From Nitrospiria bacterium (GTDB lineage Bacteria; Nitrospirota; Nitrospiria; JACQBZ01): a DNA stretch of 43,022 nt. Where the stretch lies: positions 1 to 43,022 of the forward strand of contig DATKAN010000006.1 in assembly GCA_035498035.1 (NCBI GenBank), given 5' to 3'. Of the stretch, positions 1-43,022 are shown one piece after another. The translations under genes and the position numbers were made by a program. The notes below the pieces were generated by a model. It saw nothing but the letters and a program-made list of their open reading frames with translations. It searched no databases and was not told where the DNA came from. The stretch's first letter is position 1; each line of letters begins with the position of its first letter.

Positions 1-897
1 CGCGACGAGGGAGACCCAGTCTTCTTCCTGGAGCGCTTCGATGACCTCGAAGCCTTCCTGCCTTAACGCGGCCTCGACGTCGGGACGGAACTCGGCCAGG
101 ATCCCGCCCGTGACGAGACGGCCGCCGGGGCGGAGCTTTGACTTCAATTCGGGGAGCATCCGGATGATGGTGTAAGCGAGGATATTGACCAGGACCAGAT
201 CCGCGGGAGGGATCTTCGCGCCGAGCTCTTTCAGCGTTCCAAGATGAAGCTTGACGCGACCGGCGACCCCGTTTTCGGCCGCATTCCGCCTGGCCGCGTC
301 GATCGCGGCGGCCTCGATGTCGAGCGCCTCGACGGATTCCGCGCCGAGTTTCACGGCCGCGATGGCGAGAATCCCGGAGCCCGTCCCGACGTCCAGCACA
401 CGCTGGCCGGTCTTAAGATATTTTTCAAGCGCCCTCAGGCAGAGCCGCGTCGTGGGATGAAGCCCGGTCCCGAAGGCCATGCCGGGGTCCATCGTTACCG
501 CGATCTCGCTCTCCTTGGGGATGTACTTTTTCCAGGAAGGCACGATTACGATCCGTCGCCCGACCTTCCGGATTTGATAACCCTTCTTCCATTGCTCCGT
601 CCAGTCCTCCCGGCCCAACGTGCGCGTCCGGGTTTCCGAAATCGGATATTCCTTCCGAAGATCCCGCAGCGCTCGCTCGACGCGGGAACGTTTCCGGTCC
701 CAAACGGCGGCGGGAAGATAAATCTTGACCCAAACCGAAGAAGCAACCGGGTTATCTGAAAGCCGGGCCGCTCCCTCCGGCCGCAACTCGACCACGGCCC
801 CGCCTTCGCCGTAAGGTCCAAGTTGCTCGGCGACGCCATCGCCGGCGGCCGGATCGCACTCGACGCCGATCTCGAGCCAGCGGTCGGCGTCGTCATT
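1..897 (-). CDS. prmA: Ribosomal protein L11 methyltransferase (3' end cut by window edge)
   Basis: PrmA uses S-adenosylmethionine to trimethylate ribosomal protein L11 in the cytoplasm. The frame, read right to left, gives an N-terminal domain beginning around DRWLEIGVE, then DPGMAFGTGLHPTT and the SAM-binding stretch VLDVGTGSGILAIAA. The catalytic-region motif is seen as VLVNILA. The last codon in view reads ...DWVSLVA, so only a few residues and the stop lie beyond the edge. No ATG, GTG or TTG starts this conserved frame near its N-terminus. An ATG that overlaps the rarA stop (ATGA, about 896) is in a different frame, so one base seems to be missing just after the start, or the start is non-canonical. 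The right boundary given is therefore approximate. It lies directly downstream of rarA and probably shares its transcript. Confidence 0.88.
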
Positions 898-2227
898 GTT
901 CTTTGCGGATTTTTTTCTTTTTCTCGCGGATTTCGTCGAGCCGTTTTTTGATTTCTTTTTCGTGTCCGACCTCCTTGGGCTCGTAATACCGATCTTTTAA
1001 TAGCCGATCGGGAAGGTAGTCCTGTCCCGCAACCTGATCCGGAAAATCGTGCGGATATTGATAGCCCTTCCCGTATCCGAGTGTTTCCATCAGGCGGGTC
1101 GGGGCGTTGCGCAGGTGAAGCGGGACGGGAAGGCTTCCGTGCTCCTTTGAGGCCTTGGCCGCTTTCTTGTACGCCATGTAGCTCGCGTTGCTCTTCGGCG
1201 CCGAAGCAAGGTAGGTGGCGGCCTGGCTCAAGGGGATCCACCCCTCCGGAAGGCCGACGGCGTGAAAGGCCTGCAGCGCGGCGACCGCGATCGGCAGCGC
1301 CCGGGGATCGGCGTTTCCGACGTCCTCCGACGCGAAGATCACCATCCGGCGCGCGATGAAGAGGGGGTCCTCCCCGGCCTCGAGCATCCGGGCCAGATAG
1401 TAGACCGCGGCGTCCGGATCGCTGCCCCTCATGCTCTTGATGAAGGCCGAGACGACGTTGTAATGCTCCTCGCGGTCCTTGTCGAAAAGGAGCAGGCGGT
1501 TCTGGGCCGCCTCCCGGACCTCTTTCTCGGTCAGATGCCGCTTCCCGTTTTTTTCGGGGCAGAGCGAGACGGCCGCTTCGAGGAGATTGAGCGCGCGCCG
1601 CGCGTCCCCCTCGGCCCAGTCGGCCATCTCGTTTAAGAGTTCCGGCGTCACATCGATCGCCATCTTACCCAGTCCGCGCTCCGTATCGGTGAGGGCCTGT
1701 TTGAGGACGCGGACGATATGGTCCGGGTCGAGGGGTTTCAGCACCAGCACGCGGCAGCGGGATAGCAGCGGCGCGTTGACCTCGAAGCTGGGATTCTCGG
1801 TCGTGGCGCCCATGAGGATGATCGTCCCGTCCTCGACGTGCGGAAGGAAGGCGTCCTGCTGGCTCCGGTTGAAACGGTGGATCTCGTCTACAAAAAGGAT
1901 CGTCCGCTTGCCTTCAGATTTTTTCCGGGCCTTCGCCTCGGCCACGATCTCCCGCACTTCTTTCACGCCGGCCAGGACGGCCGAGAAAAATACGAAGTGG
2001 CATTTCGTGGCCTGCGCGATGATCCGCGCGAGGGTCGTCTTGCCGGAGCCGGGCGGGCCCCAGAAGATGATCGAGGGGGGATGGTCGGATTGAAGCACGG
2101 TGGATAGAAAATGGCCCGGGCCGACCAGATGCTCCTGTCCGACGAACTCGTTTAAATTGTTCGGCCGCATCCGCTCCGCGAGAGGAGGCGGAGGGCCTGT
2201 GGGTTCTTTGGCGTCAAATAAGTCCAT
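893..2227 (-). CDS. rarA: Replication-associated recombination protein A (AAA+ ATPase, MgsA/RarA)
   Basis: RarA is a clamp-loader-like AAA+ ATPase that acts at stalled replication forks. The 444-residue protein has Walker A GPPGSGKT (57-64), Walker B LFVDEIHRF (about 111-119) and a sensor region GATTENPSFE. The C-terminal half carries the MgsA-type domain (RRMVIFASEDVGNADP). I chose the ATG at 2227 (MDLFDAKEP...) because homologues begin there. The open frame reaches back to 2311, but those 28 residues look like untranslated leader. The stop overlaps an ATG that would be the natural prmA start. The C-terminus is unusually Lys/Glu/Arg-rich. Length is normal for the family. Confidence 0.95.
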   Translation of the reverse strand: MDLFDAKEPTGPPPPLAERMRPNNLNEFVGQEHLVGPGHFLSTVLQSDHPPSIIFWGPPGSGKTTLARIIAQATKCHFVFFSAVLAGVKEVREIVAEAKARKKSEGKRTILFVDEIHRFNRSQQDAFLPHVEDGTIILMGATTENPSFEVNAPLLSRCRVLVLKPLDPDHIVRVLKQALTDTERGLGKMAIDVTPELLNEMADWAEGDARRALNLLEAAVSLCPEKNGKRHLTEKEVREAAQNRLLLFDKDREEHYNVVSAFIKSMRGSDPDAAVYYLARMLEAGEDPLFIARRMVIFASEDVGNADPRALPIAVAALQAFHAVGLPEGWIPLSQAATYLASAPKSNASYMAYKKAAKASKEHGSLPVPLHLRNAPTRLMETLGYGKGYQYPHDFPDQVAGQDYLPDRLLKDRYYEPKEVGHEKEIKKRLDEIREKKKKIRKEQ

Positions 2228-2377
2228 GATGAATCCGTGTGGCGGGCGCAATCCCCGGCTGGAAGGCCGGAGTTTTTCAAATAGGATGGCACATCGCCCA
2301 TGAATTTGCAACGCTGGCCGTTCAACGCAGAGGGGCGGCCAAAATTTCTTAAAGCCGCGTCCCCGCCGGAAGCCGGC

Positions 2378-2406
2378 TTGACAAATAAGGTAGGGCGTGG
2401 AATAAT
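2378..2406 (+). promoter_or_regulatory. Sigma-70 type promoter for the marR-efflux operon
   Basis: TTGACA at 2378-2383 and AATAAT at 2401-2406 are separated by 17 nt. This lies about 50 nt before the MarR start in an AT-rich stretch that stands out from the GC-rich surroundings. Seen by eye only. Confidence 0.6.
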
Positions 2407-2410
2407 AACA

Positions 2411-2433
2411 AATGATATTATAAATAATGATAT
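2411..2433. promoter_or_regulatory. Probable MarR operator: AATGATAT direct repeat
   Basis: AATGATAT occurs at 2411-2418 and again at 2426-2433, 15 bp apart, just downstream of the -10 box and upstream of the MarR start at 2457. The second copy extends to the palindrome TGATATCA. MarR repressors commonly bind AT-rich near-palindromes overlapping their own promoter, so autorepression of this operon is likely. This is inferred from position and symmetry. Confidence 0.45.
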
Positions 2434-2456
2434 CAAACGGGGATCAGGGGCCATCG

Positions 2457-2984
2457 ATGAATCGACTACGCAACTTCGGTTTTCTTCTCAAGGACGTAAG
2501 CCATAGGTATGTGCTTCGCTTCGAGCAGCGGGCGCGCGGGATTTCTCTGACCCTTCCGCAGTGCAAGGCGCTGGTCCGTCTTGAGAACAACGAGGGTGTC
2601 AGTCAGGCGAAGCTCGCTGAACTCGCCGATGTCGAACAGATGACGATGGTCCGCATCCTCGATCGCATGGAGGCCGACGGCCTGATCGAACGGCGATCGG
2701 ATCCGGCGGACCGTCGAGCGCGCCGCCTCTACCTGACCGGGAAGGGCCGGACACTCCTCGACAAGATCTGGCGCCTGGCCGAGCTGACTCGCGCCGAGAC
2801 CTTCTCCGGCATCAATCGAGAGGACCGGGAGGCTTTCATGGGTCTGCTGGAACGGATGCACCGCAATGTTTGCGCGCTCGAGGACCGGCCCATCACGTCC
2901 CCGGAGACGGTCGCGGACATGCAAACGAAACCGGCCTCCGCCAAGGGGTCGGGCCGTTCCCGCAAAACCCAAAGGAGAAAGTGA
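2457..2984 (+). CDS. MarR-family transcriptional regulator
   Basis: This is a winged-helix repressor of the MarR family, 175 residues from the chosen ATG at 2457. That ATG has a GGGG-type ribosome site 8 nt upstream; an in-frame ATG at 2427 lacks one. The DNA-binding core is visible as SQAKLAELADVEQMTMVRILDRME (split here: helix-turn-helix about residues 50-73), followed by the wing with the family signature DPADRRARRLYLT. The C-terminus is an extended Lys/Arg/Ser tail. It ends 2 nt before the efflux adaptor gene, so it almost certainly controls the pump in response to a small aromatic or drug-like ligand, as MarR/EmrR proteins do. The ligand cannot be read from the sequence. Confidence 0.93.
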   Translation: MNRLRNFGFLLKDVSHRYVLRFEQRARGISLTLPQCKALVRLENNEGVSQAKLAELADVEQMTMVRILDRMEADGLIERRSDPADRRARRLYLTGKGRTLLDKIWRLAELTRAETFSGINREDREAFMGLLERMHRNVCALEDRPITSPETVADMQTKPASAKGSGRSRKTQRRK

Positions 2985-2986
2985 CC

Positions 2987-4111
2987 ATGGATGCAACGAA
3001 CGTAAAGGACGAGGAAATCGGCGCCCCGCCGCAGCCGCCATCGCCGGACCGGCTACAGCGTCTGCGCCTTCCGTTGATGGTGTTCGGACCGACCGTCCTC
3101 GCCGCCCTCGCCGGCTTCTTCTATCTTACCGGAGGAAGATTTGAGGCCACCGACGACGCCTACGTACAGACCGCGCGTGTGGCCATCAGCGCCAACATCG
3201 CCGGACGGGTGCGGGAGATTGCCGTGCGCGACAACCAGTCCGTGCGCAAGGGCGACGTGCTGTTTCGCCTCGACGACGCACCGTTCCGCATCGCGGTCGA
3301 GGAGGCCCGTGCGCAGTTGGCCGCGGCCCGGCTTCAGATCGAGTCGTTGAAGGCGACCTACCGGCAACGCCGGTCCGAACTCACATCGGCGCAGGATACA
3401 CTGGCGTTCCAGCAGCATGAATACGAACGGCAGCGGCGCTTGCTCGCTTCCGGCATCGCGTCGCAGTTACAGGTCGACCGTGCGCAGCACGCGCTTGACG
3501 AAGCCCGCACCCAGGTTGCGGGCGCGCAGCAACAGGTCAACGCCGTGGCCGCCAGCCTGGGCGGGAACCCGGACATCGCCCCGGACCGGCATCCCATGGT
3601 GCAGCAGGCACAGGCCCTGCTCGACCGAGCCAGGCTCAACCTATCCTACACCATCGTCACGGCGCCCGGCGACGGCGTCGTCACGCGCGTCGAGCAACTG
3701 CAGGTGGGCAGTTATATCAACGCCTCTGCGCCGGTGTTTGCGCTGGTGTCAACCGGAGACGTCTGGATCGAGGCGAATTTTAAGGAAGACCAACTGACCC
3801 ACGTGCGGGCCGGCCAGGCGGCCCGCGTCAAAATCGACAGCTATCCCGGCAAAACCTTCGAGGGTCGGGTGGCCAGCGTCAGTCCGGGGACCGGTTCGCA
3901 GTTCTCGGTATTGCCACCCGAAAACGCGACGGGGAACTGGGTCAAGGTGGTCCAAAGATTGCCCGTGCGCGTAGAACTTGAACATCCCGATTCGTCCTAT
4001 CCGCTGCAGGGCGGACTGAGCGCCAATGTCAGCGTCGATACCGGGTATCGGCGCCATCTTTTCGGGCCGGCCGAGGCGACTCCGGCCAGCGCTTCTACCG
4101 GAGTCAAGTGA
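2987..4111 (+). CDS. emrA: HlyD/EmrA-family membrane fusion protein of drug efflux pump
   Basis: This is the periplasmic adaptor that links an inner-membrane MFS exporter to an outer-membrane channel. The protein has 374 residues: a short cytoplasmic N-terminus, one membrane segment about 29-48, the EmrA-type start of the periplasmic part (TDDAYVQT, about 55-62), a biotinyl-lipoyl half (VRDNQSVRKGDVLF), an alpha-helical hairpin rich in Ala/Gln/Arg (about 100-205), the second lipoyl half (TAPGDGVVTR) and a beta-barrel domain. I chose the ATG at 2987 because AAAGGAG sits 10 nt upstream; the open frame extends to 2870 within the marR gene, but that part is not like the family. The stop overlaps the next start (GTGA). 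The symbol reflects the family; strict orthology to E. coli EmrA is not shown. Confidence 0.94.
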   Translation: MDATNVKDEEIGAPPQPPSPDRLQRLRLPLMVFGPTVLAALAGFFYLTGGRFEATDDAYVQTARVAISANIAGRVREIAVRDNQSVRKGDVLFRLDDAPFRIAVEEARAQLAAARLQIESLKATYRQRRSELTSAQDTLAFQQHEYERQRRLLASGIASQLQVDRAQHALDEARTQVAGAQQQVNAVAASLGGNPDIAPDRHPMVQQAQALLDRARLNLSYTIVTAPGDGVVTRVEQLQVGSYINASAPVFALVSTGDVWIEANFKEDQLTHVRAGQAARVKIDSYPGKTFEGRVASVSPGTGSQFSVLPPENATGNWVKVVQRLPVRVELEHPDSSYPLQGGLSANVSVDTGYRRHLFGPAEATPASASTGVK

Positions 4112-5646
4112 ATACATCTGCGGCCATAGGAGGCGAACCCGTCCGGGCGCCGCACCGGATGCTCATCACGCTGTCCGTGATGTTGGCCTCGATCCTGCAG
4201 GCCCTCGACAATACCATTGCCAATGTGGCGCTGCCGCGCATCCAGGGCACGCTGTCGGCGACGCAGGATCAAATGGCGTGGGTGTTGACCTCCTACATCA
4301 TCGCCGCCGCCATTATGACCCCGTTGAGCGGATGGTTGGCGGGACAGGTCGGGCGCAGGCGAGTCTTCCTGATTTCGGTGGTGGGTTTCACCGTCGCATC
4401 CGCCTTGTGCGGATTGGCTCAGTCGCTGCCCGAGATCATACTCGCCCGGGTGTTTCAGGGGCTCTTCGGAGCGGCGCTGATCCCGATGTCGCAAGCCGTG
4501 CTGCTCGACATCAATCCGCCCGAGCAACACGGCAAGGCGATGGCGATCTGGGTCATGGGCATCACCATCGGACCCATCCTCGGCCCGGCGCTCGGCGGCT
4601 GGCTGACCGAGAACTACAACTGGCGCTGGGTGTTTTACATCAACCTGCCGTTCGGCATTCTTTCCTTCCTCGGTATTCTGGGGTTTATGCCGGAGACTCC
4701 GAATCGGAAATCCCGGTTCGATTTCTTCGGTTTTGCCGTGCTGAGTCTGGCCATCGGCGCGTTTCAGCTCATGCTCGACCGCGGCCAGATCCAGGACTGG
4801 TTCAATTCCCCCGAGATATGGATCGAGGCCATCGTGGCCGGCGTCTCGGTTTATCTGTTCGTCGTGCACATGATTACGACGGACAAGCCCCGGTTCGTGA
4901 GCCCGGCCCTCTTCAAAGACCGCAATTTTCTGACGGGCAACGTGTTCATTTTCATGGTGGGCGCCGTGCTGTTTGCGACGCTGGCGCTGCTGCCGCCCTT
5001 GCTGCAGGACCTTTTGAATTATCCGGTCGTCCTGACCGGTCTGGTCACCGCGCCGCGGGGCATCGGCACTCTTGTGGCCATGGTCCTGGTGGGCCGGATG
5101 ATGGGAAAGGTCGACACACGGCTCCTCATCGCCGCGGGCTTCGGTCTCACCGCGTTTTCGCTGTGGCAGATGACGGATTTCTACCTGCAGATGGATCGTT
5201 CGCTGGTGGCATGGTCGGGCTTCACGCAGGGGCTCGGCACCGGACTCGTCTTCGTGCCGCTTTCGGCGATCACCTTTGCAACGCTGCCGCCGAAATTTCG
5301 CAACGAAGGGACGGCGTTGTTCAGTCTCATCCGTAATCTCGGCAGCAGCATCGGTATTTCTGGCGTGGAAACCCTTCTGACGCGAAATACGCAAATGATG
5401 CATTCGCGGCTCGCCGAACAGATCACGCCTTTCGGCGGCGTGCGGATCGCGCCGTCGCCGATGGCATGGTCGACACCCCCCGACCTGGCTATGCTCAACG
5501 AAGGCGTCAGCCGTCAGGCCGCGATGATCGCCTACAACAATGACTTCAAATTGATGCTGGTGCTCACGCTTTGCGCCATTCCGCTGGTCGTGCTGCTTCG
5601 CAGCGGGGGGCCGGAAAAAAATCCCGAGCCGGGAGTGATCGAATGA
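4108..5646 (+). CDS. emrB: DHA2-family MFS drug exporter (EmrB/QacA type)
   Basis: This is a 14-helix proton-driven multidrug exporter, 512 residues. The DHA2 signature LDNTIANVALPRI appears in helix 1, and the conserved motif A loop GWLAGQVGRRRVF follows helix 2. Motif C-like GPILGPALGGWL is in the fifth helix region, and the family stretch WRWVFYINLPFG follows. The start is GTG at 4108, overlapping the emrA stop by 4 nt, which implies translational coupling. It works with the adaptor upstream and the outer-membrane factor downstream to push substrates from the inner membrane directly outside. The substrate cannot be told. Length and motifs are normal. Confidence 0.95.
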   Translation: MNTSAAIGGEPVRAPHRMLITLSVMLASILQALDNTIANVALPRIQGTLSATQDQMAWVLTSYIIAAAIMTPLSGWLAGQVGRRRVFLISVVGFTVASALCGLAQSLPEIILARVFQGLFGAALIPMSQAVLLDINPPEQHGKAMAIWVMGITIGPILGPALGGWLTENYNWRWVFYINLPFGILSFLGILGFMPETPNRKSRFDFFGFAVLSLAIGAFQLMLDRGQIQDWFNSPEIWIEAIVAGVSVYLFVVHMITTDKPRFVSPALFKDRNFLTGNVFIFMVGAVLFATLALLPPLLQDLLNYPVVLTGLVTAPRGIGTLVAMVLVGRMMGKVDTRLLIAAGFGLTAFSLWQMTDFYLQMDRSLVAWSGFTQGLGTGLVFVPLSAITFATLPPKFRNEGTALFSLIRNLGSSIGISGVETLLTRNTQMMHSRLAEQITPFGGVRIAPSPMAWSTPPDLAMLNEGVSRQAAMIAYNNDFKLMLVLTLCAIPLVVLLRSGGPEKNPEPGVIE

Positions 5647-7142
5647 CGCGGGGGGGATTCGGCAGGATGCTGGCCTCGGCCGTCGCCGCGGCGACGCTCG
5701 CCGGGTGCGCCGTGGGCCCTGATTTCGCGCGACCCGCGCCCCCGCGGGCCGATCGCTACACGCCGCAGCCGCTGGCCGGCGAGGCCGCGAAGCCCGAAGA
5801 CGATTCCGCGCAGCGCGTGGTGCCGGGAGAACAACTCCGCCGCGATTGGTGGCGTCTGTTCCAGTCGGACGCGCTCGATGATGTCGTCAAGCGGGCTCTG
5901 GAGGGCAATCGCACGCTCGTCGCGGCGGCGGCCACGCTCGCGCAGGCCCAGGAACTGGCTGCCGCGCAAGGGGGGACCCTGGCTCCCCGGGTCGGTCTCA
6001 CCGCCGGAGCCGGCAGGCAGAAATACGGCGCCGAGTTCCTCGGTCCCTTGCCCAAACCGCCGCCGTTTACCTATTTCGCGGTCGGAGCGACGGTCAGTTA
6101 CGCGCTCGACTATACGGGAGGTTTCGCGCGCTCGGTCGAACAGCAATATGCGATCGCCGACTACCAGCGAAACCAGCTCGACGCGGCCTATCTCGCCGTT
6201 TCCGGCCACGCGGTCCTGCAGGCGCTGAAGATCGCCGAGCTCCGGGCTCAGATCGCCACCGTTGAGGCCATCCTGGATGAGGACCGGGAAAACCTGAACC
6301 TTGTGCAGGTCGCCTTTGACGCGGGGTCCGTATCCCATCTGGATATCGTGACCGCGGACAGCCAGCTCGCCAGCGACACGACTCTGTTGCCGCCTCTGCG
6401 CCAGGAACTGGATCTGGCGCAGCACGCCCTGGCGATCATCCTGGGGCGGCCTCCGGCCGGCGTTGCCCTGCCCGAACTCGACCTGTCGCACCTGACCTTG
6501 CCTCGGGAGCTTCCGGTAAGCCTGCCGTCGGAACTCGCGCACCGGCGGCCCGACATCCTGGCGGCCGAGGCCCAGTTGCACGCGGCCACGGCGGCCGTGG
6601 GCGTGGCCACCGCCAATCTTTATCCTCGCATCAATCTCACCGCATCGACCGGCCAACAGGCGGTCGACTTCGACCATTTGTTCGATCGCGGGAGCAACGT
6701 GTGGAGTTATACCGGGGGGCTTCTCGCGCCGCTTTTCGACGGCGGCACGCGGCGCGCGGAACGGAGAGCCGCGATGGACGCCATGCATGCCAGCGCGGCG
6801 AATTACGAACAAACGGTTCTGGCGGCGTTCGGTCAGGTGGCCGACTCGTTGCAGGCGCTCGACCACGACGCCGAACAGCTCAATGCCCAGGCCCACGCCC
6901 AGGATGCCGCGCGCGAGAATCTGGATCTGACGCGCGAGAGCTACAGCGAAGGCAACGTGGGCGTACTGCAGGTTCTCGACGCCGAGCGGCTGTATCAGCA
7001 GGCCCGCCTCGGCTATGTGCGCGCCCAGGCGCAGCGTTACTTGGACACGGTGCAGCTCTTCCTTTCGCTGGGAGGATCGGGACCGGGATCCGATGCAACC
7101 GGTGAAGACCACTCACACCCGTCGCCCCGTCAGCACCCCTGA
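5643..7142 (+). CDS. Outer-membrane efflux lipoprotein (NodT/OprM family)
   Basis: This is the outer-membrane channel of the tripartite pump, 499 residues. A short signal peptide ends in a lipobox LAGC, giving a lipidated Cys22. The first residues after it (AVGPDFARPAPP) are typical of RND/NodT outer-membrane factors. Two homologous TolC-like halves follow, with the repeat signatures YALDYTGGFAR and LLAPLFDGGTRRAE and the conserved RRPDILAAEAQL. I chose the ATG at 5643, which overlaps the emrB stop as ATGA; the frame stays open to 5571 inside emrB. It closes the four-gene marR-emrA-emrB-OMF operon. The presence of this protein shows the host has an outer membrane. Confidence 0.95.
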   Translation: MTRGGFGRMLASAVAAATLAGCAVGPDFARPAPPRADRYTPQPLAGEAAKPEDDSAQRVVPGEQLRRDWWRLFQSDALDDVVKRALEGNRTLVAAAATLAQAQELAAAQGGTLAPRVGLTAGAGRQKYGAEFLGPLPKPPPFTYFAVGATVSYALDYTGGFARSVEQQYAIADYQRNQLDAAYLAVSGHAVLQALKIAELRAQIATVEAILDEDRENLNLVQVAFDAGSVSHLDIVTADSQLASDTTLLPPLRQELDLAQHALAIILGRPPAGVALPELDLSHLTLPRELPVSLPSELAHRRPDILAAEAQLHAATAAVGVATANLYPRINLTASTGQQAVDFDHLFDRGSNVWSYTGGLLAPLFDGGTRRAERRAAMDAMHASAANYEQTVLAAFGQVADSLQALDHDAEQLNAQAHAQDAARENLDLTRESYSEGNVGVLQVLDAERLYQQARLGYVRAQAQRYLDTVQLFLSLGGSGPGSDATGEDHSHPSPRQHP

Positions 7143-7319
7143 GTCGGTTCCCTTCCGTCCTCAGCGATTCCCGTTTTTCCGATCCTGATATATAATTCTC
7201 TTCGTTTACGCGTCATCGCTGCGAGGGGCCGCGGCCATTGAACATGAAAGTATCCACGCCATCGATCCTTGCGTTTGGCCTGATGCCCTAGTCGCCCCGA
7301 TAGGCGGGGCGGGCCCGCA

Positions 7320-7349
7320 TTGATTTAATCCCGTGGGAATTGCTATGAT
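7320..7349 (+). promoter_or_regulatory. Sigma-70 type promoter for the SUMF1-fold lipoprotein
   Basis: TTGATT (7320-7325) and TATGAT (7344-7349) are 18 nt apart, just before the gene starting at 7364. The leader would be very short. The preceding 7143-7319 holds only a small GC hairpin (CCCCG/CGGGG near 7296-7310). Confidence 0.5.
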
Positions 7350-7363
7350 CCTATACGCCCGTC

Positions 7364-8200
7364 ATGATGAAATCGTCTCGACATTCAACCCATCCCAAAT
7401 ACGTTTTCCGGATCCTTTGTTTCATCGGAGTGTCGATCGGCTCGTTTTCCTGCTCGTGGCCGCCTTCCGGGATGATCTGGATCCCTTCCGGCCCCTTCAC
7501 GATGGGAAGCGACGAAAAAGATGTCCAGGGACGGAGCATCGATCTGGGTCTGACCAAGCCCTGGTTTGAAGACGAGGGGCCGGCGCATGCCGTCACCCTC
7601 CCGGGGTACTACCTCGACCGCACCGAGGTGACGAATCAGAACTTCGCGGACTTTGTCCGCGCGCGGCGCGCGCAAGCTCCCGAGTCCTGGAAGGGCGGGA
7701 CTTATCCTGCGGGCCTGGATCGTTATCCCGTGACCGATGTGACCTGGTACGAGGCGGCCGCGTACTGCCTGTGGGCCGGAAAACGCCTCCCCACCGAGTC
7801 CGAATGGGAAAAGGCCGCGCGCGGACCCAAGGGGTTGATCTACCCGTGGGGAAATGCGTTCGACGCACGGAAGGCCAACCTGCTCTCGGACGGCCCGCGG
7901 CCGGTCGGGTCCTTTCCGCAGGGGGAAAGTCCGTATCGCGTGGAGGATCTGGTCGGGAACGTCTGGGAATGGACGGCGGATTGGTATCAACCGTATCCGG
8001 GCAATACGCGTCCCTCCGACAATTACGGACAGCGTTTCAAAGTGATCCGCGGAAAATCCTGGACCCAGGGTTTCGGCCATCAGCACGCGGATGAAGCGCA
8101 GGAAATCACCGCGCACGAGGCGCGGGCGTCCTATCGTCTTTATTATGACCCGGGGTTCAGTTTCGGGGATCTGGGCTTCCGGTGCGCAAAGAACGGCTGA
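7364..8200 (+). CDS. SUMF1/formylglycine-generating-enzyme-fold lipoprotein
   Basis: This 278-residue protein has a signal peptide with a lipobox GSFSC, making Cys30 the likely lipidated residue. The rest is the FGE/SUMF1 fold: MIWIPSGPFTMGS, DRTEVTNQNFADFV, PVTDVTWYEAAAYCLWAGKRLPTE (in two parts), WEKAARGPKG, LVGNVWEWTADWY and the terminal LGFRC. The catalytic cysteine pair of true formylglycine-generating enzymes, normally after the RGGSW-like segment, is absent: RGKSW is followed by a His/Glu-rich stretch without Cys. I therefore read it as a non-catalytic or differently acting envelope protein of this fold. ATG at 7364 or 7367 are equivalent starts. Confidence 0.9.
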   Translation: MMKSSRHSTHPKYVFRILCFIGVSIGSFSCSWPPSGMIWIPSGPFTMGSDEKDVQGRSIDLGLTKPWFEDEGPAHAVTLPGYYLDRTEVTNQNFADFVRARRAQAPESWKGGTYPAGLDRYPVTDVTWYEAAAYCLWAGKRLPTESEWEKAARGPKGLIYPWGNAFDARKANLLSDGPRPVGSFPQGESPYRVEDLVGNVWEWTADWYQPYPGNTRPSDNYGQRFKVIRGKSWTQGFGHQHADEAQEITAHEARASYRLYYDPGFSFGDLGFRCAKNG

Positions 8201-8225
8201 TTTTTGACAAACGGTTGACCGTCTG

Positions 8226-8298
8226 TAGGGGCTCGCGTCGCCCCCTCCCCCGGCAAAGCCGGATGGAGCCTCCCCCTCTCGCTCGCTTTGCTCGCTGC
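8226..8298. repeat. Dispersed repeat family A, copy 1 (TAGGGGCT-type)
   Basis: This is a roughly 73 bp element opening with TAGGGGCTCGCGTCGCCCCC, then a short variable hairpin (CCGGCAAAGCCGG), then GGAGCCTCCCCCTCTCGCTC and a run of CTCGCT units. Near-identical copies occur at 23444, 28531, 31196 and 36341. It fills most of the gap between the lipoprotein gene and cytochrome b promoter. Confidence 0.85.
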
Positions 8299-8299
8299 T

Positions 8300-8328
8300 T
8301 TGACAAACACTCTCCGTTCAAGTAAAAT
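8300..8328 (+). promoter_or_regulatory. Sigma-70 type promoter for cytochrome b
   Basis: TTGACA (8300-8305) and TAAAAT (8323-8328) are 17 nt apart, starting right after repeat copy 1 and ending 40 nt before the cytochrome b start. It is one of the best-matching promoters in the window. Confidence 0.65.
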
Positions 8329-8367
8329 CGACACTCTTGTACCGCAGCCTGATCGATTCGAGGTCGC

Positions 8368-9579
8368 ATGTCGAACGGCAGTCTCTGGAATCGGCTGGAT
8401 CAATGGACCCGCTTGAGCCGCCTCTCCTTTCCGGTCCCGGCCCACGCGAAAAATCTCGGCTACTGCCTCGGCGGAATCACGCTGACGGGATTTTCCATTC
8501 TGTTTCTGACCGGCCTGATCCTGGCCCAATTTTTCAACCCCCAGCCGGACCAGGCCAACCGCAGCGTCCATTACATCGCGGAGCAGGTGAGCGGCGGACG
8601 GTGGCTCCGGTCCTTTCATTACTGGACGGCGCAGGCCGTTATCCTTTCGATGTGCGCGCACCTTCTCCGGGTCTTCTACAGCGGATCCTACAAGGCCCCG
8701 CGCATCCTGACCTGGTATTTTGGAACGGCGCTGTTTTTCACCGCCACGATGCTGTCCTATTTTTCGGGCACCGTGATCAAATGGGACCAGGAGGGGTCCG
8801 AGGCGCTGGAGCATTTCCAGTTCGTCGTGGGCCTCCTGGGGCCCCTCGGCACCCTGCTGGGGGAAGGCCTGACCCAAAGCGTCTCGATGAATGTCCGGAT
8901 GTACAGCTTTCATGTCACGCTGGCCCCGCTGCTTTTGATTTTTCTGGTCGTCGGCCATTTCTATCTGATCCATGTCTTCAATATCTCGCCCCTTCCGCGG
9001 GGACCGCATTCCAAAATGCCCGAGGTCCCGAAGGCCGAGCTGACCGGGACCTTTACCGAACACCTCCTCGGGATCGTCCGCTTCAGCCTCATCTTCTATG
9101 GCCTGGTCGCGATCCTCGCCGCGATCGTTCCCGCGTCGCTGGGGCCCGCGGCCACGTCCGAGGCGACCGGGGTGAAACCGCCCTGGATCTATTTGTGGCA
9201 GTACGGCGTCGAGAATTTTCTGGGGATGGCCGGGATCCTGTACAGCACCCTGCTGCTGCTCCTGCTTTTTCTCATCGTGCCCTTGCTGGACCGTGGACTG
9301 AACCGCGATCCGAAGGACCGCAAGGGCGTTCTGGCGCTGGGGGCCCTGACCGGGCTCGTCCTCCTGAGCCTGACCCTCTATGGCTGGCTTTCCCCCAAAC
9401 AGGTTCATCACGGCCACGGCCATGGCCACGGGGGAAATATGGAAGAGATGCCCGGGATGGAGATGAATGAAGCGCCGTCCGCCGGGGATTCTCACCCCGA
9501 ATCCGTCCCGCCGAATGAACATCATGATGACCATCACGACGAGCCCCCGGACCATCCCTCCGAACAAGAGGCGCACTGA
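8368..9579 (+). CDS. Cytochrome b (bc/b6 type) with His/Met-rich C-terminal tail
   Basis: This 403-residue membrane protein is a quinol-oxidising cytochrome b. Four haem ligands are visible: His84 and His98 (13 residues between) in one helix and His182 and His197 (14 residues between, as in b6) in another. The SGTVIKWDQ segment after helix C and a PPWIYLWQYG stretch in place of the usual PEWY quinol-site motif support the family. Residues to about 355 hold eight or so membrane segments. The last about 55 residues are a hydrophilic tail full of His, Met, Asp and Glu (HHGHGHGHGG, EEMPGMEM, EHHDDHHDE), which looks metal-binding. No Rieske or cytochrome c gene is next to it. The tldE gene begins 6 nt downstream, so they may be co-transcribed. 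Confidence 0.9.
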   Translation: MSNGSLWNRLDQWTRLSRLSFPVPAHAKNLGYCLGGITLTGFSILFLTGLILAQFFNPQPDQANRSVHYIAEQVSGGRWLRSFHYWTAQAVILSMCAHLLRVFYSGSYKAPRILTWYFGTALFFTATMLSYFSGTVIKWDQEGSEALEHFQFVVGLLGPLGTLLGEGLTQSVSMNVRMYSFHVTLAPLLLIFLVVGHFYLIHVFNISPLPRGPHSKMPEVPKAELTGTFTEHLLGIVRFSLIFYGLVAILAAIVPASLGPAATSEATGVKPPWIYLWQYGVENFLGMAGILYSTLLLLLLFLIVPLLDRGLNRDPKDRKGVLALGALTGLVLLSLTLYGWLSPKQVHHGHGHGHGGNMEEMPGMEMNEAPSAGDSHPESVPPNEHHDDHHDEPPDHPSEQEAH

Positions 9580-9585
9580 CCCGAT

Positions 9586-10923
9586 ATGAACGAATCCCGG
9601 TTTCGTGACATCGTAAAAGAGGTGACGGCGCTGGCCGAGGGAACGGCCGTCGAAATCCTGTTTGCCCTGCAACGGGAAGGCCTCACCCGCTTCGGGAACA
9701 ACATTGTTTCCCAGCACATCGATACCGGGAACGCCGAGGCGGTGATCCGCGTTCAAAAGGGGAGGCGCCAGGGACGGGCCAGCTGCAATCAGTTCGACCG
9801 CGCCACGCTGGAGCGGACGGTGAGGAAGGCCGTCGCGATCGCGGCGGTCCAGGCGGAAGACCCCGCGCTTTTGACCTTCCCGGAACCCCAGTCCTACCAG
9901 CCCCTTTCCCATTCCGTTCCGGCGACGCTGGCCGTCGCACCGGACGAAAAAGTGGATCAGATCCGCCGCGCCGTCTCGCTCTGCAGGAGAAAAAAGACGA
10001 CTGCGGCCGGGATCTTCTCGCACGGGATGCAGGCGGTGGGCCTGGCGAATTCCAGCGGCCTCTTCGCCTACAACGATTACACCTCGGCGAGCTTTAGCGT
10101 GACGGTCATGGCCGACGACAGCTCCGGATGGGCCGACTCGACTCAACCGAACATCCATGCCGTCCATCCGGAGGTCCTGACCTCCGTCGCCCTGGAAAAG
10201 GCCCTGGCCGGTCGCCGTCCAAGGGCCCTGCCGCCGGGGGAGTACGACGTGATCCTGGAGCCGGCCGCGGTCGCGGAGCTGCTGCTCTTCATGGCCTGGG
10301 ACGGCTTCGGCGCGCTGCCGTATCTGGAAGGCCGCAGCTTCGTGTCGGGAAGGCTGGGCCAAAAGATCTTGAGCGAGAAGGTGATGATCGTGGACGACGT
10401 CTACAACCACCAGACGCTCGGTCTGAATTTTGACTACGAGGGCATGCCGCGTCAACGCGTCGTTCTGGTGGACGGGGGCGTGGCCAAGGCGGTGGTGCAT
10501 GACCGGAAGACGGCGAAAGAGGCCGGAACGGAATCGACCGGCCACGCGTTGCCGCAGCCGAATACCAACGGCCCGATGCCGCTCAATCTGATGCTGGCCG
10601 GGGGCGATTCGTCGGTGGACGAGATGGTCGCCTCGACCGATCGCGGGCTGTTGATCACCCATTTTCATTACACGAATATTCTCGAGCCCATGACCTTGAT
10701 GATCACGGGCATGACGCGGGACGGCGTTTTTTGGGTCGAGAAGGGGAAGGTCAGGCATCCCGTGAAAAATTTCCGCTTCACCGAGAGCGTCGTGAAGGCC
10801 TTCAATCAGGTCGAGGCGCTCGGCCGTGAGACGGTTTATGCCCACGCCTTCTGGGGCGGGGGGATCGTCTGCCCGGCCGCGAAGATCCGGGGGTTTAATT
10901 TCTCGAGCGGGACCCGATTTTAA
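9586..10923 (+). CDS. tldE: TldE/PmbA-family protein (metalloprotease partner)
   Basis: TldE forms a heterodimer with the zinc protease TldD, which digests unfolded peptides and matures some peptide antibiotics. This 445-residue protein has the PmbA layout: an N-terminal domain with AVIRVQKGRRQGRASCNQF, a central KVMIVDDVYNHQTLGL, and DYEGMPRQRVVLVDGG and TGHALPQPN in the C-terminal half. It lacks the HExxxH zinc motif, as expected for the E subunit. It is followed after 52 nt by tldD. The gap holds a perfect 24 nt palindrome. Confidence 0.93.
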   Translation: MNESRFRDIVKEVTALAEGTAVEILFALQREGLTRFGNNIVSQHIDTGNAEAVIRVQKGRRQGRASCNQFDRATLERTVRKAVAIAAVQAEDPALLTFPEPQSYQPLSHSVPATLAVAPDEKVDQIRRAVSLCRRKKTTAAGIFSHGMQAVGLANSSGLFAYNDYTSASFSVTVMADDSSGWADSTQPNIHAVHPEVLTSVALEKALAGRRPRALPPGEYDVILEPAAVAELLLFMAWDGFGALPYLEGRSFVSGRLGQKILSEKVMIVDDVYNHQTLGLNFDYEGMPRQRVVLVDGGVAKAVVHDRKTAKEAGTESTGHALPQPNTNGPMPLNLMLAGGDSSVDEMVASTDRGLLITHFHYTNILEPMTLMITGMTRDGVFWVEKGKVRHPVKNFRFTESVVKAFNQVEALGRETVYAHAFWGGGIVCPAAKIRGFNFSSGTRF

Positions 10924-10932
10924 TTGGAACGC

Positions 10933-10956
10933 AGGGGCGCACGGCCGTGCGCCCCT
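10933..10956. repeat. Perfect 24 nt palindrome between tldE and tldD
   Basis: AGGGGCGCACGG is followed directly by its reverse complement CCGTGCGCCCCT. It belongs to a loose class of AGGGGC...GCCCCT hairpins also seen at 20707, 30396 and 38025. As RNA it would form a very stable hairpin between two genes of one operon and could adjust their relative expression. Confidence 0.7.
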
Positions 10957-10975
10957 ACATAAGAAGGTGTAATCC

Positions 10976-12418
10976 ATGCGTGACCTGACCGCCATCGCAC
11001 TGAATGCCGCCAAACGCCACGGGGCGTCGTACGCCGATATCCGGATCCTGCACATCACGGTCGAGGATCTGACCGTCCGGAACGGCGAGCTGGGCGATAT
11101 CCGACAGGACGAATCGCTCGGGATCGGCGTGCGCGTGATCGTGGACGGGGCCTGGGGCTTCGCGGCCGGCCCGTCCCTGAGGAAGGAAGATATCCGCAAG
11201 ACCGCCGTCCAGGCCTGCCGGATCGCGAAGGCCAGCGCGAAATTGAAGAAAGACCGGGTGCGTCTCTCGAAGGAAGAGGTCGTGGACACGGCATGGCAGA
11301 CCCCGGTCGTGATCGATCCCTTCAAAGTTCCCGTGAGCCAGAAACTCGACCTGCTGTTTCGGACCGATGAGATCCTCCGGAAAGACCGCCGCATCAAGGT
11401 CGCCGAGTCCACGGTGGGGTGCGTACGGGAGCGGCAGTGGCTGGCGACGAGCGAAGGGACCTTTATCGACCAGACGCTGACCCGTACCGGCGCGGGTTAT
11501 TCCGCGACGGCCGTCGAGGGCGGCGAGGTCCAGAAGCGGTCCTACCCGATGAGCTTCGGGGGACAGTACATGGGAATGGGCTACGAGCTGGTCATGGGAC
11601 TCGCCTTGATCGAGAACGCCGAGAAGACCCGCGAGGAGGCCGTGGCGCTGTTGACCGCGAAGCCCTGCCCTTCCGGAAAGAAGGACCTGATCCTGGACGG
11701 GACCCAGCTCGCGCTTCAAATCCATGAATCGATGGGCCATCCCTCGGAGCTGGATCGGGTCCTCGGACTGGAGGAAAATTACGCCGGCCGGAGTTTTCTG
11801 ACGTTGGAGAAGTACAAGAAGTTCCGTTACGGCTCGGATCGGGTGACCCTGATGGCCGACTCGACCGTGCCGGGGGGGCTTTCGACCTTCGGTTACGACG
11901 ACGACGGCGTACGCGCGCAGCGCTGGCCGATCGTCCAGAACGGGATCTTCGTCGGGTATCACACGAACCGCGAATTCGCCCCGGTGATCGGGGGGTCCAG
12001 CCGCGGAGCCTGCCGCGCCGATTCCTGGGCCTCGCTCCCGATGATCCGGATCACGAACCTGAGCCTGATGCCGGGCGACCGGACGCCGGAGGAGCTCATC
12101 GCCGACACGAAAGACGGGATTTTCATGTGCACGAACAAGAGTTGGTCGATCGACCAGATGCGGTACAATTTTCAGTTCGGATGCGAGATCGGCTGGGAGA
12201 TCAAAAACGGAAAGCTCGGCGCGATGCTAAAGAACTGCACCTATCAGGGGATCACGCCGGAATTCTGGGGCTCCTGCGACGGGGTCTCAAACGGCGATCA
12301 CTGGACGCTCTGGGGGGTCGTGAACTGCGGAAAGGGCCAGCCCGGTCAGACGGCCGAGATGTCCCACGGCGCCGCGCCGGCGAGGTTTCGGAAGGTCACG
12401 GTGGGGGTGACGGCCTAG
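10976..12418 (+). CDS. tldD: TldD zinc metalloprotease
   Basis: This is the catalytic subunit of the TldD/TldE protease, 480 residues. The zinc motif HESMGH lies at 250-255 inside LALQIHESMGHPSELDR, and C-terminal cysteines (MLKNCTYQG, WGSCDG) are in the region that supplies the third ligand in E. coli TldD. The N-terminal domain begins RDLTAIALNAAKRHGASYADIR, split here as residues 2-23. It follows tldE, so both subunits are made from one locus. The stop codon TAG shares the four bases CTAG with the stop of the convergent dehydrogenase gene on the other strand. Confidence 0.95.
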   Translation: MRDLTAIALNAAKRHGASYADIRILHITVEDLTVRNGELGDIRQDESLGIGVRVIVDGAWGFAAGPSLRKEDIRKTAVQACRIAKASAKLKKDRVRLSKEEVVDTAWQTPVVIDPFKVPVSQKLDLLFRTDEILRKDRRIKVAESTVGCVRERQWLATSEGTFIDQTLTRTGAGYSATAVEGGEVQKRSYPMSFGGQYMGMGYELVMGLALIENAEKTREEAVALLTAKPCPSGKKDLILDGTQLALQIHESMGHPSELDRVLGLEENYAGRSFLTLEKYKKFRYGSDRVTLMADSTVPGGLSTFGYDDDGVRAQRWPIVQNGIFVGYHTNREFAPVIGGSSRGACRADSWASLPMIRITNLSLMPGDRTPEELIADTKDGIFMCTNKSWSIDQMRYNFQFGCEIGWEIKNGKLGAMLKNCTYQGITPEFWGSCDGVSNGDHWTLWGVVNCGKGQPGQTAEMSHGAAPARFRKVTVGVTA

Positions 12419-13236
12419 AAGAACGGTGAGTTCGTGTTGCGATTTTCCTGAATGAACCTGGTCAGCCGGGCCACGGAACTTCTCGGGCCGAACCGGGTCG
12501 AGAAGATCATCAGCTTGTTGAGCAGCCCGGGGATCACGACCGCCTTTCCCTTCATCATCCCGCGATACCCGATCCGCGCGACTGTCCCGGCATCCATCAT
12601 CTTCCAGGGTTTGTAAAGGATCGTATTTTTAACACGGGCCCTATTCTGAAATTTTGTCTCCGTGGCGCCCGGGCAGAGCGCCGTCACCGTGATGCCCGTA
12701 CCGCGAAGCTCCTCGTTCAGCGCCTCGGACAAGGACAGCACGTATGCCTTGGTCGCATAATAGACGGCGAAGAAAGGTCCCGGCACGAAGCCCCCGGCCG
12801 AGGCGACGTTCATAATCCGGCCTTCTTTCTTCTGAATCATGTACGGAAGCAGCCGTTTGGTCAGGTCTGTAAGGCTGACCATGTTGACCTGCATCATCCG
12901 GACTTCCTCATCCAACGCCGTTTCGGCGAACCGCCCGTAGACCCCATATCCGGCGTTGTTGATCAGGACATCGATCTTGATGGATTCCTTCCGAAGCTCC
13001 TGGATGATCGCCTCGGCCGCACGCGGTTCGGAGAGATCCGTTGAGATTGTTTTGATCGATACTTTGGGCTCTTCTTTTCGGATCGCCTCGGCCGCTTCCT
13101 CAAGTCGTTCCCCGTCCCTGGCCACCAGGACGAGATTGTAGTCGTCCCGGGCGAGCAGCCGGCCGAGCTCATACCCGATCCCGCTTGAGGCGCCGGTGAC
13201 GAGGGCCGTCCTCCCTTGATTTGAAATGGGCGACAT
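12415..13236 (-). CDS. Short-chain dehydrogenase/reductase (SDR family)
   Basis: This is an NAD(P)-dependent oxidoreductase of the classical SDR family, 273 residues. Cofactor motif TGASSGIG is at 14-21 and NNAG at 93-96; catalytic Ser146 (VASAGG), Tyr159 and Lys163 (YYATK) are in place. An Arg at 40 (LVARDGERL) suggests a preference for NADPH. Its type (DltE/YqjQ-like) is usually of unknown substrate. It is convergent with tldD with a 4 nt overlap of stop codons and no visible terminator. It stands alone as a single gene. Confidence 0.93.
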   Translation of the reverse strand: MSPISNQGRTALVTGASSGIGYELGRLLARDDYNLVLVARDGERLEEAAEAIRKEEPKVSIKTISTDLSEPRAAEAIIQELRKESIKIDVLINNAGYGVYGRFAETALDEEVRMMQVNMVSLTDLTKRLLPYMIQKKEGRIMNVASAGGFVPGPFFAVYYATKAYVLSLSEALNEELRGTGITVTALCPGATETKFQNRARVKNTILYKPWKMMDAGTVARIGYRGMMKGKAVVIPGLLNKLMIFSTRFGPRSSVARLTRFIQENRNTNSPFF

Positions 13237-13330
13237 ACTCGTTAAGTAGAATATGAATCCGGCCGGTTGTCAAGTTTTTCCGGATCACGGGGCCGTATAA
13301 TCCGACCCATCCTTTTTTGATATTTAGGGC

Positions 13331-13360
13331 TTGCTATTTTTATCCCGACCGTGTTATAGT
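13331..13360 (+). promoter_or_regulatory. Sigma-70 type promoter for the DEAD-box helicase
   Basis: TTGCTA (13331-13336) and TATAGT (13355-13360) are 18 nt apart. Transcription would start near 13367, leaving about 230 nt of leader before the chosen helicase start at 13596. Confidence 0.55.
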
Positions 13361-13400
13361 GGCAAAAGTTTGACGAACCACGAGGCGGTATCCAACCACG

Positions 13401-13460
13401 ATGATCCCTCCTCAAGAAGCAGGTCCATCAATACCTACCGATAGACCATCACTCTTCTAA
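13401..13460 (+). CDS. Possible 19-residue leader peptide in helicase 5' leader
   Basis: A small open frame in the helicase leader reads MIPPQEAGPSIPTDRPSLF and stops. It is Pro/Ser-rich; poly-proline-like contexts can slow ribosomes. No convincing ribosome site precedes it (GAGG is 17 nt upstream). It could be chance; I note it because long leaders with small frames are common ahead of cold-responsive RNA helicase genes. Confidence 0.2.
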   Translation: MIPPQEAGPSIPTDRPSLF

Positions 13461-13595
13461 AAGGTTCTTCAATCAGGGCAAAAAGTCCGGCCGAGCTGAA
13501 CTCTGCCTCACATGATGCAGGGCTACGTATGCGCCGTCGCTTTTTTGCAAACAGGCACGGGACTGCGGTCCCAGGATATAAAGGAGTTACAAGGA

Positions 13596-14816
13596 ATGAC
13601 GTTTGAAGAGTTGGGGCTTGCCCCGGAAATACTACGCGCCGTCAAGGCGAAAAATTATGAAGCGCCCACCCCCATCCAGGAGCAGGCCATCCCGGCCATA
13701 CGCGCGGGGAAGGACTTGATCGGCTGCGCGCAGACCGGGACCGGCAAGACGGCCGGTTTCACGCTGCCGATCCTCCACCGGCTGCGCGAAGGCCGTTCGC
13801 CGTCGCTTCGGGTTCTGGTGCTCGTGCCCACGCGCGAGCTGGCGGCGCAGGTGGACGAAAGCATCCGGACCTACGGCCGTTATCTTCATTTGCGAACCGG
13901 GGTCGTGTTCGGAGGGGTGAATTTCGAGCGGCAGGAGCTTGCGCTCCGCCGAGGGATCGACATCCTCGTCGCCACTCCCGGTCGTTTGCTGGATCATATG
14001 CGGCAGGGGAATGTGAGTTTTAAAAGCCTCGAGGTCCTGGTGATCGACGAGGCGGACCGGATGCTCGACATGGGATTCATTCCGGATGTCCGTGCGATCA
14101 TCAAAAACATCCCCCAGCACCGTCAGACCCTCCTGTTCTCGGCCACCATGCCGGGGGAGATCCAGGTGCTCGCCCATGAAATTCTGAGGCAGCCGGTCGT
14201 GATCCAGATCGCGCGACAGGGGACGCCGGCCAGCGGCGTGCGGCAGGCGGTGTATTCCGTCGACGCCTCGCGCAAGCGGGACCTGCTGCTCCATTTGATC
14301 GAGAAGGAAAAGATGGACCAGGTGCTCGTCTTTACCCGCACGAAACACCGAGCGGACCATCTGGCCCAACAGCTCGAGCGGAACGGAAAACGCGTGGCGG
14401 CGCTTCACAGCAACAAGAGCCAGGGGGCGCGGACCCGTATCCTGGATGAGTTCCGGAGAGGATCGATCCAGGTCCTGGTCGCCACGAACATCGCCGCGCG
14501 CGGACTGGACGTCAAAGGAATTTCACACGTGGTGAATTTCGATCTTCCGGATTCCCCGGAGGACTATGTCCACCGGATCGGGCGGACCGCCCGCGCCGAG
14601 GCGGAGGGCGATGCGATTTCGCTGATGGCCCCGAACGAGCGGGGAAACCTCCGCGAGATCGAGCGTCTGATCGGATCGAAGATTCCCCAGATGGAGATCC
14701 CCGGGTTTGAAAGCACGGGAGAGGCTCAGGAGGAAGCGCCGGGCCGGTTTACCCGTTCCCGGCATCGACAAAGCGGGGGTGCATCGAAGTGGCGGCGGCC
14801 GGTGTTCCAACGATAA
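13596..14816 (+). CDS. rhlE: DEAD-box ATP-dependent RNA helicase (RhlE-like)
   Basis: This RNA helicase unwinds structured RNA, usually in ribosome assembly or RNA decay. From ATG 13596 it has 406 residues. Motifs in order are: Q motif PTPIQEQAIP, Walker A AQTGTGKT (45-52), PTRELAAQ, DEAD at 151-154, SAT, then in the second RecA-like domain ATNIAARGLDVKG and HRIGRTAR. A short basic tail rich in Arg/Ser/Gly ends the protein. I chose 13596 because AAGGAG precedes it and the helicase core begins there; the open frame reaches 13512 but adds non-family sequence. A strong terminator follows at 14854. Confidence 0.95.
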   Translation: MTFEELGLAPEILRAVKAKNYEAPTPIQEQAIPAIRAGKDLIGCAQTGTGKTAGFTLPILHRLREGRSPSLRVLVLVPTRELAAQVDESIRTYGRYLHLRTGVVFGGVNFERQELALRRGIDILVATPGRLLDHMRQGNVSFKSLEVLVIDEADRMLDMGFIPDVRAIIKNIPQHRQTLLFSATMPGEIQVLAHEILRQPVVIQIARQGTPASGVRQAVYSVDASRKRDLLLHLIEKEKMDQVLVFTRTKHRADHLAQQLERNGKRVAALHSNKSQGARTRILDEFRRGSIQVLVATNIAARGLDVKGISHVVNFDLPDSPEDYVHRIGRTARAEAEGDAISLMAPNERGNLREIERLIGSKIPQMEIPGFESTGEAQEEAPGRFTRSRHRQSGGASKWRRPVFQR

Positions 14817-14853
14817 GCCGCTCGCATTAAGCCTCGTTCTTTTGAAGTATAAA

Positions 14854-14890
14854 GGCCGGGTCTGGATACCAGACCCGGCCTAAATTTTTT
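14854..14890 (+). terminator. Rho-independent terminator after the helicase gene
   Basis: Perfect 12 bp stem (GGCCGGGTCTGG, loop ATA, CCAGACCCGGCC; 14854-14880) followed by TAAATTTTTT. It lies between two convergent genes. The T-run suits the plus strand; the minus side has only a weak T stretch. Confidence 0.9.
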
Positions 14891-15734
14891 ACGATCGTGG
14901 GAGGAAGATGCGGTGCGCGGCCAGGACTTCGCGGATGCGGGGCAGAGCTTCACGGGCGGCGGCCGCCCCGGCCTCGACGCATCGTTCCTTTTGGGTGAAA
15001 TCAAAGGCGGCGATCCCGTTCACATCGGGGTGAATCAAAACGTCGGCCTCCTGCGCGTGCCGCCGCCGGATCTCGGCCCCGGAAATGCTGAGGGCCTGGA
15101 TGATGACGGTCACGATGTCCGCGCCCTGGATGTCCCTGACCCGGGTCCCGACGTCGACCGCAATCGTCACGTCCGCGCCCAGGAACTTTGCGGTGGGCAC
15201 CGGGAGCGATTCCAGCACGCCGCCGTCGACCAAAAGCCTCCCGTCCATCTCGACCGGCTGGAAAACGGCCGGCAGCGCGCAGCTGGCATGCACCGCGGGC
15301 GCCAGGGGGCCGCGGTTCAAAATGACGCGTTCGCCGGCCCGGATATCGGTCGCGACGGCCGCGAAGGGAATCTTGAGGTCCTCGATCCGCGAGGCGGCCA
15401 CCTTCTGCGAGACGAAGCGTTCCAGCCGGTCTCCGACGATCAGGCCCTTCCGGAGCGTGAGGAAGGCGTAGTCCACGAGATCGTTCCGTTCCAGTTGGAA
15501 GGCGATCGATTCCAGGTTCGGACTGTGGGGCGTCGCGGCATAAAGCGCTCCGATGAGGCTCCCCACGCTCGTGCCCACCACCAGGTGGATCGGAATCCCT
15601 TCCTGTTCCAGGACGCGAATCACCCCGATGTGGGCGAAACCCCGCGCCGCGCCGCCGCCGAGCACGAGGGCGACCCGGGGAGATAACTTGGGCCGGCCCC
15701 CCAGACGGACCCGTAGTTTTTCCCAGAAACCCAT
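14889..15734 (-). CDS. Patatin-like phospholipase (RssA/YchK type)
   Basis: This is a serine lipase-like hydrolase with the patatin fold, 281 residues, probably cytoplasmic or membrane-associated. The oxyanion motif GGGAARG is at 26-32, the nucleophile Ser56 sits in GTSVGS, and the catalytic Asp170 in VDGG completes the dyad. A conserved LPAVFQPVEMDGRLLVDGG stretch links them. All catalytic residues are present, so it should be active, but the lipid substrate is unknown in this subfamily. It is a single gene that converges on the helicase and diverges from the rhomboid gene. Confidence 0.93.
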   Translation of the reverse strand: MGFWEKLRVRLGGRPKLSPRVALVLGGGAARGFAHIGVIRVLEQEGIPIHLVVGTSVGSLIGALYAATPHSPNLESIAFQLERNDLVDYAFLTLRKGLIVGDRLERFVSQKVAASRIEDLKIPFAAVATDIRAGERVILNRGPLAPAVHASCALPAVFQPVEMDGRLLVDGGVLESLPVPTAKFLGADVTIAVDVGTRVRDIQGADIVTVIIQALSISGAEIRRRHAQEADVLIHPDVNGIAAFDFTQKERCVEAGAAAAREALPRIREVLAAHRIFLPRS

Positions 15735-15782
15735 CGCGCTATCTTAAATCGGCCCGCAAAAAATCGCAAGTGCTCCTGCCCC

Positions 15783-15811
15783 TTGACGGACCCGTTTCAA
15801 TCCGTTACTTT
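15783..15811 (+). promoter_or_regulatory. Possible promoter for rhomboid protease gene
   Basis: TTGACG (15783-15788) and TACTTT (15806-15811) with a 17 nt spacer precede the start at 15847. The -10 box is weak. Confidence 0.4.
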
Positions 15812-15846
15812 ATCCGCATGATTTATATCCACTGTGAGAAATCAAG

Positions 15847-16572
15847 ATGATTCCGCTCCGCGACGACAACCCGACCAAGACGACGCCCGTGGTGACGATC
15901 GGGATCATTGTGGCCGCCACCGTGGTCTTTATCTACCAGCTCACCCTGGGCCCGCAGGCCGGGGAGCAGTTCGTCTATCTGTACGGGGCGATACCGGCCG
16001 TGATCATGGGACAGCAAACACTGCCGCGAGAGGTGATGGCCCTTCCACCCTCGCTGAGCCTCATCACCAGCATGTTCCTTCACGGCGGGCCTCTGCACCT
16101 GATCGGGAACATGCTATTTCTCTGGATCTTCGGAGACAATATCGAAGAGGCGATGGGCCATGTCCGGTTCATCTTTTTTTATCTGATCTGCGGCGTGGTC
16201 GCGGCGATGAGCCACGCCTTTTCCAATCCCGCTTCGGTTTCGCCCATGATCGGCGCGAGCGGGGCCATCTCGGGCGTGTTGGGCGCCTATCTGTTGCTCT
16301 ATCCGCGCGCGCGGGTCTACACCCTCATCCCTCTCGGCTTCTTTTTCTGGCGGGCGCATATCCCGGCGAGCATCATGTTGGGGTTCTGGTTCGTGCTTCA
16401 ACTAATCAGCGGAACTTCCTCGGTCGGCGCCGCGGGAGGGGGCGTCGCCTGGTTCGCGCACATCGGCGGATTCTTGGCCGGGATGGCCCTGATCGGTTTC
16501 TTCAAGCACCGCAGCGTCCGGTTTTTCAACCCGCCCAATCGTCGGTCCCCGCGGTTTTATACGGAAGGGTAG
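15847..16572 (+). CDS. Rhomboid-family intramembrane serine protease
   Basis: This 241-residue polytopic membrane protein should cleave transmembrane substrates within the bilayer. The catalytic dyad is visible: Ser138 in GASGAISG and His205 in WFAHIGGFLAG. The oxyanion-helix signature HLIGN (His84-Asn88) and the FGDNIEEAMG loop after it match bacterial rhomboids that carry an extended loop L1. Six core membrane segments can be traced. It lies upstream of the M24 peptidase gene with its own promoter between them, so co-transcription is not required. Confidence 0.95.
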   Translation: MIPLRDDNPTKTTPVVTIGIIVAATVVFIYQLTLGPQAGEQFVYLYGAIPAVIMGQQTLPREVMALPPSLSLITSMFLHGGPLHLIGNMLFLWIFGDNIEEAMGHVRFIFFYLICGVVAAMSHAFSNPASVSPMIGASGAISGVLGAYLLLYPRARVYTLIPLGFFFWRAHIPASIMLGFWFVLQLISGTSSVGAAGGGVAWFAHIGGFLAGMALIGFFKHRSVRFFNPPNRRSPRFYTEG

Positions 16573-16576
16573 GAGA

Positions 16577-16605
16577 TTGCATTCCCCTTCCCGGCCGTTT
16601 ATAAT
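16577..16605 (+). promoter_or_regulatory. Sigma-70 type promoter for M24 peptidase-archease-rtcB operon
   Basis: TTGCAT (16577-16582) and a perfect TATAAT (16600-16605) are 17 nt apart, 22 nt before the peptidase start, which has GGAGGAAGG as ribosome site. Confidence 0.65.
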
Positions 16606-16626
16606 ACCCGTCGGAGGAAGGATGCG

Positions 16627-17754
16627 ATGACGAACGACCAGGCGGTCCTGATGATCGCCAACAGCGAACTGGATTCGAACCTTTATTATGCCACGAAGTT
16701 TCTGGCCCCCGATCCCTTCATCTTTATCCAGACCAACGGACAGAAAACCCTGGTGATGAGCGATCTCGAGGTCGACCGGGCCCGTGCCCAGGCGCGCGTG
16801 GACGAGGTGCTGTCCTATTCCGCGATCGAACAGCGATTGAAAGAGCAGGGCCATGCCAATCCCAGGACGACCGACGTCGTGGACGCCTGTTTAAAAGAGC
16901 GCGGGGTGAAACGGCTTCTCGTTCCCGGCGATTTCGGCTTCCGACACGCCCAGGCGCTCCAATCAAAGGGCTACGCCCTGACGGTCAAACCCGATCCCTT
17001 CTTCGAAGAGCGGGTGCTGAAATCGTCCGATGAGATCGAGGCGATCACGCAGACCCAGCGGGCGACCGAGGCGGCGGTCCGGGCCGCGATCGACGTGATC
17101 CGGGAATCCAAAATCAAAAAAGACGAATTGCACGGAAGCGAAGGGGTCCTGACCTCCGAGGGGATCAAAAAAATCATCAATGTAAAACTGATGGAGATGG
17201 ACTGCATCGCCCAGCACACGATCGTGGCCTGCGGGATCCAGGGATGCGATCCGCACGACGAAGGGTCCGGTCCGCTGCGGCCGAATCAATCCATCGTGAT
17301 GGACGTTTTTCCCCGTTCGGCCCGCTCGCGGTATTATGCCGACATGACGCGGACCGTCGTGAAGGGACGCGCCCCGGATGCGCTTCGTAAGATGTACGAC
17401 ACCGTGCGCCGCGGCCAGGAAGAGGGGATCGCGATGGTGCGCGACGGGGCGGACGGCCGGGCGATCCACCAGCGGATCATGACGCTCTTCGAGCAGTCGG
17501 GCTATCCGACGGGCCCGAAGAACGGCCGGATGCAGGGATTTTTCCACGGCACCGGACACGGCGTCGGATTGGACATCCATGAGCCGCCGCGGATCAGCAA
17601 GGCCGAATGGACCCTGAAGGCCGGGGAGGTCGTCACGGTCGAACCGGGGCTGTATTATCCCGAGATCGGCGCGGTCCGGATCGAGGACCTGGTCGTGGTG
17701 ACCCAAACCGGTTGCGAGAACCTGACGCGATTTCCGAAGGTGCTGGAAGTATGA
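16627..17754 (+). CDS. M24-family metallopeptidase (Xaa-Pro peptidase)
   Basis: This is a 375-residue creatinase-fold aminopeptidase of the Xaa-Pro (prolidase/PepQ) type. The C-terminal pita-bread domain keeps all five metal ligands: Asp226 (IVMDVFPR), Asp239 (YADMTRT), His311 (HGTGHGVGLDIHE), Glu339 (VEPGLYYP) and Glu353 (RIEDLVVV). The N-terminal domain (about 1-135) is the usual creatinase-N fold. It is first in an operon with archease (ATGA overlap) and rtcB, an unusual partner for RNA repair genes. It may simply share transcription, as the link to RNA ligation is unknown. Confidence 0.93.
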   Translation: MTNDQAVLMIANSELDSNLYYATKFLAPDPFIFIQTNGQKTLVMSDLEVDRARAQARVDEVLSYSAIEQRLKEQGHANPRTTDVVDACLKERGVKRLLVPGDFGFRHAQALQSKGYALTVKPDPFFEERVLKSSDEIEAITQTQRATEAAVRAAIDVIRESKIKKDELHGSEGVLTSEGIKKIINVKLMEMDCIAQHTIVACGIQGCDPHDEGSGPLRPNQSIVMDVFPRSARSRYYADMTRTVVKGRAPDALRKMYDTVRRGQEEGIAMVRDGADGRAIHQRIMTLFEQSGYPTGPKNGRMQGFFHGTGHGVGLDIHEPPRISKAEWTLKAGEVVTVEPGLYYPEIGAVRIEDLVVVTQTGCENLTRFPKVLEV

Positions 17755-18185
17755 CCCAAGGGTATACGTTTCTGGAAGACATAGCCATCTCCGACCTGGC
17801 GTTCGAGGCGAGGGGCGATACCCCCGCCGAGCTGTTTCAGGCGGCGGCTCTCGCCCTTTTCGAGGGAATGGCCGACACCCACCGGCTGCGTCCGAAGATC
17901 CGGAAAGAAATCCGCTTGCGGCATGCCCAACTCGATCAGCTGATGTATGACTGGCTGTCGGAGCTGATCTATTTGAAGGATAAGGAAGGGCTTCTGTTCA
18001 AGGAATTCACCGTCCGGCTGGATCACAATTCGGAATGGAGTCTGATGGCCAGCGTCGGAGGCGAGCCGATCGATCCCAAGCGCCACGGCCTCCGCGCCGA
18101 TGCAAAGGCCGTGACCTATCACCGGTTCGAGGTGGCCCAGACGGAGGCGGGGGGCTGGAAGGCCCTCGTCGTCGTGGACATATAG
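17751..18185 (+). CDS. Archease, activator of RtcB RNA ligase
   Basis: Archease helps RtcB reach its guanylylated state and turn over repeatedly. This 144-residue protein has the expected pattern: YTFLEDIAISDLAFEARGDT near the N-terminus, followed by an Asp/Glu-rich core (LDQLMYDWLSELIYLKD) and a C-terminal KAVTYHRFEV strand. I chose the ATG at 17751, which overlaps the M24 stop; the open frame back to 17607 lies inside the peptidase gene. The stop TAG falls inside a hairpin leading into rtcB. Together with rtcB this makes the standard RNA ligase pair. Confidence 0.93.
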   Translation: MTQGYTFLEDIAISDLAFEARGDTPAELFQAAALALFEGMADTHRLRPKIRKEIRLRHAQLDQLMYDWLSELIYLKDKEGLLFKEFTVRLDHNSEWSLMASVGGEPIDPKRHGLRADAKAVTYHRFEVAQTEAGGWKALVVVDI

Positions 18186-18210
18186 GTCTTTTCAGACCTA
18201 TACGACCTAT
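18181..18210 (+). promoter_or_regulatory. Hairpin at archease stop / rtcB start with an alternative fold
   Basis: TATAGGTCT (18181-18189) pairs perfectly with AGACCTATA (18194-18202) around a TTTC loop. A second copy of GACCTAT (18204-18210) covers the first two bases of the rtcB ATG and could pair with the same 5' arm instead. The two folds exclude each other, and only the second hides the rtcB start. The archease stop codon is inside the 5' arm, so a terminating ribosome would open either fold. Confidence 0.5.
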
Positions 18211-19654
18211 GCAAATCAACAAGATTACAGACTATCTGTGGGAAATCCCGAAGACCGAGAAGGAAGGGATGCATGTCCCGGCGCGGATATTCGCCTCCGA
18301 AAAGTTGTTGAAGGAGATGGACGCGGGCGTGTTCGAGCAGATCACGAACGTGGCCTGCCTTCCGGGAATCCAGAAATACGCGCTCTGCATGCCCGACGGC
18401 CATTGGGGCTACGGGTTTCCGATCGGCGGCGTGGCCGCATTCTCGACGAAGGACGGCGTCATCTCCCCCGGCGGGATCGGGTTCGACATCAATTGCGGGA
18501 TGCGGCTGATCCGGACCGATCTGAAGCTGGCCGATGTGCAGCCGCGCCTTCGGGACCTGCTGAACGTTTTGTTCAACAAGGTGCCCGCCGGCGTGGGCGC
18601 GAAAGGGTTCGTCAAGATCGACAGGAAAGAGCTGTCCGAGGTGATGACGCGGGGCGTGAATTGGTGCATCAAGAAGGGCTACGGCTGGGCGCAGGACCGC
18701 GATCGGGTCGAGGGCGGTGGATGCCTCCCGGGCGGCGATCCCTCCCATGTGAGTCCGCATGCCGTGGAGCGGGGGATCGGCCAGATCGGGACGCTGGGCT
18801 CGGGCAATCATTATCTGGAAATCCAGGTGGCCTCGCAGGAGAATATTTTCGACGAAAAGCTGGCCCGCGCGCTCGGGATCTTCGGGCAGAACCAGGTGGT
18901 CGTGATGGTCCATTGCGGCTCGCGCGGCTTCGGCCACCAGATCGGGACGGATTACCTCCGCGTGTTCGACACGGCCATGAAGAAATACGGCATCACGGTG
19001 CGCGACCGGCAACTGGCCTGCGCGCCGTTCCGGTCGCCGGAGGGTCAGGCCTACTACAGCGCGATGAACTGCGCCGCAAACATGGCCTTCGCCAACCGGC
19101 AGGTGATCACGCACCGTATCCGCGAGGCTTTCAGCCAGGTCTTCAACGAGGACGCCGAGCGGCTGGGGCTGGAAACGATCTACGACGTGGCGCACAACGT
19201 GGCCAAAATCGAGACCTACGAGATCGACGGAAAACCGACGGAGGTCCTCGTCCACCGCAAGGGTTCGACGCGCTGCTTCGGACCCGGCCGAAGCGAGGTC
19301 CCGACGCTCTACCGCGATTGGGGGCAGCCGGTGATCGTGGGCGGCTCGATGGAGACCGGGTCTTACCTTTGTATCGGAACCCGGAAGGCCGAGACCGAGA
19401 CCTTCGGCTCGACGATGCACGGCTCGGGCCGTACAATGTCCCGACACGCGGCCAAGCGGATGATCCGTGGGAGCGATCTACAGAGGCGGATGGAGCAGCA
19501 CGGGATCCTCGTGAAGGCCGTCTCGATGTCCGGACTGGCCGAGGAGGCCGGCGCGGCCTACAAGAACATCTCGGAGGTCGTGGACACGATGGATGCCGTC
19601 GGGGTATCGAAAAAAGTCGTCCGGCTCAAGCCGATCGGGAATATCAAGGGATAG
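18209..19654 (+). CDS. rtcB: RtcB, GTP-dependent tRNA-splicing/RNA-repair ligase
   Basis: RtcB joins 2',3'-cyclic phosphate or 3'-phosphate ends to 5'-OH ends using GTP and Mn2+. The 481-residue protein has the metal ligands Asp93 and Cys96 in GGIGFDINCGMR, and His-containing motifs GSGNHYLEI and MVHCGSRGFGHQ. The C-terminal guanylylated His region is seen in TMHGSGRTMSR. The long form is like the archaeal and human enzyme. I chose ATG 18209 because the family starts there (MQINKITDYLWEIP); the frame extends to 18035 inside archease. Expected function is repair of RNA broken by ribonucleases. It ends 53 nt before the next gene. Confidence 0.97.
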   Translation: MQINKITDYLWEIPKTEKEGMHVPARIFASEKLLKEMDAGVFEQITNVACLPGIQKYALCMPDGHWGYGFPIGGVAAFSTKDGVISPGGIGFDINCGMRLIRTDLKLADVQPRLRDLLNVLFNKVPAGVGAKGFVKIDRKELSEVMTRGVNWCIKKGYGWAQDRDRVEGGGCLPGGDPSHVSPHAVERGIGQIGTLGSGNHYLEIQVASQENIFDEKLARALGIFGQNQVVVMVHCGSRGFGHQIGTDYLRVFDTAMKKYGITVRDRQLACAPFRSPEGQAYYSAMNCAANMAFANRQVITHRIREAFSQVFNEDAERLGLETIYDVAHNVAKIETYEIDGKPTEVLVHRKGSTRCFGPGRSEVPTLYRDWGQPVIVGGSMETGSYLCIGTRKAETETFGSTMHGSGRTMSRHAAKRMIRGSDLQRRMEQHGILVKAVSMSGLAEEAGAAYKNISEVVDTMDAVGVSKKVVRLKPIGNIKG

Positions 19655-19707
19655 GGCCGGGCTTCCATTCCGCATTTTCCTAAATCCAAGATACACCAGG
19701 ATCCGAT

Positions 19708-20670
19708 GTGATCCTTCTGCTGGCCATAATGCTGATCGGTTTCGCCCCGCCGGCGCACGCGGCCGGACCGGCCGTTCACGAGTTTGCGCTGCCGGACGGA
19801 TCGCATCCGCATGATGTCGCGCCGGCGGCCGACGGCGCAGTGTGGTACACGGCCCAGGGCCGCGGCGCGCTGGGACGCCTCGACCCGAAGGGCGCCAGGA
19901 CGAGGGAGATCCTGCTGGGCCGAGGGTCTTCCCCGCACGGCGTCATCGTCGGGCCGGACGGCGCGCCGTGGGTCACGGACTCCGGGCGGAACGCGATCGT
20001 CCGCGTCGATCCGAAGACGTATTCGGTGCGCGCCTTTCCGCTTCCCATCAAAGCGTACGCCAACCTCAACACCGCCGCGTTCGATCACAACGGCACGCTC
20101 TGGTTCACGGGCCAGAGCGGCTATTACGGACGGCTGGACCCGAAGAGCGGCAAGGTATCGGTGTTCGACGCCCCGCGCGGGCCGGGACCCTACGGCATCG
20201 CGACGGCCCCCGACGGCGCCGTCTGGTACGCCTCGCTGGCCGGCTCCCATATCGCCCGCGTCGACCCGGCCTCGGGCCGCCCGACCGTTCTCGACCCGCC
20301 GACGCGCGGTCAGGGCGCGCGGCGGGTCTGGGCCGATTCGAAAAGCCGGGTCTGGGTGAGCGAATGGAATGCCGGGAAGGTCGCCGTCTACGATCCGAAG
20401 ACGGGGCGGTGGAAGGAATGGAAACTGCCCGGTAAAGATCCCCAGGCCTACGCGGTCTATGTCGATGAGAACGACAAGGTGTGGCTCTCCGATTTCGGCG
20501 GCGACGTGATCGTGCGCTTTGACCCGGAGACGGAAGCCTTCACGCCGTTCAAGCTTCCGACCCCCGGGGCGGCGGTCCGGCAGATCCTCGGTCGGCCGGA
20601 GGAAATCTGGATGGCCGAGTCGGCCAACGACAAACTGGCCGTCATCTGCGACCCGTGCCGGTTTAAATGA
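19708..20670 (+). CDS. Secreted beta-propeller protein, Vgb/streptogramin-lyase-like
   Basis: This 320-residue protein has a signal peptide (LLLAIMLIGFAPPAHAA) and a series of about 40-residue blades with recurring LWF/VWY and RVDPKTG-like strands, for example PDGAVWYTAQG, DPKSGKVSVF and EDKVWLSDFG-like DNDKVWLSDFG (read as ENDKVWLSDFGG). This is the six- or seven-bladed propeller seen in virginiamycin B lyase and related proteins. The family is broad; antibiotic lyase activity is not implied, and the signal peptide argues for a periplasmic role. The start is GTG at 19708 with AGGA upstream. It may be read from the rtcB operon, since the gap is only 53 nt. Confidence 0.8.
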   Translation: MILLLAIMLIGFAPPAHAAGPAVHEFALPDGSHPHDVAPAADGAVWYTAQGRGALGRLDPKGARTREILLGRGSSPHGVIVGPDGAPWVTDSGRNAIVRVDPKTYSVRAFPLPIKAYANLNTAAFDHNGTLWFTGQSGYYGRLDPKSGKVSVFDAPRGPGPYGIATAPDGAVWYASLAGSHIARVDPASGRPTVLDPPTRGQGARRVWADSKSRVWVSEWNAGKVAVYDPKTGRWKEWKLPGKDPQAYAVYVDENDKVWLSDFGGDVIVRFDPETEAFTPFKLPTPGAAVRQILGRPEEIWMAESANDKLAVICDPCRFK

Positions 20671-20706
20671 TTTGGAAAATTCCCTTCCGATGGTCCAAGG
20701 GTTTTT

Positions 20707-20728
20707 GGGCTGACACATCGGTCAGCCC
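20707..20728. repeat. Hairpin GGGCTGAC/GTCAGCCC
   Basis: Eight-base arms around ACATCG, followed by CCTAC. It resembles the GTAGGGGC...GCCCCTAC hairpins elsewhere in the window and sits 37 nt after the propeller gene, where it could stabilise the 3' end of the transcript. Confidence 0.55.
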
Positions 20729-21220
20729 CTACATTCCAAATGATCCATTTCGCTCCGAATTGACCGCCAAAAAGAACGAATATATTCGATCTGCATCATT
20801 ATAATATTTAGATATGTAGGGAGATAGGGGCCGTAATTGTAGGGGTTGGATTAGTCAAACCCCTACCGTCTTTAATTGACCCGCCTCACCTGAAACGGTA
20901 TAATCCGCGATAATATTCCCCCAGCGTGAGCCGTTCCTTCCGTCACTAACTTTCACCCGGTTGCATCCGCCGGGAAGAAAAGGGATATTGTAATCCTCCC
21001 TATTTCTTACATTTCTTGTTTTTCGCAGGAGGTCTGGTTGTTTTGAAAAAATACCTGATATGATAGATTCCATCAGAAAATAATCAATGGAATTGGGTGC
21101 CAATGCCAATAATAGAAACGATTGAAGCCAAGTCTTAAATCAAGACTTTCGAATATTCCAAGTAAGTCACACCCCTCCGGCCCCGTGCGCGGGCGATATT
21201 CAAGAAATCCCATTTGCACA

Positions 21221-21249
21221 TTGCACACCGCTTCCCGCTCTGGTAGAAT
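21221..21249 (+). promoter_or_regulatory. Sigma-70 type promoter for sdhB
   Basis: TTGCAC (21221-21226) and TAGAAT (21244-21249) are 17 nt apart, 30 nt before the sdhB start. Confidence 0.5.
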
Positions 21250-21278
21250 ACGACTCCATTATCCTCCGGAATCATTCC

Positions 21279-22241
21279 ATGCGCGTCACGTTTCACATAC
21301 AGAAATACAATCCGGAACGGGACCCGAAGCCGTACGAGGAGCCGTACCGGATCGACGTCGGTCACGGCACGACGGTGCTCGAGGCGCTGATGCGCCTGAA
21401 GAACGAGACCGACGGCACGCTGACGTTCCGCTACGCCTGTCGCAGCGCGATCTGCGGCTCCTGCGCGATGGAGATCAACGGGAGCGAGAAGCTCGCCTGC
21501 AAGACGCAGATCCGGCCCGAGCTGGAACGGCACGGCGAGATCCGGATCGGCCCGCTTAAGAACCTTCCGCTGATCAAGGACCTCGTGGTCGAGATGAGTC
21601 CCTTTTGGGAGAAGATCCGCTCGATCCAGCCGTGGCTCGAGCCGCTGCCGCACGAGCAGGTGGATCCGGCCCGGATGCGGGACGCCTACGCGGCCTTCAA
21701 CAACGTCGAGGCCTGCATCCTCTGCGGGGCCTGCGTCGCGGCCTGCACCGTCTACGAAGTCGAAAAAAATTTCGCCGGCCCCGCGGCGCTCGCCAAGGCC
21801 TGGCGGTTCACGGCCGATCCTCGCGAGGCGGCCGTGCCGGAACGGCTGAACCGATTGCAGGGGGACGGCGGGATCTGGGACTGCACGCGGTGCAATTACT
21901 GCGTCGAGGTCTGTCCGAAGGACGTCAAGCCGATGGAGGCGATCATCCTTTTGCGGCGGGCCTCCCTTCAGTCCGGCCTGACGCAGACGATGGGTTCCCG
22001 TCACATCATGAGTTTTGTGGACATCATACGGCACGAGGGTCGTTTGAATGAAGGGCTCATGCCGATGAAGGTGATCGGGTTCAGGCTCAAGGATTTCTTG
22101 CGGGTCCTCCCGCTGGGTATCCGGATGTTTCTGAAGGGGAAGGTGCCGTTCCCGTTCAAGCTTAAACCGGCCATCCCGGGAATGAAACAGGTCCGGGCCG
22201 TTTTCGCCGCCCGCGCGCAGGCGAGGGAAAAGAAACCATGA
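21279..22241 (+). CDS. sdhB: Succinate dehydrogenase/fumarate reductase iron-sulfur subunit
   Basis: This 320-residue subunit carries electrons between the flavin subunit and the membrane anchor. Cys54, 59, 62 and 74 form the [2Fe-2S] site (CRSAICGSCAM ... KLAC). Cys146/149/152/156 and Cys202/205/208/212 form the two cubane-type sites (CILCGACVAAC; CTRCNYCVEVCP). The C-terminus has about 80 extra residues rich in Lys/Arg and aromatic residues beyond a usual SdhB. Its stop overlaps the start of an HdrB-like subunit, the arrangement of type E succinate:quinone reductases (SdhABEF). The flavin subunit SdhA is not next to it. Only a weak GGA precedes the ATG. Confidence 0.92.
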   Translation: MRVTFHIQKYNPERDPKPYEEPYRIDVGHGTTVLEALMRLKNETDGTLTFRYACRSAICGSCAMEINGSEKLACKTQIRPELERHGEIRIGPLKNLPLIKDLVVEMSPFWEKIRSIQPWLEPLPHEQVDPARMRDAYAAFNNVEACILCGACVAACTVYEVEKNFAGPAALAKAWRFTADPREAAVPERLNRLQGDGGIWDCTRCNYCVEVCPKDVKPMEAIILLRRASLQSGLTQTMGSRHIMSFVDIIRHEGRLNEGLMPMKVIGFRLKDFLRVLPLGIRMFLKGKVPFPFKLKPAIPGMKQVRAVFAARAQAREKKP

Positions 22242-23119
22242 AATACGCGCTCTACACGGGCTGCGCGGCCAAGGGCGCCTGTCCGGAGCTTTACCAGTCG
22301 ACGATGCTGGTCACGAAGCGGCTCGGTCTCGAAGTGGTCGAGATGCTGAACGCGGCGTGCTGCGGGGCCGGCGTGATCACGGAGGCCGATCCCGACCTCG
22401 CGCTCGCGATCAACGCACGCACCTTTGCGCAAGCCGAGGCGCTCGGCCTGAACATCATGACGATCTGCGGCACCTGTCAGGGCGTGATGGCCATGGCGAA
22501 CCACCGGCTCAAGACCGAGGAGGGGCTGCTCGACCGGATCAACGGGCTCCTCGAGCCGGAGGGCGTCCGCTACAACGGCGGCGTCGAGGTGAAGCATCTC
22601 CTTTGGATCATCGTCGGCGATATCGGCCTCGACACGCTGCGGGGCCACGTGACCGTGCCCCTGGAAAACCTCCGGATCGCGCCGTTTTACGGCTGCTACA
22701 TCCTTCGTCCCTCGAAATATCTGGGCTTCGACGATCCGGAGAACCCGGTCTCGCTCGAAAAACTGATCTCGGCCCTCAGCGCCCATCCGGTCGATTATGA
22801 GGGAAGGACGAAATGCTGCGGTTTTCCGCTGGTGCTGGAGAAGGAGCCGATTGCGATCGGCATGGTGGGCGCCCATGTCAAGGAAGCGAAGGACGAGCTG
22901 GCCGACGCGATGGTCACGCCCTGCCCGCTCTGTCATATGAATCTCGATATCTATCAGGATCGGGCCGGGAAGAAGATCGGCGGGAAGCTGGCCCTCCCGA
23001 TCCTCCATCTCCCGCAGCTCATCGGTCTGGCCATGGGTTTCAAAGCCAAAGAACTCGGGCTTTCGCGCCATCTGATCCCGACAAAATCGGTGGTCGAAAA
23101 AATTCAATTGAAGGTGTAG
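22238..23119 (+). CDS. HdrB-like CCG-domain subunit (type E SdhE / heterodisulfide reductase B family)
   Basis: This 293-residue protein has two cysteine-rich CCG regions. The first is YTGCAAKGACPELYQS ... AACCGAG ... CGTC, the second FYGCYILRPS ... KCCGFP ... CPLCHMN. Such domains bind a noncubane [4Fe-4S] cluster in HdrB and anchor type E succinate:quinone reductases without haem. The amphipathic C-terminus (LPQLIGLAMGFKAKELGL) could touch the membrane. The start overlaps the sdhB stop (ATGA), so the two are made together. The alternatives, a heterodisulfide-reductase or glycolate-oxidase-like role, are less likely given the SdhB partner. Confidence 0.87.
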   Translation: MKYALYTGCAAKGACPELYQSTMLVTKRLGLEVVEMLNAACCGAGVITEADPDLALAINARTFAQAEALGLNIMTICGTCQGVMAMANHRLKTEEGLLDRINGLLEPEGVRYNGGVEVKHLLWIIVGDIGLDTLRGHVTVPLENLRIAPFYGCYILRPSKYLGFDDPENPVSLEKLISALSAHPVDYEGRTKCCGFPLVLEKEPIAIGMVGAHVKEAKDELADAMVTPCPLCHMNLDIYQDRAGKKIGGKLALPILHLPQLIGLAMGFKAKELGLSRHLIPTKSVVEKIQLKV

Positions 23120-23123
23120 GGGC

Positions 23124-23441
23124 GTGCAGATCTTCGATCTCCAAAAAAGCCGAAGCTTCTCCCCCGACAAGCTCAAGAAAAACAACCTGGCCGAAACCGA
23201 CCGCCTCTTTTGCGATCTGTATTGTCTGGAGCCCGGGCAGGAACAGAAGCCGCACCTGCATGAGGACTCCGACAAGATCTACATCGTGCTGGAGGGCCGC
23301 GGCTGGTTTCGCATCGGCTCCGAAGAGCGCGAGATCGGCCGGGAGCGGGGCGTACTGGCCCCGGCGGGCGTCGACCACGGCGTTAAGAACGGCTCGGGCG
23401 AGCGTCTGGTTCTTTTGGTCTTCATGGCGCCCAGGCCCTGA
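23124..23441 (+). CDS. Small cupin-domain protein
   Basis: This 105-residue single-domain cupin has motif 1 PGQEQKPHLHEDSDKIYIVLEG (split: GQEQKPHLH with metal-binding His pair, then Glu-Gly) and motif 2 APAGVDHGVKNGSG. It probably binds one metal ion. The start is GTG at 23124, 4 nt after the HdrB-like gene stop, so it belongs to that operon. Function is unknown; such cupins serve as sensors, isomerases or dioxygenases. Its stop is followed at once by repeat family A copy 2. Confidence 0.83.
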   Translation: MQIFDLQKSRSFSPDKLKKNNLAETDRLFCDLYCLEPGQEQKPHLHEDSDKIYIVLEGRGWFRIGSEEREIGRERGVLAPAGVDHGVKNGSGERLVLLVFMAPRP

Positions 23442-23443
23442 TT

Positions 23444-23520
23444 ATAGGGGCTCGCGTCGCCCCCTCCATCCGCCTCAGGCGGAATGGAGCCTCCCCCTCT
23501 CGCTCGCCTTGCTCGCTGGA
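23444..23520. repeat. Dispersed repeat family A, copy 2
   Basis: ATAGGGGCTCGCGTCGCCCC at its left end, a variable hairpin (CCGCCTCAGGCGG), then GGAGCCTCCCCCTCTCGCTC and GCTCGCTGG. It starts 2 nt after the cupin stop. It is almost identical to copy 1 apart from the internal hairpin. Confidence 0.85.
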
Positions 23521-23598
23521 AAGATTTTCGGTCCGCGTCGTTCAATCGTTCCAAATCCGACCGGTGCATGATTTTTCGCAACATGATATGATACCGGC

Positions 23599-24774
23599 AT
23601 GGCCGAGCCCCGCTTCGATTGCGTCGTCGTTCATTATCATGAGATCGCCCTCAAAGGCGGAAATCGGCCGATGTTCGTACGCCGGCTGGCCGAAAACCTT
23701 CGAAAGGCCACGCACGATCTCGGCGGGGTTCGAGTCCTGACCCCCTACGGACGGATCCTGATCCAGTTGGAACAAGAAATAGCCTGGCCGGTTCTGCGCG
23801 AGCGCGTCCGCGGCGTGTTCGGCGTCGCCAACTTTTCGCCGGCCTGCCGTACGGCCCGCGAACCGGAAGCGATGGAGACCTTCCTGCACGCGGCCCTTGC
23901 GGGAAAATCGTTTGCAAGCTTTCGCATTTCAGCACGGCGCAGCGATAAAAATTATCCCCTGACCTCGGTGGAATTGAACGAACGCCTGGGCCGATTCGTT
24001 CAGAATAAATCGAGGGCGCGCGTGGATCTGAAAAACCCGGAGCTCACGATCCATGTCGAGCTGCTCCGGAAGGAGGCCCTGGTTTATTATGAAAAACACG
24101 ACGGGCCCGGGGGGCTGCCCGTGGGAGTCAGCGGCCCTGTGCTGAGCCTGATCTCCGGAGGGATCGATTCCCCCGTGGCCTCGTATTTCATGATGAAGCG
24201 GGGCTGCAGCGTCGCCTTCGTCCATTTCCACGGGTTCCCCTATCTGACCAAGGCCTCGCTCGAAAAAGCGGAAGAACTGGTGCAGCACCTGACGCGGCAT
24301 CAATACAAGTCGCGCCTCTATGCCGTGGCGTTCGGGGAGATCCAGCGTTTGATCGTGTTGAGCGCGCCGCCTCCACTCCGCGTGGTTTTGTATCGGAGGT
24401 TCATGGTCCGGATCGCGGAGGAGATCGCCCGGCGGGAAAGGGCCAAGGCCATCGTGACGGGAGAAAATCTGGGGCAGGTCGCCTCCCAGACGCTGGAGAA
24501 CCTCACCGCGATCCAAGCGGCCGCGCGACTTCCGGTCCTGCGCCCCCTGATCGGTTTCGATAAAGAGGAAATCATCGATTGGGCCAAGACCATCGGCACC
24601 TATCCCGTCTCGATTCAACCGGATCAGGACTGCTGCCGGCTCTTCATTCCCCCGCACCCGAGCGTCGCGGCCGGAATCGGCGAGGTCGAAAAAGCGGAGC
24701 GTGAACTGAATATTCCGGATCTTGTGAAGATGGGACTGGAGACGGCGGAACGGACGGAGTTTACCTTTCCCTGA
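23599..24774 (+). CDS. thiI: ThiI, tRNA 4-thiouridine synthetase (no rhodanese domain)
   Basis: ThiI adenylates uridine-8 of tRNA for sulfur insertion and can also serve thiazole synthesis. The 391-residue protein has an N-terminal ferredoxin-like part (HYHEIALKGGNRPMF), a THUMP domain (about 60-165), and a PP-loop ATPase domain with SGGIDSPV (about 186-193). Other motifs are VHFHGFPY, VTGENLGQVASQTLEN and the conserved DQDCCRLFIP near the C-terminus. No rhodanese domain follows, so sulfur must be passed on by another route. It heads a run thiI, ACT protein, def. Length is normal for the short form. Confidence 0.95.
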   Translation: MAEPRFDCVVVHYHEIALKGGNRPMFVRRLAENLRKATHDLGGVRVLTPYGRILIQLEQEIAWPVLRERVRGVFGVANFSPACRTAREPEAMETFLHAALAGKSFASFRISARRSDKNYPLTSVELNERLGRFVQNKSRARVDLKNPELTIHVELLRKEALVYYEKHDGPGGLPVGVSGPVLSLISGGIDSPVASYFMMKRGCSVAFVHFHGFPYLTKASLEKAEELVQHLTRHQYKSRLYAVAFGEIQRLIVLSAPPPLRVVLYRRFMVRIAEEIARRERAKAIVTGENLGQVASQTLENLTAIQAAARLPVLRPLIGFDKEEIIDWAKTIGTYPVSIQPDQDCCRLFIPPHPSVAAGIGEVEKAERELNIPDLVKMGLETAERTEFTFP

Positions 24775-24826
24775 GCCGCCGGGCGCCTGTTTTTCGAGGT
24801 CGGTATCGTTGAACACGGGGAGGCCC

Positions 24827-25375
24827 ATGAAACGATTCGCCATCATCACCGCCGCCGGCCCGGACCGGCCCGGGATCGTCGCCGGAATCACGCGCGTTCT
24901 CTACGAGACGGGCTGCAACATCGAAGACACCAGCATGACCCTCCTCCGGGGTGAGTTCGCGATGATGTTGATCGTTCGACTGCCCCGGCGTTTGGACGCC
25001 GGGGCCATCGAGGCCCGGTTCAAAATGGTCCGGGACGCCCTCGCCCTCTCCCTCCTGGTCAAGCCGCTTTCGGCGAAGGAGGCCCGCCGGGATCCGAGGC
25101 CGGGCGGACGCCCGTATATTCTTTCGGTCTATGGGTCCGATCGGCCCGGGATCGTCTACCGCGTCACGCACCTTCTCGCCGCGCGCGGTATCAACATCAC
25201 CGATATGAATACGCGCGTGGTCGGTCCGGCCGGCCGGCCGATTTACGTCATGGTCCTGGAGGTCGATATCCCCGGGAAGGTTCGAATCGAGGGCTTGAAG
25301 GCCGCGCTTCGGAGGTTAAAGAAGGCGGTGAAGGTGGACGTCACCCTCCATCCGGTCGAGTCGGCTCAGCTCTGA
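24827..25375 (+). CDS. Tandem ACT-domain protein (GcvR-like)
   Basis: This 182-residue protein has two ACT domains: first FAIITAAGPDRPGIVAGITR, second YILSVYGSDRPGIVYRVTHL with INITDMNTRVVG. GcvR proteins with this layout regulate glycine cleavage through GcvA; many homologues in other phyla have no known partner. I chose ATG 24827 because GGGGAGG lies 4-10 nt upstream; an in-frame TTG at 24809 is possible. No gcv genes are nearby, so the role is left as amino-acid-responsive regulator. Only 1 nt separates it from def. Confidence 0.88.
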   Translation: MKRFAIITAAGPDRPGIVAGITRVLYETGCNIEDTSMTLLRGEFAMMLIVRLPRRLDAGAIEARFKMVRDALALSLLVKPLSAKEARRDPRPGGRPYILSVYGSDRPGIVYRVTHLLAARGINITDMNTRVVGPAGRPIYVMVLEVDIPGKVRIEGLKAALRRLKKAVKVDVTLHPVESAQL

Positions 25376-25376
25376 G

Positions 25377-25871
25377 ATGGCCGTCCAGAAAATCCTTCAA
25401 TATCCCCATCCGATTTTGAAAACCCGCTCCGAGGCGGTTCAGACGATGGACGACCGGGTCGGCCGGATCATCAAAAATCTTCTCGACACGCTGGCGGCCT
25501 CGCCCGGCGTCGCCGTCGCCGCGCCCCAGATCGGCGAGGCCCGCCGGATCATCGTCTGCGATGTCTCGAGGAAAGCGAAGATCAAACATCACGGACGGAT
25601 CGTCCTGATCAACCCGGTCATTCGACGACGGGAAGGAAGAAAGATCGTCCGCGAGGGCTGTTTGAGCGTCCCGGACTATACCGGAAACGTGAGCCGGTTC
25701 GAGACGGTCTGGGTGGAAGGGCTGGACCCGCTCGGACGGCCGGTGAGTCTTATGGCCGAAGGCCTGGAGGCGCTGGCCCTCCAACACGAGGTGGATCACC
25801 TGGACGGTTTACTGTTCCTGGACCGGATCGCCTCGCTCAGCACCGATCTCTTTAGACGAAAAACGTATTAA
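25377..25871 (+). CDS. def: Peptide deformylase, first copy
   Basis: Peptide deformylase removes the formyl group from nascent proteins. This 164-residue enzyme has all three motifs: GVAVAAPQ (44-51), EGCLSVP with Cys95 (93-99) and QHEVDHLDG with His137, Glu138 and His141. The second Gly of motif 1 (GxGxAAPQ) is replaced by Ala. It is the last gene of the thiI-ACT-def run. A second, different deformylase gene is at 39903, so the genome has at least two. Confidence 0.95.
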   Translation: MAVQKILQYPHPILKTRSEAVQTMDDRVGRIIKNLLDTLAASPGVAVAAPQIGEARRIIVCDVSRKAKIKHHGRIVLINPVIRRREGRKIVREGCLSVPDYTGNVSRFETVWVEGLDPLGRPVSLMAEGLEALALQHEVDHLDGLLFLDRIASLSTDLFRRKTY

Positions 25872-25875
25872 TACA

Positions 25876-26028
25876 AACGACCTTGGTCCTGTTCCGTCGG
25901 CGGGTCCTGTCCTGCGACAGCCCCACCGTGCTCGCCACCCCGCCCGGTGTAGGGACCGGACCCCGGCTGCGCGCGGTGGGGCGCCGCGTCTGCGGCCACC
26001 CGCCGGGTGTCAAGCTACCAAGGTCGTT
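25876..26028. repeat. 153 bp element with 12 bp inverted ends enclosing repeat family B copy 1
   Basis: AACGACCTTGGT at 25876-25887 and its exact reverse complement ACCAAGGTCGTT at 26017-26028 bracket a GC-rich core. The core (25900-26003) matches 39804-39902 closely and can fold into nested stems: GCGGGT/ACCCGC outside and CCCCACCG/CGGTGGGG inside. The element begins 5 nt after the def stop and ends 24 nt before mutT. The inverted ends are not seen at the second copy. Confidence 0.75.
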
Positions 26029-26051
26029 AATGTAAGCTAAAGGAGTGAACC

Positions 26052-26462
26052 GTGGCCGAAAAGATCATCGAGGTGGCGGCGGCCGTGATCATCCGGGACG
26101 GACGCTGCCTGATCACGCAACGCCTGGAGACGAGCCCGCACGGAGGGCTGTGGGAATTTCCGGGCGGCAAGCGCCATCCGGATGAAACTCTCGAGGACTG
26201 CCTCCGTCGCGAGTTGAAGGAAGAGCTGGACATTACGGCGGGGGTGGACGGGGAGATCAAGGTGATCCGGCATGCCTATACGGCCTACACCGTCCGCTTG
26301 CACTTCTACCGTTGCACGATCATCGGCGGGACGCCCCGAGCGCTGGGCAATCAGGCCTACCGATGGGTCCCCCTTTCGGAATTGTCGCAGTTTGAATTTC
26401 CCGAGGCGAACCGGTCCCTGATCCGGGACTTGCAGAATCCGGATTCAGCCCTGGGCGGATGA
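26052..26462 (+). CDS. mutT: MutT-type Nudix hydrolase
   Basis: This 136-residue protein probably hydrolyses oxidised nucleoside triphosphates such as 8-oxo-dGTP. The complete Nudix box runs from Gly39 to Ile61 with Glu45, Arg53-Glu54 and Glu57-Glu58 in the expected places. The preceding GGLWEFPGG is characteristic of MutT proteins. The start is GTG 26052 with AGGAG upstream. The 3' end overlaps the convergent SirB1-type gene by 18 nt. Symbol by family; the substrate is inferred. Confidence 0.9.
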   Translation: MAEKIIEVAAAVIIRDGRCLITQRLETSPHGGLWEFPGGKRHPDETLEDCLRRELKEELDITAGVDGEIKVIRHAYTAYTVRLHFYRCTIIGGTPRALGNQAYRWVPLSELSQFEFPEANRSLIRDLQNPDSALGG

Positions 26463-27302
26463 TTGGAGGATATGGAGGAGACGGGTCAGGCGGTGGGCTT
26501 TTTCCTTGTCCTTGAGCTGGCTGTAGGCGTAAACCAAGTTGCGCAACATGCGGGTGAGAATGTCCCGAGCGGTCGCGGGAGCGAAGTGACTCGACTGGAC
26601 GTCGTGCCCGGAGTTCAGCAGAAACCGGATGCATTCGTCGCGCGTCAATATCCGCCCCTGGTGGAAGGCATCCAGAAACAGACCGCCGTCCTCCCGTTCG
26701 TATTTCAACATGAAATGGCCGGGCAACCCGATTCCGGCGATCGGAAGACTCAAGCGCTCTGCGACGAGCAGGTAGACGACGGAAAGACTGATGGGGATCC
26801 CGGTACGACGTTCCAGAACCCGGTTGAGATAACTGTTGTCGGGATTGTAATAGTCCTGGGTGTTTCCGTGGAAACCCAGCTCCGTGAAAAGATGGCGGTT
26901 GATCCGCTGGATGATTTCCTCGGCGCGGTTCTTTCGGGGGAGGCGACCGGATATCTCGTCCGCGATCCGATCCAGTTCCAGATGGCTGTCGGCCCGATTG
27001 AGACCCGGATAGCGGAACTCCGCGATCAGGAGGGCGCCGTCTTCCAGATCCAGGTCGGCGTCCTCGCCGCCTGCGTACTCCCGGAAACGGTCCTCCAGGT
27101 CATTCTGGCGGATCTGTTCCACCACGGTCTGAATCTGTCCGCGGACGTGGGGAGCGGCATCGGTCTTGGCCCGCTCCAGGGAGGGGACCACGTCGGGTCC
27201 GATATCGATCAAGGTCTGCCGGACGAGGTCGACCGTTTTTTCATCCCGGTCCGACAGGAGGGTGAAGATGGCGTTGAGTTGTTGATCAAAGCCCGGATTC
27301 AT
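26445..27302 (-). CDS. SirB1/transglutaminase-like-fold protein
   Basis: This 285-residue protein has the SirB1 N-terminal domain, a transglutaminase-like fold. Its conserved run is HGNTQDYYNPDNSYLN (about 145-160), RRTGIPISLSVVYLLVAERL and IGLPGHFMLKYER, followed by FLDAFHQGRILT. A short helical, TPR-like tail rich in Leu and Lys ends it. Its N-terminal 75 residues are an extra helical repeat-like region (LLSDRDEKTVDLVRQTLIDIG). The function of the family is not settled. It is expressed divergently from the CBS gene. Confidence 0.87.
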   Translation of the reverse strand: MNPGFDQQLNAIFTLLSDRDEKTVDLVRQTLIDIGPDVVPSLERAKTDAAPHVRGQIQTVVEQIRQNDLEDRFREYAGGEDADLDLEDGALLIAEFRYPGLNRADSHLELDRIADEISGRLPRKNRAEEIIQRINRHLFTELGFHGNTQDYYNPDNSYLNRVLERRTGIPISLSVVYLLVAERLSLPIAGIGLPGHFMLKYEREDGGLFLDAFHQGRILTRDECIRFLLNSGHDVQSSHFAPATARDILTRMLRNLVYAYSQLKDKEKAHRLTRLLHILQSSAQG

Positions 27303-27310
27303 TGTCGTTC

Positions 27311-27339
27311 ACTATATCAAAAATGCGGGGGCCTTGCAA
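27311..27339 (-). promoter_or_regulatory. Sigma-70 type promoter for the SirB1-type gene
   Basis: On the minus strand TTGCAA (27339-27334) and TATAGT (27316-27311) are 17 nt apart, 9 nt from the start codon at 27302. It abuts the opposing CBS promoter. Confidence 0.5.
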
Positions 27340-27341
27340 CC

Positions 27342-27370
27342 TTGACATTTCCTCCGGGGTGAATTAAGAT
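27342..27370 (+). promoter_or_regulatory. Sigma-70 type promoter for the CBS-domain gene
   Basis: TTGACA (27342-27347) and TAAGAT (27365-27370) are 17 nt apart. Its -35 box lies 2 bp from the -35 box of the divergent promoter. Confidence 0.6.
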
Positions 27371-27407
27371 GCTTTAATATCCATCTGAGGAGTAACGAGG
27401 CCCGACG

Positions 27408-27797
27408 ATGAAGCGCCCGCTGGCCGTGATGATGAACAGGAAGATGCGGACCATTCAGACGGGGGCGACCCTCCTGGAGGCGGCCCGGCTCATGCGGGAG
27501 GTACAGGTCGGCGCCTTGTTGGTGGAAGAAGACGGGCATCTGGTCGGGGTCGTCAGCGAGACGGACCTGGTCCGGAAGGCCATGGCCGAGGAACGGGAGA
27601 TCAATCAGGAGCAGGTCCGGACGATCATGAGCTCTCCGATCATCACGATCGATATCGACCGACCGGCCAGCGACGCCAGCGATCTGATGAGCGAGAAGGG
27701 GATCCGGCACCTGGCCGTGACCGACAGCGGAAAGATCGTGGGCGTCATTTCGGTCCGGGACCTATTGCGGTATTATAAGAACTGGGGTTCGTTTTAA
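27408..27797 (+). CDS. Tandem CBS-domain protein
   Basis: This 129-residue protein consists of two CBS domains (about 7-62 and 70-127) and nothing else. CBS pairs bind adenine nucleotides and act as energy sensors. The repeats show the paired pattern GALLVEEDGHLVGVVSETDLV and HLAVTDSGKIVGVISVRDLL, each read here in parts. No effector domain is attached, so it must act on a partner protein that cannot be named. The stop is directly followed by the 124 bp inverted-end element. Confidence 0.9.
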   Translation: MKRPLAVMMNRKMRTIQTGATLLEAARLMREVQVGALLVEEDGHLVGVVSETDLVRKAMAEEREINQEQVRTIMSSPIITIDIDRPASDASDLMSEKGIRHLAVTDSGKIVGVISVRDLLRYYKNWGSF

Positions 27798-27921
27798 CAG
27801 GCTGCTGAATAAGTCCACCTGCGTCGTTCTCAGTCCCTCGGAGTCTTCACGTACCTACTAAAGTACGCTCCGGGCTCCTCGGTCCCTGCGGCCTCGCATC
27901 TGGAGCTTTTTGAGCAGCCTG
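27798..27921. repeat. 124 bp repeat-like element with CAGGCTGCT inverted ends
   Basis: CAGGCTGCT (27798-27806) at the left end and AGCAGCCTG (27913-27921) at the right are exact inverted repeats, each followed inward by an A/T-rich bit (GAATAAGTCC / GCTTTTTG). The interior contains CCTCGGAGTC and GGGCTCCTCGG pieces that could pair. Elements of this build are common between genes in Nitrospira-like genomes from my general knowledge. Only one copy is in this window. Confidence 0.65.
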
Positions 27922-27976
27922 AAAAGATCACAGTTTTTCTACAAGCGGCTGAAAAAGTCGATCGGCGTGAAAAGAA

Positions 27977-28006
27977 AAGGCCCCGTTTTTCGGGGCCTTC
28001 TTTTTT
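27977..28006. terminator. Bidirectional rho-independent terminator
   Basis: AAGGCCCCG, loop TTTTT, CGGGGCCTT (27977-27999), with CTTTTTT after it on the plus strand and TTTTCTTTT after it on the minus strand. It serves the ferredoxin gene on minus and the CBS gene side on plus. Confidence 0.9.
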
Positions 28007-28035
28007 GATCGGAAACGAATTCCGGATGCGTTGGT

Positions 28036-28413
28036 TTAAGCGCCTGCGAACTTGCCCGCCATCGGACCCGTGCGGACTTTGCCCCAGGACTTGGCCGGGT
28101 CGATCTCTTTTCCCGGATTGATCTTCCTCGCCTTCTCGAGCAGGGCTTCCTTGGACTCCGGCACGGCGGGATCCGGGATGCAGCACTCGTCCACCGGGCA
28201 GACCGCGGCGCACTGGGGCTCGTCGAAATGGCCGACGCATTCCGTGCAACGGTCGTACGAGATCACGTAGATCCCGTCTCCCACGCCGATGCCTTCGGTC
28301 ACCTTGCATTCCTTGGCTTCCGACGCACTCCGGTTTTCATAGATCGCCTCATTGGGGCATTCGGGCAGACAGGCGCCGCAGTTGATGCAGTTATCGGCAA
28401 TCAGTAATGACAT
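28036..28413 (-). CDS. Two-cluster ferredoxin
   Basis: This 125-residue electron carrier has two ferredoxin motifs. The first is Cys9/12/15 with Cys19 (CINCGACLPECPNEA). The second is Cys56/59 then Cys68/72 with an 8-residue insertion (CTECVGHFDEPQCAAVCP). That insertion and a long C-terminal extension are typical of the Alvin/Allochromatium-type 2[4Fe-4S] ferredoxins with low potential. Additional cysteines at 36, 77 and 78 are present. It has its own strong promoter and terminator, so it is expressed as a single gene. Its redox partner is not in the window. Confidence 0.93.
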   Translation of the reverse strand: MSLLIADNCINCGACLPECPNEAIYENRSASEAKECKVTEGIGVGDGIYVISYDRCTECVGHFDEPQCAAVCPVDECCIPDPAVPESKEALLEKARKINPGKEIDPAKSWGKVRTGPMAGKFAGA

Positions 28414-28480
28414 AGGTTCTCCCCCTTCTCAGTAGTTGACGACTTATATTATCGTGCAATCGGTTTGTTACAGGAAGCAT

Positions 28481-28510
28481 ATTTTAGCGTACCCATTTAA
28501 ACCGAGTCAA
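28481..28510 (-). promoter_or_regulatory. Sigma-70 type promoter for the ferredoxin gene
   Basis: On the minus strand TTGACT (28510-28505) and TAAAAT (28486-28481) are 18 nt apart. The leader of about 60 nt ends with GGGGGAG before the ATG at 28413. Confidence 0.6.
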
Positions 28511-28530
28511 TACAAAATTTGGTGATATTT

Positions 28531-28604
28531 ATAGGGGCTCGCGTCGCCCCCTTCCCTATGTGGGGGCCCGTGCGGTCCGCCTCCGGCGGATGGCTCGCTA
28601 GCTA
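28531..28604. repeat. Dispersed repeat family A, copy 3 (diverged right half)
   Basis: The left 20 bases match the other copies (ATAGGGGCTCGCGTCGCCCC). The right part is diverged, with GTCCGCCTCCGGCGGATGG and GCTCGCTAGC, so part of the element may be lost or rearranged. It lies between the ferredoxin promoter and the ABC permease gene. Confidence 0.7.
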
Positions 28605-28650
28605 TATCAGTATCCCCACGGGTTTGTTTGTGTAGATTAACCGTTTGCTG

Positions 28651-29427
28651 CTATCCGACCTGCCGGTGAAAAATGCGGCTGCTCAGCCCGATGCTGACGG
28701 CGTCGAAGACCAGAAGTACGGCCAGGACTTTTAGGATATCGGCCCAAAACCATCCGCCAAGGATCAACTCCCGGACCGCCTCGATGGCGTAGGTCATCGG
28801 ATTTAATTGGGTGATGAAGGCCATCCAGCCGGGCATCGCGTGGCTCGGAACCAGGGCCGTGGAAAGAAAGATCAGGGGCAGCGTTAAAAACCCCATCAAG
28901 GCGAAGAAATTGCCGTGTCCCTTGATGGCGAAGGCCAGCGTGAGTGAAATGGCGATCAGCCCCAGGCCGAAAAGCAGGCCCACCAGCATGATAAAGGCCA
29001 TGCCCAACACGCCGCTGCGGGGATAGACCCCGAACACGAGGAAGGCGACCAGGAGGATGACCAGGATCTGGACCGAGGTGATTCCCATGACGAAAATGAA
29101 TCGGCTGTAGATGAGCGAATTGCGGCTGATCGGGGCCGAGAGCAAGCGCTCCAGGAAGCCGCTTTCCTTATCGAAGAGAAGGTCGACGCCGCCGGACAAG
29201 CCGCTGTTCAGAACCGTCATGATCACCACACCGGCCGTCAGAAAAGTGATATAGTTCGGGGCCTGGAAACCCGGGATCTGTGCGGTCTTCTGAAAAAGGT
29301 TCCCGAACAGGATCAGCCAGAACAACATCGGCTGGATCAGCCCGAAGACCATGCTGATCCGCTCCCTGGAAAGCCGCCTGACCGATCGCATCGTCAGTGC
29401 GAGCGTTTCTTGAAGAATCCATTTCAT
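28651..29427 (-). CDS. ABC-2 type exporter permease
   Basis: This 258-residue inner-membrane protein has six hydrophobic segments of the ABC-2 (DrrB/NodJ) type and the conserved stretch LNPMTYAIEAVRELIL near its C-terminus. It forms the membrane part of an exporter with the ATPase encoded just upstream, with a 4 nt ATGA overlap. Members move drugs, polysaccharides or lipids, and the substrate cannot be told from the sequence. It is last in a minus-strand run that starts with the QueC-like gene. Confidence 0.9.
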   Translation of the reverse strand: MKWILQETLALTMRSVRRLSRERISMVFGLIQPMLFWLILFGNLFQKTAQIPGFQAPNYITFLTAGVVIMTVLNSGLSGGVDLLFDKESGFLERLLSAPISRNSLIYSRFIFVMGITSVQILVILLVAFLVFGVYPRSGVLGMAFIMLVGLLFGLGLIAISLTLAFAIKGHGNFFALMGFLTLPLIFLSTALVPSHAMPGWMAFITQLNPMTYAIEAVRELILGGWFWADILKVLAVLLVFDAVSIGLSSRIFHRQVG

Positions 29428-30389
29428 GACAGCGCGCTGTCCTCCTTGATCTTGTGGCCGGTGTAGGTGATGAAGACGTCCTCCAGGGTCGGACGCGAGT
29501 ACTGGATGGCGAGGACGGGATGGCGTCGCTGATGGATGGCCTGGATGAGCGGCGCGAGCGCCTCTTCGTTGGAGGCGACGCGGATCTCCAGTTCATGGTT
29601 TTCCGGGGAAACCTTGATCTCGTTGACGAAGGGCAAATCTTTTCTCAGCGCTCCGGCCAGTTCCTCCAGCCGGTCCTGTTGCGGACCGAACTGAATCGTC
29701 ACCCGGTCGCCCCCGAGACCCTTCTTCAACCCCTCCGGCGTCCCCAGGGCCGCCAGACGTCCCCGATCCAGGATCGCGATCCGGTCGCAGAGCTGATCGG
29801 CCTCATCGAGGTAATTGGTCGTCATCAAGATCGTGAGTCCCGCCCGCCGAAGCCGCCGGATGTAATCCCAGATCCGGATGCGGCTTTCCACATCCAGGCC
29901 CAGGGTCGGTTCATCCAGAACCAGGACCTTGGGGGCCGGGATCAGGCCGCAGGCGATGTCGAGCTTCTTCTTCATGCCGCCGGAGTAGTTGTTCACAAGG
30001 TCGTCCGCCTTCTGGGTCAGATCCACCAGCTCCAGCACCTCCCGGATGCGCCGCCGGGCCTCCGTTTTGTTCAAGTGATACAGGTCGGCGACAAGGGTCA
30101 AATGCTCCCGTCCGGTCAGAAAACGATCCACCGCTTTTTCCTGCGGGACGTACCCGAGCACCTGGCGGACCTCCCGCGGCTGCGTCTGGACATCATAGCC
30201 CCAGACCTTTACTTGGCCCTCGGTGGGTTTCAGCAACGTGAGGACCGTTCGGATCGTCGTGGTTTTTCCGGCCCCGTTCGGACCCAGCATGCCGAAGACT
30301 TCCCCGGGTTCCACATCGAGGGTCAGGCCCTTGAGGACGGTCTTTTCGTTGAAGGTCTTTTTGAGATTGTGGATTTCGATTGCTTTCAT
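29424..30389 (-). CDS. ABC-2 type exporter ATP-binding protein
   Basis: This 321-residue ATPase (DrrA-like) drives the permease that follows. Walker A GPNGAGKT is at 36-43, the Q-loop is GYVPQEKAVD, the signature is YSGGMKKKLD and Walker B is VLVLDEPTLGLD. The C-terminal about 90 residues form a DrrA-type extension (VTIQFGPQQDRLEELAGAL). It lies 27 nt after the BtuF-like gene, with a repeat hairpin in the gap. The preceding BtuF-like protein belongs to an importer class, so the neighbours are probably not one transporter. Confidence 0.94.
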   Translation of the reverse strand: MKAIEIHNLKKTFNEKTVLKGLTLDVEPGEVFGMLGPNGAGKTTTIRTVLTLLKPTEGQVKVWGYDVQTQPREVRQVLGYVPQEKAVDRFLTGREHLTLVADLYHLNKTEARRRIREVLELVDLTQKADDLVNNYSGGMKKKLDIACGLIPAPKVLVLDEPTLGLDVESRIRIWDYIRRLRRAGLTILMTTNYLDEADQLCDRIAILDRGRLAALGTPEGLKKGLGGDRVTIQFGPQQDRLEELAGALRKDLPFVNEIKVSPENHELEIRVASNEEALAPLIQAIHQRRHPVLAIQYSRPTLEDVFITYTGHKIKEDSALS

Positions 30390-30395
30390 TTATTT

Positions 30396-30419
30396 ATAGG
30401 GGCTTGCGCCGCCCCCTAT
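30396..30419. repeat. Short hairpin form of the ATAGGGGC repeat
   Basis: ATAGGGGC and GCCCCCTAT flank TTGCGCC. The hairpin lies between the BtuF-like gene and the ABC ATPase gene and includes the BtuF-like stop codon. It looks like the left end of repeat family A without the rest. Confidence 0.65.
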
Positions 30420-31192
30420 GCATCCGAAATTATTTTGTGCAGCTGTTGCAGGCCGTTGAGGATGGACAGCCCCGGCTGCAGGATATGGGCCGACTTGATT
30501 TCGTGAATCCTTCCGTTCTTCACGGCCGTGATCGCGTCCCAGCCCGGTCGCCGTGCGATGCGTTCGGACCGGACTTTCTTTCCGCACCAGGAGGCCACGA
30601 TGATCTCCGGATCCCTCCGGATCACCTCTTCCGGCCGGACGACCCGTTCCGAAGCGGTCCGGCCTTCCCGGAGTTCCGGAAAAATATCGTTTCCGCCGGC
30701 CAGGTCGATCAGTTCGCCGACCCACCGAATGCCCGAGATCAACGGGTCGTCCCATTCCTCGAAATAAACCCGCGGCCGTCGGAGAATGCCCGCGGCCGAA
30801 ATACGGACCTGGCCGAAGGCCGCTTCCATCATGGCCACGAGCCGGAGCGCGTCGGCCGGTTTCCCGATGATCGCCCCGATCATCTGAACGGCCTGAAGGA
30901 TCTCGAGCAGGCTTCTCTGGTTAAACGTGACGACCGTGACGCCCCGCCGGATCAGATCCCGCACGACGTCGGCCTGAAGGTCCGAATAGGCCAACACCAG
31001 GTCCGGCTTCAACCCCAGCACCCTGTCAAGGCGTACGGTAGTGTAGCCTCCGACCTTCGGTTTGCTCCGGGCCTCCGGGGGCCAGGTGGTGTATCCGCTG
31101 ATTCCCACGACCCGATCGCCCGCGCTCAAGGCGTACAGGATCTCGGCCGTTTCGGCCGTGAGACAGACGATCCGGGAAGGCGCGGCGGTCAA
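30416..31192 (-). CDS. BtuF-like cobalamin-binding protein without signal peptide
   Basis: This 258-residue protein has the periplasmic-binding-protein fold of class III (BtuF/FhuD). Seen motifs are IVCLTAETAEILYALSAGD, VVGISGYTTWPPEA, GLKPDLVLAYSDLQ and the C-terminal ILQPGLSILNGLQQL. The N-terminus (MTAAPSRIVCLTAE) has no hydrophobic signal, so it may be cytoplasmic, unlike importer subunits. The start is TTG at 31192, overlapping the stop of the QueC-like gene (TTGA), so translation is coupled. No BtuC or BtuD is present. The pairing with a QueC-like gene is interesting, since the last step of queuosine synthesis (QueG) uses cobalamin. Confidence 0.82.
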   Translation of the reverse strand: MTAAPSRIVCLTAETAEILYALSAGDRVVGISGYTTWPPEARSKPKVGGYTTVRLDRVLGLKPDLVLAYSDLQADVVRDLIRRGVTVVTFNQRSLLEILQAVQMIGAIIGKPADALRLVAMMEAAFGQVRISAAGILRRPRVYFEEWDDPLISGIRWVGELIDLAGGNDIFPELREGRTASERVVRPEEVIRRDPEIIVASWCGKKVRSERIARRPGWDAITAVKNGRIHEIKSAHILQPGLSILNGLQQLHKIISDA

Positions 31193-32058
31193 TGTTTAGA
31201 GGCTTGCGTCGCCCCCTCCGCCGGCGTAGAGGCTCGACTGAGCTCGCCGAAGTCCGGACGGAGCGACTCGACTGAGCTCGTCGAAGTCCTCCCCCTCCCG
31301 CTCGCTGGGGCAATTCCCTTCGCTCGTTTTATATTTCCCGGTTCTGGATTGTGGTAGCTCGTCAGATCTTTCAGTCCGGCATCCGTGAAGGCCGCCATGC
31401 GCTCCGCGCACTTGTTGCATGCCCCGCAGTGCGTCTTTCCCCGCGGGTTGAGACAGGAGAACGTCAATTCCAGCGGAAGCCGGCGCCCGCGCTCCATCAC
31501 TTCCTTCTTGCTCAACTGCGAGAACGGCGTCAGGATCTCGATCCGGCGATTCAAGGCCCGCCGGACCAATTGCTGGAAGCCGGAAAAAAATTCGCGAGAA
31601 CTGTCCGCAAACAGGTTCGTCTTCAGCGGCCCCAGCGCGATCGCATCGATATCGTTCAGGCCGCAGTAGACGGCCGTTTTGGCCAAGAGGATCAGGTTGC
31701 GGCCGGGGAGATAAACCTGTTCCCACCCGGAAGCATGGTCCGGAACGGCCTCCCCCGTCATGCTCCAGTGGGCTCCGTAGACGTCCTGCATCGGAAGGTC
31801 CAGAACCTGGAGCGGGGCGATTTCCGGACGGTTGACGGCCTTTAAAAATCGTCGGAGCCAATAGAGTTCCGCTTTCTCCCAGACCAGGCCGTTACGGATA
31901 TAAAGCGGGATGACTTTCGCATCGTGTTCGGCCAGATCAACAAGCATGATGCTTGAATCCGAGCCGCCGCTGGCCAGGACGCAGATCGAGCCGGGATTCT
32001 TTTCGGCCGGTTTTGGGGTTTTTTTCAATGCCAAGGATGATCCTGATCCGTTCGACAA
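31189..32058 (-). CDS. QueC/ExsB-like PP-loop ATPase with repeat-derived C-terminus
   Basis: QueC makes 7-cyano-7-deazaguanine (preQ0) for queuosine. This 289-residue protein has the PP-loop SGGSDS (30-35), the family stretch YLPGRNLILLAKTA and a zinc-type cysteine group FSCLNPRGKTHCGACNKC. The canonical motif DFSGYPDCRDEF is changed to TNLFADSSREFF, so it is a divergent member and its substrate is uncertain. The last about 43 residues (Ser/Thr/Ala-rich) are encoded by an inserted repeat (31196-31318). QueD is encoded at 35940, which supports a deazapurine role. The start is the ATG at 32058. Confidence 0.75.
   Translation of the reverse strand: MSNGSGSSLALKKTPKPAEKNPGSICVLASGGSDSSIMLVDLAEHDAKVIPLYIRNGLVWEKAELYWLRRFLKAVNRPEIAPLQVLDLPMQDVYGAHWSMTGEAVPDHASGWEQVYLPGRNLILLAKTAVYCGLNDIDAIALGPLKTNLFADSSREFFSGFQQLVRRALNRRIEILTPFSQLSKKEVMERGRRLPLELTFSCLNPRGKTHCGACNKCAERMAAFTDAGLKDLTSYHNPEPGNIKRAKGIAPASGRGRTSTSSVESLRPDFGELSRASTPAEGATQASKH
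31196..31318. repeat. Dispersed repeat family A, copy 4, expanded and inside the QueC-like frame
   Basis: TAGAGGCTTGCGTCGCCCCC opens the element. Its middle is enlarged by a near-tandem 35 bp unit built on CGACTGAGCTCG(C/T)CGAAGTCC, and it closes with CCTCCCCCTCCCGCTCGCTG. It runs through the 3' end of the QueC-like coding frame and into the stop, and so it supplies the last about 43 codons. Confidence 0.8.
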
Positions 32059-32120
32059 AATGTTAAAAGGAATTGTTACTCTACCAGAGGAGTGGTTCTA
32101 AATCAAGTGGATGAATCAAC

Positions 32121-32741
32121 TCACTTGCAGCCGCAGCCCTTGGAATCAGACGCCGCGCAGCAAGCCGCCTTCTCGGATTCCGCGCAACAGCCGGCCTGCT
32201 CTGTCGGCGGACAACAGGAGGACGAATTTAAGGCGGCCTTGCCGCGGAAGAAGCGTCGTAGGTTTTCGGGAACATCCCGCCGTTTCATCGGTCGTGCCGG
32301 CGGTATTTCCGACGACGCGTCGCGATAGACCTCCCGAAGGATCGCGTCCACGATCATGGCCTTCGGGGCCTCCGTGTATTCCTTCCCCTGGAACACCCAG
32401 ACCCGGCAATTCACGGGGACGTTGCCGGCGCAGGCCTCGCAGGATTCGCAGCGGCTTTCGCGAAACTCAAGCGCGATGTCCTTTCCGTTGATCCGGATCG
32501 TTGGAGAGCTGAAGAAGCCCACCGCCTTCGCCTGCGCCTCCGTTTCGACCAGGGTCTTCCGGACGGAAACCTCGACGCCCGCGGCTTCCAGGATGCGCGA
32601 CACTTCCGATAAGGCCTCGTCCAGATTGACGCCGGTTCCGATGCAGCGCGTGCAGGCGGTGAGGTCGACGTAGAGAAAATCGATCTCGACCCTTCGACGG
32701 GTTTTGGAGGGAATCCCTCCTTGTTTATCGGCCGTTTTCAT
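32121..32741 (-). CDS. DUF2703-family protein with Cys-rich C-terminal tail
   Basis: This 206-residue protein has a thioredoxin-like DUF2703 core with a CxxC (Cys30, Cys33; LTACTRC). A second cysteine cluster lies at Cys98/101/104/112 (CESCEACAGNVPVNC). The C-terminal tail holds eight more cysteines as pairs: 176/177, 185/186, 194/195 and 203/205. Such a tail can bind thiophilic metals or arsenite. Start: ATG 32741 with AAAGGAG 8 nt upstream; the frame opens at 32831 but the upstream part overlaps the sigma gene end. It is last in the chrA-aqp-arsC-sigZ run. Function is not known; metal sensing or trafficking is inferred. Confidence 0.85.
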   Translation of the reverse strand: MKTADKQGGIPSKTRRRVEIDFLYVDLTACTRCIGTGVNLDEALSEVSRILEAAGVEVSVRKTLVETEAQAKAVGFFSSPTIRINGKDIALEFRESRCESCEACAGNVPVNCRVWVFQGKEYTEAPKAMIVDAILREVYRDASSEIPPARPMKRRDVPENLRRFFRGKAALNSSSCCPPTEQAGCCAESEKAACCAASDSKGCGCK

Positions 32742-32827
32742 CTTGGGTCTCCTTTCTGTCAGGGTAATCAGATCGGTTGACACCCCAATAGACGGAGACG
32801 CGCTCAAAAAGATGCAAGGGCTCGATC

Positions 32828-33370
32828 TCAACAGGCCTTACAGTGATCCTTTTTCCGTTCATAATCGTAGACGGCGCCACGCCGATCGAATTCGCAATGA
32901 CAGCATTCCAGCATCAATTCTTTCAGTTTCCGCCGTCCCCTCTGCACGCGGGATTTCGCCCCGGGAAGCGAGATCCCCTGTTTTTCGGCGATATCTTTTT
33001 GTGCGAGTCCTTGCAATTCGGACAGGATCAACGCTTCGCGGGTGGGCTCGGAAAGTCTTTCAATCATCGGCCGCAAGCAGCCCGCCAGCTCTTTCAACGC
33101 CCGGCGGTCGTCCTTCTCGGAATGAGAAAGGCCTTCGGGAAGCTCTTCCATCGGCTTGCGGCGTCGATAATAATCGATGATCGTATTGCGGGCGATTTGA
33201 TAAAGCCAGCTCCGGATCCGACGGCTTTCTTTTAGCGTATCGATCTTCGAATGGACCTTTACAAAGACGTCCTGCAGCAGATCCTCCACGGCGGATTCTT
33301 CCGAGACCCGGTTTTGAATAAAGCGCCGGAGGGAGGCGTGGTACTCTTTCCAAAGCGCTTCGATATCCAT
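32828..33370 (-). CDS. sigZ: SigZ-type ECF sigma factor with Cys/His tail
   Basis: This 180-residue protein has the two domains of an ECF sigma factor: sigma2 (about 5-70, with VEDLLQDVFVKVHSKI and RSWLYQIARNTIIDYYRRR) and sigma4 (about 100-152, with LSELQGLAQKDIAEKQGISLPGAKSRVQRG, here in parts). After sigma4 is a cysteine/histidine-rich tail: Cys156, Cys157, His158, Cys159, His176, Cys177 and Cys180. That tail suggests direct metal or arsenite sensing. No anti-sigma factor gene is next to it. It lies 19 nt after arsC and 86 nt before the DUF2703 gene. Confidence 0.88.
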   Translation of the reverse strand: MDIEALWKEYHASLRRFIQNRVSEESAVEDLLQDVFVKVHSKIDTLKESRRIRSWLYQIARNTIIDYYRRRKPMEELPEGLSHSEKDDRRALKELAGCLRPMIERLSEPTREALILSELQGLAQKDIAEKQGISLPGAKSRVQRGRRKLKELMLECCHCEFDRRGAVYDYERKKDHCKAC

Positions 33371-33389
33371 GCGGCGGCTCCCGCGCGGG

Positions 33390-33785
33390 TTACGCGCCCT
33401 CGATTCGGGATAAAACCTCTTTCACCTTCTTCTCGATTTCGTTCCGAATTTTTCGGAATTGTTCCGGGGGTAGGTCCTTGGGGTCCTGAATATTCCAATC
33501 CTCGCGCTGTTTGGCCCGGACCCAAGGACATTCATCGCCGCAGCCCATGGTCGCGACGAAATCATATTCGACCGCCGGAATTTCGGCGAGCGACTTCGAT
33601 TCATGCCGGGACAGATCATAGCCGACTTCCCGCATCGACTCGATCGCCATCGGGTTCACTTTTCCGGACGGACGGGACCCGGCCGAATAAATTTCGAGAT
33701 TGCCCTTGCCGTGGAGGCGCGCAAACGCCTCGGCCATCTGGCTTCGGCATGAATTCTCGACACAGACGAACAAAAGCCGTTTCAT
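33390..33785 (-). CDS. arsC: Arsenate reductase, thioredoxin-coupled (LMW-phosphatase fold)
   Basis: ArsC reduces arsenate to arsenite. This 131-residue protein has the phosphatase-like loop CVENSCRSQ with Cys8 as nucleophile and Cys13, and the resolving cysteines Cys82 and Cys86 in MGCGDECPW. Such spacing matches thioredoxin-dependent ArsC of the Staphylococcus type. Its start overlaps the aquaporin stop (ATGA), so the two are translated together: ArsC makes arsenite and the channel lets it out. No ArsR gene is next to it. It belongs to a larger cluster with SigZ and DUF2703. Confidence 0.94.
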   Translation of the reverse strand: MKRLLFVCVENSCRSQMAEAFARLHGKGNLEIYSAGSRPSGKVNPMAIESMREVGYDLSRHESKSLAEIPAVEYDFVATMGCGDECPWVRAKQREDWNIQDPKDLPPEQFRKIRNEIEKKVKEVLSRIEGA

Positions 33786-34456
33786 GGCGACTGCTCCTGC
33801 AAATTAACGCAGCATTCTTTATTCTGCACGCATCGGCACCCCCAGACGCCGAGATACGCGCCAAGAAAAGGCGCGACAAGATAGATCCAAAGGGGCTGGA
33901 GGTGGCCCGATACGACGGCCGGCGCCAGGGAACGGGCCGGGTTCATAGAAGCACCCGTAATGGGTCCGGCAAACAAGGCTTCAAGCCCGACGACCGCGCC
34001 GATCGCGACGCCGGCCATCACGCCGGTTTCCTTCGCCCCGACCGAGACGTTGAGAATGACGAACATCAGCAGCAACGATAGAATAATCTCGAGAACAAAA
34101 GATTGGGCGGTCGAGCCTGCGGGAATCGTGGCGCCTAAAGTTGCGTGTTGAGGAAACAGAAGACGAAGACATCCGCTGGCCAATAAGGCCCCGGCGCATT
34201 GGCTGATCACGTACGGCAGCACTTTTTGACCTGTAAAACGGCCCGAGATCCAAAACCCAAACGTCACGGCGGGATTAAGATGAGCCCCCGAAACATTTCC
34301 CAATGTGTAAATCATGGCCGTCACGATCAGTCCGAAAGTCAGGGAGACGCCGACATGCGTCACCGAGCCGGCCGTGACGTCATTAATAACAATGGCCCCG
34401 GTTCCCGAAAAAACCAGCGCAAAGGTACCGAAAAGTTCGGCCAGATAAGGATTCAT
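33782..34456 (-). CDS. aqpS: Aquaglyceroporin, AqpS-like arsenite channel
   Basis: This 224-residue channel of the MIP family has six membrane segments and both NPA motifs: LNPAVTFGFW in the first half and MNPARSLAP in the second. The link with arsC and the ATGA overlap resemble Sinorhizobium meliloti, where AqpS lets arsenite flow out along its gradient in place of a pump. I chose ATG 34456 because GGAGG stands 6-10 nt upstream; GTG at 34462 lies too close to that site. The C-terminus has five cysteines in WGCRCVQNKECCVN. The symbol is by analogy, not proof. Confidence 0.87.
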   Translation of the reverse strand: MNPYLAELFGTFALVFSGTGAIVINDVTAGSVTHVGVSLTFGLIVTAMIYTLGNVSGAHLNPAVTFGFWISGRFTGQKVLPYVISQCAGALLASGCLRLLFPQHATLGATIPAGSTAQSFVLEIILSLLLMFVILNVSVGAKETGVMAGVAIGAVVGLEALFAGPITGASMNPARSLAPAVVSGHLQPLWIYLVAPFLGAYLGVWGCRCVQNKECCVNLQEQSP

Positions 34457-34580
34457 TCCCACCTCCGTAGTTATAGACTAACATGAATCGGCGAGTCGTC
34501 GCCACATCGGCGCCCGACTCGGGGCGGGGCGTCCGACATCGAAAGTTTACCAAGACCCGAAACCTTATCCTATTTGAATT

Positions 34581-35735
34581 TCATCGTAACGCGGCCGACA
34601 GCCATCCTACGGCCGCTCCGCCGGCAATAAGCCACGTCGAATTGAGCTTATAGCGCGCCAGCAATAAGAATGAAATCAGAGCCACCACAATCGCGAGAGG
34701 GTCGGTCACCGAGGTCCGGCCCAATTGCCAGGAGACGGCCGCCATCAGGCCCAACGAAGCCGCGTTGACGCCGTCCAAAAAACCGCCCACCCATGCCGAG
34801 CGGCGCATCCGGGGAATCAACGGATTCGAAACCGCGACGAAGAAGAAGGATGGGAGAAAAATGCCGAGCGTCGCCAGAAGCGCACCCGGTGTTCCGCCGA
34901 GGATATAGCCGATGAACGTGGCCGTCGTGAACAACGGTCCGGGCGTGACCTGGCCGACCGCGACGGCGTCCATTAATTGAGGATCGGTGAGCCAGCCGAA
35001 CCGCACGACGAAATCGGCACGGAGAAACGCGAGGAGGACGTAGCCGCTGCCGTACAACACCGCGCCGATTTTCAGAAACGTGAGGAACAACACCGGCAGG
35101 CTGAACGATGCGGCGACCGCCGCGGAGGACGCCAGCAGGTTCCGTCCGCCTAGGGCCGGCGTGAGAAAAAGCCCCGGAACCGGGTTTCTCAATCGCCGGA
35201 CGTTCGCGGCGACCATGACGACCAGCCCCCCCGCGAACAGCAACGCGATTTCATTCACGCCCAAAAAATACGATGAGAGGACGGCCGCCCCGACCACGCC
35301 GGGCAGCGGGCCGCGGACGGCCCTCCTTCCAAGACCCCACAGGGCCTGCACGATGATGGCCATGATGACGGGCTTCACGCCGTACAACAGCCACGCGGCC
35401 TGGGGCGTGGAGCCGAACCGCACGTAGACCCAGGCCAGCCCCATGACGATCAGCATGGCGGGCAGGATGAAACAGAGGCCGCCGACCATCAGCCCCGGCC
35501 ATCCCGCCCGCCGGAAGCCGAGATGGATCGCCATCTCGGTCGAGTTCGGGCCGGGGATCAGGTTGGTCGCGCCGACCAGATCGAGGAATTCCTGGTCGCT
35601 CAGCCACCCGCGGCGCCGAACCGTCTCATCGTGCATCATGGCGATATGGGCCGCAGGCCCGCCGAAGCCGGTCATGCCCAGCTTGAGAAACAACGCGGCC
35701 ACCTCGATCAGGCTCTGCAATAACGATGGGTTCAT
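34581..35735 (-). CDS. chrA: Chromate transporter ChrA (two-domain)
   Basis: This 384-residue membrane protein has the CHR superfamily layout of two homologous halves. The first begins FLKLGMTGFGGPAAHIAMMHDE (here in two parts) with RRRGWLSDQEFLDLVG and PGPNSTEMAIHLGFR. The second begins FLKIGAVLYGSGYVLLAFL with LTDPQLMDAVAVGQVTPGP. It would export chromate. It is upstream of the aquaporin-arsC genes with a 124 nt gap. The pair suggests a metal/oxyanion resistance cluster, though ChrA may have its own promoter. Confidence 0.92.
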   Translation of the reverse strand: MNPSLLQSLIEVAALFLKLGMTGFGGPAAHIAMMHDETVRRRGWLSDQEFLDLVGATNLIPGPNSTEMAIHLGFRRAGWPGLMVGGLCFILPAMLIVMGLAWVYVRFGSTPQAAWLLYGVKPVIMAIIVQALWGLGRRAVRGPLPGVVGAAVLSSYFLGVNEIALLFAGGLVVMVAANVRRLRNPVPGLFLTPALGGRNLLASSAAVAASFSLPVLFLTFLKIGAVLYGSGYVLLAFLRADFVVRFGWLTDPQLMDAVAVGQVTPGPLFTTATFIGYILGGTPGALLATLGIFLPSFFFVAVSNPLIPRMRRSAWVGGFLDGVNAASLGLMAAVSWQLGRTSVTDPLAIVVALISFLLLARYKLNSTWLIAGGAAVGWLSAALR

Positions 35736-35855
35736 TTTTGGGAGCGATTCACGCAGACCGATGCCGCACCTACTTTATGCAGCCGGGCTTGGCGCTCGTG
35801 AGGGGACCGCCCTTCTTTACCTCGATCATTATAAATAATACTATGCCTGCAAGGA

Positions 35856-35870
35856 AAGATAGTCTATCTT
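35856..35870. promoter_or_regulatory. Operator-like inverted repeat between chrA and queD
   Basis: AAGATAG-T-CTATCTT is a perfect 15 bp inverted repeat 10 nt before the queD -35 box and about 120 nt before the chrA start on the other strand. Such a site could bind a dimeric regulator of either gene. Confidence 0.4.
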
Positions 35871-35880
35871 CTCAAATCTG

Positions 35881-35909
35881 TTGACCGTGTCATCCGCCTT
35901 TAGTATGAT
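35881..35909 (+). promoter_or_regulatory. Sigma-70 type promoter for queD
   Basis: TTGACC (35881-35886) and TATGAT (35904-35909) are 17 nt apart. The leader of about 25 nt contains CGGAGGG before the GTG at 35940 and has no room for a preQ1 riboswitch. Confidence 0.65.
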
Positions 35910-35939
35910 GACATTGTTGTCCACACCCCGGAGGGATTC

Positions 35940-36344
35940 GTGTACAAAGTCACCAAGGCCATCGAATTCTGCTACGGCCACCGACTGATGAACTACGACG
36001 GCAAATGCCGTCATCTCCACGGCCACAACGGAAAGGTCGAGATCGAGCTGGAGACGGACAAGCTGGACGCGATCGGGATGGTCCGGGATTTCACGGAGGT
36101 GAAGGAGGTCGTCGCGGGCTGGCTCGACCGGGAGCTGGACCACAAGATGCTCTTGCGGAAGGACGACCCCGCGCTCCCGATGCTTCAGAAGATGAACGAG
36201 CCGGTTTTTCTCTTCGACGCGAACCCGACGGCCGAGTCCATCGCGAAATTGATCTTCGAATTCGTGCGTTCCAAAGGGTTCCCGGTTTCGGAGGTCCGGA
36301 TGTGGGAATCCGAAAGCTCCTTCGCGGCCTATAAAGGGTTATAG
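35940..36344 (+). CDS. queD: QueD, 6-carboxy-5,6,7,8-tetrahydropterin synthase
   Basis: This 134-residue enzyme of the PTPS/QueD family makes the second intermediate on the way to queuosine. Zinc-binding histidines are visible in CYGHRL and CRHLHGHNG, and the family stretch GMVRDFTEVKEVV with LDHKML follows; the Glu of VRMWESESSFAAY ends the core. The start is GTG 35940 with GGAGGG upstream. Its stop TAG falls within the first bases of repeat family A copy 5. A QueC-like gene is 4 kb away on the other strand. Confidence 0.92.
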   Translation: MYKVTKAIEFCYGHRLMNYDGKCRHLHGHNGKVEIELETDKLDAIGMVRDFTEVKEVVAGWLDRELDHKMLLRKDDPALPMLQKMNEPVFLFDANPTAESIAKLIFEFVRSKGFPVSEVRMWESESSFAAYKGL

Positions 36345-36413
36345 GGGCTTGCGTCGCCCCCTCCGTCGGCCAAGCCGTCGGAGCCTCCCCCTCCCGCTCG
36401 CCTTGCTCGCTGA
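36341..36413. repeat. Dispersed repeat family A, copy 5
   Basis: ATAGGGGCTTGCGTCGCCCC, internal hairpin (CCGTCGGCCAAGCCGTCGG region), then GGAGCCTCCCCCTCCCGCTC and GCTCGCTGA. It exactly fills the gap between the convergent queD and bcp stops, and the queD stop is in its first four bases. Confidence 0.85.
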
Positions 36414-36887
36414 TTAAGTTCCCAGGGCCCCCAGAATCTCGTCGCTGTGGCCGTCCACCTTGACCTTCCGGTATATCCGGGCGATCTTTCCGTCTTTGTC
36501 GATCACGAAGGTGCTCCGCTCGATCCCCATGTAGGTCCGGCCGTACATGCTTTTTTCCTTGTAAACGCCGTAGGCTTCGGCGACCTTTTTGTCGGCATCG
36601 CTCAGCAGCGGAAAGGGGAGTTTGAATTTTCCCGCGAATTTTTTATGGGATTCCAGATCGTCGAAGCTCACGCCCAGGATGACGGCGTCTTCCTTGTCGA
36701 ATTTGGAGCGTTCATCCCGGAAGCTGCAGGCCTCTTTCGTGCAGCCGGGCGTATCGTCCTTGGGATAAAAGTACAATACCACCTTTTTCTTCCCGCGGAA
36801 CTCTTTCAGCGAGATTTCCCTTCCCTCGGTGGAGGGGAGACGGAAATCGGGTGCGGCGTCTCCGACGTTTAACTCGTTTGCGGCCAT
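36414..36887 (-). CDS. bcp: Bcp/PrxQ-type peroxiredoxin
   Basis: This thiol peroxidase of 157 residues reduces peroxides. It has the peroxidatic Cys49 in [10 protein letters not shown] with Cys54 five residues on, the two-cysteine Bcp pattern. The N-terminus ([15 protein letters not shown]) and the [12 protein letters not shown] strand are typical. The gene follows the Lon-N-domain gene after 44 nt in the same direction, with AAAGGAG before its ATG. The stop abuts the repeat. Confidence 0.95.
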
Positions 36888-36931
36888 GATGCGCTCCTTT
36901 GCTTGTTCCGGTCCGATGGCTTCGCCGGTCT

Positions 36932-37609
36932 TCAGTCGCCGATATTCCAGGGCAGGTTCGTTTCCTTCCGGGACCGGTATTCTTCCGTCATGAACCCGAT
37001 CAAATCGAGCAGTCTCCGACCTTGCTGCGCAAGGTCCTCGGACTCGAGCAGGAACTGCTTCTCGACCGGGGTCGTGTCCAGTTCGGAGGACAGCAGTTGA
37101 ACCAGCCGGTCATCGTCCAGCCGCATGTCCAGGAGGGTGTTGATCTGGTTTTCCCAGCCGCGCAGTTTCGCATAGCCCTGCAGCGAACGGACCAGCTCAT
37201 CCCGCAGCGGTTCCGGCAGCGCGGTGACGGTTTCCCCCGCCGGACGAAACGGTTCGATCCAGGCCCGGCGGTAGCTTTTGTCGTAGAGCTGTTTTTTCAC
37301 CCGGAACGGATCCTGACCGTAGAGGACGAGATTGTAGCGTCCGTCGTTCAATCGATGGATCTGCATGATCCGGCCGATGCAGCCGATCGGGTGGATCGGC
37401 GGATTGCCGTAATAGCCCTTTTCCCAATTTTCTTTTAGGAGGACCATCCCGATCATCCGGGCCGCTTCCGTGGAATCGTTCAGGACGGCCTCGACCATTT
37501 CCCGGTATCTCGGCTCGAAGATATGGAGCGGCAAATAGGTATTGGGAAAAAGAACCGTTGCGGGGAGCGGGAACAGGGGAATGATTTTTGGGAGCCGGTC
37601 TTGGATCAT
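36932..37609 (-). CDS. Lon N-terminal-domain protein
   Basis: This 225-residue protein consists of the LON substrate-binding domain without the ATPase or protease: [32 protein letters not shown] in parts at the N-terminus, then [12 protein letters not shown] and [16 protein letters not shown] chose ATG 37609, 1 nt after the folB stop, with GAGG upstream; an in-frame start at 37633 would add eight residues within folB. Function is unknown; such stand-alone LON domains are usual in many bacteria. Confidence 0.9.
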
Positions 37610-37610
37610 T

Positions 37611-37967
37611 TTATGCCTCGCGATGGATCTCAACGGCCGAGTAGGCCATGATCGGCTCGATGGGCGGAGCCGTTTTTCTCAGGCGCAGCGTCACCCGTTT
37701 CGCCCCGAATTCCCGAAGGACGACCTCGGCCAGTCGTTCGGCCATCGTTTCGATCAGCCGGAACTGTTCCTTGCGGGCCATCTCGATCAGCCGTCGCGAG
37801 ATCGCGGCGTAGTCAAAGGCCTCGCGGAGCTGATCCGTTTGGGCGATCCGGCGGACGTCGCAGCCGATTTCCAGATCCAGCGAGAAACGCTGGCCGGTTT
37901 TTTGCTCCTCGGGCGTGATCCCGCAATGGCCGTAAAATTCAAGATGGTCGATGATTATTTTATCCAT
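37611..37967 (-). CDS. folB: Dihydroneopterin aldolase
   Basis: FolB converts dihydroneopterin to 6-hydroxymethyl-dihydropterin for folate. This 118-residue protein shows the family pattern IIIDHLEFYGHCGITPEEQ at the N-terminus, YAAISRRLIEMA in the middle, LIETMAERLAEVVL and a closing MAYSAVEI. The Glu of the LIETMAE helix is a substrate-binding residue in homologues. It is the first gene of a minus-strand run with the Lon-N-domain protein and Bcp. Confidence 0.94.
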   Translation of the reverse strand: MDKIIIDHLEFYGHCGITPEEQKTGQRFSLDLEIGCDVRRIAQTDQLREAFDYAAISRRLIEMARKEQFRLIETMAERLAEVVLREFGAKRVTLRLRKTAPPIEPIMAYSAVEIHREA

Positions 37968-38024
37968 GCCGTCGTTCTCCGGAGCAGACTATATCAAATC
38001 GTGTGGTGAACATCAATTGATCCG

Positions 38025-38052
38025 GTAGGGGCGACGCATGTGTCGCCCCTAC
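38025..38052. repeat. GTAGGGGCGAC hairpin between ABC exporter and folB genes
   Basis: GTAGGGGCGAC and GTCGCCCCTAC form 11 bp arms around GCATGT. A further ATGCGCCCCTAC follows as a half copy. It lies just after the ABC exporter stop on the minus strand and may act as a 3' stabiliser. Confidence 0.7.
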
Positions 38053-38060
38053 ATGCGCCC

Positions 38061-39785
38061 CTACATCTGAAACTGCGCATCGTACAAAAGCGTGTACAGG
38101 CCGCCCCCGGCGAGAAGCTCCTCGTGGGTTCCCCGCTCGATGATCCGTCCGTTCTGAACGACGAGGATCTTGTTGACGTGCTTCAGGGTGGAAAGACGAT
38201 GGGCGATGATGAAGGTCGTCCGATGGTAGGTCAGGGCGCCCAGGGCCTCCTGGATCTTGGCCTCGGTCTCGGTGTCGATGTTGGAGGTGGCCTCGTCGAA
38301 GATGATGATCGGCGGGTCTTTGAGCAGCGCACGCGCGATCGCGATCCGTTGTTTCTGACCGACCGACAACTTCACGCCGCGCTCGCCGATCCAGGTCGCG
38401 TAGCCGTCCGGAAGCGAGAGGATGAACTCGTGGGCCCGCGCCGCCTCGGCCGCCGCGGTCACCTCCTCTTCGGTGGCATCCAGACGCCCGTAGACAATAT
38501 TCTCGCGCACCGTCCCGTTGAACAGAAACGGCTCCTGGGCCACGACCCCGATCTGATCCCGGAGATACGATAATTGGAGATCCCGGACGTCGCGTCCGTC
38601 GATCATGATCGCTCCCGTGTCGACGTCGTACAGCCGCATGAGCAGTTTGATGATCGTGCTCTTGCCGCTGCCGCTGGGACCGACCAGCGCGATCTTCTCG
38701 CCGGGAAAGGCCTGGAGGGAAATCTGCTGGAGGACGGGAGCATTCGGGCGGTAGTGGAACGAAACGTTCTTGAACTCCACAAACCCTTCGGCTTTCCGGG
38801 GAGGACGGACCGCCCCGGACCGGTCGGAAACCTCCGGCACGGCGTCCATGATCTCGAAGACCCGTTCGCCCGAGGCGAGCGACTGTTGGAGCATGTGGTT
38901 CACCGAGTGGATCTGGTTGATCGGCGTGTAAAAAAGGCCCAGATAGCTCAGGAAGGCCACCAGTCCGCCGACCGTCATCCGGCCCTCCAGTACCGCATGG
39001 GTGCCGAACCAGAGAATGAGCAGGGTGCCGGTCGAAGCGACCAGGATCATGCCGGGAGAATAGACCGACCAGATGCGCGCCACCCGCAGGTTGCCGCGGC
39101 TGTATTCCAGGCTCTGCCGGTTGAAGCGTTCCACCTCGTAGGCTTCACGGTTGAAGCTCATGGTCTCGCGAATTCCCGAGATGCTGTCCTGGAGCAGCGC
39201 GTTCAGCTGGGCCGCCTGTTGTCGGATGAGGTGATAGAGCTTGTGGACGCGGGTGGTGAAGACCGTCGCCCCCAGAACCAGGAAGGGGATCGGGATCAGG
39301 GCGATCAGGGCCAGCCGCCAGTTCAGATAGAAAAGCACCGCCATGATTCCCAGCAACGTGAGGCCGGCCATGACCAGGGCCTCCACGCCGTCGATAAAGA
39401 TCCGCTCCAAATTGTTGACGTCGTTGACCACGCGGGACATGATCTCGCCCGTCGCCCGGTTCTCGTAATAGCTGACGGAGAGCCGCTGCAGGGCCCGATA
39501 GATCTGGTCGCGCATGTCGTAGATCACGCGCTGCTCCAGGGTGTTGTTGAAGCGGATGCGCGCCGAGTTCAACAGGTTCCGGCCCAGATGGACCGCGACC
39601 AGCCCGAGGATCAGCCATTGGAGCAGCGGGAGGTTGTCGCCCCGGATCACGTCGTCGATCACGCGCTTGAGGAGCCACGGCGGGACCATCTCGAGCGTGG
39701 TGGTGAGAACGGCGCAGGCCAGGGTCAGGTAGGCCAGGCGTTGATACGGCTTGATATAGCGTACGACACGGAAAAGAGATCGCAT
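38061..39785 (-). CDS. MsbA-like ABC exporter (fused permease-ATPase)
   Basis: This 574-residue half-transporter has a six-helix membrane domain (about 1-310) and an ATPase domain (about 335-574). The ATPase shows Walker A GPSGSGKST, Q-loop VVAQEPFLFNG, signature LSVGQKQRIAIARALL (LSVGQ in place of LSGGQ), Walker B IIIFDEATSNID and H-loop IIAHRLSTL. It works as a homodimer and usually flips lipids or exports drugs. It is preceded by deformylase and TPR genes on the same strand, with a repeat in between. The substrate is unknown. Confidence 0.92.
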   Translation of the reverse strand: MRSLFRVVRYIKPYQRLAYLTLACAVLTTTLEMVPPWLLKRVIDDVIRGDNLPLLQWLILGLVAVHLGRNLLNSARIRFNNTLEQRVIYDMRDQIYRALQRLSVSYYENRATGEIMSRVVNDVNNLERIFIDGVEALVMAGLTLLGIMAVLFYLNWRLALIALIPIPFLVLGATVFTTRVHKLYHLIRQQAAQLNALLQDSISGIRETMSFNREAYEVERFNRQSLEYSRGNLRVARIWSVYSPGMILVASTGTLLILWFGTHAVLEGRMTVGGLVAFLSYLGLFYTPINQIHSVNHMLQQSLASGERVFEIMDAVPEVSDRSGAVRPPRKAEGFVEFKNVSFHYRPNAPVLQQISLQAFPGEKIALVGPSGSGKSTIIKLLMRLYDVDTGAIMIDGRDVRDLQLSYLRDQIGVVAQEPFLFNGTVRENIVYGRLDATEEEVTAAAEAARAHEFILSLPDGYATWIGERGVKLSVGQKQRIAIARALLKDPPIIIFDEATSNIDTETEAKIQEALGALTYHRTTFIIAHRLSTLKHVNKILVVQNGRIIERGTHEELLAGGGLYTLLYDAQFQM

Positions 39786-39803
39786 ATTTCCTTTACCTTA
39801 TTC

Positions 39804-39902
39804 GCGGGTCCTGTCCTTCAGCAACCCCACCGTGCTCGCCACCCCGCCCGGTGTAGGGACCCCGGCTGCGCGCGGTGGGGCGCCCCGCTTCCGGCCACCC
39901 GC
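39804..39902. repeat. Repeat family B, copy 2
   Basis: A 99 bp element nearly identical to 25900-26003 (GCGGGTCCTGTCCT at the left end, CCGGCCACCCGC at the right). It can fold into the same nested stems, CCCCACCG/CGGTGGGG inside GCGGGT/ACCCGC. It fills the gap between the deformylase and ABC exporter genes. The two copies differ by a few substitutions and a short deletion of CGGAC. Confidence 0.85.
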
Positions 39903-40451
39903 TCATGAATCTTCATCCGGCGGCTTCATCCAAAACCGCTCGTATTCTTTGAGGTGGGTCAGCGTCGAGAGGTCGTGCATCCGGTCCAGAAAGACCTTTC
40001 CGGCAAGATGGTCCAGCTCATGTTGAAGCACGACGGCCGGAAAGCCTTCGGCTTCCAGCTTCTGTTCTTTTCCGTGGCGGTCGAGAAAACGGACCGCCAC
40101 CTTCTTGGACCGGGGCACCTTTCCGCGGAAGCCTTCCACGCTCAAACAGCCTTCCCATCCCTCGGAGGTTTCTTCCGATTTGGAGAGAAAGGCCGGGTTC
40201 ACGAGGATCAGCAACGGGACTTTGGGCGCCCAGGGATACCGCTTGCTGTTGTGGACCTCGATCACGGCGATCTGCTTGGATTCGTGCACCTGGGGGGCGG
40301 CCAGCCCGACGCCGTCGTATTCATGCATCGTTTCGATCATGTCGTCGATCAGCTTCTGGATCGCCGGGCTCTTCAGCTCCGAGAGGGGGACCTCCTTGGC
40401 GATCTGTCGCAGGACCGGATTTCCCAGCTTGGACGTTTTAAGGATCGACAT
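39903..40451 (-). CDS. def: Peptide deformylase, second copy
   Basis: This 182-residue deformylase has motif 1 GVGLAAPQ (47-54), motif 2 EGCLSVEG with Cys102 (Pro of the usual SVP replaced by Glu), and motif 3 QHELDHLAG with His144, Glu145 and His148. It differs clearly from the first copy at 25377, both in length and sequence, so it is not a recent duplication. It follows the TPR gene after 18 nt. Both enzymes should be active from their residues. Confidence 0.95.
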   Translation of the reverse strand: MSILKTSKLGNPVLRQIAKEVPLSELKSPAIQKLIDDMIETMHEYDGVGLAAPQVHESKQIAVIEVHNSKRYPWAPKVPLLILVNPAFLSKSEETSEGWEGCLSVEGFRGKVPRSKKVAVRFLDRHGKEQKLEAEGFPAVVLQHELDHLAGKVFLDRMHDLSTLTHLKEYERFWMKPPDEDS

Positions 40452-40469
40452 GAAGCCTCACTCGTCTTT

Positions 40470-40811
40470 TCATGCGGCCGGCCGGGGCCGGGGGCCTTTC
40501 TCGAGACGGGCCAGGCGGGCCGTCATCCGTTCCAGCGGAATCATGTCGCGCGTCCTTTGACCGACCTCGATCCCTTTACGGTAGATGCCCTTGGCCTCTT
40601 CCATCTTTCCGATTTTTTCCAGAGCGCCGCCGAGCTGTTCATAGACGACGGTGTAATCGGGCTTCAGCGCGATCGCCTTTTCAAAGGCCTCGACGGCCAG
40701 CGCGGCCGATTCCTCCGCCGCGTAAGCCTGGCCCAGGCTGAACCACAGCATCTCGCTCTCCGGGTCCGCGGCGAGAACCTTTTTGATCCGATCGATCTTC
40801 TCCGAAGCCAT
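40470..40811 (-). CDS. Small tetratricopeptide-repeat protein
   Basis: This 113-residue protein has about two TPR units (DPESEMLWFSLGQAYAAEE and KPDYTVVYEQLGGALEKIG) followed by a basic tail. TPR proteins act as scaffolds. I chose ATG 40811 (MASEKIDRIKK); the frame opens at 40889 with residues that look unlike a coding start. No partner can be named; the def gene follows closely. Confidence 0.85.
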   Translation of the reverse strand: MASEKIDRIKKVLAADPESEMLWFSLGQAYAAEESAALAVEAFEKAIALKPDYTVVYEQLGGALEKIGKMEEAKGIYRKGIEVGQRTRDMIPLERMTARLARLEKGPRPRPAA

Positions 40812-40902
40812 CGAGTGTCCCGCAACCGGTGAATGCGTCTGAACCGATAGTATAGGGGAGTTGCCTGTCAGCGTCAACCGGGAAACCACGGCAAAATCAT
40901 GA

Positions 40903-40931
40903 TTGACTTGGCGGCGGGTTTTTGTTAATTT
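40903..40931 (+). promoter_or_regulatory. Sigma-70 type promoter for transketolase N-half gene
   Basis: TTGACT (40903-40908) and TAATTT (40926-40931) are 17 nt apart. The ribosome site AAGGAC overlaps the expected transcript start, so the leader is nearly absent or the transcript starts slightly upstream. Confidence 0.5.
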
Positions 40932-40940
40932 AAGGACACT

Positions 40941-41765
40941 ATGATGATCTCAAATCGTGACGAACTTAAAAAAATGGCCACCACCGTCCGAAAGGACATC
41001 ATCCGGATGACCGCGGCCGCCGGATCCGGTCATCCGACCAGTTCCCTTTCGACCGTTGAGATTCTGACGACACTTTTCTTCCAGGTTTTGCGGCATGATC
41101 CCAAGCGGCCGGACTGGCCCGACCGCGACCGCTTCATTCTGAGCAAAGGGCACGCGGCGCCCGCGCTCTACTCCTTTCTGGCGCGCAGCGGCTATTTTCC
41201 GGTCGAACAGCTCACAACCCTGCGCAAGCTGGACAGCCCCTTGCAAGGCCACCCCGAACGGCACCGGATGGGCGGCGTAGAGGCCTCAACCGGATCGCTG
41301 GGTCAAGGCATCTCGATCGGAATCGGCATGGCCCTGGCCGGACGGCTGGATCGGAAGGACTACCGGGTCTATGTGATGACGGGCGACGGGGAGCTGGATG
41401 AGGGACAGGTCTGGGAAGCGGCGCTTCACGCCGGAAACCACGGCCTGGATCATCTCACCGTCATGGTCGACCATAATCAGGCCCAACAGGACGGATGGGT
41501 GAAGGACGTGATGGATCTCGCGCCGCTCGCCGATAAATGGACGGCCTTCAAGTGGCATGCGATCGAGATCGACGGGCACGACTGGGACCAGGTCGCGAAG
41601 GCCTTTGATGAAGCCCGCGCCACGAAGGGAAGGCCGACCGTGATCATCGCCCGGACGGTTAAGGGCAAGGGCGTTTCCTTCATGGAAAACAAGCCGGAGC
41701 TCCACGGCATTCCGCCCACGCCGGAGCAGATGGAGCGGGCGCTGGCCGAACTCGACCAGCGATAA
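40941..41765 (+). CDS. Transketolase, N-terminal subunit
   Basis: This 274-residue protein corresponds to the thiamine-diphosphate-binding half of transketolase: AGSGHPTSSLS, LSKGHAAPALYSFL, the cofactor motif GDGELDEGQVWEAALHAGNH (about 150-169) and MVDHNQAQQDGW. Split transketolases normally have the C-terminal half as the next gene, but here the next gene is an unrelated exported protein. Either the C-terminal half is elsewhere, or this protein has another job. The start is ATG 40941 or the adjacent ATG 40944. Confidence 0.9.
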   Translation: MMISNRDELKKMATTVRKDIIRMTAAAGSGHPTSSLSTVEILTTLFFQVLRHDPKRPDWPDRDRFILSKGHAAPALYSFLARSGYFPVEQLTTLRKLDSPLQGHPERHRMGGVEASTGSLGQGISIGIGMALAGRLDRKDYRVYVMTGDGELDEGQVWEAALHAGNHGLDHLTVMVDHNQAQQDGWVKDVMDLAPLADKWTAFKWHAIEIDGHDWDQVAKAFDEARATKGRPTVIIARTVKGKGVSFMENKPELHGIPPTPEQMERALAELDQR

Positions 41766-41815
41766 TCTCTTCCCGCATCGGTCGGTCCATTTTCGAAGCC
41801 TCCAAGAGCGCGCCG

Positions 41816-42319
41816 ATGAATTCAGGTCGAATTTCTCAACGGATCCTTTGGGGAATGATCGCCGTACTCTTTTTCTCGGCGGCTTCCTTCACCGTAGCCC
41901 AGACGAAAAAAGATGTTCTTCAGCTCATAACGGACCAGGATGTACTCCACCAGGATCAGACGGCCAAGGAAAAGGGAATGACCGAGGTCGGCCGGTCGAT
42001 GATTCTGGAATTGAAGGACGGTCCCCAGATCGATGTCGTCCGGCCCGGCGGCGGAGAGATCGGCCAGCAGCCGGTCGAGATCGACGTGGAATTCGATAAA
42101 TCCAAGGACGGGGCCGAGCCGAACATGTCCACGCTCAAGGTCCGCTACATCAAATTCTTTTCGATCGACATCACCGACCGGGTCAAACCCTACCTGACCG
42201 GCAACCGGATCCATGCTCCCGAGGCCCAATTCCCGAAGGGCGACCACACCGTGGAACTCTACGTCGAGGACACGCAGGGAAAGGCCAGCTCCAAGGTGAT
42301 CGAGTTCAAGGTGCTGTGA
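41816..42319 (+). CDS. Small exported protein of unknown function
   Basis: This 167-residue protein has a signal peptide (IAVLFFSAASFTVAQ, ending near residue 29) and a mature part with a region resembling a single beta-sandwich: PVEIDVEFDKSKDG, STLKVRYIKFFSIDITDRVK and a closing DHTVELYVEDTQGKASSKVI. This reminds of an Ig-like or fibronectin-like domain. No known family name comes to mind. It lies 51 nt after the transketolase half, probably in the same transcript. Confidence 0.75.
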   Translation: MNSGRISQRILWGMIAVLFFSAASFTVAQTKKDVLQLITDQDVLHQDQTAKEKGMTEVGRSMILELKDGPQIDVVRPGGGEIGQQPVEIDVEFDKSKDGAEPNMSTLKVRYIKFFSIDITDRVKPYLTGNRIHAPEAQFPKGDHTVELYVEDTQGKASSKVIEFKVL

Positions 42320-42355
42320 ATGGTTCGGAGCAGGCTTGGGTCCAAACCGCGCCGA

Positions 42356-42385
42356 TTGACAATCTCCTCCGTTTTTGGATATAGT
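42356..42385 (+). promoter_or_regulatory. Sigma-70 type promoter for the tRNA-Gly locus
   Basis: TTGACA (42356-42361) and TATAGT (42380-42385) are 18 nt apart. Transcription would begin near 42392, before the partial tRNA copy and the full tRNA. Confidence 0.65.
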
Positions 42386-42433
42386 AACTTTCCGCGCTTT
42401 GTTTATCTTTATTATTCTTCAACAACCCGGACG

Positions 42434-42457
42434 CGGGAATAGCTCAGTGGTAGAGCG
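42434..42457 (+). other. 5' part of a tRNA-Gly copy (truncated)
   Basis: The 24 nt from 42434 are identical to the 5' end (acceptor strand plus D-arm) of tRNA-Gly at 42551, and the preceding CCGGA(C/T) is also shared. After position 42457 the sequence diverges and no anticodon arm or 3' end of Gly type follows. It is most likely a remnant of a tandem tRNA duplication. Confidence 0.8.
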
Positions 42458-42550
42458 AGGATTGAGGCGCTCCGGCTGAGAGCCGTCGCTTAGTAAGGCG
42501 ATGCCCGAGCCGGGCTAAAAATTGAATCGGAATCTTCCGACTTACCGGAT

Positions 42551-42625
42551 GCGGGAATAGCTCAGTGGTAGAGCATCGCCTTGCCAAGGCGAGGGTCGCG
42601 GGTTCAAATCCCGTTTCCCGCTCCA
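42551..42625 (+). tRNA. tRNA-Gly (anticodon GCC), CCA encoded
   Basis: The 75 nt fold as a full cloverleaf. The acceptor stem is GCGGGAA with TTCCCGC; the anticodon arm has loop TTGCCAA (anticodon GCC); the T arm includes GGTTCAAATCC. CCA is encoded, and a T6 run follows right after it. A frame on the minus strand here is a known type of false ORF. Confidence 0.97.
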
Positions 42626-42663
42626 TTTTTTATATTCCATTGATTCCCGGTGAACGGGATTTG

Positions 42664-42746
42664 GTTCCGGGAGGAAGGCGCTGGCGCGCAGGATTTAAAT
42701 TCTGCGCCTTGGGCGCAGTGCGTTATCAAATCCCGTCTTCCGCTCC
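42664..42746 (+). pseudogene. Degenerate tRNA-like remnant
   Basis: The last 20 nt (42727-42746) match the 3' part of the intact tRNA-Gly (42605-42624) at 18 of 20 positions. Before it lies an anticodon-arm-like GCAGG/TCTGC with ATTTAAAT between (TAA in the loop, but the loop is one nt too long) and GCGCC-TT-GGCGC-like variable arm. It resembles a decayed class II (Leu-like) tRNA or a composite. The 5' acceptor strand is not found. Confidence 0.5.
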
Positions 42747-42798
42747 GGTTTTATTCCTCTCCTCCACGCTCTTTAAACACGCGACCGGGGGTTTTGAC

Positions 42799-43022
42799 AT
42801 GAGTGTCGCCCTCCCCCTCCACAACCGTGAGCGCAACGCGATCCCGACCTTACGCGCGCTGGCCAACCAGGCTTTCTCGCGCGCGGCCGGGGCCCCCCTG
42901 ATCGAAGGCAACCAAATCCGCCTCCTCATCGACGCGCGGGAAAATTATCCGGCGTGGCTCGATGCGATCCGCGCGGCAAAACGCCATGTTTACTTCGAAA
43001 ACTACATCGTCCAGGAAGACGA
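42799..43022 (+). CDS. Phospholipase D/cardiolipin synthase-like protein (5' end only)
   Basis: The frame opens with ATG 42799 and runs off the window after about 74 codons. It includes GNQIRLLIDARENYPAWLDA and AAKRHVYFENYIVQED, which match the N-terminal part of bacterial cardiolipin synthase/phospholipase D family proteins just before the first HKD motif. The catalytic motifs would lie beyond the window. No signal peptide is evident in the part seen. Confidence 0.7.
   Translation, partial: MSVALPLHNRERNAIPTLRALANQAFSRAAGAPLIEGNQIRLLIDARENYPAWLDAIRAAKRHVYFENYIVQED

Follow-up and report, generated by a model that had tools for sequence, protein, structure and literature searches.

The partial tRNA copy downstream of the tRNA-Gly(GCC) gene at the right end of the analysed DNA is, with a probability of about 0.6, the far boundary of a non-autonomous folded element of about 100 bp that was inserted in the T-loop of this tRNA gene, has spread, carries arms copied from the local tRNA and would depend on an enzyme supplied in trans. 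The analysed DNA, here called the window, is one entire contig (C6, 43022 bases) of a 2.67-Mb genome (G000). Our reading builds on what the comparison of loci shows, namely a breakpoint in the T-loop, a tRNA kept whole, arms that match it, hairpins that covary, sites with and without the element, and tandem arrays. A preliminary description of the locus had noticed an exact 24-nt copy of the tRNA 5′ end upstream and a partial copy of the 3′ end downstream, all behind one promoter, and these observations are confirmed (Table 1). Two features go beyond that description, namely an inverted copy of the T-loop and T-stem behind the tRNA and an inverted 10-mer in front of it.

Table 1. Parts of the tRNA-Gly(GCC) locus, with positions counted from the first base of the window.
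Feature	Position	Strand	Remarks
Sigma-70-like promoter, TTGACA-18-TATAGT	42356–42385	+	upstream of every other part
5′ partial copy, exact tRNA-Gly bases 1–24 (24 nt)	42433–42456	+	also upstream of tRNA-Gly in G008 (L018/L074)
Leader hairpin region including AAGGCGATGC (42495–42504), an inverted copy of tRNA bases 23–32	42470–42516	+	homologous in G008, similar in G012
tRNA-Gly(GCC), intact	42551–42625	+	75.2 bits (Rfam), ARAGORN
Linker/left end of element, T-rich, then CATTGA; compare CATTGAAC in relatives	42626–42652	+	by eye
Left arm AACGGGATTTG, inverted copy of tRNA bases C56–T66 (T-loop/T-stem)	42653–42663	+	
Hairpin C (GCGC-TGGC-GCGC)	42678–42689	+	covaries in relatives; helix 3, 98.5% of cells paired
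Hairpin 2 (CTGCGCC-TTG-GGCGCAG)	42702–42718	+	covaries in relatives; helix 4, 99.2% of cells paired
Match to covariance model R1, 99.5 bits	42653–42738	+	window copy is one of the six members from which the model was built
Right arm, distal copy of the tRNA 3′ part, from T55	42726–42746	+	19/22 to tRNA

Both partial tRNA copies are real and far above chance. In a scan of the window the exact 24-mer has just two occurrences, at 42433 and at 42551 (offset 118), and no reverse-complement copy, and the 22-nt 3′ end of the tRNA is matched 22/22 by the intact copy and 19/22 by the distal copy, the runners-up reaching 15/22 on the plus strand and 16/22 on the minus strand. The tRNA between the two copies is the sole GCC gene found in the genome, and therefore the locus presumably still yields a working tRNA-Gly. 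A similar TTGACA..TATA stretch was seen by eye before tRNA-Gly at three further loci (L063, L070 and L072). Elsewhere in the window (20092–20184), ARAGORN calls a 93-nt tRNA-Arg(acg), which is probably false because it is without Rfam support at gathering scores and ORFs cross the region.

The downstream piece is the far end of a small folded DNA element and not a tRNA. It had been described as a decayed, Leu-like tRNA, a view that had to be abandoned: ARAGORN and Rfam see only the Gly tRNA at the locus, the tRNA covariance score gives no match at E up to 10 in 42626–43022, and conserved, folded counterparts of the stretch are present behind other tRNAs. ARAGORN places tRNA-Leu(TAA) elsewhere in the genome. 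With cmscan, the window locus (E up to 10) and nine related loci (E up to 1) returned tRNAs and otherwise only matches below gathering scores, hence no known RNA family. A DNA search of 98 genomes found the window stretch also behind the tRNA-Gly of G004, with 84% identity over 210 bases, and weaker matches at a tRNA-Arg locus in G004 (73%) and a tRNA-Pro locus in G001 (75%). Set side by side, the loci share one layout, in which the tRNA is followed by a linker of about 27 nt, a left arm, conserved hairpins and a right arm. The linker is T-rich and often carries a TACG or CATTGA motif, the left arm is complementary to the local tRNA from C56 outward, and the right arm is a second copy of the local tRNA from T55/C56 to the tRNA end. 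The whole element is about 100 bp long, and no ORF of at least 100 amino acids lies over the window copy.

Each arm agrees better with the tRNA at its own locus than with other tRNAs. The arm test included 14 of 18 aligned elements (the Arg element of G003 and three further tandem units were omitted), which are partly non-independent since some stand at orthologous tRNAs; the left arm agreed with its own tRNA in 136/168 positions (shuffled mean 106) and the right arm in 224/252 (shuffled mean 152), values reached in none of 100,000 permutations. For the first five left-arm positions alone, 9 of the 100,000 permutations reached the observed value. Changes between orthologous tRNAs are followed as well: tRNA-Ser reads TTCGAAT in G001 but TTCAAAT in G004, a difference mirrored in both arms, and the tRNA is likewise followed by both arms in Gly and by the right copy in Leu(CAA). 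At positions within the arm where the tRNA and its distal copy disagree, the left arm sides with the functional tRNA in 13 of 13 cases from four loci, nine of them from one locus. The left arm is often weak, matching only 6–9 nt in eight of the 14 elements and only 1 nt in the Leu(CAA) element of G012.

Between the arms lies a folded core, the length of which is 83–99 nt by the model in 18 elements behind eight tRNA species. Across these 18 elements, 90.2% of 440 cells are paired and 16 of 25 pairs have changed on both sides, in an alignment that was fitted to the model and so favours the pairing result. Shuffled alignments reached the observed pairing in 0/500 cases for four measures and in 1/500 for the fifth, and slid controls were far lower. 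Broken down by helix, pairing amounts to 98.5% and 99.2% of cells for the two inner hairpins, 85.7% for the outer stem and 74.0% for a small third hairpin. The outer stem was absent from a consensus fold computed without guidance on an earlier set of eight that was misaligned in part.

Hairpin covariation and the allegiance of the left arm to the functional tRNA are also what a functional trailer RNA could display, in which case the RNA would serve the host in processing or regulation and its arms would be under selection to pair with the tRNA. We consider this explanation rather improbable: few tRNAs have the element and the same tRNA occurs in sister genomes without it, predicted tRNA folding does not respond consistently when the left arm is shuffled (lower in 5/11 and higher in 6/11, the arm being wrongly placed in one of the 11, the Leu(CAA) element of G012), and G-T against A-C cells, 16 to 10, give no clear pointer to RNA over single-stranded DNA. 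On the same inconsistent shuffle effect, the idea of an insulator, in which the left arm would protect the folding of the tRNA, was rejected.

The distribution of the element was followed with covariance model R1, since a simpler search proved unspecific: the bare pattern AAGGCGCTGGCGCGC with one mismatch matched 63 of 98 genomes, yet a backwards-read control matched widely too, and therefore the model was used instead. At E ≤ 0.01, R1 matched 10 of 98 genomes of the class and, at E ≤ 0.001, seven of 395 genomes of the phylum, including G016; both searches used strict filters, by which weak matches are lost. The window-like type is present in 7/98 class genomes, namely six of the seven members of family f1 (G000–G004 and G006) and G012 of family f7; in the remaining f1 member, G005, the R1 search found no window-like element. 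The three other matching genomes (G011, G016 and G020, family f6) have different hairpins and were not accepted as the window type: the weak matches in G016 and G020 are related-looking hairpins with no tRNA in the viewed loci, and that in G011 is a different element behind tRNA-Ser. Similar hairpins lie between genes in G016 (L125, L132, L136, L140, L143 and L148) and G020 (L128 and L133), some in tandem, and some copies stand, by eye, just before a pilin-like GFTLIE start. The host tRNAs of the element are Gly(GCC), Arg(CCT), Pro(GGG), Pro(CGG), Pro(TGG), Leu(CAA), Leu(CAG) and Ser(GCT), and the nearest R1 match begins at most about 40 nt from the tRNA end. Among named genomes, an exact pattern search returned four contigs; they bear the titles Nitrospirae or Nitrospiria and come from groundwater and Hainich samples. 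No match to the element was found in phages, plasmids and viral contigs.

A census of nearly all tRNA loci in eight genomes comprised 268 unique loci, of which 254 were testable. It flagged 23 rows; three were dropped because the supposed copy behind tRNA-Ser(CGA) was the neighbouring tRNA-Ser(GGA), and inspection by eye assigned the remaining 20 to the window type (16, including decayed copies at Ser(GCT) in G000 and at Pro(CGG) in both G000 and G001) and to other types (four: Phe and Arg in G012, Thr(CGT) and Ser(GGA) in G002). The last two loci (L237 and L232) have downstream 3′ copies with differing cores. None of 36 loci in G003 and none of 35 in G005 were flagged, in a census that overlooked the Arg element of G003, where the tRNA is truncated, and Leu(CAG) of G012, where the distal copy is decayed. 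An earlier scan had flagged 22/175 loci, two of them owing to a neighbouring tRNA-Ser, against 21/2512 direct and 48/2512 inverted hits in a control of mismatched tRNA pairs. Of the element loci, 11/15 have a trailer motif [TA]TAC no more than 17 nt from the end of the tRNA, against 29/247 of the others; the motif is native at Ser and Pro(TGG), so that no conclusion was drawn from these counts.

Other repeats also adjoin tRNA genes in these genomes. A second family, recognized by eye, consists of an AT-rich palindrome followed by a longer one (of the kind GGAGCAATGGAG) directly at many tRNA 3′ ends (L060 and L053 in G000, L162 in G004, L248 in G002, L282 in G005, L305 and L308 in G006), with several copies standing right after base 73 where CCA is absent. 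Downstream of a tRNA-Gly in G036 (L026), two tandem units carry a 3′ copy from near A58 and an inverted copy of bases 41–53; they are another element type with similar logic.

Sites with and without the element can be compared directly. The Ser(GCT) site is filled in G004 and empty in G003, and in both the tRNA runs into what seems to be the same gene start; the Pro(TGG) site is likewise filled in G004 and empty in G003, with another tRNA next to it; the Pro(GGG) site is filled in G001, and the element is absent in G000, G002, G003, G005 and G006. At Ser and Pro(TGG) the direct repeat reaches 8–10 nt beyond the tRNA into the native trailer (26/31 and 29/30 matches), and in the other loci of the comparison its end coincides with that of the tRNA or lies close to it. 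These repeats suggest, without proving it, that insertion duplicates its target. The sister genomes also bear on the proposal that an old tRNA array decayed through unequal crossing-over. One intact tRNA between two partial copies is indeed what such a history might leave; however, each of the five other family members with a viewed tRNA-Gly(GCC) locus (G001, G002, G004, G005 and G006) has a single tRNA-Gly there instead of three, the downstream unit is no tRNA, and the two copies occur independently in other genomes. We regard array decay as extremely improbable.

The genome G012 carries tandem units, three behind Pro(GGG) and two behind Pro(CGG). The core of the third Pro(GGG) unit is 82% identical to that of the Arg element of G004, a genome of another family, and only 47% and 41% identical to the cores of its two sister units behind the same tRNA. 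The best reading of the compared sequences is that the element has spread to several kinds of tRNA and to two families of the class, because similar cores stand behind different tRNAs and in tandem arrays. Elements at the same tRNA in sister genera are often each other's closest (core identity 92% for Ser and 87% for Leu), and inheritance combined with loss therefore accounts for part of the distribution. G012 also holds, on contig C16 (L178, minus strand, about 470–1070), a nested tRNA-Arg(CCT) with a related-looking but different core. Here, two 5′ halves broken at the T-loop come first, then an intact tRNA flanked by complementary stretches and then four or more 3′ parts, and the acceptor stems differ between outer (GCCCCCG/CGGGGGC) and inner copies (GCCCTCG/CGAGGGC). 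This Arg(CCT) variant seems to bring its own, apparently foreign, tRNA.

Integration and excision at the tRNA 3′ end had been the other cause proposed for the locus. It holds in so far as the 3′ copy bears an insertion footprint, with filled and empty sites, a start at T55/C56 and arrays; the usual island remnant it is not, because tRNAs of several kinds are followed by a conserved core whose hairpins covary. An ordinary integrase footprint would mean that one integrase family produced larger tRNA islands, deletions of which left attL, a conserved attP stretch and attR. The T-loop break, the far 3′ copy and tandem units as in the Dehalococcoides ssrA islands (PMC3146451) speak for such islands, and so does an insertion of about 900 bp (ORFs assessed by eye) that precedes the element at the tRNA-Gly of G012 and ends in a longer 3′ copy. 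Against them stand a core of 83–99 nt with covarying hairpins, kept behind eight tRNA species, the passage of the Ser and Pro(TGG) repeats beyond the tRNA, which is needless for a restored tRNA, and a search of G012 that found no dedicated tyrosine integrase. Taken together, these points make an ordinary integrase footprint unlikely.

The search for a mobilizing enzyme covered several classes. Neither a large serine recombinase nor a reverse transcriptase (PF00078) was found in any of eight genomes, and the latter could have been supplied in trans at an earlier time. Among the three genomes searched for tyrosine recombinases, G000 has a XerC-like and a XerD-like protein and an integrase, the 3′ end of whose gene overlaps tRNA-Arg(TCG), with a tRNA-His adjoining (L216 on contig C63); G004 has two Xer-like proteins and one other, and G012, the genome of which is 85% complete, only one XerD-like and one XerC-like protein. 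The preliminary description saw no integrase, and the window contig, which is whole, indeed gives no tyrosine recombinase match; its suggestion of looking beyond 43 kb led to the integrase at tRNA-Arg(TCG) and the two Xer-like proteins elsewhere in the genome. As regards an integron cassette site (attC) and its integrase, the eight tyrosine recombinases from the three genomes all fall short of the cut-offs set for TIGR02249 and NF011946, and three of them pass the XerA model NF040815, the description of which also names the integron integrase.

Y1 transposases occur in seven of the eight genomes, with 20 matches, and the three tested all matched the RAYT model, one of them above its cut-off. 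At 10 loci with Y1 genes no R1 match was found (11 of the 20 Y1 matches were examined), and at the eleventh the sole R1 match is the tRNA-linked Leu(CAG) element, about 1 kb from the gene. BLAST of five cores against the flanks of eight Y1 genes gave only words of 8–10 nt, and these flanks carry other sequences. RAYT proteins are thus present in the genomes, with no link to the core in the flanks examined, and were set aside as the mover.

The 5′ partial copy has a history of its own. The 24-nt copy and the hairpin that follows it recur upstream of tRNA-Gly in G008, a member of another family, and can be aligned over the hairpin, and in G012 (L023/L067) a related 10-mer lies at the same distance without the 24-nt copy. 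Within 260 nt upstream, AAGGCGATGC with at most one mismatch occurs at 4/30 tRNA-Gly(GCC) loci and at 0/142 loci of other tRNAs; in three families (those of the window, G008 and G012) it lies 56–58 nt upstream, and at the fourth locus 71 nt upstream with one mismatch. Because G004 has only the 3′ element and G008 only the 5′ copy, the sequence comparison indicates that the 5′ and 3′ copies are separate events. Insertion is supported for the 3′ copy, and the 5′ copy with its hairpin is read as a further insertion-like event at this tRNA, independent of the first.

For the element behind the tRNA, we propose that insertion took place in the T-loop of tRNA-Gly between T55 and C56. It left a complete tRNA in front, made of the original 5′ part and one 3′ part, and a second 3′ part behind, as the structure, the relatives and the empty sites show. 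In the outer stem, a copy of the local tRNA 3′ part is paired with an inverted version of that part. That the arms keep in step with the local tRNA is most likely due to copying at the time of insertion or to template switching at the hairpin afterwards, and a recombinase or transposase was probably supplied in trans. A more specific version, to which we give only tentative credit, is that a folded element of about 90 bp inserts in T-loops, duplicates about 30 bp of target that begin in the T-loop and end some 10 nt beyond the tRNA, and remodels its inner arm into the complement of that tRNA, that a variant carries a whole replacement tRNA, and that the enzyme is of a kind new to such insertions. 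If true, rewriting of the inner arm lets one element family live behind many different tRNAs.

tRNA genes are classic landing sites of mobile DNA, and the usual visitors are kilobases long and bound to one tRNA through their integrase. A gene-free folded element with arms that follow the tRNA would, if true, be another way of targeting the T-loop. It would also be a natural setting in which to test whether a repeat keeps up with a functional gene through copying at insertion, template switching or selection. For annotators, the warning is that tRNA fragments of this shape can mark the ends of an element instead of being tRNA pseudogenes. In the literature covered, which leaves out preprints and most subscription papers, no title about such elements was found.

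REP sequences and REPINs are short, non-autonomous and hairpin-forming. The present element resembles the REP/REPIN and RAYT system in being a short hairpin element in genomes of which seven out of eight have Y1 genes, but its core hairpin does not flank the Y1 genes examined, and it stands at tRNA T-loops together with tRNA copies. With islands integrated at tRNA and tmRNA genes, the sublocations of which go back to Williams 2002 (as cited in PMC2647930), it shares a tRNA 3′ copy at the far boundary and an intact tRNA at the near one; in contrast to them, it encodes no integrase, and a large serine recombinase is missing from all eight genomes. The closest footprint is that of the Dehalococcoides islands, which, according to PMC3146451, break ssrA in the T-loop, leave a 20-bp 3′ copy, occur in tandem and use a serine recombinase. 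Site and footprint are the same, whereas the present element is about 100 bp long, is gene-free, has a folded core and an inverted arm and occurs at several tRNA species. Template switching is able to create and maintain hairpins, as stated in PMC8794818, and would make and keep an inverted arm matching nearby sequence; it accounts for the tracking by the arms only and leaves the spread of a conserved core unexplained. Finally, in an archaeal population, tRNA fragments were attributed to a mobile element at a tRNA gene (PMC3293823), a tie between fragments and mobile DNA much like ours, although the present case is bacterial, tiny and recurrent behind many tRNAs, and leaves the tRNA whole.
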